Assembly: GCA_012727895.1 (NCBI GenBank)
Contig: JAAYGG010000053.1
Location: 1 to 35,921 of the forward strand
Reading direction: 5' to 3'
DNA from: Bacillota bacterium
GTDB taxonomy: Bacteria > Bacillota > UBA4882 > UBA10575
DNA length: 35,921 nucleotides
Of the stretch, positions 1 through 35,921 are shown in pieces. The stretch's first letter is position 1, and each line of letters opens with the position of its first letter. The notes below the pieces were generated by a model. The model was not told where the DNA came from and did not search any database. It saw only the letters and a program-made list of their open reading frames with translations. Both the position numbers and the translations under genes were made by a program.

Positions 1-119
1 TCAAGCTCTTTCTTTAATCGAACCTCAAAGGTTAGATAGTCAATCTCGCCTTCGAAAATTTTCGATATTTCGTTCACTACCGAAAGGATTTTCTCTTCTA
101 CTAAACGAATTAGATCCAT
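1..119 (-). CDS. 5' end of a leftward gene, possibly a transposase (partial)
   Basis: An open frame starts at an ATG at 119 and runs leftward off the window edge. It gives 39 complete codons beginning MDLIRLVEEKILSVVNEISK, a helical, charged N-terminus. An AAGGAGG motif lies 12 bases upstream of the ATG. Base composition is AT-rich, unlike the GC-rich genes from 1200 onward. The N-terminus resembles in style those of ISLre2/UPF0236-type transposases of Clostridia, but that is a weak impression from memory. No catalytic region is inside the window. It could equally be another small helical protein. That the frame is coding is fairly likely; the family is a guess. Confidence 0.4.
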   Translation of the reverse strand, partial: MDLIRLVEEKILSVVNEISKIFEGEIDYLTFEVRLKKEL

Positions 120-179
120 GAGGAACCTCAGCCTCCTTGGGGGGTGTATTCATTCAACTGCGTGAATGTGAGGTTCCTC
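120..179. repeat. Inverted repeat around the ribosome site of the leftward gene
   Basis: GAGGAACCTCA at 120-130 is repeated in reverse complement at 169-179 (11 of 11 bases). A second inner pair, CATTCA at 151-156 and TGAATG at 163-168, extends the 3' arm. In the leftward transcript the hairpin would enclose the AAGGAGG ribosome site in its loop, just before the start codon. In the rightward direction the hairpin is followed by TTCTTTTTCC and could act as a terminator. Transposase genes often carry such hairpins, which stop read-through from outside promoters; applying that here is inference. Confidence 0.6.
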
Positions 180-344
180 TTCTTTTTCCATAAACTATTT
201 TCTGCAAAGACCTACAGTAATTTTACACTAACCTTTAAGTGTTACAGTTATTCTTTTAAAAGAATATTTACTGGGTGTTAATTCAAATGAAGGATATATA
301 TGATAACATTTACTTGCACGAACCTGAACAATTCAATAAAACTG

Positions 345-430
345 ATAAGGGCAAACTTACCGAAAGGTAAGGACGCAAAGCCAGAGGTCTACAGCAGGTT
401 TATCTGCCATGACAGCTCGGTTGCCAAGAA
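345..430 (+). ncRNA. Cyclic-di-GMP class I riboswitch (GEMM-I)
   Basis: The core matches the GEMM-I consensus. GGGCAAAC at 349-356 is followed by a P2 stem TTACC/GGTAA closed by a GAAA tetraloop (357-370), then GGACGCAAAGCC (371-382), a GGTCTA segment, a P3 hairpin GCAGG...CTGC, and the closing strand TTGCC at 421-425, which pairs with GGCAA at 350-354. The GAAA loop and the invariant ACGCAAAGCC join are the diagnostic parts. The RNA senses the second messenger c-di-GMP. It lies directly upstream of a terminator-like hairpin and the 54-residue ORF at 500, so transcriptional control of that ORF is the obvious reading. Whether ligand turns it on or off cannot be read with certainty. Confidence 0.93.
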
Positions 431-440
431 TACTGCCAAG

Positions 441-475
441 AAAAGAACCTCAACCCTTTGCGTTGAGGTTCTTTT
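441..475 (+). terminator. Intrinsic terminator of the c-di-GMP riboswitch
   Basis: AAAAGAACCTCAA (441-453) and TTGAGGTTCTTTT (463-475) form a perfect 13-bp stem with a 9-base loop, ending in a T-rich arm. It lies 15 bases after the riboswitch and before the ribosome site of the next ORF, the standard expression-platform position. GAACCTGAA at 320-328 matches the complement of the 3' arm in 8 of 9 positions and might compete as an antiterminator; that is inference. Confidence 0.75.
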
Positions 476-499
476 CAGTGTAAGGGGGGATCTCCTGCA

Positions 500-664
500 A
501 TGGCTATGTATAACCCAATGGATTTAAATACAGTGTTGCAATATATAGTAGCACAACCGTTGGAAATATTCAATAAGCACACCCACGACCACTTGGCTGA
601 ATACCGGCTATACGCTTTAGCAACGGCCAGAGAAAAAGATAAAACAGACTATACCACTCATTAG
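500..664 (+). CDS. 54-residue orphan protein downstream of the c-di-GMP riboswitch
   Basis: ATG at 500 follows AGGGGGGA with 9 bases of spacing, a good ribosome site. The frame encodes 54 residues, starting MAMYNPMDLNTVLQYIVAQP and ending DKTDYTTH, and stops just before a terminator. It is hydrophilic and probably helical, with a His/Asp-rich patch (HTHDHLAEY, residues 27-35) and no signal peptide or membrane segment. I do not recognise the family. Because it stands alone between the riboswitch/terminator and a second terminator, it is the only visible target of c-di-GMP control here. It could be a genuine small effector or the remnant of a longer riboswitch-controlled gene whose rest was lost. 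Coding status rests on the start context and the transcription unit around it. Confidence 0.6.
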   Translation: MAMYNPMDLNTVLQYIVAQPLEIFNKHTHDHLAEYRLYALATAREKDKTDYTTH

Positions 665-680
665 AAATCCTCCCTTACCT

Positions 681-715
681 AAAGCCTTCTCCTTCTGGAG
701 AGGGCTTTTTCTTTT
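681..715 (+). terminator. Intrinsic terminator after the 54-residue ORF
   Basis: AAAGCCTTCTCC pairs with GGAGAGGGCTTT across a TTCT loop (one G-T pair), followed by TTCTTTT. It closes the riboswitch-ORF transcription unit 16 bases after the stop codon. Confidence 0.85.
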
Positions 716-764
716 GCCTTTTTGTTACACCGGTTTTACCTGTCCCTTGCGTAAGAAAAAGGAA

Positions 765-793
765 TTGGCAAGCGGGCGGTGAATATATATTAT
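765..793 (+). promoter_or_regulatory. Sigma-A-type promoter of the thiamine operon
   Basis: TTGGCA (765-770) and TATTAT (788-793) each match the -35 and -10 consensus in 5 of 6 bases, with a 17-base spacer. Transcription would start near 800, about 35 bases before the TPP riboswitch. Confidence 0.75.
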
Positions 794-833
794 ATACCTG
801 GTTTGGACCGGGTGCAGTTTGACAAAAGAATAG

Positions 834-924
834 TGGCTAGGGGTGCTCGCTGGAGCGGGCTGAGATAGGAGATAACTCCTGACCCTTGGAACCTGATGTG
901 GGTAATCCCACCGGAGGGAAGCCA
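834..924 (+). ncRNA. TPP riboswitch (THI element)
   Basis: The conserved THI-box pieces are present in order: AGGGGTGC (839-846), GCTGAGATAGG, ACTCCTGACCCTTGGAACCTGAT (split by the usual helix), then GTGGGTAATCCCACCGGAGGGA. P1 is formed by TGGCT at 834-838 with AGCCA at 920-924. The RNA binds thiamine pyrophosphate and in Firmicutes usually promotes termination upstream of thi genes. Here it precedes thiS-thiG-thiH-thiF-thiD2E-thiC, with the terminator at 1105. Confidence 0.97.
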
Positions 925-1104
925 GAATTGCCGGGGCGGACCGGAGAAATTCCCGTTTTCTGTCAGGCCAGAGAAGGCCGGAAGAGACCAACCGGAGCAA
1001 ACCGGGCCAGACCGGGCCGGGCCGCCGCGGGTTAGGCCAAGACCGGGTTTGACCCGGACAGCTGCCGGCTTAAAACCGGATTTGCACTTGGCTTGGAAGA
1101 GCAT

Positions 1105-1146
1105 AAAAAAAGAGGCTTACCTTTACGGTAGGCCTCTTTTTTGTTT
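1105..1146 (+). terminator. TPP-controlled terminator upstream of thiS
   Basis: AAAAAAGAGGCTTACC pairs with GGTAGGCCTCTTTTTT across a short TTTA loop region and ends in a T run, a strong intrinsic terminator. The 180 bases between the riboswitch and this hairpin (925-1104) hold no gene. They are rich in CCGG/ACCGGGCC repeats, including a CCGGGT-TTG-ACCCGG hairpin near 1045-1060, and could supply antiterminator pairings. Confidence 0.9.
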
Positions 1147-1211
1147 GGCTTTCATTTCAAGATGGAGGCACGCGGGTAAGCGGGCGCCCGGCCACAGGGA
1201 GGAGGAGAAAG

Positions 1212-1409
1212 ATGGAGATTTACCTGAACGGAGAACGGGAGAAGGTTAACCCGGGGGAGACGGTCCGGGAGTTACTCTCCCGTAAAGGGCTTGGGGACGC
1301 CCGGGTTGTGCTGGTTTATAACGGCCAAGTCTTACCGGAGGAGGATTGGGGAGAGCCCCTGGAAGAAGAGGCGGCGGTCGAAGTCCTGACCATCGTTGGA
1401 GGAGGCTGA
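1212..1409 (+). CDS. thiS: Sulfur carrier protein ThiS
   Basis: This 65-residue beta-grasp protein ends in VGGG, so it carries the C-terminal Gly-Gly that is adenylated by ThiF and converted to the thiocarboxylate used by ThiG to build the thiazole ring. MEIYLNGE at the start and the [18 protein letters not shown]-type end are typical of the family, and length is normal. The ribosome site is GGGAGGAGGAG just before the ATG. It is the first gene of the TPP-regulated operon, 8 bases from thiG. Frame and family are clear. Confidence 0.96.
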
Positions 1410-1417
1410 TATTAACC

Positions 1418-2203
1418 ATGACAAAAGAAGACAGACTGGTGATTGGCGGGAAAAGCCTTAAGAGCCGGCTTTTTATTGGCACAGGCAAACTTCCCAACAA
1501 GTTGCTTCCCGGGGTGATTGCCGCCTCAGGAACGGAAGTGGTAACCGTGGCTTTACGGCGGGTGGATTTCCGGTCACCTCAGGAGAATCCCGTTGCCTAT
1601 ATCCCGGAGAACGTGATTATCATGCCCAACACCTCCGGGGCGCGCAATGCCGAAGAGGCAGTGAAAATTGCCAGGCTGGCACAGGCGGCTGGCTGCGGTA
1701 ACTGGGTGAAGATCGAAGTGATTACCGACCAGAAATACCTGCTTCCCGATAATGAAGAAACGGTAAAGGCCACGGAAATCCTGGCGAAAGAGGGCTTTGT
1801 CGTTTTGCCCTATATCATGCCGGACCTGATCATTGCCCGCCGCTTGGAAGAGGTCGGGGCGGCGGCGGTTATGCCGTTGGGGGCGCCAATCGGCAGCAAC
1901 CGGGGCCTGCGCAGCCGGGAGTTCCTCCGGATCCTGGTGGAAGAGATTACGACCATCCCGGTGATTGTCGACGCCGGTATTGGGAAACCGTCGGAGGCAG
2001 CGGCCGCCATGGAGATGGGCGTGGATGCGGTACTGGTGAATACTGCGGTTGCCACCGCCGGGGATCCGGTCTTAATGGCCGGGGCCTTTGCCGCGGCGGT
2101 GAAAGCCGGCAGGGAAGGTTATCTGGCCGGGCTGGGGCCTTCCTCCCTTTACGCTTCCGCCTCCTCTCCCCTGACTGGTTTTTTACATGAGGTGTCCAAA
2201 TGA
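1418..2203 (+). CDS. thiG: Thiazole synthase ThiG
   Basis: ThiG condenses deoxyxylulose 5-phosphate, dehydroglycine and ThiS-thiocarboxylate to thiazole phosphate. The 261-residue TIM-barrel protein shows the usual start ([18 protein letters not shown]), the Schiff-base lysine K98 in NWVKIEVI, the PYIMPD and [12 protein letters not shown] loops, and the phosphate-binding [10 protein letters not shown] and [10 protein letters not shown] segments. I chose the ATG at 1418, preceded by GGAGGAGG, rather than an upstream in-frame ATG inside thiS. The stop overlaps the thiH start (ATGA), implying translational coupling. Length is normal. Confidence 0.97.
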
Positions 2204-3306
2204 GTTTTTGGGAAGAACTAAGAGCTTACAAGGATTTTGATTTTGACGGTTTCTTGCGCCGGACCAGCCCGGAAGATGTCCGCCGCGTCCTTGGGGGAGA
2301 AAGCCGGGCACCGCTGGATTTTTTGACGCTGCTGGCGCCGGCGGCCGCCGGCTGTCTGGAAGAGATGGCCCGCCGTGCCCAAGATATTACCAGGCGTAAT
2401 TTTGGCAACGTCATCCTCCTCTACACCCCGTTATACTTGGCAAACCACTGTGTCAACCACTGCCGGTACTGCAGTTTCAATGCCGGGCACCGGATTGAGC
2501 GACGGCAGCTCTCCATGGATGAGATAAGAGAAGAGGCGGAAGCCATTGCCGGTCTTGGCTTTCAGGATTTACTGGTCCTGACCGGGGAATCCCGCTCGGT
2601 GACGCCCATAAGCTATCTCGAAGAGGCGCTGGGCGTTTTGAAAGGCTATTTCCCCGCCCTCGGCCTGGAGATCTACCCGCTTACTACCGATGAGTACCGG
2701 CGGCTGATTGAGGCCGGCGCCGATTACCTCACCATCTACCAGGAGGTCTATAACCCGCAGGTCTACGCCTATATGCACCCGCGGGGGCCAAAACGGGACT
2801 ACTTCTTCCGGCTTGATGCCCCGGAACGGGCGGCCGCCTCCGGTATGCGGGGGGTGACGATCGGGGCTCTGCTGGGCCTGGATGACTGGCGGCGGGAGAC
2901 CTTCTTCACCGGCCTGCACGCCGCTTACCTGCAGAGAAAATTCCCCCAGGTCGAGGTGGGAGTCTCCGTACCGCGCGTCCGTCCTAATGTGGGCGGGTTC
3001 ATCCCTCCGGTCAGCGTCGACGACCGGGAACTGACCCAGATCATCCTGGCCTTGCGGTTCTTTTTGCCGCGGGCGGGGATCAGCGTTTCCACCAGGGAAA
3101 GACCGTGGTTACGGGATCACCTGCTGCGGTTGGGGGTAACCCGGATCTCGGCGGCCTCCGTAACCGCTGTCGGCGGCCATGCCCGGCCGGAAGTGGGGAC
3201 AGAGCAGTTCCAACCGGCAGACAACCGGACGGTTGAAGAGATAAAGGCGGCGATCATTGCCTGCGGTTACCAGCCGGTTTTTAAAGACTGGCACCGGTTA
3301 TGGTAG
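2200..3306 (+). CDS. thiH: 2-iminoacetate (dehydroglycine) synthase ThiH
   Basis: ThiH is a radical-SAM tyrosine lyase that makes dehydroglycine and p-cresol from tyrosine for the ThiG reaction; anaerobes use it in place of the oxidase ThiO. The 368-residue protein carries the cluster motif C84-x3-C88-x2-C91 ([10 protein letters not shown]), followed by the SAM-binding LVLTGE strand, the [10 protein letters not shown] barrel segment and a C-terminal [13 protein letters not shown]-type tail, all in family order. It overlaps thiG by 4 bases. Presence of ThiH and absence of ThiO fits an anaerobic lifestyle. Confidence 0.97.
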
Positions 3307-3427
3307 GACGGTGGGGATGAGATTTTTTTCAACTGACGAGTTGGGCAAGGTTGATCCGGCGCCGGTTTTGGCCGGGCCATTGGCTCTCCGGAACCGGCTT
3401 TCAACAAAAAGGGAGGCAGGGGAGAAG

Positions 3428-4126
3428 ATGGGATCCAAGAGAAAAGAGGCGAACTCCTTCGAAGCGGAACTGGCAAACCTGTGGGGAGAAGAGTTCTACC
3501 GGGTGCTCGGGAAAGTCCGGGTCGGGCTGGCCGGCGCCGGGGGTTTGGGTTCAAACTGCGCCGCGTACCTGGTCCGCACCGGGTTCCGGCGTCTGCGGGT
3601 GGTGGATTTCGACCGTGTCAGTCCGGCCAATCTTAACCGGCAGTTTTACTTCCAGGAACAGGTAGGCATGGAGAAAGTCCATGCCCTCCGGGAGAATTTA
3701 CTCCGGATTAACCCCTCCCTGGAGTTGGAACCGGTGGTGGCCCGGGTTGGGCGGGAGAACTTCCGCCGGCTCTTTGCGGACTGTGATATCCTGGTGGAGG
3801 CCTTCGATGATCCCGGGGAGAAGCAGGCCTTGACCCGGCTCTTTTTCGATCTGCGGGTGGAGTGCTCCCGCCCTTACCTGCTGGTCGCCGCCTCCGGGGT
3901 TGCAGGCTGGGGCGCGAGCGACGCCATCCGCTGCCGCAAGGTGCTGGACTGTTTCTACCTGGTGGGCGACGAAAAAACCGCTGTGGGCAAGGAACACCCG
4001 CCCCTGGCGCCGCGGGTAAATGTTGCCGCCGCCAAACAGGCCGATTTGGTCCTGGATTTTGTCTACTCTAACCGGCATCTTTGGGAAAAGGCAAACCCGG
4101 AGCGCCGATGGGAGGAAGGAGGTTAG
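3428..4126 (+). CDS. thiF: ThiF-family ThiS adenylyltransferase (short, clostridial type)
   Basis: This E1-like enzyme activates the ThiS C-terminus with ATP. The 232-residue Rossmann protein has the nucleotide loop VGLAGAGGLGSN (about 33-44), the DFDRVSPANLNRQFYF substrate/Mg segment, and a C-terminal RVNVAAAKQADLVLDF region. The zinc-binding CxxC pairs of E. coli ThiF/MoeB are not visible, and the protein matches the shorter clostridial ThiF subfamily. I took the ATG at 3428 because AGGGAGG precedes it and homology begins soon after. An in-frame ATG at 3317 would add 37 residues of low-complexity sequence with a poor ribosome site. It lies 121 bases after thiH and 3 bases before the next gene. 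Confidence 0.88.
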   Translation: MGSKRKEANSFEAELANLWGEEFYRVLGKVRVGLAGAGGLGSNCAAYLVRTGFRRLRVVDFDRVSPANLNRQFYFQEQVGMEKVHALRENLLRINPSLELEPVVARVGRENFRRLFADCDILVEAFDDPGEKQALTRLFFDLRVECSRPYLLVAASGVAGWGASDAIRCRKVLDCFYLVGDEKTAVGKEHPPLAPRVNVAAAKQADLVLDFVYSNRHLWEKANPERRWEEGG

Positions 4127-4129
4127 ACC

Positions 4130-5203
4130 ATGGAAGAGAACGAGCGGGTGCAGGGGATCTACCGGATGATTGATGCCAACCGCAACCGGGTTGCGGAAGG
4201 CTTGCGGGTAATCGAGGATTTCACCCGTTTTCACCAGGAAGACCGGGAACTGACGGAAAGGATCCGCCGGATCCGGCATGAGGTACGGAAAAGCCTGCAC
4301 AGCCTGGAAGGGGAGATGCTGGCTGCCCGTAGCGCCGCCCGGGACCCGGGCCGGGAAGTCTCCGCCGGCAGTGATCTGGACCGGAAAGCCGGTCACGACC
4401 AGTTGATCACGGCCAATTTCCGCCGGGCGGAAGAGGGGATCCGGGTGATTGAAGAAGCCCTGCACCGGCTGGACATGGAGGAACTGTCCAAGAAATACGA
4501 GGGGTTACGTTTTGACCTTTATGACCTGGAGAAGGCGGTCTTTTTGGAAAAGGGGAAAAAGCAAAAAATGGCCTTTTGGGAGTATTCCTTCTACGGGATC
4601 ACCGCCGAAGAGTATTCACTGGGCCGTTCCAACCCGGAAGTTGTCGCGGAGATGCTGGCGGCGGGGATCCGGATCATCCAGTACCGGGAGAAAGAAAAGA
4701 ATTTGCGGGAGAAATATGCCGAGGCCATGATCCTGCGCCGGATAACCAGGGAGAGCGGGGCCCTTTTCCTCGTCAATGACCATGTGGACCTGGCTCTGAT
4801 GGTGGAGGCCGACGGGGTTCATATCGGCCAGGACGACTTACCCCTTCCGGAGGTCCGGGGGTTGCTTGGTCCCGGGAAGATCATCGGGGTTTCCACCCAC
4901 TCCCCGGAACAGGCGCGGCGGGCGGTGGCGGAGGGCGCCGATTATATCGGGGTCGGGCCGCTTTTTCCTACCGCCACAAAGAAGGATGTCTGCCCCCCGG
5001 TCGGCCTTGGTTACCTTGATTTTGCCGTTAAAGAGATCCCCATCCCGCTGGTGGCCATTGGCGGGATTAAAGAACATAACCTGGAAGAGGTCTGCCGCCA
5101 TGGGGCCCGTTGTGTCGCCATGGTGACGGAGATTACCGGGGCGGAAGATATCTGCAAAAAGATTGGGCGCCTGCGGGCGCTGACAAAAAAGTATTGGAGA
5201 TGA
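4130..5203 (+). CDS. thiE: ThiD2-ThiE fusion: HMP-phosphate kinase-like domain and thiamine-phosphate synthase
   Basis: This 357-residue protein joins two thiamine enzymes. Residues about 8-140 match the ThiD2 family ([15 protein letters not shown] and the second repeat-like [15 protein letters not shown]), an alternative, strictly HMP-phosphate-specific kinase known from fusions with ThiE. Residues about 150-357 are a ThiE barrel: [54 protein letters not shown] and VAIGGI, which bind HMP-PP and thiazole phosphate. The fusion would phosphorylate HMP-P to HMP-PP and couple it to thiazole phosphate, explaining why no thiD is in the operon. The ribosome site is AGGAGG. ThiD2 activity is inferred from family; ThiE is clear. 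Confidence 0.93.
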
Positions 5204-5208
5204 GAGCG

Positions 5209-6507
5209 ATGGTTTACCGGACACAGATGGAAGCAGCAAAAAAAGGGATTATCACCCCGGAGATGGAGAGGGTTGCCGGAGAAGAACGGCTGGCCCCGGA
5301 GGAGTTGCGCCAAAGGGTGGCCAAAGGGGAAGTGGTGATCCCCTACAACAAAAACCACCGCCCGGCACGGCCGCAGGGGATCGGGCGGGGTCTGCGGACA
5401 AAGATCAATGTCAACCTGGGCGTCTCAAATGACTGTTGCGACGTGGAGGAAGAACTGGCCAAGGCCGACCGGGCCGTGGCTTTAAAGGCCGACGCCTTGA
5501 TGGATTTGAGTTCCTACGGGAAGACCCGGGAGTTCCGCCGGCAATTGCTGGCCCGGTCACCGGTGATGGTGGGGACGGTCCCGGTTTATGACGCGGTCGC
5601 TTCCCTTAAAAAGGATTTGACCGGATTGACCCCCGGCGATTTCCTGGCGGTGGTCCGGGAACATGCGGAGGACGGGGTGGATTTCATTACGATCCACGCC
5701 GGGCTGAACCGGGAAGTTGCCGCCCATTTCAAAAGAAACCCGCGGCTGACGAAGATCGTCTCGCGCGGCGGTTCCCTCCTTTTCGCCTGGATGGAAGGGA
5801 CAAATAAGGAAAATCCCTTTTATGAATATTTCGACGACCTGCTGGCCATCTGCAGGGAATATGATGTCACTATAAGCCTGGGTGACGCCTGCCGGCCGGG
5901 TTCGGTCGGGGACGCCACGGACGCGGCTCAAGTGGCCGAATTGATTGTGCTGGGCGAATTGACGTTACGCGCCTGGGAACAGGATGTTCAGGTGATGATT
6001 GAGGGGCCGGGGCATATGAAAATCGATGAAATTGCCGCCAATGTCCTCTTGGAGAAGAAGCTTTGCCACGGGGCCCCCTTCTATGTCCTGGGCCCGGTGG
6101 TCACGGATATCGCCCCCGGTTATGACCATATCACCGCGGCCATTGGCGGGGCGATCGCCGCCGCCGCCGGCGCCGACTTCTTGTGTTATGTGACCCCTGC
6201 GGAACACCTGAAGCTCCCTGATGCGGAAGAAATGAAGGAAGGGATTATGGCCGCGCGGATCGCGGCCCATGCCGCAGACTTGGTCAAAGGGGTGCCGGGG
6301 GCTGCCGGTTGGGACGAGGAGATGAGCCGGGCCCGGCAGGAATTAAATTGGGAGCGCATGTTCAACCTGGCGCTGGACCCGGTAAAAGCCCGGGCCATGA
6401 GGGAAAAGGCCCGGCCGTCCGACCCGGCAACCTGCACCATGTGCGGGAAGATGTGCGCGGTCCGGAATATTAACACCGTGCTGGCGGGGGAAACGGTGAA
6501 AATTTAG
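5209..6507 (+). CDS. thiC: Phosphomethylpyrimidine synthase ThiC
   Basis: ThiC is a radical-SAM enzyme that converts aminoimidazole ribotide to HMP-phosphate. The 432-residue form lacks the long N-terminal domain of the E. coli enzyme, as is usual in Clostridia. Visible signatures are [10 protein letters not shown] near the start, DALMDLSS, the GTVPVYDA strand, FITIHAG, GLxDACRPGS-like [19 protein letters not shown], and the C-terminal cluster site C409-x2-C412-x3-C416 (CTMCGKMC). I chose the ATG at 5209, with GGAG at 5196-5199. An in-frame ATG at 5200 overlaps that ribosome site. It is the last gene of the TPP-regulated operon and converges on the next, leftward gene with only 9 bases between stops. 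Confidence 0.97.
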
Positions 6508-6516
6508 GGCAAAAGC

Positions 6517-7731
6517 TTATAAAACCTCCCCCAGCAGATCCAGGTAGTCAATGAGGTGGCGGGTGATCAGGAAGTTTTTCCGCACGTGTTCCCTGCCCCG
6601 GGCGCCGATCTCTGCACAGAGGCCGGGGTCCCGTAGTAATTCCACAATAATCTTGGCAAAACCGTCGTAATCATCGGGTTCCAGGAGGAACCCGGTTTCT
6701 TCGTGGATAATCTGGTTGGGGATCCCCCCGACCCTGGAGGCAACCACCGGGGTGCCCTTCCAGAGGGCTTCGGTGACCGTGAGCCCGAACCCTTCACGGA
6801 GGGATTTTTGGATAATTACCGCCGAGACCCTTTGCAAGGTATTGACAAGGATCTGGTTCTCGGCGGTGAGAACGAGCAAATCTTTCTTCTGTATAAGCTT
6901 TTGGGTGGCCGGTTTTCCCATGATTTTATTGTAAATCTGCATCCCCTCGGGGTCATCCGCAGCCATGCTGCCGCAGAGGACCAGCCGGCAGTCGATCTCC
7001 TCTTTAACCCTTTGGAAGACCTCGATTACCCCCTCCGGGTCCTTCCACTTGTCAAAGCGGGAAACCTGTGTAATCAGGGGTTTATCTGTGGGGATTTTAA
7101 ATTTGCGCAGGGTTTTACGGATCAGTTCCTCCGGGATCGCCATGTTCTTCGGGGAAAGGGGGTCGATCGACGGGTAAATAATCCGTTGCGGGATGGGGAG
7201 ATCTTTCCGGTAAAACTTGTTGTCGGAAATGATCATCACATCGTACCGGAGGATAAAGGATTTAAGGAAATCCCACAACTCCGGGTCGGGATCGGAGATA
7301 TCAACATGGCACCGCCAGATCCAGGGCTGGTGTTTGCGCTGGAAATTTATTAAGGGCAGGGGCTGGGGGTCATGAATAATCACACAGTCATGGTGGATAT
7401 GGGTGAAGCGGGCGAACGATTCATTATTCTCCAGGTACAACCGGCGCTTTATCCTGGTGAGGTTGATCTTCTCCCCCTGCAGGGCATTGTGGAATTTCTT
7501 TGTGATCGCAAAGAAGTCGGAGTTACCATGGAGGATGCGCCAGCCGGTGTCGATGCCCGCGTCATTCATGAGGGCAACCAGGTTGGGCAGGATCTCCGCC
7601 ACCCCTCCCCCCTGGTAAGTCGAGTTGATATGGACAATGTGTTTTTTACAGATTTTCAGGGACTTTTTGTAGATTTCACTTAAAACGCCGTCGCCAACGA
7701 TCTCCCGGTAGTCGTTTAAAGACCTGAGCAT
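6517..7731 (-). CDS. treT: GT4 glycosyltransferase, trehalose synthase (TreT)-like
   Basis: The 404-residue protein has a two-Rossmann GT-B fold. The N-terminal half includes IVHINSTYQGGGVAEIL, typical of TreT-type trehalose glycosyltransferring synthases, and WRCHVDISDP. The C-terminal half has the nucleotide-sugar site ITQVSRFDKWKDPEGVI and the retaining GT4 motif E-x7-E (EGFGLTVTE), then PVVASRVGGIPNQI. TreT makes trehalose from NDP-glucose and glucose; whether this one uses that acceptor is inference. ATG at 7731 follows GGGGGG with 7 bases of spacing; the TTG at 7746 is a less likely start. It lies downstream of tkt, separated by a terminator, so it probably has its own promoter. Confidence 0.72.
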   Translation of the reverse strand: MLRSLNDYREIVGDGVLSEIYKKSLKICKKHIVHINSTYQGGGVAEILPNLVALMNDAGIDTGWRILHGNSDFFAITKKFHNALQGEKINLTRIKRRLYLENNESFARFTHIHHDCVIIHDPQPLPLINFQRKHQPWIWRCHVDISDPDPELWDFLKSFILRYDVMIISDNKFYRKDLPIPQRIIYPSIDPLSPKNMAIPEELIRKTLRKFKIPTDKPLITQVSRFDKWKDPEGVIEVFQRVKEEIDCRLVLCGSMAADDPEGMQIYNKIMGKPATQKLIQKKDLLVLTAENQILVNTLQRVSAVIIQKSLREGFGLTVTEALWKGTPVVASRVGGIPNQIIHEETGFLLEPDDYDGFAKIIVELLRDPGLCAEIGARGREHVRKNFLITRHLIDYLDLLGEVL

Positions 7732-7858
7732 TACGATACCCCCCAATTTAAGCGCCTATTCAAAGGAAGTATATCCATGCCCAGGGTTATTAATGCCCCG
7801 GGGATTGCCCGGGACAAAAAGATCTTTTCGAAAATAGTCTTTTTCAGAAAACGCGCAG

Positions 7859-7894
7859 AAAGAAACCCCCCGTCTCCCGGGGGGGTTCTTTTTG
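7859..7894 (-). terminator. Terminator after transketolase
   Basis: Read leftward, AGAACCCCCC pairs with GGGGGGTTTCT around a short GGAGAC-containing loop, followed by a T-rich TTTCTTCT stretch. It lies about 35 bases after the tkt stop. The rightward strand also ends in TTCTTTTTG and may terminate in that direction too. Confidence 0.75.
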
Positions 7895-7926
7895 CTAGCG
7901 GGTAAACCTTTTTTACCAGGCTGTTA

Positions 7927-9900
7927 TTACCATTGGAAATGGGCCTTGATTTTCTCCACAACCGCATCCGGGGTGAAACCAAAGTGGACGGCGAGGTCTT
8001 CCGCAGGCCCGCTTTCCCCGTAGCTTTCCATTGAAATCACCAGCCCGTCGCAGCCAACAATCCGGTACCAGGCGCAGCCGGTTCCGGCCTCAATAGCCAC
8101 CAGCGGGATACCCGTATCTCCCAGAACCTCACTGAGATAAGCAGGGTCTTGCCCAAGGAAGAGTTCCCGGCAGGGGACGGAGACTACCCGGGCCTTTTTC
8201 CCGTCCGCCGCCAACCGGTCGGCGGCATCCAAGGCCAGGGCGACTTCACTTCCGGAAGCCAGGATCACGAGGTCCGGGTCGCCGTCCGCCTCACGGATGA
8301 CGTAACCGCCGCGGGCAACACCCTCGATGGACGAACCGCTCAGTAACGGCAGTTTCTGCCTGGTTAAGATCAGCGCGGTCGGCCCGTCCGTCGTTCTTAA
8401 CGCCTGCAACCAGGCGCCGGCGGTCTCCCGGGCATCGGCCGGGCGGATGGTCTGCAACCCCGGGATGAGGCGCAAGGACTCGAGATGCTCGACGGGTTGG
8501 TGGGTCGGGCCGTCTTCCCCTACATAGAAGGAGTCATGGGTAAAGACAAAGATCACCGGCTGTTTCATGAGGGCGGCCAGGCGGATGGGGGGGCGCATAT
8601 AGTCGGCGAAGACCAGGAAGGTGGAACCGAAGGCCCGGAAACCGCCGTGCAAGGAGAGGCCGTTCATGACTGCGCCCATTGCGTGTTCCCTGACGCCAAA
8701 ATGGATGTTCCTGCCGCTGTAGTCCCCGGCTTTTACAGCTGCGGCCCCCTCGATAAAGGTCTTGGTGGAGGGGGCCAGATCCGCGGAGCCGCCCACCAAC
8801 TCCGGAACGCAGGCGGCCAGGGCGTTCAAGATTTTCCCGCCGCTGTCGCGGGTGGCGGCGGCGGAACCCTCGGCAAACTCCGGCAAACAGGATTCCAGAT
8901 CCGCCGGGAGTTCCCGGGCGAAGATCCGTTGCCACTCTTTGTGCAGGTCGGGGTAGTGCTTTGCCCAGTCCGCATAGAGTTGCTCCCAGTTGGCCCGCTT
9001 TTCCGCCCATTCCTTCTGTTTGGCGGCAAAATGATTGGCAACCTCTTCCGGTACATAAAATTCCTTATCCGCCGGCAGTCCGATAGCCTCTTTCAGGGCG
9101 GCCACATTTTCTTTGCCCAGCGGTGCGCCGTGGGCTTTGTGGCTCCCGGCCAGAGGGCTGTGTTTGGCAATGACGGTTTTGGCTATAATTAAGGATGGTT
9201 TTGTCGTCACGGCCTTTGCTTTCTCTATTGCCTGGCGGATCTGTTCCGGGTCATGCCCGTCGATTTGTTGGATGTGCCAGCCGTAGCCGGCGTAACGCTC
9301 GGCCACATTCTCAGTGAAGGCCAGTTCGGTGGAGCCTTCAATGGTAATCGTGTTGTCGTCATAGAAAACAATGAGTTTTCCCAGGCCCAAATGGCCGGCG
9401 AGGGATGAGGCTTCTGCGGTGACCCCCTCCATCAGGCAGCCGTCGCCGGCAAGAACATAAGTATAATGATTGACGATTTCGTAACCGGGGCGATTAAAAC
9501 GGGCAGCCAGCATCCTTTCGGCTAAAGCCATACCGACGGCATTGGCAAGCCCTTGCCCCAGCGGCCCGGTGGTGGTTTCGATTCCCGGGGCGGCGCCGTA
9601 TTCCGGATGACCGGCGGTCTTCGACCCCAGTTGCCGGAAACGCTCCAGTTCCTCTATGGGGAGGTCATAACCGGTCAGGTGCAGGAGGGAGTAAAGTAGT
9701 GCCGAACCATGGCCGGCGGAGAGGACAAAACGGTCCCGGTCCGGCCAGTCGGGGGCGGCCGGATCATGCCTCAGGATCTCCGAGTAGAGAACCGCCGCCA
9801 TTTCGGCAGCACCCAAAGGCAGACCAGGATGGCCGGAGTTGGCCTTTTCAACCATATCGGCGGCCAATCCCCTAATGGTATTGGCAATAGTGCTGATCAT
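7927..9900 (-). CDS. tkt: Transketolase
   Basis: Transketolase moves two-carbon units between sugar phosphates in the pentose phosphate pathway, using TPP. The 657-residue protein is full length, with [14 protein letters not shown] near the N-terminus (H24), the TPP/Mg motif GDGCLMEG...[13 protein letters not shown], the central pyrimidine-domain markers [10 protein letters not shown] and [14 protein letters not shown], the [20 protein letters not shown] loop, and a C-terminal transketolase domain. I chose ATG at 9900, preceded by AAAGGAG; an upstream frame extension lacks support. It is transcribed away from galK and stands close to the thiamine operon, whose product it needs. Confidence 0.97.
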
Positions 9901-10150
9901 GGAATAATACTCCTTTCCAAAAAAAATTCTCAATGCAACTCTAGAATAATTTCGGCACCGGTTTAAAAATACCTACCATGTGGTGGAGGTTTTTCAGAAA
10001 CGAAACAAAAAAACCCAAATTACCCGGGAGAAGCAGGAAATTACAGATAGCTAAAGAAAATGTTAAGGTAAATAAAGATTTGGTTACAGGCAATGGGCGG
10101 TGGGGAACGCCCGGTCTTACCGGGTGTACAGGAGATAAGGAGGGCAAAGG
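9901..10150. other. Divergent intergenic region between tkt and galK
   Basis: No gene is visible. It must hold the leftward tkt and rightward galK promoters, but no convincing -35/-10 pair was found for either. Close to galK, GGGCG (10095-10099)/CGCCC (10108-10112) and CCCGG (10110-10114)/CCGGG (10120-10124) form two short hairpins that share bases 10110-10112 and so exclude each other. They end about 12 bases before the AAGGAGG of galK. Confidence 0.5.
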
Positions 10151-11347
10151 ATGAAAGAGGTCCAAAGAGAGGTCCAGAGTTTGCTCGGAATCTTCACGGA
10201 GGTTTTCGGGCCGGGCTCCGCCCCGGTGATTGTCCGCGCCCCCGGGAGGGTCAATCTCATTGGGGAACATACCGATTATAACGAAGGCTTTGTGCTCCCG
10301 GTGGCGGTGGACTTTTCGCTTTTTCTTGCCGCCCGGCGGCGAAAGGACCGGCAGGTTAAGGCCTACGCCGTTGATCGTGAGGAAATGGCCGCCTTTTCCC
10401 TGGAAGACCAGTTTAGCTTTGATCATAGCCACACATGGAGCAATTACCTCCAGGGGGTCCTCCGGGTCCTGCAGGAGGAGTCCGGGGAAGAACTGCCTGG
10501 AATCGAGGTGGCTTTTACCGGGAAGATCCCGCCCGGGGCGGGGCTCTCCTCCTCGGCCGCCCTGGAAGTGGCCGCCGCCTTGGCTCTCCAGGAGTTGAAT
10601 GGCCTTTCCTTTGACCGCCCGGCATTGGCCCGGATTTGCCAGCGGGCGGAGAATGAGTTCGCCGGTGTAAACTGTGGGATTATGGACCAGTTCATTTCGC
10701 TGCTGGGCAAGGCGGGACACGCCCTCTTTTTGGACTGCCGCTCCCTTGAATACCGCCAGCTCCCGCTGGAGCTTGGTGAATACCGGCTCATCCTCTGCCA
10801 AAGCGGCGTCCGGCACACGCTGGCAGATTCTGAATATAACCGGAGACGCCGGGAATGTGAAGAGGGGGTGGCCTTTTTCTCCCAGCGCTTTCCGGAGGTC
10901 AAATCCTTGCGGGATTTGACCCTGACCCAACTGGAAGCCCACCGGGAGGAGTTAAACCCCGTTATCTACCGCCGCCTCCTCCATGTACTCAGTGAAAACC
11001 TGCGGGTGGAAGAGGGCGTTGCAGCACTGGAGGCAAGGGACTTTAAGACCTTCGGGGTTCTGATGAACGCTTCCCATGATTCCCTCCGCTACCTTTACGA
11101 GGTGAGTTGCGCCGAAATTGACCTCCTGGTGGGATTGGCCCGGGAAGTGCCGGGAGTGCTTGGCACCAGGCTTACCGGCGGGGGGTTTGGCGGTAGTACT
11201 ATCAGCCTGGTGCAGGAAGGCGCCGTAGAGGATTTTTCCCGGCGGGTTTTAAACAACTACCAGCAGCAAACAGGAATTACGCCTGTATTATATGAAATAA
11301 ACCCCGCCGGCGGGGCGGAACTCATTGAGAAAGGAGAAGAAAATTGA
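10151..11347 (+). CDS. galK: Galactokinase
   Basis: GalK phosphorylates galactose at C1, the first step of the Leloir pathway. The 398-residue GHMP kinase has the galactokinase signature APGRVNLIGEHTDYNEG (about 29-45), the ATP loop PPGAGLSSSAALE, CGIMDQF with the catalytic aspartate, and the C-terminal GTRLTGGGFGGSTI. The ribosome site is AAGGAGG. The stop overlaps the galE TTG start, so the two are translationally coupled. No galT is in the window; the uridylyl transfer must come from elsewhere in the genome. Confidence 0.96.
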   Translation: MKEVQREVQSLLGIFTEVFGPGSAPVIVRAPGRVNLIGEHTDYNEGFVLPVAVDFSLFLAARRRKDRQVKAYAVDREEMAAFSLEDQFSFDHSHTWSNYLQGVLRVLQEESGEELPGIEVAFTGKIPPGAGLSSSAALEVAAALALQELNGLSFDRPALARICQRAENEFAGVNCGIMDQFISLLGKAGHALFLDCRSLEYRQLPLELGEYRLILCQSGVRHTLADSEYNRRRRECEEGVAFFSQRFPEVKSLRDLTLTQLEAHREELNPVIYRRLLHVLSENLRVEEGVAALEARDFKTFGVLMNASHDSLRYLYEVSCAEIDLLVGLAREVPGVLGTRLTGGGFGGSTISLVQEGAVEDFSRRVLNNYQQQTGITPVLYEINPAGGAELIEKGEEN

Positions 11348-12372
11348 AAATTCTGGTAACAGGAGGCGCCGGCTATATCGGCAGTCAAGTGGTATTGGAC
11401 CTCTGCCGGCGCGGGGATGAACCAGTTGTCCTGGACAACCTCAGCACAGGCCATCAGGCGGCGGTGATGCGCACGTGTGTTTCCGGCGTGCGTTTTATCC
11501 GGGGAGATGTTTCTGACCGCCCGTTGGTCGAGAGGATCCTCCAGGAAGAGGAGATTGAGGCCGTTATCCATCTGGCCGCAGACAGCCTGGTCGGCGAGTC
11601 AACGGAAGACCCGAGTAAATACTTCCGGAATAATATCAGCGGCGGGTTGACCCTGCTTGACGCAATGGTCGCCACCGGGGTAAAAAAGATCATCTTCTCT
11701 TCCACAGCCGCGGTTTACGGCGAACCTTCAACCGTACCGATTCCTGAAGACCACCCGCTGCAACCGGCCAATCCTTATGGTTTTTCCAAATTGACCTTCG
11801 AAGGGATGCTGGACGCCTATGAAAAGGCCTACGGCCTGAACTTCATTTCCCTGCGTTATTTTAATGCCGCTGGCGCCGACCCCGAGGGGAAGGTTGGCGA
11901 AGACCACCGGCCGGAGACCCATCTCATCCCGCTCTTGCTCCAGACGGCCCTGGGTTTACGGGACCGCATACAGCTTTTTGGGACCGATTACCCTACCTCT
12001 GACGGGACCTGTATCCGTGATTACATCCACGTGGCCGATCTCTCCCAAGCCCACCTGCTGGCCTTGGATGCCCTCAACCGCGGCATCGCTTCCACCGTTT
12101 ACAACCTGGGGAACGGCAACGGCTATTCCAACCGGCAGGTGATTGCCGCCGTACAGCAGGTCACCGGGGAGGAGATCCCGGTGGAGGAAGCGCCGCGCCG
12201 GCTTGGCGACCCCGCTGTCCTGGTGGCTTCATCCGAGAAGATCCGGGCGGAATTGGGTTGGCAACCCAAATACCCGCAGTTGGAGGCGATCATTGCCACC
12301 GCCTGGGAATGGCACCGCCAGCACCCCCAAGGCTACGGAGATAAACGAAACTGCTGTGAAAAAGGGGGATAA
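11344..12372 (+). CDS. galE: UDP-glucose 4-epimerase
   Basis: GalE interconverts UDP-galactose and UDP-glucose. The 342-residue short-chain dehydrogenase-type enzyme begins MKILVTGGAGYIGS, with the NAD loop G7-x2-G10-x2-G13. It has the SSTAAVYG serine segment and the catalytic Y145-x3-K149 (YGFSK), followed by LRYFNAAGADP and DGTCIRDYIHVADL substrate-binding segments. The start is a TTG that overlaps the galK TGA (TTGA), with GAGAAAGGAG upstream. Together with galK it forms a two-gene galactose unit and could also supply UDP-galactose for cell-envelope glycans. Confidence 0.96.
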   Translation: MKILVTGGAGYIGSQVVLDLCRRGDEPVVLDNLSTGHQAAVMRTCVSGVRFIRGDVSDRPLVERILQEEEIEAVIHLAADSLVGESTEDPSKYFRNNISGGLTLLDAMVATGVKKIIFSSTAAVYGEPSTVPIPEDHPLQPANPYGFSKLTFEGMLDAYEKAYGLNFISLRYFNAAGADPEGKVGEDHRPETHLIPLLLQTALGLRDRIQLFGTDYPTSDGTCIRDYIHVADLSQAHLLALDALNRGIASTVYNLGNGNGYSNRQVIAAVQQVTGEEIPVEEAPRRLGDPAVLVASSEKIRAELGWQPKYPQLEAIIATAWEWHRQHPQGYGDKRNCCEKGG

Positions 12373-12379
12373 AATAACC

Positions 12380-12408
12380 TTTCCCTTCGCAGCCGAGTAT
12401 GATATAAT
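12380..12408 (+). promoter_or_regulatory. Promoter of the cysE-cysS T-box unit
   Basis: TATAAT (12403-12408) is a perfect -10, preceded by TGA to make an extended TGaTATAAT. The -35 candidate TTTCCC at 17 bases is weak, which is usual for extended -10 promoters. It lies 8-30 bases after the galE stop. Confidence 0.65.
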
Positions 12409-12463
12409 TATCTATCATCAGGATAATGATAATAGGAATAATTCCTAAATTTTTATTTCCTGT

Positions 12464-12673
12464 TAAAGGTGAGGAAGGGGCGGCGCGCAGGCGCCGGTCA
12501 TCTCCGGTTAAGGGCAAGAGAGGGATGTCGCTGGCTGGAAGCATCCTCCCGGCGCCGGTGATGAAATGCACCCCGGAACCGGCGGGGAGAAAGGTGAGTA
12601 CCTCCGCCCGGGTTCGCCCGTTAGCGCGTGCCAAAAGCGGGGCAAACTGCCCAAGCAGAGTGGAACCGCGAAG
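12464..12673 (+). ncRNA. T-box leader, cysteine-specific
   Basis: The T-box core AGCAGAGTGGAACCGCG (12654-12670) matches the AGxGTGGxACCGCG consensus that pairs with the uncharged tRNA acceptor end. Upstream is a long stem I with an apical GGATG/CATCC hairpin. The likely specifier is TGC (Cys) at 12567-12569, after GAA-A and before A. The next genes, cysE and cysS, agree with a cysteine signal. Low cysteine would leave tRNA-Cys uncharged, favour the antiterminator and switch the operon on. The specifier assignment is inference from spacing and target genes. Confidence 0.93.
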
Positions 12674-12708
12674 AAAACCTTCGTCTCTGAGAGATGAAGG
12701 TTTTTTTG
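12674..12708 (+). terminator. T-box-controlled terminator
   Basis: AAAACCTTCGTCTC (12674-12687) pairs with GAGATGAAGGTTTT (12691-12704, one G-T pair) over a TGA loop and runs into seven or more T residues. The start of this stem follows the T-box immediately, as expected for the terminator/antiterminator switch. Confidence 0.92.
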
Positions 12709-12730
12709 TTCAACGAAAGGGGTGAGCAGC

Positions 12731-13387
12731 ATGATCTTCTCCAATCTGCGCAGTGAGATCAAGGCGGTCTTTGAACGGGATCCGGCGGCAAAAAACCTGC
12801 TGGAGGTCTTGCTTTGCTATCCCGGCCTCCATGCTTTGATTGCCCACCGGATAGCCCACTGGTTTTACCGGCGCCGTTTGTATACAATCGCCCGGATCAT
12901 CTCCCAGATCAGCCGGTTTTTCACGGGGATCGAGATCCATCCCGGCGCGAAAATCGGGAAAGGGGTTTTTATTGATCACGGGATGGGTGTGGTGATCGGG
13001 GAAACCACTGAAATCGGGGATAATGTCACCATCTACCAAGGGGTGACCCTCGGTGGTACCGGCAAGGAAAAGGGGAAACGCCACCCGACAATCGGGAATA
13101 ATGTCATCATTGCCGCCGGGGCCAAGGTCTTAGGGTCAATCACCATTGGCGACAACGCCAAAATTGGCGCCGGGGCGGTAGTGATAAAACCGGTACCGCC
13201 CAACTCTACCGTGGTCGGCGTTCCCGGCCGGGTGGTGATCCAGGACGGACGGAAGGTGGGTTTGCCCGATCTCGAACACGGAAAACTCCCCGACCCGGTG
13301 GCGGCGTTCTGTGAAGCGTTGGAGAAGCGGTTGGCGGAATTGGAAAACCGCTTGCAATCCCTGGAAAGACAGGAGCGGTCCGGTTAA
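12731..13387 (+). CDS. cysE: Serine O-acetyltransferase
   Basis: CysE acetylates serine with acetyl-CoA to give O-acetylserine, the precursor of cysteine. The 218-residue protein has the helical N-terminal region ([29 protein letters not shown]), then left-handed beta-helix hexapeptide repeats ([32 protein letters not shown] in pieces) with the catalytic histidine in FIDHGMG and [12 protein letters not shown]. The C-terminal 30 residues form a predicted short coiled coil ([16 protein letters not shown]). ATG at 12731 has AAAGGGGTG 8 bases upstream; a GTG at 12722 overlaps that site. It is the first gene after the cysteine T-box. Confidence 0.96.
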
Positions 13388-13498
13388 CGAAGGACCGCCG
13401 CGGGGCGCCCCGGTTTGGCCTGCGGGAATGCCCCGGCAAGGAAAAGGAAGGCCAGAGAGAAGGAAGGAGAAGATGAGAAGAAGGAAGGAGAAACCACC

Positions 13499-14935
13499 AT
13501 GGCAATAATGGTCTACAATACAATGACCCGCAAAAAGGAAGAGTTTATCCCCAGGGAACCGGGGAAGGCTGGGATCTATTTCTGCGGGATCACCCCGTAT
13601 GATTTCGCCCATATTGGTAACGCCCGGCCCCCGGTGGTCTGGGACGTTATCCGCCGTTTCTTACGGGCCCGCGGGTACCAGGTCTTTATGGTGCAAAACA
13701 TCACCGATGTTGATGATAAAATTATCCGCCGGGCCCAGCAGGAAGGGCGGCCGCCCCTGGAACTGGCGGCGGATTATGCCCGGATCTACATGGAGGACCT
13801 GGCCGCCCTGGGCGTGGAAGAAGCCGACGTCCACCCGAAAGTCTCCGAACACATCCCGGAGATTATCCAAATGGTCGCAGGGCTTCTGGAAAAAGGCCAT
13901 GCCTATACGGTTGACGGCGACGTCTATTTTGCGGTCGAGAGTTTTCCGGACTACGGCAAGCTCTCCGGGCGTTCCCTTGACGAAATGCTGGCCGGGGCCC
14001 GGGTGGAAGTGGATGAACGTAAAAAACACCCGATGGATTTTGCCCTCTGGAAAGCGGCCAAACCCGGTGAACCCGCCTGGGAATCGCCGTGGGGCCAAGG
14101 CCGTCCCGGCTGGCATATTGAATGCTCGGCCATGTCCCTGAAGTACCTGGGACCCGGGTTTGATTTCCACGGAGGCGGGACGGACCTGATCTTCCCCCAC
14201 CACGAGAATGAACTGGCCCAGTCCGAGGCCTATACAGGAAGCAAGCCTTCTGTCCGGTACTGGCTGCATTCGGGGTTTATCACCACCGGCGGGGACAAGA
14301 TGTCGAAGTCCCTGGGGAATATTATTACCATCCGGGAGCTTTTCAAGGATTTTCCCCCGCAGGTCGTCCGTTTTTGGTTGCTGGGCACCCATTACCGGAA
14401 TCCCTTGAATATCGGCCGGCAGGAATTGGAGGCGGCCGAACGGGGCCTGGAACGGCTGGAGACCGCCTGGAATAACTGGCGCCACCTGCTGACGCAGGAG
14501 GCCGGGGGTGGAGCGGAGAACGGTGCCGGCCGCATACGGGAACTGGCTGCGGAGAGCAGGGAACGGTTCATCGCCGCAATGGAGGATGATTTTAACACCG
14601 CCGCCGCCCTCGGCGTCCTCTACGAACTGGTCCGCGAGGTGAATAAATGGTCGCTGGCGCCGGGCTTTACTTTGAACGCAGCGGCGAAAGAAGGCTTGCA
14701 GGAGGCTGTGGCCGTGCTGGAAGAGGGCGGGGAGATCCTTGGCCTCCGTTTCGGGAAAGCTCAGGCCGCCGCGGCCGGCCTCGGCGACGAGGAGATCGAA
14801 GCAATGCTGGCCAGGAGGGAAGAGGCGCGCCGGGAGAAGAATTTCCGGTTAGCCGACGAGATCCGGGAAAAGCTTAAAGCCCACGGGGTAATCATCGAAG
14901 ACACCCCGCAGGGACCCCGCTGGCGGCGGGGGTAA
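13499..14935 (+). CDS. cysS: Cysteinyl-tRNA synthetase
   Basis: This class I synthetase charges tRNA-Cys. The 478-residue protein has zinc-ligand C29 in CGITPYD, the HIGH-type motif H38-I-G-N, the zinc motif WHIECSAM, GGGTDLIFPHHENE, and KMSKS (about 267-271). The C-terminal helical anticodon-binding region ends in PRWRRG. ATG at 13499 follows AAGGAAGGAG with 8 bases of spacing; longer in-frame extensions run through a polypurine linker. The 111 bases before it are GA-rich with a CGGGGCGCCCCG palindrome. It shares the T-box with cysE. Confidence 0.97.
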   Translation: MAIMVYNTMTRKKEEFIPREPGKAGIYFCGITPYDFAHIGNARPPVVWDVIRRFLRARGYQVFMVQNITDVDDKIIRRAQQEGRPPLELAADYARIYMEDLAALGVEEADVHPKVSEHIPEIIQMVAGLLEKGHAYTVDGDVYFAVESFPDYGKLSGRSLDEMLAGARVEVDERKKHPMDFALWKAAKPGEPAWESPWGQGRPGWHIECSAMSLKYLGPGFDFHGGGTDLIFPHHENELAQSEAYTGSKPSVRYWLHSGFITTGGDKMSKSLGNIITIRELFKDFPPQVVRFWLLGTHYRNPLNIGRQELEAAERGLERLETAWNNWRHLLTQEAGGGAENGAGRIRELAAESRERFIAAMEDDFNTAAALGVLYELVREVNKWSLAPGFTLNAAAKEGLQEAVAVLEEGGEILGLRFGKAQAAAAGLGDEEIEAMLARREEARREKNFRLADEIREKLKAHGVIIEDTPQGPRWRRG

Positions 14936-14961
14936 GGCCTTACTTTCTTTGATAAATTTTT

Positions 14962-14987
14962 CTTTTCCGGTTTCCGGAAGGGGTTTT
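14962..14987 (+). terminator. Probable terminator after cysS
   Basis: CTTTTCCGG pairs with CCGGAAGGG (two G-T pairs) over a TTT loop, followed by GTTTT. The T tract is short, so this is only a candidate. The remaining bases to 15096 show a small GTGCC/GGCAC hairpin near 15015-15040 and no clear promoter. Confidence 0.45.
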
Positions 14988-15096
14988 GCGGGAAAGAGGC
15001 GAAGTAAATAAGACGTGCCTACCGGATTGACCGGCACTGGACGTAAAGGCGCCCACGTGTTTATCCGGTTTATGCTTGTAACTTAAGAACAAAGAG

Positions 15097-16161
15097 ATGA
15101 AAGATGTGGGTAAGACAAGGATTATCAAGATCGACGCAGAAAAACCGGAAGAGGTTTATTTGCGGGAAGCCGCAGCCATCCTGCGGGAGGGGGGCCTGGT
15201 GGCTTTCCCCACAGAAACCGTTTACGGGCTTGGCGCCGCGGTCACCCGCCCGCAAGCCATTCAACGGGTCTATGCTGTCAAAGGACGGCCGGCGGATAAC
15301 CCCCTAATCGTTCATCTCGATTCTTACAGGCGGCTACCGGCGGTGGCTGCGGAAATCCCTCCTGCCGCCCGCGTTTTGGCCGAAAAATTCTGGCCCGGCC
15401 CGCTCACCATGGTCCTGCCGAAAAAAGCAACGATCCCGGCGGAGGTCTCCGCCGGCCTGCCCACAGTGGCCGTACGGGTACCCGATCATTTGGTGGCCCT
15501 CCGCCTGTTGGAACTGGCCGGGGTACCGGTGGCGGCGCCCAGCGCCAACCTTTCGGGCCGGCCGAGTCCCACCCTGGGCAGGCATGTGGCCGAAGATCTG
15601 GACGGCCTGGTAGAAATGATTTTGGATGCCGGGCCCACCGGGGTAGGCGTCGAATCGACTGTCCTGGATTTAACCGGCCCAACCCCGCGGATCCTCCGCC
15701 CGGGCGGTGTTACCCGGGAAATGCTCGAAGAGGTCTTTGGCGTTGGAGGTGTGGAGGAGCCCGACCCGGCGCTGATGGAATCCGGGCGGCCGCTGGCGCC
15801 GGGGATGAAATACCGGCATTATGCGCCTAAAGCCCCTCTATATTTAATAGTGGGCGAACCGGCCAGGGTCAACCGGTATATCAAGGAACGCCTGGCCGTG
15901 GAAGGAAAGGCCCGGCGGAAATCTGCGGTCCTGGCTTATGAAGAAGACCGGGATTATTTCCCGGAAGGGCTCTTTTTTTCCCTGGGCGAAAGGAATAAAC
16001 CAGAGGAAGCCGCGGAGCGGCTCTTTTCCCTGTTGCGTGCCTGTGATGAAGCAGGGGCGGAGTCGATTTACGCCGCCGCCCCTTCCCGTACCGGATTGGG
16101 AAGGGCTGTCTTTAACCGTCTTTGGAAAGCGGCCGGGGGGAATGTGGTGGAAGTGGGATGA
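15097..16161 (+). CDS. tsaC: L-threonylcarbamoyladenylate synthase (Sua5 type)
   Basis: The enzyme makes threonylcarbamoyl-AMP from threonine, bicarbonate and ATP for the universal tRNA t6A37 modification. The 354-residue protein is the long Sua5 form. Residues about 15-210 are the YrdC domain (GGLVAFPTETVYGLGA, VKGRPADNPLIVHL, PGPLTMVL, APSANLSGRPSPT, ESTVLDLTG, ILRPGGVT). After the PLAPGMKYRHYAPKAPL linker comes the C-terminal Sua5 domain. The ATG has only a weak AAAGAG upstream. Its stop overlaps the next start (ATGA). Linkage to an arginine phosphatase and rpiB matches the B. subtilis ywlC-ywlE-ywlF order. Confidence 0.94.
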   Translation: MKDVGKTRIIKIDAEKPEEVYLREAAAILREGGLVAFPTETVYGLGAAVTRPQAIQRVYAVKGRPADNPLIVHLDSYRRLPAVAAEIPPAARVLAEKFWPGPLTMVLPKKATIPAEVSAGLPTVAVRVPDHLVALRLLELAGVPVAAPSANLSGRPSPTLGRHVAEDLDGLVEMILDAGPTGVGVESTVLDLTGPTPRILRPGGVTREMLEEVFGVGGVEEPDPALMESGRPLAPGMKYRHYAPKAPLYLIVGEPARVNRYIKERLAVEGKARRKSAVLAYEEDRDYFPEGLFFSLGERNKPEEAAERLFSLLRACDEAGAESIYAAAPSRTGLGRAVFNRLWKAAGGNVVEVG

Positions 16162-16919
16162 AAAACCGGCGCAGGTTTTTGCCAAAATCCATAATGGGCC
16201 TGGCGATATTGGGGGTCTGGTGCGGGGTGTTTTTTTTCGTCCTGCTTTTTCCAGAAGCAGCGGACTCTGCCGGCGAAAACACCTTTACCCGGGAAACCCT
16301 CTATTACCGGGTTTCCGTCAAAGGTATCCCCGTCGGGGAACAGATCTTCCGGGTGGTAGGGGAAGCCACCTACGAAGGGCATCTGGTTTATTGCATCCAA
16401 ACCGAATTACGGAGCTACCCCGCGATCTCCTTCCTTTTTCGCTATAGGGAGAAGGGCCTGCTTTACCTGGATAAAGAAGGACTCTTCCCCAGGTACTCCT
16501 TGCGGGAAATTGAAGACCAGCGCCGGGAGAGAAAAGAGGAAACCTTTTTTTACCCGGAAAAAGGCGAAATAATCCATAGAACCACGGAAAACGGTAAGAA
16601 AACCGAGAAGACCTATGCCTCGCCGGAAGCCTTTTGCTTGGACAACCTCTCCCTCGTTTATTATTTACGGACACGCCCATGGGAGAAGGGGGAAAAGACC
16701 TTCTTTTTCCTGACTGTAAGCGGGCCGGTGGAGGTTGAATACTCCTATCTGGGCCGGGAAAGGGTGGAAACGCCGCTCCGGAGGTTTATCACGGATAAAA
16801 TCGACGACCCCGTATCCCGGATTACCGTCTGGTTTTCCAGGGATGAAAAGAGTTATCCGGTGAAGATCGTAGTCCAGAATGCCGGCACCATCATCTCACT
16901 TTTGGTGAAAATAGAATAG
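16158..16919 (+). CDS. DUF3108-type exported protein
   Basis: The 253-residue protein has a basic N-terminus (MKNRRR) and a hydrophobic segment at about 12-32, a signal peptide or anchor. The remainder is beta-rich (LYYRVSVKGIPVGEQIFRV, YCIQTELRSYPAISFLFRYREK, DKIDDPVSRITVWFSRDEKSYPVKIVV), which fits the DUF3108 family, whose members are envelope proteins of unknown function. It overlaps tsaC by 4 bases and is followed 51 bases on by the phosphatase-RpiB gene. Its insertion between sua5 and ywlE-like genes differs from the usual gene order. A lipid- or envelope-related role is only a guess. Confidence 0.75.
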   Translation: MKNRRRFLPKSIMGLAILGVWCGVFFFVLLFPEAADSAGENTFTRETLYYRVSVKGIPVGEQIFRVVGEATYEGHLVYCIQTELRSYPAISFLFRYREKGLLYLDKEGLFPRYSLREIEDQRRERKEETFFYPEKGEIIHRTTENGKKTEKTYASPEAFCLDNLSLVYYLRTRPWEKGEKTFFFLTVSGPVEVEYSYLGRERVETPLRRFITDKIDDPVSRITVWFSRDEKSYPVKIVVQNAGTIISLLVKIE

Positions 16920-16970
16920 GCAAACACTGTTAATCTCCCCGTGTTTGGCCGTATTTGGAGGAGGCTGGGT

Positions 16971-17966
16971 ATGCAGAGGATCCTGTTTGTTTGTACTGGT
17001 AACACCTGCCGGAGTCCGATGGCCGCAGGCCTTTTCGCCAAGATACTGCAGGAGAAAGGGGTAACGGGGGTTGAAATAACCTCGGCGGGCCTGGCCGCCG
17101 TCGACGGCGCGCCCGCTTCAGCCGAAGCTATCGAAGCAATGCGCAGGGCAGGGGTGGATCTCACCGGCCACCGGGCGCGCCGGTTGACCCGGGAGATGGC
17201 CCTCGCCGCAGACCTGGTGCTGACCATGACCCGCCGGCAAAAAGAGGCGGTTCTGGCTTTGGCCCCGGAAGCCGGGGAAAAAATCTTCACCCTGACGGAA
17301 TTGGCCGGCCGCATTGCTGCGGGCACAGCCGGCGGCCGGGAGGGTGACCCGAAAACGCAGGGTGCAGAAGGGATGGAAACAACAGAAGAAAACCGGCAGG
17401 TGCAGGGGGATATCCCGGACCCCTTCGGGGGTGACCTGGAAACATATATCGCCACTGCCCGCCAGATTGAGAGGTGGTTGCTAATGATTGCTGACGGAAT
17501 TACAGGAAAAAACCAGCAACGCTTAAAGATCGCGGTTGCTTCCGACCATGCCGGCTATCCTCTGAAAGAGGAGATTGTCCGGTTTTTGGCGGAACGGGGT
17601 TTTGACTACCATGATTTCGGGGTCTATTCGCCGGAATCGGTGGATTATACGGATCAGGCGGCATTGGTCGCACGCAAGGTGGCAGCAGGCGAATATGACC
17701 GGGGGATCCTGGTTTGCGGCACGGGCATCGGGGTTTCCATCGCCGCCAATAAAATCAAGGGGATCAGGGCCGCCCTCTGTCATGACGTCTTTTCCGCGCA
17801 GATGGCCAGGAAACATAATGACAGTAACATCTTAACCCTGGGCGCCCGGGTAATTGGCGTGGGGCTGGCCTTGGCGATTGTCGAGAATTATCTGGCCACC
17901 GAATTCGAGGGCGGCCGCCACCAAAGAAGGGTTGAGAAGATCAGCCAACTGGAAGGAGAAGGCTGA
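16971..17966 (+). CDS. rpiB: Fused protein arginine phosphatase-like (YwlE) and ribose-5-phosphate isomerase B
   Basis: One frame of 331 residues encodes two enzymes. Residues 1-165 are a low-molecular-weight phosphatase with P-loop C8-T-G-N-T12-C-R14-SP and the catalytic aspartate D150 in PDPFGG. Threonine at position 12 is the residue that makes B. subtilis YwlE specific for phosphoarginine. A Gly/Glu-rich insert (about 118-145) precedes D150. Residues about 182-331 are RpiB: VASDHAGYPLKEEI, the catalytic C249 in CGTGIGVS, and CHDVFSAQMARKHND. ATG at 16971 follows GGAGGAGG. An internal in-frame ATG at 17484, with GAGGTGG 6 bases before it, could also give RpiB alone. In B. subtilis ywlE and ywlF are adjacent but separate. 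Confidence 0.93.
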   Translation: MQRILFVCTGNTCRSPMAAGLFAKILQEKGVTGVEITSAGLAAVDGAPASAEAIEAMRRAGVDLTGHRARRLTREMALAADLVLTMTRRQKEAVLALAPEAGEKIFTLTELAGRIAAGTAGGREGDPKTQGAEGMETTEENRQVQGDIPDPFGGDLETYIATARQIERWLLMIADGITGKNQQRLKIAVASDHAGYPLKEEIVRFLAERGFDYHDFGVYSPESVDYTDQAALVARKVAAGEYDRGILVCGTGIGVSIAANKIKGIRAALCHDVFSAQMARKHNDSNILTLGARVIGVGLALAIVENYLATEFEGGRHQRRVEKISQLEGEG

Positions 17967-18156
17967 AACAGTATAGCCGGAAGAAGGATGGGCCGGAGAA
18001 GAGACCTGAAAAAAGGACCGGAAGGCTAGAACCGGAAGGGTAAAAAAGATAGGCCTGAAAATGGAGAGGTTGAAGGAAGGAAAGGCCGGAAGGAAGATAG
18101 GCTTAACCAAGGATAACTGGGAGAAGGACGGGCCTGATGGATAAGGGGACGATCTT
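17967..18156. repeat. Polypurine, degenerate GGCCGGAAGRA repeats between genes
   Basis: This stretch holds no plausible gene. It is strongly purine-rich on the plus strand, with irregular copies of CCGGAAG (for example near 17978, 18017, 18031 and 18086) and of ATAGGCCTG/ATAGGCTTA. It ends in AAGGGGACGATCTT, which supplies the ribosome site for the next gene. A similar GA-rich linker precedes cysS at 13440-13490. It looks like slippage-derived spacer rather than a regulated element. Confidence 0.5.
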
Positions 18157-19254
18157 ATGAACTGGGAGGAAATGCTCGCCGGTTGGAAGCTTTTATTGCT
18201 CATTGGCGCCGGTTTCTTACCGGTGTTTGCCTGGACCCCGGTTTGGATCAGGATTGGGCACAAGTGGGGGCTTTTGGATTTGCCGGGCGACAGGAAAATC
18301 CATCACGAACCGCTGCCGTTCACCGGAGGCTTGGCGGTAAGCAGCGGTTTTTTTCTGGTTCTTCTCCTCTTGGGCGGGCCCGCCTTCCCGCACCTGGCCC
18401 CGATCCTCACCGGCGGCCTGTTGATTTTGGCCCTTGGTTACCTGGATGATCGTTATGACCTTTCCCCTTGGGTCAAAATTGCCGGACAGGCCGGGATCGC
18501 TCTCCTGGTGGCAGGGATGGGGCTGCGCATCCATTGCCTGACCAACCCCTTTGGCGAGATGATTACCCTGGGGTGGGCCGGCTATCCTTTGACCGTCCTC
18601 TGGCTGGTGGCCACAGTTAATATGATTAATCTCATCGACGGGTTGGACGGGCTGGCGGCCGGGATTTGCCTGCTGGCCGCAGCCAGCCTCTTGGCGATCG
18701 GCCTAAGCCTGAACCAGACGGCAGCAGCCTTTCTCTGCGCCCTGCTCATCGGGGGAATGGCCGGGTTTTTGCCCTACAACTTCCCGCCGGCCCGGGTCTT
18801 TTTGGGCAATTCCGGCGCCTATTTTCTTGGCTATCTTCTCGGGGTCATTTCGATCACCGGCGCCCTAAAACTCCCAACCATCCTCGCTCTAGCCGTGCCG
18901 GTCTTTGCCCTTGGGGTGCCGTTCTTGGATACCTTGTGGGCGATCTGGCGGCGCTGGCGGCGGGGAGAGCCAATCGCTTTCGGAGACCGGGGGCACCTCC
19001 ACCACCTCCTGGTCCTCTCGGGAATTGGGGAACGGGAGGCGGTCCTCCTCCTTTACGGGCTCAGCCTCTTACTGGGTACCGGTTCCTATTTCCTTTCCCG
19101 CGTGACCGTGCTTTTAGGGACAATACTTATTCTCGCCGGGGTAGTGGTCTTATTCTTCAGCCTCCATGGCTTAAAGCGGATGGAGAGCGCAGTCCAGGAG
19201 AGTATATTGAATGCCGGGGAGAACCCGGGAAAACGGAGGCGGGAAAATGCTTGA
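18157..19254 (+). CDS. tagO: Undecaprenyl-phosphate N-acetylhexosamine-1-phosphate transferase (TagO/WecA type)
   Basis: This polytopic membrane enzyme transfers a sugar-1-phosphate from a UDP-sugar to undecaprenyl phosphate, starting teichoic-acid or other envelope glycans. The 365-residue protein has about ten membrane segments and the family signatures: DLPGDRKIHHEPLPFTGGLAV near the N-terminus, the LGYLDDRYDLSP aspartate pair, NMINLIDGLDGLAAG, FLGNSGAYFLGY, and the WecA-type GDRGHLHHLL histidine motif. It follows the polypurine spacer and overlaps atpZ by 8 bases. In many Clostridia a wecA-type gene precedes the F1F0 ATPase operon; here only atpZ follows. Exact sugar substrate is not predictable. 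Confidence 0.92.
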   Translation: MNWEEMLAGWKLLLLIGAGFLPVFAWTPVWIRIGHKWGLLDLPGDRKIHHEPLPFTGGLAVSSGFFLVLLLLGGPAFPHLAPILTGGLLILALGYLDDRYDLSPWVKIAGQAGIALLVAGMGLRIHCLTNPFGEMITLGWAGYPLTVLWLVATVNMINLIDGLDGLAAGICLLAAASLLAIGLSLNQTAAAFLCALLIGGMAGFLPYNFPPARVFLGNSGAYFLGYLLGVISITGALKLPTILALAVPVFALGVPFLDTLWAIWRRWRRGEPIAFGDRGHLHHLLVLSGIGEREAVLLLYGLSLLLGTGSYFLSRVTVLLGTILILAGVVVLFFSLHGLKRMESAVQESILNAGENPGKRRRENA

Positions 19255-19489
19255 TTCCGACCGGAAACTGGCGGAGTTTCTCCGTAGCCTTTCACGGTAT
19301 ACCGGCCTTACCCTCCGGCCGGCCGTTGGCGTTGTTGCCGGTTTTTTTGGCGGCCGGTATCTGGATAACCTTTGGGAGACCGGACCCCTCCTGGCAACCG
19401 CCGGGGTCCTGGCTGGGTTGGCCTTGGGTCTTGTCGCCCTCTACCGGGAAGCCGTTAAAGAGGTGAAGGGAGAGCGGGACCGGAAGTAA
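19247..19489 (+). CDS. atpZ: AtpZ/AtpI-family small membrane protein (orphan)
   Basis: The 80-residue protein has a short basic N-terminus (LDSDRKLAEFLRSLSRYTGL) and two hydrophobic segments (PAVGVVAGFFGGRYLD and LLATAGVLAGLALGLVALY), typical of AtpZ, which accompanies AtpI in F1F0 operons and is linked to cation handling and c-ring assembly. ATG at 19247 follows GGAGG with 7 bases of spacing and overlaps tagO. No atpI or F-type subunit gene follows; a pyrophosphatase gene does. It may be a leftover of a lost F-ATPase operon or may serve another complex. Confidence 0.8.
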   Translation: MLDSDRKLAEFLRSLSRYTGLTLRPAVGVVAGFFGGRYLDNLWETGPLLATAGVLAGLALGLVALYREAVKEVKGERDRK

Positions 19490-19611
19490 GATCAGAAAAA
19501 GCAAGCACCGGGGTTCCTGTGTCCCGGTGCGCGGTCTTAAAAAAGAGAAAGGCGCCAAAAGAAAAAACCGGCAATGAGAAATTGATGAAACTTTTGTTAA
19601 TCGAAAAGGTT

Positions 19612-19637
19612 TTCCAGGAACCCTGGAGAATTTTTTT
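19612..19637 (+). terminator. Probable terminator after the tsaC-atpZ cluster
   Basis: TCCAGG (19613-19618) and CCTGGA (19622-19627) form a compact hairpin, followed by GAA and seven T residues. A second hairpin, GCACCGGG/CCCGGTGC at 19505-19530, lies closer to atpZ but lacks a T tract. The remainder of the 202-base gap holds no visible gene and no clear hppA promoter. Confidence 0.6.
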
Positions 19638-19691
19638 AGCTTAGTTGCAAGAAACATAGGTTGTGCTGGAAATGAAAAGGAGGTTGTCTTC

Positions 19692-21803
19692 ATGGCAGGT
19701 AACGGCCTGGTCAGTTTCTTCACTGTTCTAGTGCCAATCGGAGCGCTTTTGGCAATTATTTTTGCCGGTTATTTTTATAAGAAGATTTCCGGCTTTTCCG
19801 AGGGGACGGAGAAAATGAAAGAGATCGCCGAGGCCATCCGGATCGGCGCCCGGGCTTACCTTCGCCGGCAGTACCGGGGGGTTGCCATCTTTTTCGTGGT
19901 TATGTTTGCGATCCTCCTGGCTCTCGGCTTTGCCGGCGGCGGGTCCCTGGGGGCTCTCTTTGTGCCCCTGGCCTTTTTAACCGGTGGTTTTTGCTCCGGT
20001 TTGGCCGGGTTTATCGGTATGACCACGGCAACCATGGCTAACAGCAGAACCGCCAATGCCGCCCAGAAGAGTCTCGATGACGGCCTGCGGGTGGCTTTCC
20101 AGAGCGGGGCGGTTATGGGCCTGATCGTGGTCGGCCTCGGCCTGCTGGCCATTAGCTGCTGGTACTTATTATTGTCCGCCTTCGGCAAGAGCATACCGGA
20201 GATCTCCACCATCCTCTTGAACTTTGGGATGGGCGCCAGTTCCATGGCCCTCTTTGCCAGGGTCGGCGGGGGGATCTACACTAAAGCCGCTGATGTCGGT
20301 GCCGATCTGGTGGGGAAGGTAGAAGCGGGGATTCCCGAGGACGACCCGAGAAACCCGGCGGTAATCGCGGATAACGTCGGGGATAACGTGGGCGATGTGG
20401 CCGGGATGGGGGCCGATCTCTACGAGTCCTACGTGGGGGCGATTGTCGCCGCGGCGATTTTAGGGTTTTCGGCTTTCTCCGGGGATCTGGCGCTCAGAGG
20501 TTTCTTACTCCCCTTCCTCCTGGCGGCCTTCGGGATTTTGGCTTCGATTATCGGCGCTTTCTTTGTCCGGGTTAAAGAAGGCGAGGACCAAGTCCTTCTG
20601 AAAGCCTTGCGGCGGGGAGTCAACGTTGCCGCCATAATAATGGTGATTGCCAGTTATTTCGGCGTCCGCCTGCTTTTGGGTGCGGAGTATATTAAAGTCT
20701 TCGTTGCCATCATCGGCGGTTTGCTGGCCGGGGTAATCATCGGCCGGTTGTCGGAATACTACACATCAGCGGAGTATAAGCCCACCCAGCAGGTGGCGGA
20801 GACGGCGGTCACCGGTCCGGCCACCGTAATTATTGACGGGCTTTCGGTGGGGATGCTTTCCACCGTCTTCCCGGCAGTGGTTGTGGCCGCTGTGATCTTC
20901 ATCAGTTATTATCTTACCGGCGGCGGCGATTTTAGCCTTGGCCTCTACGGGATCGCCATCTCTGCGGTGGGAATGCTCTCCACCCTCGGGATTACCCTTG
21001 CCACCGATGCCTATGGGCCGGTGGCCGATAATGCCGGCGGGATTGCGGAAATGGCCGGTTTGCCCGCGGAAGTCCGGAGCCGGACCGATGCCCTCGACGC
21101 GTTGGGCAATACCACCGCGGCAACGGGTAAAGGGTTTGCCATCGGTTCTGCAGCCTTGACGGCTTTGGCTTTGATTGCCACTTATACCCAGCAGGTGCAG
21201 ATGATCGATCCTTCCTTCCAATTTAACCTGAGTCTCACCAACCCCCAAGTGCTGATCGGTCTCCTGATCGGCGGGATGTTGCCCTTTGTCTTCTGCTCCC
21301 TGACCATGAAGGCGGTGGGGCGCGCCGCCCAGAAGATCGTGGTGGAGGTCCGCCGCCAGTTCAAGGAGATCGCCGGTTTGATGGAAGGGAAGGCCAAACC
21401 GGATTATGCCCGCAGCGTTGATATTTGTGCCCAGGCGGCGCAGGCGGAGATGATTGTCCCGACGTTGATTGCGATCCTTGCCCCGATTATCGTCGGCTTG
21501 TTGCTCGGGGTTAACGCGGTCACGGGTCTTCTGGCCGGTTCCACAGTGGTTGGTTTTATGATGGCCGTGATGATGGCCAATTCCGGCGGGAGTTGGGACA
21601 ATGCCAAAAAATACATTGAAGAAGGGAATTTGGGAGGTAAGGGATCCGATGCCCACAAGGCGGCTGTAGTTGGGGATACTGTTGGCGACCCCTTCAAAGA
21701 TACCTCCGGGCCGTCATTAAATATCCTGATTAAATTGGTATCCATGGTTTCGCTGGTCTTTGCCGCCTTTACCCTCGCCAATTCCCTGGCTAATCTCCTC
21801 TAG
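19692..21803 (+). CDS. hppA: Membrane ion-pumping pyrophosphatase, K+-dependent type
   Basis: The enzyme pumps H+ or Na+ across the membrane using PPi hydrolysis. The 703-residue protein is full length with about 16 membrane segments. The active-site loops are visible: GADLVGKVEAGIPEDDPRNP, NPAVIADNVGDNVGDVAGMGADLYES, TDAYGPVADNAGGIAEM and GDTVGDPFKDTSGPSLN. Alanine A476 in GNTTAATGKG marks the K+-dependent subfamily (K+-independent enzymes have Lys). The ion-gate residues D242, E245 and S246 match the Na+-pump/K+-dependent H+-pump pattern, so the ion is undecided. The ribosome site is AAAAGGAGG. It has its own terminators on both sides. Confidence 0.97.
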   Translation: MAGNGLVSFFTVLVPIGALLAIIFAGYFYKKISGFSEGTEKMKEIAEAIRIGARAYLRRQYRGVAIFFVVMFAILLALGFAGGGSLGALFVPLAFLTGGFCSGLAGFIGMTTATMANSRTANAAQKSLDDGLRVAFQSGAVMGLIVVGLGLLAISCWYLLLSAFGKSIPEISTILLNFGMGASSMALFARVGGGIYTKAADVGADLVGKVEAGIPEDDPRNPAVIADNVGDNVGDVAGMGADLYESYVGAIVAAAILGFSAFSGDLALRGFLLPFLLAAFGILASIIGAFFVRVKEGEDQVLLKALRRGVNVAAIIMVIASYFGVRLLLGAEYIKVFVAIIGGLLAGVIIGRLSEYYTSAEYKPTQQVAETAVTGPATVIIDGLSVGMLSTVFPAVVVAAVIFISYYLTGGGDFSLGLYGIAISAVGMLSTLGITLATDAYGPVADNAGGIAEMAGLPAEVRSRTDALDALGNTTAATGKGFAIGSAALTALALIATYTQQVQMIDPSFQFNLSLTNPQVLIGLLIGGMLPFVFCSLTMKAVGRAAQKIVVEVRRQFKEIAGLMEGKAKPDYARSVDICAQAAQAEMIVPTLIAILAPIIVGLLLGVNAVTGLLAGSTVVGFMMAVMMANSGGSWDNAKKYIEEGNLGGKGSDAHKAAVVGDTVGDPFKDTSGPSLNILIKLVSMVSLVFAAFTLANSLANLL

Positions 21804-21810
21804 AGAGGAA

Positions 21811-21850
21811 AAAACGGCGCCCTGGGCGGTAAGCCCGGGGCGTTTTTTAT
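21811..21850 (+). terminator. Intrinsic terminator after hppA
   Basis: CGCCCTGGGC (21818-21827) pairs with GCCCGGGGCG (21833-21842, one G-T pair) over GGTAA, followed by six T residues. Confidence 0.88.
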
Positions 21851-21891
21851 AAGACGAGGCCGCATACGGGCGGAGTGAGGAGGGAGAATAA

Positions 21892-22566
21892 GTGCTGCGA
21901 CGGTTGAGAAATTTATTCTTCGCCGGCCTGTTATTATTCGTGCCGGTGATCGTCACTATTAACCTGGTTAGGTTGGGCTTTCTCTGGCTCGATGGTTTCC
22001 TCGCGGAACTGGTAAAGAAGGTTCTCGGCCGTCACATCCCCGGCCTGGGCCTCCTGGTGATGCTTTTTTTAATCCTCATAACGGGGTTTGTCGCCACCAA
22101 TTTCCTGGGGAAAAGGCTGGTGGCCTTCTTTGAACGGATGGTCCGGCGGATCCCCTTGGTCGGGGGGATTTACGGTACGATCAAGCAGATTACCGAAGCC
22201 CTGACCACCAGGGATAAGACGGTTTTCCGTTCTGTGGTTGCGGTGGAGTTTCCCCGGCCGGGGGTTTACAGCGCCGGCTTTTTGATTGGCGACCCGCCGG
22301 CTGATCTGAAAGAAAATAGCAAAAAACAGCTCTTGGCCGTCTTCGTCCCGACCGTCCCCAACCCCACCAGCGGCTACCTGATGAATTTCCCGGCGGATGA
22401 GGTTATACCCCTTGATCTGACAGTTGAGGAAGCCCTACGTTATTTTGTTTCCATTGGAATGATTATTCCGGCCGGCCCCTACCGGGAAAAAGCCGGCTCT
22501 AGAAACAACTCACAGGCACAGGAGAGTTCAGGTGCTGTTGGACAAGGAATAAAGAATAAGTTATAA
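21892..22566 (+). CDS. DUF502-family membrane protein
   Basis: The 224-residue protein has two hydrophobic hairpin segments near the N-terminus (LRNLFFAGLLLFVPVIVTI and LGLLVMLFLILITGFVATN) and a soluble beta-rich C-terminal half. RIPLVGGIYGTIKQI, VFRSVVAVEFPRPGVYSAGFL and FVPTVPNPTSGYLM are the family's recognisable segments. Function of DUF502 is unknown. The start is GTG, supported by GGAGTGAGGAGGGAG upstream. The last 60 bases of the gene contain a strong promoter reading into the next genes. Confidence 0.9.
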   Translation: MLRRLRNLFFAGLLLFVPVIVTINLVRLGFLWLDGFLAELVKKVLGRHIPGLGLLVMLFLILITGFVATNFLGKRLVAFFERMVRRIPLVGGIYGTIKQITEALTTRDKTVFRSVVAVEFPRPGVYSAGFLIGDPPADLKENSKKQLLAVFVPTVPNPTSGYLMNFPADEVIPLDLTVEEALRYFVSIGMIIPAGPYREKAGSRNNSQAQESSGAVGQGIKNKL

Positions 22567-22567
22567 T
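22539..22567 (+). promoter_or_regulatory. Promoter for the dehydrogenase/B12-protein pair
   Basis: TGGACA (22539-22544, 5 of 6) and TATAAT (22562-22567, perfect) are 17 bases apart. The -10 overlaps the stop codon of the DUF502 gene. Transcription would start near 22574, 114 bases before the next start codon, and pass through the hairpin at 22608. Confidence 0.7.
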
Positions 22568-22607
22568 ATTAACATTAGGTAACATGCACGTGCCGATCCC
22601 GGCCGCC

Positions 22608-22634
22608 GGCCGCCAAACCCGACGGCCTTTTTTT
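22608..22634 (+). terminator. Terminator or attenuator hairpin upstream of the dehydrogenase gene
   Basis: GGCCG (22608-22612) and CGGCC (22623-22627) form a short GC stem with a 10-base loop, followed by seven T residues. Further CCGGCCGCCGGCC bases just upstream allow alternative stems. It could simply end the DUF502 transcript; but because a promoter lies only about 40-70 bases before it, it may instead attenuate the downstream genes. Confidence 0.65.
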
Positions 22635-22687
22635 GACCACTAAACCGCCCGGGTATCTTCGATTACCTTGGGAAAGGGGTGTGATTG

Positions 22688-23815
22688 ATGAAAAAGACGA
22701 CAGCAAAAAAAAGTGAAGCCCGCCCGCGTTTTTGCGTCCTGGGCGCCGGCCACGGGGGAATGGCCATGGCCGGCCACCTTGCGCTTATGGGTTATGAGGT
22801 TAACCTCTATAACCGCTCTGCCGACCGGATCGAACCCATCGCCTTGATGGGCGGGATTCAACTCTCCGGGGTTATTGAAGGTTTTGGCCAGGTTAAGCTG
22901 GCGACCGACGACATTGAAGCCGCCGTCGACGGGGTGGATATACTAATGGTGGTGGTTCCTGCCACCGGGCACCGGTTTATCGCCGAGAAAGTGGCACCTT
23001 TTTTACGGGACGGCCAGGTCATCGTCTTGAATCCCGGCCGGACCGGCGGCGCCCTGGAGGTAAAAAGCGTCTTTCGGGCCATGAAGGTCAAGGCCGACGT
23101 GATTATCGGCGAGGCCCAAACCCTCTTGTATGCCAGTAGGAATATCAATCCGGCCCAGGTGAAGATCTTCGGGATGAAAAACACCATTCCCGTTGCGGCT
23201 TTGCCGGGGCAGAGAACCGCGGAATTGGTCAAGATTTTGCGTGAGGTTTACCCGCAGTTTGTCCCCGGGGATAATGTTTTAAAGACCAGCTTGAATAATA
23301 TCGGCGCCGTCTTCCACCCGGCGCTGACCGTCTTGAATGCCGCGCGGATTGAATCAACCAGGGGCGAGTTTCAGTTTTACATGGAAGGGATCACCCCCTC
23401 CGTGGCCCATGTCCTCGAGGCGGTGGATGAGGAAAGGATGGCGGTCGCCGCCGCCCTGGGGTTCAGGGGGATGTCGGCGCGGGAATGGCTCTATATGGCC
23501 TATGATGCGCCCGGCAGAACCTTGTACGAGGCAATCCAGAATAACCACGGTTATAAGGGGATTAACGCCCCGGCTATTATTGACCACCGGTACTTATGGG
23601 AGGATGTCCCGATGAGCCTGGTCCCCATCGCTTCCCTGGGCGATCATTTAGAGACGCCGACCCCGACAATAAAGGCGATTATCCACATGGCTTCCCTGCT
23701 GAATCAGACCGACTACTGGAGTATCGGGCGGACAGTGGAGAAGATGGGCCTGGCCGGGTTTACGGTAGCGCAGATCCGCCGCCTGGCGCTGGAGGGTGAT
23801 CCCGGCAATGGCTAA
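22688..23815 (+). CDS. Opine-dehydrogenase-fold NAD(P)-dependent enzyme
   Basis: The 375-residue protein has an N-terminal Rossmann domain (VLGAGHGGMAMAGHLALMGYEV with G19-x-G21-x2-G24) and a C-terminal octopine/nopaline dehydrogenase-type helical domain. NNIGAVFHPALTVLNAARIE places H210 at the position of the catalytic histidine of octopine dehydrogenase, followed by FYMEGITPSVAHVLEAVDEERMAVAAALG. Family members join an amino acid and a 2-oxo acid reductively, or run the reverse. The substrate here is unknown. ATG at 22688 follows AAAGGGG. It overlaps the B12-binding gene by 8 bases, so the two probably act in one pathway, perhaps amino-acid catabolism; that is inference. Confidence 0.87.
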   Translation: MKKTTAKKSEARPRFCVLGAGHGGMAMAGHLALMGYEVNLYNRSADRIEPIALMGGIQLSGVIEGFGQVKLATDDIEAAVDGVDILMVVVPATGHRFIAEKVAPFLRDGQVIVLNPGRTGGALEVKSVFRAMKVKADVIIGEAQTLLYASRNINPAQVKIFGMKNTIPVAALPGQRTAELVKILREVYPQFVPGDNVLKTSLNNIGAVFHPALTVLNAARIESTRGEFQFYMEGITPSVAHVLEAVDEERMAVAAALGFRGMSAREWLYMAYDAPGRTLYEAIQNNHGYKGINAPAIIDHRYLWEDVPMSLVPIASLGDHLETPTPTIKAIIHMASLLNQTDYWSIGRTVEKMGLAGFTVAQIRRLALEGDPGNG

Positions 23816-25460
23816 GAAGATTGTCGGCGCCACCCTTGGCCATTGTGTGCATGTGGCCGGAGTCTTGAATTTTCTCCGCCTGGCGGAAGCCTGTGGTTAC
23901 CAAACAACTTTTTTGGGTGTGGGCCGCAGCGAGCAGGAGCTCATCGGGGCCTTACGGGAAGAGGACCCGGAATACCTGGCCGTCAGTTACCGGCTCACGC
24001 CCGAAGTGGCGCGGAATCTTTTTGCCTCCCTAAAAAACAGCCTGCAAGAAGCGGGCTTACTCCATAAGAAGCTCCTTTTTGGCGGCACACCTCCTGTTGC
24101 CGCCGAGGCCAGAAAATCCGGTTTGTTCACCGGGGTTTTCAGCGGGGAAGAGGAAGAAGCCGAAATCATCGCTTTTTTGAAAGGACAGGCGGCTGATGGC
24201 AAAGGGGAAAAAAGAAAACCCGCTGCAACCCTTGTCGAACGGATAGAGGAAAAGGCTCCTTACCCGTTGCTCCGGCATCATTTCGGCCTGCCCAGCCTGG
24301 AAGAGACCATCGCCGGCGTTGCCCGCCTGGCCGAAGCCGGGGTCCTTGATGTCGTCTCCCTGGGCCCGGACCAAAACGCCCAGGAAAGTTTCTTTCGCCC
24401 GGAGGAGATGGACCCGGCGCAAGACGGCGCCGGCGGGGTCCCAATCCGCAGGGAGGAGGATCTGGCCGCTATTTACCGGGCTTCCCGGAGGGGGAATTTT
24501 CCCCTGCTCCGTTGTTACAGCGGGACCCGGGATTTAATCTTATGGGGGGAGATGACAGCCAGGACAATCAAGAACGCCTGGGGGGCCGTGCCCTTATTCT
24601 GGTACAACCGGCTGGACGGCAGGTCCAACCGGCCGCTCCGGGAGGCCATCGCCGAAAACCAAAAGGCCATGGCCTGGTATGCCGCGCAGGGGATTCCTCT
24701 CGAGGTTAATGAGGCTCACCACTGGAGCCTGCGGGGCGCCCCCGATTCCGTGGCGGTCGCCGCTTTCTACCTGGCGGCTTATAATGCCAAAAAAGCGGGA
24801 GTCCAGGATTACGTCGCCCAGTTGATGCTGAACAACCCCCCCGGGACCAGCGGCGTAATGGATCTAGGAAAATGCCTGGCAAAAATGGCCTTGATTGAGC
24901 AGCTGGCCGGGCCCGACTTCCGGATCCACCGCCAGATCCGGGCCGGGTTGGCGAGTCTCTCGGTGAAACCGGCGGTGGCCAAGGGGCAACTGGCGGCTTC
25001 GACCCTTTTGGGGCTGGCCCTCAAGCCGGAGATCATCCACGTGGTGGCCTTCTGCGAGGCCGACCATGCCGCCACTCCCGACGATATCATTGAAAGTTGC
25101 GGCATCGTCCAGGGGGTTCTGAAAAACAGCCTTTTCGATGCGCCGGAGATGGCGGCGGACCCCACTGTCCAAGCACGCCGCGACGAACTGGTCGCTGAGG
25201 CCGGATTAATCCTCGAGGCGATCCGGGGCATGGCCCGGCCGGGGACCGACGACCCGTTGACGGACCCAGTGGTCTTGCAGGAGGCGGTCCGCACCGGGAT
25301 CCTTGATGCGCCGCAATTGCAAGGGAACCCGGAAGCGGCCGGTCGCGTGCGGACAGGGATGATTGACGGCGCCTGCCGGGCCCTCTCCGCCGACGGGCGG
25401 CGGGTGCTCAGCGAAGAGGAACGGCTGCAGCAGGCGGTCAGCGGACGGCTGCACGGATAA
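23808..25460 (+). CDS. B12-binding-domain protein with a mutase-like barrel, substrate unknown
   Basis: The 550-residue protein starts with a cobalamin-binding Rossmann domain (about 1-130): IVGATLGHCVHVAGVLNF aligns with the DxHxxG B12 loop as C13-x-H15-x2-G18, followed by GYQTTFLG and LLFGGTPPVAAEA. The histidine ligand is kept but the aspartate is replaced by cysteine. Residues about 150-420 look like a TIM barrel of the B12 mutase kind (VLDVVSLGPDQNAQESFF, EVNEAHHWSLRGAPDSVAVA, MLNNPPGTSGVMDLGKCLAKM). A helical tail (DPLTDPVVLQEAVRTGILDAPQ) ends it. I infer an adenosyl- or methyl-cobalamin-dependent enzyme but cannot name the reaction. ATG at 23808 has GGAGGG upstream and overlaps the dehydrogenase gene. 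Confidence 0.75.
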   Translation: MAKKIVGATLGHCVHVAGVLNFLRLAEACGYQTTFLGVGRSEQELIGALREEDPEYLAVSYRLTPEVARNLFASLKNSLQEAGLLHKKLLFGGTPPVAAEARKSGLFTGVFSGEEEEAEIIAFLKGQAADGKGEKRKPAATLVERIEEKAPYPLLRHHFGLPSLEETIAGVARLAEAGVLDVVSLGPDQNAQESFFRPEEMDPAQDGAGGVPIRREEDLAAIYRASRRGNFPLLRCYSGTRDLILWGEMTARTIKNAWGAVPLFWYNRLDGRSNRPLREAIAENQKAMAWYAAQGIPLEVNEAHHWSLRGAPDSVAVAAFYLAAYNAKKAGVQDYVAQLMLNNPPGTSGVMDLGKCLAKMALIEQLAGPDFRIHRQIRAGLASLSVKPAVAKGQLAASTLLGLALKPEIIHVVAFCEADHAATPDDIIESCGIVQGVLKNSLFDAPEMAADPTVQARRDELVAEAGLILEAIRGMARPGTDDPLTDPVVLQEAVRTGILDAPQLQGNPEAAGRVRTGMIDGACRALSADGRRVLSEEERLQQAVSGRLHG

Positions 25461-25664
25461 AGTACAAGATGAGTAAATTGGCACGCATGCACAAAGCGGC
25501 CTGCTTTGTTAACCTATTATTTTCGCCGTTAGCGGCAGGAAATATATATGCGGGGACGAATTAAATAACTTATAATCTGCTTTTTACAATCCGGATCACC
25601 GGTACGCCGGGGTAGGAGCGTACTGATTATACTAATCAACCCGCTTGATTGGGGAGGTGTTCTC
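25461..25664. other. Intergenic region upstream of the V/A-ATPase operon
   Basis: No gene is visible. AAAGC/GCTTT near 25494-25508 is a weak hairpin after the B12-protein gene. A perfect TATAAT at 25571-25576 is the best promoter candidate for the ATPase operon, but no matching -35 was found. TATACT at 25628-25633 is a second, weaker -10. The stretch ends with GGGGAGG, the ribosome site of the first ATPase gene. Confidence 0.45.
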
Positions 25665-25976
25665 TTGGCCGGAGAGGTTTTGGAACTGATTGCGGCAACG
25701 GAGAAGAAAGCCAGGGAGATAAAGAAAGAAGCTGAAGAAGAGGTTAAAAGCCTCCTGGCCCGGGTAAAGGAAGAAGGCGAGAAACTGCTGGCCGAGACGA
25801 AGGAAGAGAGCCTGCGGGCCGGGGAGAAGTTGCAAAACCTGGTCAGGGCGGAGACAGATGCGGAAATAGCAAAGGAAAAAGTCCAGTTTGACCAGGAAAA
25901 GGATGAATTGATCAACAGGGCGAGACAGCGCATGGATGAGACCATACAATGGGCAATGGAGAGGATTGTGAAGTAA
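25665..25976 (+). CDS. V/A-type ATPase subunit H/G (peripheral stalk)
   Basis: The 103-residue protein is almost entirely a charged coiled coil (EKKAREIKKEAEEEVKSLLARV), as expected for the G/H peripheral-stalk subunit, which pairs with subunit E and holds the catalytic head against rotation. The start is TTG, chosen because GGGGAGG lies 7 bases before it and no other start fits. It is the first gene of the operon and its stop abuts the subunit I start. The position matches ahaH of the archaeal-type order H-I-K-E-C-F-A-B-D. Confidence 0.85.
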   Translation: MAGEVLELIAATEKKAREIKKEAEEEVKSLLARVKEEGEKLLAETKEESLRAGEKLQNLVRAETDAEIAKEKVQFDQEKDELINRARQRMDETIQWAMERIVK

Positions 25977-27959
25977 ATGGCCGTAGCAAGAACGAAAAAG
26001 ATCCGGGTGGCCGGCCGTCTCCATCACCGGGCAGCGGTCCTCAAGCGCCTGCAGGAATTGGGTTTCGTCGAGATCGAAACCGGCAAGGCTCTCCCGCCGG
26101 CGGACGGGAAGTGGCATCCCACCGGTGATGCCCAGGAGCAGGCGGCTTTGGAAGGTGAATTGGTGGAGATTACCGCCGCCCTGGCCGTGCTGGACCGTTT
26201 CCACCCGGTACGCCCCACCTTCATTCAGCAGTTTAGCGGGATAAAGACCATGATGACCCCGGCCGAGTACCAAAATTGCCTGGCCCGGGAGGATGAGGCT
26301 TGGGTCGCAATAAAGCTCTGCCGCCGGTTGGGTGAAGCTTGGGCGGAAAACGAGTCCCGCTTGGGACAATTGGCCGGGCGCATCCAGGAGCTTACACCCT
26401 GGACCGCCCTGGATATCCCCTTATCCGCGGTGCAGAAAAGGGGCCCGCTTTTCCTGCGGTTGATAAAAATCCCCCGCCGCTACAAGGCGGAGTTCTTAAA
26501 AAGCATCGAAGAACTGGAAAAACCCGGGGCCTATTGCGAAGAGGTTTCGACCCTGGGCTCCTCCTCCTATTTCTTTTTAATTTACCGTGAAGAACAGGAG
26601 GAAAAACTCCGCGAAGTCCTGAACGCCTGTGAGGCGCAGGTGGTGGAAGCCGGCGGTGAAGACCGGACCCCCGCAGACCTCCTGGAGGAACTACAGAAAG
26701 AAGAAGCGGAACTCCGGCAAAGGCAGGCCCATCTGGAAGAGGAGATCGCGGTCTTGGCGAAAAAACGCCCGATGTTGCAGGCGCTATACGACGACAAGGC
26801 CAACCGGCTCCGGCGGCTGCAGGTGGCGGGCGAACTCCTCTGTTCCGAGCGGACTTTTTACCTGGAGGGCTGGATCACAGCGAAAAACCTACCCCGTCTC
26901 CGCTCGGTGCTGCGGGATATTTCCCCCACCATCTACCTGGAAGCCGTGGATCCGGAACCGGACGAGGAGGTCCCAGTCGAACTGGAGAACCACCCCTTAA
27001 TCCGCCCCTTCGAAGTGGTGGTTGAGGTTTACGGCAGCCCCAAATATGGCGAGGCTGACCCGACGCCCGCCTTGGCCCCGTTCTTCATTGTCTTCTTCGG
27101 CCTGGCCCTTGCCGACCTCGGTTACGGGCTGGCCCTCGCCGCCCTTTGTTGGTACCTTTTGCGCACAGTCAAGATGGCCGGGATGGCCAAAAAGCTTTTC
27201 ACTCTCTTATTCATGAGCGGGCTCAGCTCGGCCTTTTTTGGTTTTCTCACCGCCGGCGTCTTCGGCGACTTGATTAGCTACACTCCCTTGTGGTTTAATC
27301 CGACCGAAGAACCGACCAGATTGTTGATGGTCGCTTTGGTCCTGGGCGGTGTCCAACTCTACCTGGGGGTGATCCTCAAGGCGGTCGCCCGGATTAAAGC
27401 CGGTCAGTATTGGGAAGCCATCTTTGAGGAGGGTTTATGGCTTCTCTTCCTGACCAGCTTGATCCTTTTGCTGGCTTACAAACCCCTGGGACTCGAGGCC
27501 TATGCCGGGTTCTTCCCCAAACTGGCGGTGGGTTCCGCCATCGCGATCATGCTCTCCAGGGCCCGGGGGGAAGGGCCGTTCTTCAAAAGGTTGCTGCGGA
27601 TCCCGGCAGGGGTCTTTACCCTGTACAACGCCGTCAATTTCTTCAGCGACCTCCTCTCCTACTCCCGTCTGATGGCATTGGGCTTGTCCGGGGCCATCAT
27701 CGGCCAGGTCATCAATTTCTTCGTACGGATGTTTAACCCGAGTTTCCGCAATCCCATCGGCCTCCTGGCCGGGCTGGCGATCTTCTGCGGCGGCCATCTT
27801 TTGAACCTGCTACTGTCGGTGCTCAGCAGTTATGTCCATAACTGCCGGCTGCAGTATATTGAGTTCTTCAACAAGTTTTACGAAGCGGGGGGCAGGCCTT
27901 TCCGCCCCTTGGCTGAACAATACCGTTACATTGAATTGGATGAGAAAGGGGAGTCATGA
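25977..27959 (+). CDS. ntpI: V/A-type ATPase subunit I (stator membrane subunit a)
   Basis: Subunit I holds the ion half-channels beside the K-ring. The 660-residue protein has a cytoplasmic N-terminal half of about 350 residues with two coiled stretches (LLEELQKEEAELRQRQAHLEEEI) and a membrane half with seven or eight segments beginning at PALAPFFIVFFGLALADLGYG. DLLSYSRLMALGLSGAIIGQVIN contains the conserved arginine that faces the rotor carboxylate. The ATG follows the previous stop directly. Its stop overlaps the subunit K start. Confidence 0.95.
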   Translation: MAVARTKKIRVAGRLHHRAAVLKRLQELGFVEIETGKALPPADGKWHPTGDAQEQAALEGELVEITAALAVLDRFHPVRPTFIQQFSGIKTMMTPAEYQNCLAREDEAWVAIKLCRRLGEAWAENESRLGQLAGRIQELTPWTALDIPLSAVQKRGPLFLRLIKIPRRYKAEFLKSIEELEKPGAYCEEVSTLGSSSYFFLIYREEQEEKLREVLNACEAQVVEAGGEDRTPADLLEELQKEEAELRQRQAHLEEEIAVLAKKRPMLQALYDDKANRLRRLQVAGELLCSERTFYLEGWITAKNLPRLRSVLRDISPTIYLEAVDPEPDEEVPVELENHPLIRPFEVVVEVYGSPKYGEADPTPALAPFFIVFFGLALADLGYGLALAALCWYLLRTVKMAGMAKKLFTLLFMSGLSSAFFGFLTAGVFGDLISYTPLWFNPTEEPTRLLMVALVLGGVQLYLGVILKAVARIKAGQYWEAIFEEGLWLLFLTSLILLLAYKPLGLEAYAGFFPKLAVGSAIAIMLSRARGEGPFFKRLLRIPAGVFTLYNAVNFFSDLLSYSRLMALGLSGAIIGQVINFFVRMFNPSFRNPIGLLAGLAIFCGGHLLNLLLSVLSSYVHNCRLQYIEFFNKFYEAGGRPFRPLAEQYRYIELDEKGES

Positions 27960-28414
27960 GCATGGAAGTAATGGTCGGTCTTGCCCTGGGGTATCTTGGG
28001 ATCTTTCTGGCGGTAATGGCGGCGGTAGGTTCGGCGATTGGCACGGGAATTGCCGGAGAGGCGGCTTCCGGAGTGGTGACAGAGGAGCCAACCCGTTTTG
28101 TCCCCGCCCTGGTCCTCCAAGCGCTCCCCGGTACCCAGGGGATCTACGGTTTCGTCGTCGGCTTTCTGCTCCTGGGGAAACTGAGTGTGATCACTACTCC
28201 CGCCCAAGGCTGGATGTTTGTCGTCACCGCCCTCCCGGTTTTCATTGGCGGGCTGCTGTCCGCGATTTACCAGGGAAGAGTGGCGGCGGCCGCCATCAAT
28301 ATGGTGGCAAAACGCCCCGAGGAACTGGCGAAAGGGATCATCTTCGCCGTTGTGGTGGAATTCTACGCCATCCTTTCCTTCCTCGGTTCCTTCCTGATGT
28401 ACCAGCAGATTTAG
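27956..28414 (+). CDS. ntpK: V/A-type ATPase subunit K (rotor ring), Na+-site residues conserved
   Basis: The 152-residue protein has two tandem hairpins of two membrane helices each. Hairpin one includes GSAIGTGIAGEAASG and LPGTQGIYGF; hairpin two includes YQGRVAAAA and VVEFYAIL. Aligned to Enterococcus hirae NtpK, whose Na+ is held by L61, T64, Q65, Q110 and E139 with Y68 nearby, the equivalents are L57, T60, Q61, Q106, E135 and Y64, all offset by exactly 4. Na+ transport is therefore a reasonable inference. Only the second hairpin carries the rotor carboxylate, as usual for V-type K. The ATG overlaps the subunit I stop. Confidence 0.95.
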   Translation: MSMEVMVGLALGYLGIFLAVMAAVGSAIGTGIAGEAASGVVTEEPTRFVPALVLQALPGTQGIYGFVVGFLLLGKLSVITTPAQGWMFVVTALPVFIGGLLSAIYQGRVAAAAINMVAKRPEELAKGIIFAVVVEFYAILSFLGSFLMYQQI

Positions 28415-28420
28415 TGGGGT

Positions 28421-29029
28421 ATGAAAATGCAGGAGTTACAACCGTTACTCGACAGCATTATAGAAGACGCCCGTAAAGAGGCGGCCCAGATCCGGGAGAA
28501 GGGCCGGGCGGAAGCGGAAAAACTACGGGCTGAATACGCAGAAAAAGCCAAACGCCTGCGGGAGGAGATTATCAGCCGCGAGCAGAGGCAGGCGGCGGAG
28601 GAGAAAAACCGCCGGAAAATCCAGGCGAAGATGGAGGCCGGGCGGGAACTTTTGGCAGCCAAAAACCGGCTGGTGGAAGAGATCTTCCAAGCCCTGAAAA
28701 AGCGCCTGGCCGAGATGAAGGACGAGGATTACCGGGAACTCCTCCAGCGGCTTATCCTGGAGGCGGTAGAAACCGGCGATGAAAAGCTGTTTTTCTCCAT
28801 CCCGGACCAGCGCTGGCTGGGGGAGGCATTTTTGGCCGAACTCAACCGGGAACTGGAGAAACAGGGGCGGAAAGGCGCCCTCTCTTACGGGGAAGCGGCA
28901 GCAGAATTAAGCGGCGGCTTTATCCTCCAGCGGGGCAAGGTCGTCCAAAACTTCTCCCTCGAAAACCTGGTGGAGATGAAGAGGGACGAGCTTCTCCCGG
29001 AGATTGGACGCAGGCTCTTTGCGGAGTAA
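28421..29029 (+). CDS. ntpE: V/A-type ATPase subunit E (peripheral stalk)
   Basis: The 202-residue protein has a long charged N-terminal coiled coil (about 1-90; DARKEAAQIREKGRAEAEKL) and a globular C-terminal domain ending LVEMKRDELLPEIGRRLFAE, with the GGFILQRGKVVQNFSLENLVE segment typical of subunit E. It pairs with the H/G subunit to form the stator stalk and caps the A3B3 head. The ATG lies 6 bases after subunit K. A nearby in-frame ATG two codons later is also possible. Confidence 0.92.
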   Translation: MKMQELQPLLDSIIEDARKEAAQIREKGRAEAEKLRAEYAEKAKRLREEIISREQRQAAEEKNRRKIQAKMEAGRELLAAKNRLVEEIFQALKKRLAEMKDEDYRELLQRLILEAVETGDEKLFFSIPDQRWLGEAFLAELNRELEKQGRKGALSYGEAAAELSGGFILQRGKVVQNFSLENLVEMKRDELLPEIGRRLFAE

Positions 29030-29052
29030 ATAAACTGGATGGAGTGAGGATT

Positions 29053-30027
29053 ATGGGCGGTTACACCTATGCCGTTGCCCGTGTCCGGGCCTTGGAAAAC
29101 GGCCTCCTCTCCCCCGGCCAGTGGGAACGGCTGGCAGCGGCGGGAACGCCGGAAGAAGCCTGGCGCGGGCTGGGCGAGACTGTTTACAACCGGTGGATGG
29201 AAAACCGCTCTCTTTACCAATATGAAGAGGTAATCTGGGATGAACTGCGCACTGCCGCGGACCTCCTCCGTGCCCTGATAGAGGAAGGCGGGCGGGCGCA
29301 AGATAGTTTTCTCCTGGCTTATCTTCTAAGGTACGACATGCACAACCTGAAGATCCGCCTTTTGGAGAAGGCCGGGGGCCGGCCGGGAAACCCGGCGCCG
29401 GTCTCCAGGTATGGCCGGGAAAGGGCCGAAAAAATCATGGCCGATCCCCGGTGGACGGAGCGGACCGGCGGGGGAGATCCGTTGGCCCGGGCTGTAATGA
29501 TCTTCGGGGAAAAGGAGTTTCCGGACCCGCAGGAGCTCCAGCGGGCGGTGGACCGCTATTATTACGAGTATATGGCGGAAAAAAGCGGGAAATTCTCCCC
29601 GGCCCTGCGCGAGTTCTGGGCCCTCCTGGTTGACCTCGCCAATCTGCGGATCCTGTTGCGGGTGAAGACCATGGGGAAGGACCGGGATTTTCTCACCCGT
29701 TTTCTCCTCCCTGGCGGGTTGGTGCCGGAGAAAGAATTTCTCCCGGCCCTGGACTGGCCTGTGGAGGAGATCCGGAACTGGTGGTTCTGGCGGCCGGCCG
29801 GGAAAGTCGCCGCCGGGGCCGAGGATTTTTCCACCCTCTGGCGGGTGGAAAGGGCGGCCGGGCAGTTTTTAGCCGGATATTTGGAGCATTTTCGCAGCCA
29901 AGCCTTTGGCGAGGAACCGCTTTTCGCCTATTTTTGGGATAAAGAGCAGGAAGGCAGGAGACTCCGGGTTCTTCTGGCCGCCAAAATCAACAAAATACCG
30001 GCGGCAGAGTGGAAGGAGAGAATCTGA
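29053..30027 (+). CDS. ntpC: V/A-type ATPase subunit C (central stalk-ring connector)
   Basis: The 324-residue, largely helical protein begins YTYAVARVRALENGLLS, matching the V-ATPase C/d family, which links the rotor ring to the D-F shaft. DMHNLKIRLL, SPALREFWALLVDLANLRILLRVK and LFAYFWDKEQEGRRLRVLLAAKINKIP are recognisable family segments. I chose the ATG at 29053 with GGAGTGAGG upstream; a GTG at 29044 lies inside that ribosome site. The stop overlaps the subunit F start. Confidence 0.93.
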   Translation: MGGYTYAVARVRALENGLLSPGQWERLAAAGTPEEAWRGLGETVYNRWMENRSLYQYEEVIWDELRTAADLLRALIEEGGRAQDSFLLAYLLRYDMHNLKIRLLEKAGGRPGNPAPVSRYGRERAEKIMADPRWTERTGGGDPLARAVMIFGEKEFPDPQELQRAVDRYYYEYMAEKSGKFSPALREFWALLVDLANLRILLRVKTMGKDRDFLTRFLLPGGLVPEKEFLPALDWPVEEIRNWWFWRPAGKVAAGAEDFSTLWRVERAAGQFLAGYLEHFRSQAFGEEPLFAYFWDKEQEGRRLRVLLAAKINKIPAAEWKERI

Positions 30028-30371
30028 TGACAAGTTACCGGATGGCCGCGATCGGAGAGGCAGACAGCATCATCGGCTTTCTTGCCCTGGGCGTGGAGAT
30101 CCACCCTGTGACTTCCACCGGTGAAGCCGCCTCCGTTCTGAACAAACTGGTTGATCCTGAAGAAAAATACGGGATTATTTTCATCACCGAGACGGTGGCC
30201 GAAGAGATTATGGACCGGATTACTGCCCTGGGGGAGCGGGCGTTTCCCACTGTTCTCCTGATCCCTTCCAACCAGGGCGGTAAGGGCTATGCTTTTGAAA
30301 GAATCAGGAAAATTGTTGAACGCGCGGTAGGAGCGGATATACTCATGGGGAAAGAGGGGCGTCAGCAATGA
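30027..30371 (+). CDS. ntpF: V/A-type ATPase subunit F (central stalk)
   Basis: The 114-residue Rossmann-like protein ([62 protein letters not shown]) matches subunit F/AhaF, which binds subunit D in the rotor shaft. ATG at 30027 shares a base with the subunit C stop (TGATG), with GGAAGGAGAG upstream. Its stop overlaps the subunit A ATG (ATGA). Gene symbols for this subunit differ between species. Confidence 0.93.
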
Positions 30372-32137
30372 AGAGAGGGAAAATAATCAAAGTATCCGGC
30401 CCCCTGGTCGTAGCCGAGGGGATCCCGGGGATCAGGATGTACGATATCGTACGCGTGAGTGAAAAACGGCTGATTGGCGAGGTTATTGAGATCAGGGGCG
30501 ACCGGTCCTGGATCCAGGTCTACGAAGAAACCACAGGCCTGGGCCCGGGCGAACCGGTGGAGACCACTGGGCAACCGCTCAGCGTTGAGTTGGGGCCGGG
30601 GTTAATCGAAACGATTTACGACGGGATTCAACGGCCCCTGGATGCCATCGCCACCGTGGGGGGAGACAGGATCACCAGGGGGATCGAAGTCCCCGCCCTT
30701 TCCCGGGAGAAGAAATGGGAGTTTACCCCCAGCCTCAGCGAAGGCGCTTTGGTCCAACCCGGCGATATCTTGGGCGTGGTCCAGGAGACCACCCTGGTGG
30801 AACATAGGATCATGGTCCCCCCCGGGGTGGAAGGGCGTCTGGTCCAGATTAAAACAGGGGCCTTTACCGTTGAGGAGACCATCGCCAAAGTGCAGACAAA
30901 AAACGGCATCCGCGAGCTCACACTCATGCAGCGCTGGCCGGTCCGGCGGGAACGGCCGTACCGGGAAAAACTGGCGCCTTCCCAGCCGCTGACTACAGGG
31001 CAAAGGATTATTGATACCTTCTTCCCCGTAGCCCTGGGCGGGACGGCGGCCATCCCCGGGCCCTTTGGCAGCGGGAAGACCGTTGTCCAGCACCAATTGG
31101 CCAAGTGGGCCAGTGCCGACATCATCGTCTACGTCGGCTGCGGCGAGCGGGGTAACGAGATGACCGACGTTTTGAATGAATTCCCGCGCCTGCAAGACCC
31201 CAAATCCGGGGAACCGTTGATGAAAAGAACGGTGCTGGTGGCCAATACCTCCGACATGCCGGTGGCCGCCAGGGAGGCCTCGATCTATACAGGAATCACA
31301 ATAGCCGAGTATTTCCGGGATATGGGCTACAGTGTGGCGATTATGGCCGACTCCACTTCCCGTTGGGCTGAGGCTTTACGGGAGATGTCCGGCCGCCTCG
31401 AAGAGATGCCCGGTGAAGAAGGGTACCCGGCTTACCTCGGTTCACGCCTGGCCGACTTCTACGAACGGGCCGGCCGGGTTACCTGCCTCGGCAGCCCGCA
31501 GCGGGAAGGCAGCCTGACCGCGGTCGGCGCAGTTTCCCCGCCCGGCGGCGACCTTTCCGAACCGGTTACCCAGGCGACCCTCAGGGTGGTCAAGGTCTTT
31601 TGGGGCTTGGATGCCTCGCTGGCCTACCGCCGTCATTTCCCCGCCATTAACTGGCTGAACAGCTATTCCCTGTACGAAGACCGGTTGGATGAATATTACC
31701 GCAAAGAAGTAGGGGAAGAGTGGCTCGCCCTCCGGAACGGGGCCATGCGGCTCCTGCAGGAAGAGGCGGAACTGGAAGAGATCGTCCGTCTCGTCGGGAT
31801 CGATGCCCTTTCCGACCGGGACCAACTGGTCTTGGAGGTCGCCCGTTCAATCCGGGAAGACTTCCTGCACCAAAATGCCTTCCATGAGGTTGATACCTAC
31901 ACCTCCCTTACCAAGCAATACAAGATGCTCCGCCTGGTAATGGCCTTTTACGACGTGGGGCAGAGGTTGTTAAGGGAAGGCGTTTCTTTGACGAAGATCC
32001 GGGACCTCCCCATCAGGGAAGAGATTGGGCGCGCCAAATACCTGCCGGAAGACCGGCTCGCCGAGATCGACCGGCTCTATGACGAACTACAGGCGTATAC
32101 CGGGGAGACCCTGGGCGGAGGTGAAAGCGATGCTTAA
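30368..32137 (+). CDS. ntpA: V/A-type ATPase catalytic subunit A
   Basis: The 589-residue catalytic subunit binds and hydrolyses or makes ATP. It has the N-terminal barrel ([15 protein letters not shown]), the family's non-homologous insertion at about 110-190, the Walker A loop [13 protein letters not shown] (about 229-241), [12 protein letters not shown] with the catalytic glutamate, the Walker B region [17 protein letters not shown], and [24 protein letters not shown]. Length is normal. It overlaps subunit F at the start and subunit B at the end by a few bases, indicating a single co-translated message. Confidence 0.98.
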
Positions 32138-33530
32138 AGAATACCGGACCGTACGTGAACTGGTAGGACCGTTGATGCTTGTGGAAGAGGTCGAAGGGGT
32201 CAAATACGGGGAACTGGTCGAGATTGAGCTGGCAAGCGGGGAGATCCGCCGGGGCCGCGTTTTGGAGGTCGACGGCGACATCGCCCTGGTGCAGCTCTTT
32301 GAGGGCCCCACCGGCCTGGATCTCTACGAAAGCAAAGTGCGCTTTCTCGGGAAAAGCATTGAGCTGGGCGTTTCCCCGGAGATTTTGGGCCGGGTCTTTG
32401 ACGGTTTGGGACGGCCCAAGGACGGCGCCCCGCCCATCATCCCCGAGCGGCGGCTGGATATTAACGGCGCCCCGATGAACCCTTATACCAGGGACTACCC
32501 GTCGGAGTTTATCCAAACAGGGATCTCCGCCATTGACGGGTTGAACACCCTGGTCCGTGGCCAGAAACTGCCGATCTTTTCCGGCTCGGGCTTGCCCCAT
32601 GCCCGCCTGGCGGCACAGATCGCACGGCAGGCCAAGGTTCTGGGAGCGGAAGAAAAGTTTGCCGTGGTCTTTGCCGCCATGGGGATCACCTTTGAAGAGG
32701 CCGACTACTTCATCGGCGATTTCCGGCGGACCGGCGCTATTGAGCGGGCGACGCTCTTTATCAACCTGGCCAATGACCCGCCCATTGAGCGGAACGCCAC
32801 CCCGCGGATGGCGATGACCGCCGCGGAATACCTCGCCTTTGACCTGCAAATGCATGTTTTGGTAATCCTCACGGATATGACCTATTACGCGGAAGCCCTT
32901 CGCGAGATCTCCGCCGCTCGGAAAGAAGTGCCGGGGCGTCGCGGTTACCCGGGCTACCTCTATACCGACCTGGCCACCATTTACGAGCGGGCCGGCCGGG
33001 TTAAAGGGAAGAAGGGCTCGATCACCCTCCTGCCCATCCTCACCATGCCGGAGGATGACAAAACCCATCCCATCCCTGACCTGACCGGGTATATTACGGA
33101 GGGGCAGATTATTCTCAGCCGTGAACTGCACCGGAAAGGGATTTACCCCCCGATTGACGTTTTGCCCTCGTTGTCGCGGTTGAAAGATAAGGGGATCGGC
33201 GCAGGCAAAACCAGGGAGGACCATGCCGACACCATGAACCAGCTCTTTGCCGCCTATGCCAGGGGGAAAGAAGCCAAAGACCTGGCGGTGATCCTCGGCG
33301 ATGCGGCCCTGACCGACCTGGACCGGAAATTCGCCCGTTTTGCCGAGGAGTTTGAAGAGCGCTACGTAAAGCAGGCCGAAGATGAAAACCGGAGCATCGA
33401 AGAGACCCTCAATATCGGTTGGGAACTGCTCTCCCTGATCCCCCGCGGCGAACTGAAGCGGATTCGCGACGAATATCTTGAGAAATACCTGCCGGAAACG
33501 GAAGAGGAAGAAACGGCGGGCGCAGGTTGA
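32130..33530 (+). CDS. ntpB: V/A-type ATPase regulatory subunit B
   Basis: The 466-residue subunit forms the non-catalytic half of the A3B3 ring. The nucleotide loop is the degenerate [17 protein letters not shown], without the Walker A lysine, as expected for B. Other markers are [78 protein letters not shown] and [19 protein letters not shown] took the ATG at 32130, preceded by GGAGGTG with 6 bases of spacing and overlapping the subunit A stop by 8 bases; a longer upstream frame runs inside subunit A. Confidence 0.98.
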
Positions 33531-33560
33531 GCGGGAACCAGAGAGTGAGGAGTTGAGGAA

Positions 33561-34184
33561 ATGAATTTGCAAGTGAACCCCACCAGAATGGAACTCCTGC
33601 GCTTGAAGAAACGCCTGCGGGTGGCTGTGCGCGGGCATAAGCTACTAAAAGATAAACTGGACGAATTGATGAAGAACTTCCTCGAACTGGTCGAGGAGAA
33701 CCGGCGTCTCCGGACCGAAGTGGAAGAGGGTCTTACCCGGGCTTTCCGGGGTTTCGCCATGGCCAGGGCCGTCCTTTCCTGGAGTTACCTGGAGACCGCC
33801 CTGGGCGCCCACAGGGAACGGCGGGGGGTCACGGCGAAACCGGTCAGAAGGATGAACATGGAGATCCCCCACTTTCTCCTGGATGAAGAGGAACCGAATA
33901 TTTACCCTTACGGGCTGGCCGAAACCACCGGGGATCTGGACGAGGCGGTACGCCGGTTACATGCGGTCTTTAAGCCCTTAGTCCAACTGGCCGAGGTGGA
34001 AAAGACCGTCGAACTGATGGCCGGGGAGATTGAACGGACGCGCAGGCGGGTAAATGCCTTGGAGCATGTGCTCATCCCCCAACTGGAGGAACAGGCCAGG
34101 TATATCACGATGAAACTTGAGGAAAACGAACGGGGGAACCTGGTCCGCCTGATGAAGGTGAAGGAGATTGTCGGGCACGGGTAA
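33561..34184 (+). CDS. ntpD: V/A-type ATPase subunit D (central shaft)
   Basis: The 207-residue protein starts NPTRMELLRLKKRLRVAVRGHKLLKDKLDEL, the well-known D-subunit N-terminal helix, and ends with a second long helix (RRRVNALEHVLIPQLEEQARYITMKLEENERGNLVRLMKVK). The two form the coiled-coil rotor shaft inside A3B3. GAGGAG and GAGGAA lie before the ATG. It is the last gene of the operon, 80 bases before a terminator. No G-type extra subunit follows. Confidence 0.97.
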   Translation: MNLQVNPTRMELLRLKKRLRVAVRGHKLLKDKLDELMKNFLELVEENRRLRTEVEEGLTRAFRGFAMARAVLSWSYLETALGAHRERRGVTAKPVRRMNMEIPHFLLDEEEPNIYPYGLAETTGDLDEAVRRLHAVFKPLVQLAEVEKTVELMAGEIERTRRRVNALEHVLIPQLEEQARYITMKLEENERGNLVRLMKVKEIVGHG

Positions 34185-34260
34185 GGCTAAGCGCGTGAAG
34201 GGAAGATGACAGGCAACTAAAGGTAGTAAGCAAATTTAAATTTAAAGAAAGCAGAGAAAA

Positions 34261-34299
34261 TAATAAAGAGGCCGCTTTTTTGCGGCCTCTTTTTATTGC
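34261..34299. terminator. Bidirectional terminator between the ATPase operon and the CBM9-like gene
   Basis: AAAGAGGCCGC (34265-34275) and GCGGCCTCTTT (34282-34292) form a perfect 11-bp stem with a six-T loop, flanked by AATA and TTATT. T tracts exist on both strands, so it can end the rightward ATPase operon and the leftward gene. Confidence 0.92.
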
Positions 34300-34320
34300 C
34301 GTATTGGCAGTGACGAAACC

Positions 34321-35556
34321 TTACTGTTCGAAATGGAGTTCGGCCAGGTCCTGCTGCTGCCAGCTGCGGTTGAACCCTTTCACCGGATAGAGCTGGGTCT
34401 TGCGGAAGAGCCCGTCGTTATCGGCGAGCGCGATATTCCAGCCGATGCTCTTGCCGGCCAGGTCCATCCCGGGGATCTGGACGGCGAATTCGAGGATGGT
34501 CCCATCTTCATTCCAGGCCGTCTCCACTTTCCCGCCGGAGAAGCCGGCGTCAAATTTCTTCCCGACCAGGGCCCGCATCTGCCTGAAGGTACTGTCGGTC
34601 TTGAAGAACAGTTCCACACAGTCGTTTTCATGAGGCTGGCTGGCTCTGATGTTGGTCTTGTTATCTACCCGGCGTACCAGCCCGTAAACGGTATCGCCCT
34701 GGTAGAGCAGGACCCAACTGCCGCTGGAATCATCGGCGGCCGGGGGTACCTGGTTGGTCGAGTTCAACTGGTTGAAAGCGAACGGGTAGATGATCCCCTG
34801 CTTCCAGATTTCATCGTCGATATTACCGTCGATCACCGGGGCGGTATCGGTTTTCTTGGCGATAAAAGCCGGGAATTCCGCAAAGCTTTTGGTGATCGGT
34901 TCGTGGGTGTTCTTCCCGGGCAGCAGGAAGACGATCTCAGCCAGATCCCGCTGCTGCCAACTGCGGTTGGCTCCAGGAATGGGGTAGAGCTGGGTTTTGC
35001 GGAAGAGACCGTCATTATCGGCTAAAGCGATGTTCCAGCCCAGGTTCTTCCCGGCCAGGTCCATCCCGGGGATCTGGACGGCGAATTCGAGGATGGTTCC
35101 ATCTTCGCTCCAGGCTGTCTCCACTTTCCCACCGGAGAAGCCGGTATCAAATTTCCTTCCGACCAGGGCCCGCATTTGCCTGAAGGTACTGTCGGTCTTG
35201 AAGAACAGTTCCACACAGTCGTTTTCGTGGGGTTGGCCGGCTCTAATGTGGGTCTTGTTGTCCACCCGGCGGACCAGCCCGTAAATGGTATCGCCCTTGT
35301 ACAGCAAACGCCAGTCGCCGCTGGAGTCATCTGCCGCCGGCGGCCGGAGATCGGCGTTGTTCAACTGGTTAAAGGCAAACGGGTATGTATATGCTCCTTT
35401 CCACTCGTCGTCACCGATCACACCATCGATTACCGGGGCATCCGTAGCCGGCGCCACGTAAAATGGCACAACGGCCCAGGGATTTTCGGCCGCTACACCC
35501 GCGGCAAAGGATAAAACCAGGGTAATTACGGCCGTAAGAAACAGGATTTTTCTCAA
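34321..35556 (-). CDS. Secreted protein with two tandem CBM9-like domains
   Basis: The 411-residue protein has a signal peptide (KILFLTAVITLVLSFAAGVAA, probable cut after residue 23) and two copies of one domain, roughly 35-222 and 234-411, with a period of 199 residues. Each begins APVIDG-x-I-x-D-D-x-W and contains YPFAFNQLN, LLYQGDTVYGLVRRVDNKT, PHENDCVELFFKTDSTFRQMRALVG, ILEFAVQIPGMDLAGK and GWNIALADNDGLFRKTQLYP. The APVIDG start and the beta-sandwich pattern resemble family 9 carbohydrate-binding modules. There is no catalytic domain or surface-layer anchor. TTG is the start, with GGAGGG 6 bases before it. Glycan binding is inferred; another extracellular sensor role is possible. Confidence 0.8.
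   Translation of the reverse strand: MRKILFLTAVITLVLSFAAGVAAENPWAVVPFYVAPATDAPVIDGVIGDDEWKGAYTYPFAFNQLNNADLRPPAADDSSGDWRLLYKGDTIYGLVRRVDNKTHIRAGQPHENDCVELFFKTDSTFRQMRALVGRKFDTGFSGGKVETAWSEDGTILEFAVQIPGMDLAGKNLGWNIALADNDGLFRKTQLYPIPGANRSWQQRDLAEIVFLLPGKNTHEPITKSFAEFPAFIAKKTDTAPVIDGNIDDEIWKQGIIYPFAFNQLNSTNQVPPAADDSSGSWVLLYQGDTVYGLVRRVDNKTNIRASQPHENDCVELFFKTDSTFRQMRALVGKKFDAGFSGGKVETAWNEDGTILEFAVQIPGMDLAGKSIGWNIALADNDGLFRKTQLYPVKGFNRSWQQQDLAELHFEQ
34333..35523. repeat. Tandem intragenic duplication, 597-bp period
   Basis: The two domain-encoding halves are near-identical over long blocks at an offset of 597 bases. For example, the block beginning CCGGCCAGGTCCATC at 34454 recurs at 35051, and GCCTGAAGGTACTGTCGG at 34581 recurs at 35178. 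Differences are scattered and mostly silent or conservative. Similarity is strongest around 34454-34680 against 35051-35277 and weaker at the domain ends. Confidence 0.9.
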
Positions 35557-35716
35557 TCTTTACCCTCCTTCAAAGATTGTTTTTTTATGGTAAAGCTCCA
35601 GTTACAAGGGAAAGCCGCCTTGCCTGCTGAAGCCTTCCATCAAAGCCCCTGTCTTGACGAAGAGTCAGGAGAAGAGCCAAGAGATTTGATTATAAGTTTG
35701 GAGAAAATAATCCCTT
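35557..35716 (-). other. Long structured leader of the CBM9-like gene
   Basis: About 160 bases of leader lie between the predicted start of transcription and the TTG codon, without any gene. Read leftward it contains a TGAC-TCTTC-GTCA hairpin and a longer stem formed by GGAAGGC with GCTTTCC enclosing CAGCAGGCAAGG, then an A-run and the GGAGGG ribosome site. It does not match any riboswitch class I can recall. A simple untranslated leader is also possible. Confidence 0.4.
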
Positions 35717-35723
35717 AAGTAAT

Positions 35724-35752
35724 AGTATAGAATTTTTGGCAGGGCGGATCAA
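35724..35752 (-). promoter_or_regulatory. Promoter of the CBM9-like gene
   Basis: Read leftward, TTGATC (35752-35747) and TATACT (35729-35724) are separated by 17 bases. The -10 matches 5 of 6 and the -35 matches 4 of 6 consensus bases. No other pair of similar quality lies nearer the gene. Confidence 0.55.
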
Positions 35753-35841
35753 GCCTGGAATTATAAGAAAATATGAGATTGAAAGGAAAGATCCGCGATC
35801 AAGTCCAAATTAGTGTGTAAATTCCTCAGTTATCATTATGC

Positions 35842-35921
35842 TTATCCGATATAAGCAATATTACTTCGATCATTAATTTGTTTTTGCTCTTCTTGCCACT
35901 GAAGGTATTCACTCATATCCA
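35842..35921 (-). CDS. 3' end of a leftward gene (partial)
   Basis: A frame enters from the right edge and stops with TAA at 35844-35842. Its last residues read MSEYLQWQEEQKQINDRSNIAYIG, a hydrophilic tail in AT-rich sequence unlike the GC-rich neighbours. The ATG at 35919 has no visible ribosome site within the window, so a longer gene continuing outside is more likely than a 24-residue gene. A GCTTAT/ATAAGC hairpin overlaps the stop codon, without a T tract. I do not recognise the protein; coding status is uncertain. Confidence 0.35.
   Translation of the reverse strand, partial: DMSEYLQWQEEQKQINDRSNIAYIG

Follow-up and report, generated by a model that had tools for sequence, protein, structure and literature searches.

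An opine dehydrogenase and a fused B12 protein form a widespread gene pair, preceded by c-di-AMP riboswitches in several lineages, and are candidates for the core of an osmolyte pathway

In the window (the whole stretch of DNA analysed, 35,921 nucleotides), a gene for an opine dehydrogenase (ODH) overlaps a gene for a protein in which a B12-binding domain is fused to a mutase-like barrel (here the B12 protein), and across genomes the two are paired far beyond chance, as a real functional unit. We consider it about an even bet (probability roughly 0.5) that this pair is the core of a small, osmotically controlled biosynthetic pathway whose starting point is an acidic amino acid and whose end product is a compatible solute, N-substituted and often amidated. 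What the tools themselves returned are the enzyme classes and, in relatives, the riboswitch matches; the direction, substrates, order of steps and product are our inference. The features of the locus, in positions of the window, are:

22539-22567, + strand: promoter-like site TGGACA-17-TATAAT, sigma-70-like, 11/12, a consensus match only
22608-22634, + strand: terminator-like hairpin GGCCG/CGGCC with T7, whose fold is not better than that of shuffles (z -0.98)
22688-23815, + strand: ODH, a CENDH-like opine dehydrogenase of 375 aa, ATG 22688, TAA 23815; Rossmann domain and PF02317 helical domain
23791-23795, + strand: GGAGG ribosome-binding site of the B12 gene, 12 nt 5' of its start, identified by eye
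23808-23815, + strand: 8-base overlap of the two genes, ATGGCTAA
23808-25460, + strand: B12 protein, fused B12-domain/mutase-barrel, 550 aa, remote GlmE homologue; ATG 23808, TAA 25460
23817-24161, + strand: N-terminal B12-binding domain, residues 4-118, with motif C13-x-H15-x-x-G18 and SYRLT and FGG loops
24216-25433, + strand: putative catalytic TIM barrel, residues 137-542, predicted GlmE fold, without a Pfam or NCBIfam match

The ORF coordinates bear out the 8-base overlap reported in a first-pass annotation of this DNA, and translational coupling across it is likely. That annotation also gave the unit a promoter of its own, which is plausible in view of the sigma-70-like site; against it stand the hairpin located between this site and the start codon and a leader that is not conserved in the family. 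The hairpin could be the end of the DUF502 transcript or an attenuator of the ODH-B12 operon. Within the window's own family no conserved RNA leader was seen, the alignment having no common structure, and a weak-threshold Rfam scan returned chance matches only.

The ODH-B12 unit (22688-25460) lies between a DUF502 gene, which itself follows a membrane pyrophosphatase gene (19692-21803), and a V-type ATPase operon (25665-32137), and the V-ATPase neighbourhood is kept within the window's family. The pyrophosphatase carries the motif GNTTAATGKG, which we take to mark the K+-dependent, often Na+-pumping type, and the V-type ATPase proteolipid carries PGTQG with conserved Q and E, presumably a Na+-binding signature. 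Elsewhere in the window, a c-di-GMP-I riboswitch (340-428, + strand) is followed after 400 bases by a TPP riboswitch (829-936, + strand), and the frame at 16941-17966 appears, from inspection of its translation by eye, to join low-molecular-weight phosphatase-like and RpiB-like domains in an unusual fusion.

Of 61 related genomes, 30 gave a match to the B12 protein, in a few cases to its B12 domain only. A species-wide genome scan yielded at least 544 confirmed candidate stretches of the family, and the best 80 were taken as loci; by record title these come from Bacillota, Bacteroidota, Aminicenantes, Ignavibacteria, Armatimonadota, Planctomycetota, Gemmatimonadota, Spirochaetes and others. 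Among these best 80, an ODH gene detected by tblastn lies directly upstream of the B12 gene in 75 and directly downstream in 3, so that the functional pairing suggested by the first-pass annotation is upheld in 78/80. As for the remaining two loci, ODH is 1.5 kb away in one and none was found in the other, whose stretch ends shortly after the match. Pairwise identities of the ODH and B12 proteins between loci are correlated (r = 0.81, against a permutation maximum of 0.11), a value to which shared host ancestry contributes. No relative was found in the plasmid collection searched.

The types assigned to both genes in the first-pass annotation were right. ODH matches PF02317 (Octopine_DH, E=2.7e-51) and is closest to N-(1-D-carboxylethyl)-L-norvaline dehydrogenase (CENDH, 1bg6; E 5e-82), with similarity over the whole length. 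By alignment, its H210 and D306 correspond to H202 and D297 of CENDH, which we take to be the catalytic pair, each conserved in 95% or more of 65 sequences; judged by these residues, ODH is expected to be active. Opine dehydrogenases couple an amino acid to a 2-oxo acid, normally making the C-N bond reductively, and this normal direction speaks against the earlier proposal that the dehydrogenase oxidizes the product of the rearrangement.

PF02310 (B12-binding) covers residues 4-118 of the B12 protein above cut-off (E=2.8e-08). The barrel of the window protein, about 410 residues, goes unrecognized by Pfam, NCBIfam and PHROGs models; the mutase-like barrel noted earlier is nevertheless supported by an AlphaFold model with a mean pLDDT of 91. 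The top match of this model in both Foldseek (E 1.7e-16) and VIA-align 2 is the glutamate mutase subunit GlmE (1cb7_B), to which the predicted model aligns with Z 32.2 over 377 residues, rmsd 3.2 and 16% identity. Next come lysine 5,6-aminomutase (KamD, Z ~30), ornithine 4,5-aminomutase (OraE, Z ~27) and methylmalonyl-CoA mutase (MCM, Z ~22). Comparison of profiles by hhalign likewise connects the B12 protein with the GlmE family (E 6e-6). Glutamate mutase proper, as represented by PF06368 (Met_asp_mut_E), gave no match to the window protein at cut-off, and one relative scored 25.7 and 27 bits against a cut-off of 26.6. In the B12 domain, H15 and G18 are invariant in 50 sequences, and C13 replaces the classical D of DxHxxG in 49 of them; the classical D is present in L027 (DAHTLG), a distant homologue that is likewise paired. 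A distant second subfamily, about 30% identical and with its own opine dehydrogenase and a classical DxHxxG, was also noticed (L126, 3521-5362, genome G035).

The predicted barrel fold together with the base-off HxxG motif places the B12 protein within the adenosylcobalamin mutase superfamily (GlmE/OraE/KamD/MCM), where its best reading, on the strength of the model, is a carbon-skeleton mutase of the GlmE kind to which a B12 domain is fused. The OraE segment KHGG, which holds the PLP lysine, aligns to a gap in the B12 protein, with no conserved Lys there; in the OraE/KamE aminomutases we take this lysine to be the one a few residues past the HxxG loop. The first-pass annotation had left the choice between a carbon-skeleton and an amino-group rearrangement; because the PLP lysine of the lysine and ornithine aminomutases is missing, the former fits better and a PLP-type amino-group rearrangement is disfavoured. 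The GlmE arginine claw (R66/R100/R149) is not matched one for one in an alignment of low confidence that is weak in its first half, so that the substrate may well not be glutamate. In this same weak alignment the positions of R66 and R149 fall on H158 and Y237, each with an Arg two residues earlier. One operon, in G051, includes an equivalog-level gene for GlmL, the glutamate mutase accessory protein, and a normal GlmE is also present in that genome.

The third gene of the operon is variable and often absent. A frequent one, near the pair in 23 of the best 80 loci, encodes an asparagine-synthetase-like (AsnB-like) protein, and a Ddl-like ATP-grasp gene occurs near the pair in 9; in single clades the neighbour is a TldD/PmbA pair or a Mur-ligase-like gene. 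The TldD/PmbA metalloprotease pair was seen in the Aminicenantes loci L057, L066, L074, L089 and L093, immediately or less than 200 bases after the pair. The N-terminal glutaminase Cys is absent from 18 of the 23 AsnB-like partners, in which the ATP site SGGLDSS is intact. We considered that these partners form a lactam, as in beta-lactam synthetase, a reading favoured by the absent Cys; the Cys is, however, kept in 5/23 and in the G025 copy, which fits ammonia as nucleophile, and a single nucleophile common to all AsnB-like partners is uncertain. The window's genome has one AsnB-like gene, at C120:9169-10533 and unlinked to the pair, which starts MAGIVGI and is 51% identical to the operon-linked type, with orthologues in most members of the family. 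A Ddl-like candidate in the same genome reached only a 35% match and was not taken as a partner.

Regulation supplies the link to osmotic control. With scores comfortably over the gathering threshold, aptamers of the c-di-AMP riboswitch (RF00379) precede the operon in 17 of the 80 loci (L044, L045, L051, L055, L058, L067, L068, L072, L077, L079, L090, L092, L097, L098, L100, L106 and L110), and six further genomes have one at the operon (G021, G024, G025, G028, G029 and G051). Cultured hosts in which the operon comes with this riboswitch include Caldanaerobacter subterraneus and Thermoanaerobacter wiegelii. Fifty whole genomes carrying the B12 gene contain 50 c-di-AMP aptamers, 16 of them at this operon (located through contig ranges, then verified by scanning directly), against about 0.03 expected by our own estimate of chance (50 aptamers x 1.5 kb / 2.7 Mb). 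G025 is the most informative case: its pathway is split between two contigs, with an ODH unit on one and an AsnB-B12 unit on the other, each behind its own c-di-AMP aptamer, and the AsnB-B12 unit is preceded by ablA-ablB, the genes of the osmolyte N-acetyl-beta-lysine. Beside both split units of this genome is a similar amino-acid-binding-protein-like gene (L123, 1449-2372; L131, 2168-3013), and a divergent gene at L131 820-1371 resembles, by eye, a possible K+-channel regulator.

RNAs of the nhaA-I class stand in front of the operon at L053 and L081, in Desantisbacteria and Planctomycete genomes. A census found the class in only 2 of the 50 genomes, each of which has a copy at the operon; this is supporting but thin. 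L053 has a second nhaA-I copy, with an AsnB-like gene and a Na+/H+ exchanger in its vicinity. The nhaA-I class senses Li+ (PMC9646797), and ablA is controlled by c-di-AMP and Na+ riboswitches (PMC9337991).

The window copy has no RF00379 upstream, the window's genome contains no c-di-AMP riboswitch at all, and none of the operons seen in its family has the aptamer; the osmotic link therefore rests on relatives. No cobalamin riboswitch at gathering score precedes the operon in any locus scanned. The c-di-AMP riboswitch in front of the ODH-B12 operon appears to be new here: a search of the open-licence literature for the pair with a riboswitch or an osmolyte returned only PMC2667541, the main ydaO/c-di-AMP papers (Nelson 2013, Block 2010) being outside its scope.

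These observations suggest the following pathway. The B12 protein, by its fold and motif, would bind adenosylcobalamin base-off through H15 and, as glutamate mutase does, would use the 5'-deoxyadenosyl radical to rearrange the carbon skeleton of its substrate, either an amino acid or an amino-dicarboxylate. ODH, in keeping with its family and its His/Asp pair, would then use NAD(P)H to condense a 2-oxo acid with the amine of either the rearranged product or its precursor; an N-(carboxyalkyl) amino acid, in other words an opine, would result. In many lineages an ATP-dependent amide-forming enzyme, mostly asparagine-synthetase-like and elsewhere a D-Ala-D-Ala-ligase-like ATP-grasp protein, may cap a carboxylate, so that the end product would be a less charged, metabolically inert zwitterion. 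In several lineages, the window's not among them, the RNA-family matches imply that the operon's c-di-AMP riboswitch would turn the pathway on at low c-di-AMP, as under osmotic stress.

The main rival to this compatible-solute reading is cell-wall chemistry, in which the pair would make an unusual amino acid or an N-substituted peptidoglycan unit, with Ddl-, Mur- and AsnB-like ligases and c-di-AMP control. The partners do resemble Ddl and a Mur ligase, and AsnB amidates meso-DAP in Bacillus. Since c-di-AMP riboswitches also control cell-wall genes (PMC9337991), regulation alone is no proof of a solute; one such cell-wall case, going by the title of a paper, is in Corynebacterium. We nonetheless regard a role in the wall as unlikely: ablA-ablB beside one unit and the nhaA-I RNAs are signs of solutes and cations, the phyla that have the pair differ greatly in their walls, and no tie to a mur cluster was noticed among the neighbours examined.

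In the second rival, catabolism, the mutase and ODH would obtain energy by breaking down amino acids or opines, much as fermenters do with glutamate mutase, or with ornithine or lysine aminomutase, and the dehydrogenases that go with them. A mutase paired with an NAD-dehydrogenase is known from ornithine and lysine fermentation, the closest folds are those of catabolic mutases, and many hosts are anaerobes; but the partners that recur across phyla are ATP-consuming amide-forming enzymes rather than thiolases or CoA transferases, and osmolytes fit c-di-AMP control better, which makes an energy-yielding route improbable. We give very little credence to a secreted opine metallophore or signal, a metal chelator like staphylopine. 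The last step of opine metallophores is indeed an opine dehydrogenase, yet no nicotianamine-synthase-like gene or exporter was identified in the recurring neighbour clusters, and the riboswitches found respond to osmotic signals rather than to a shortage of metal.

Returning to the compatible-solute reading, we propose more tentatively, and at somewhat less than even odds, that this B12 pathway of many phyla, with c-di-AMP riboswitches in several lineages, makes a new class of compatible solute, namely an opine, amidated or ligated, that derives from a rearranged acidic amino acid, and that in the B12 protein we have a new carbon-skeleton mutase acting on a substrate of its own. It is rare for a new B12-dependent reaction to come to light, and this family, with no less than 544 candidate stretches, stands without assigned chemistry. 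Were an osmolyte made, B12 would be joined to osmotic control, a recurrent target of c-di-AMP riboswitches would be explained, and the search for a metabolite in cultured species of Thermoanaerobacter and Caldanaerobacter would have a definite target.

The first-pass annotation could name no pathway that uses the pair, and we likewise found neither a named pathway nor a characterised member in the literature; its view of the pair as an undescribed system has to be given up. Comparing how bacteria use nickel, cobalt and B12, Zhang et al. (2009) predicted a novel family of B12-dependent proteins. Its members, from 11 bacteria of four phyla, always adjoin an octopine/nopaline dehydrogenase, and in some genomes D-Ala-D-Ala ligase and asparagine synthase are close by (PMC2667541). 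By this description it is the same gene pair, as the B12-binding domain and the adjacent octopine/nopaline dehydrogenase are both found here. That study placed a TIM-barrel-like structure N-terminally, whereas here the B12 domain is N-terminal and the barrel, GlmE-like, is C-terminal; the range found here is far wider, and riboswitch control is added. No later work giving this family a function was found in the open-licence literature.

Among characterised enzymes, glutamate mutase (GlmS and GlmE) shares the barrel fold, the kind of B12 domain, the lack of a PLP site and, in one operon, the GlmL gene; it differs from the B12 protein, which is one fused chain with the B12 domain first, has C for D in DxHxxG, is 16% identical, differs at the arginine positions and has an opine dehydrogenase as partner. 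Ornithine 4,5- and lysine 5,6-aminomutase belong to the same superfamily and also set a B12 mutase beside an NAD-linked dehydrogenase, but they need PLP, the lysine segment for which is absent here, and their dehydrogenases belong to families other than that of ODH. CENDH resembles ODH over its whole length and in its catalytic His and Asp; it is known as a stand-alone enzyme, whereas the ODH gene is tied to a mutase gene. The ablA-ablB and eam osmolyte pathways (PMC9337991) offer a likeness of logic, with an amino-acid mutase leading to an inert amino acid, N-modification in abl and a shared riboswitch class; they use radical-SAM aminomutases and acetylation, where we propose a B12 mutase followed by opine formation and amidation.
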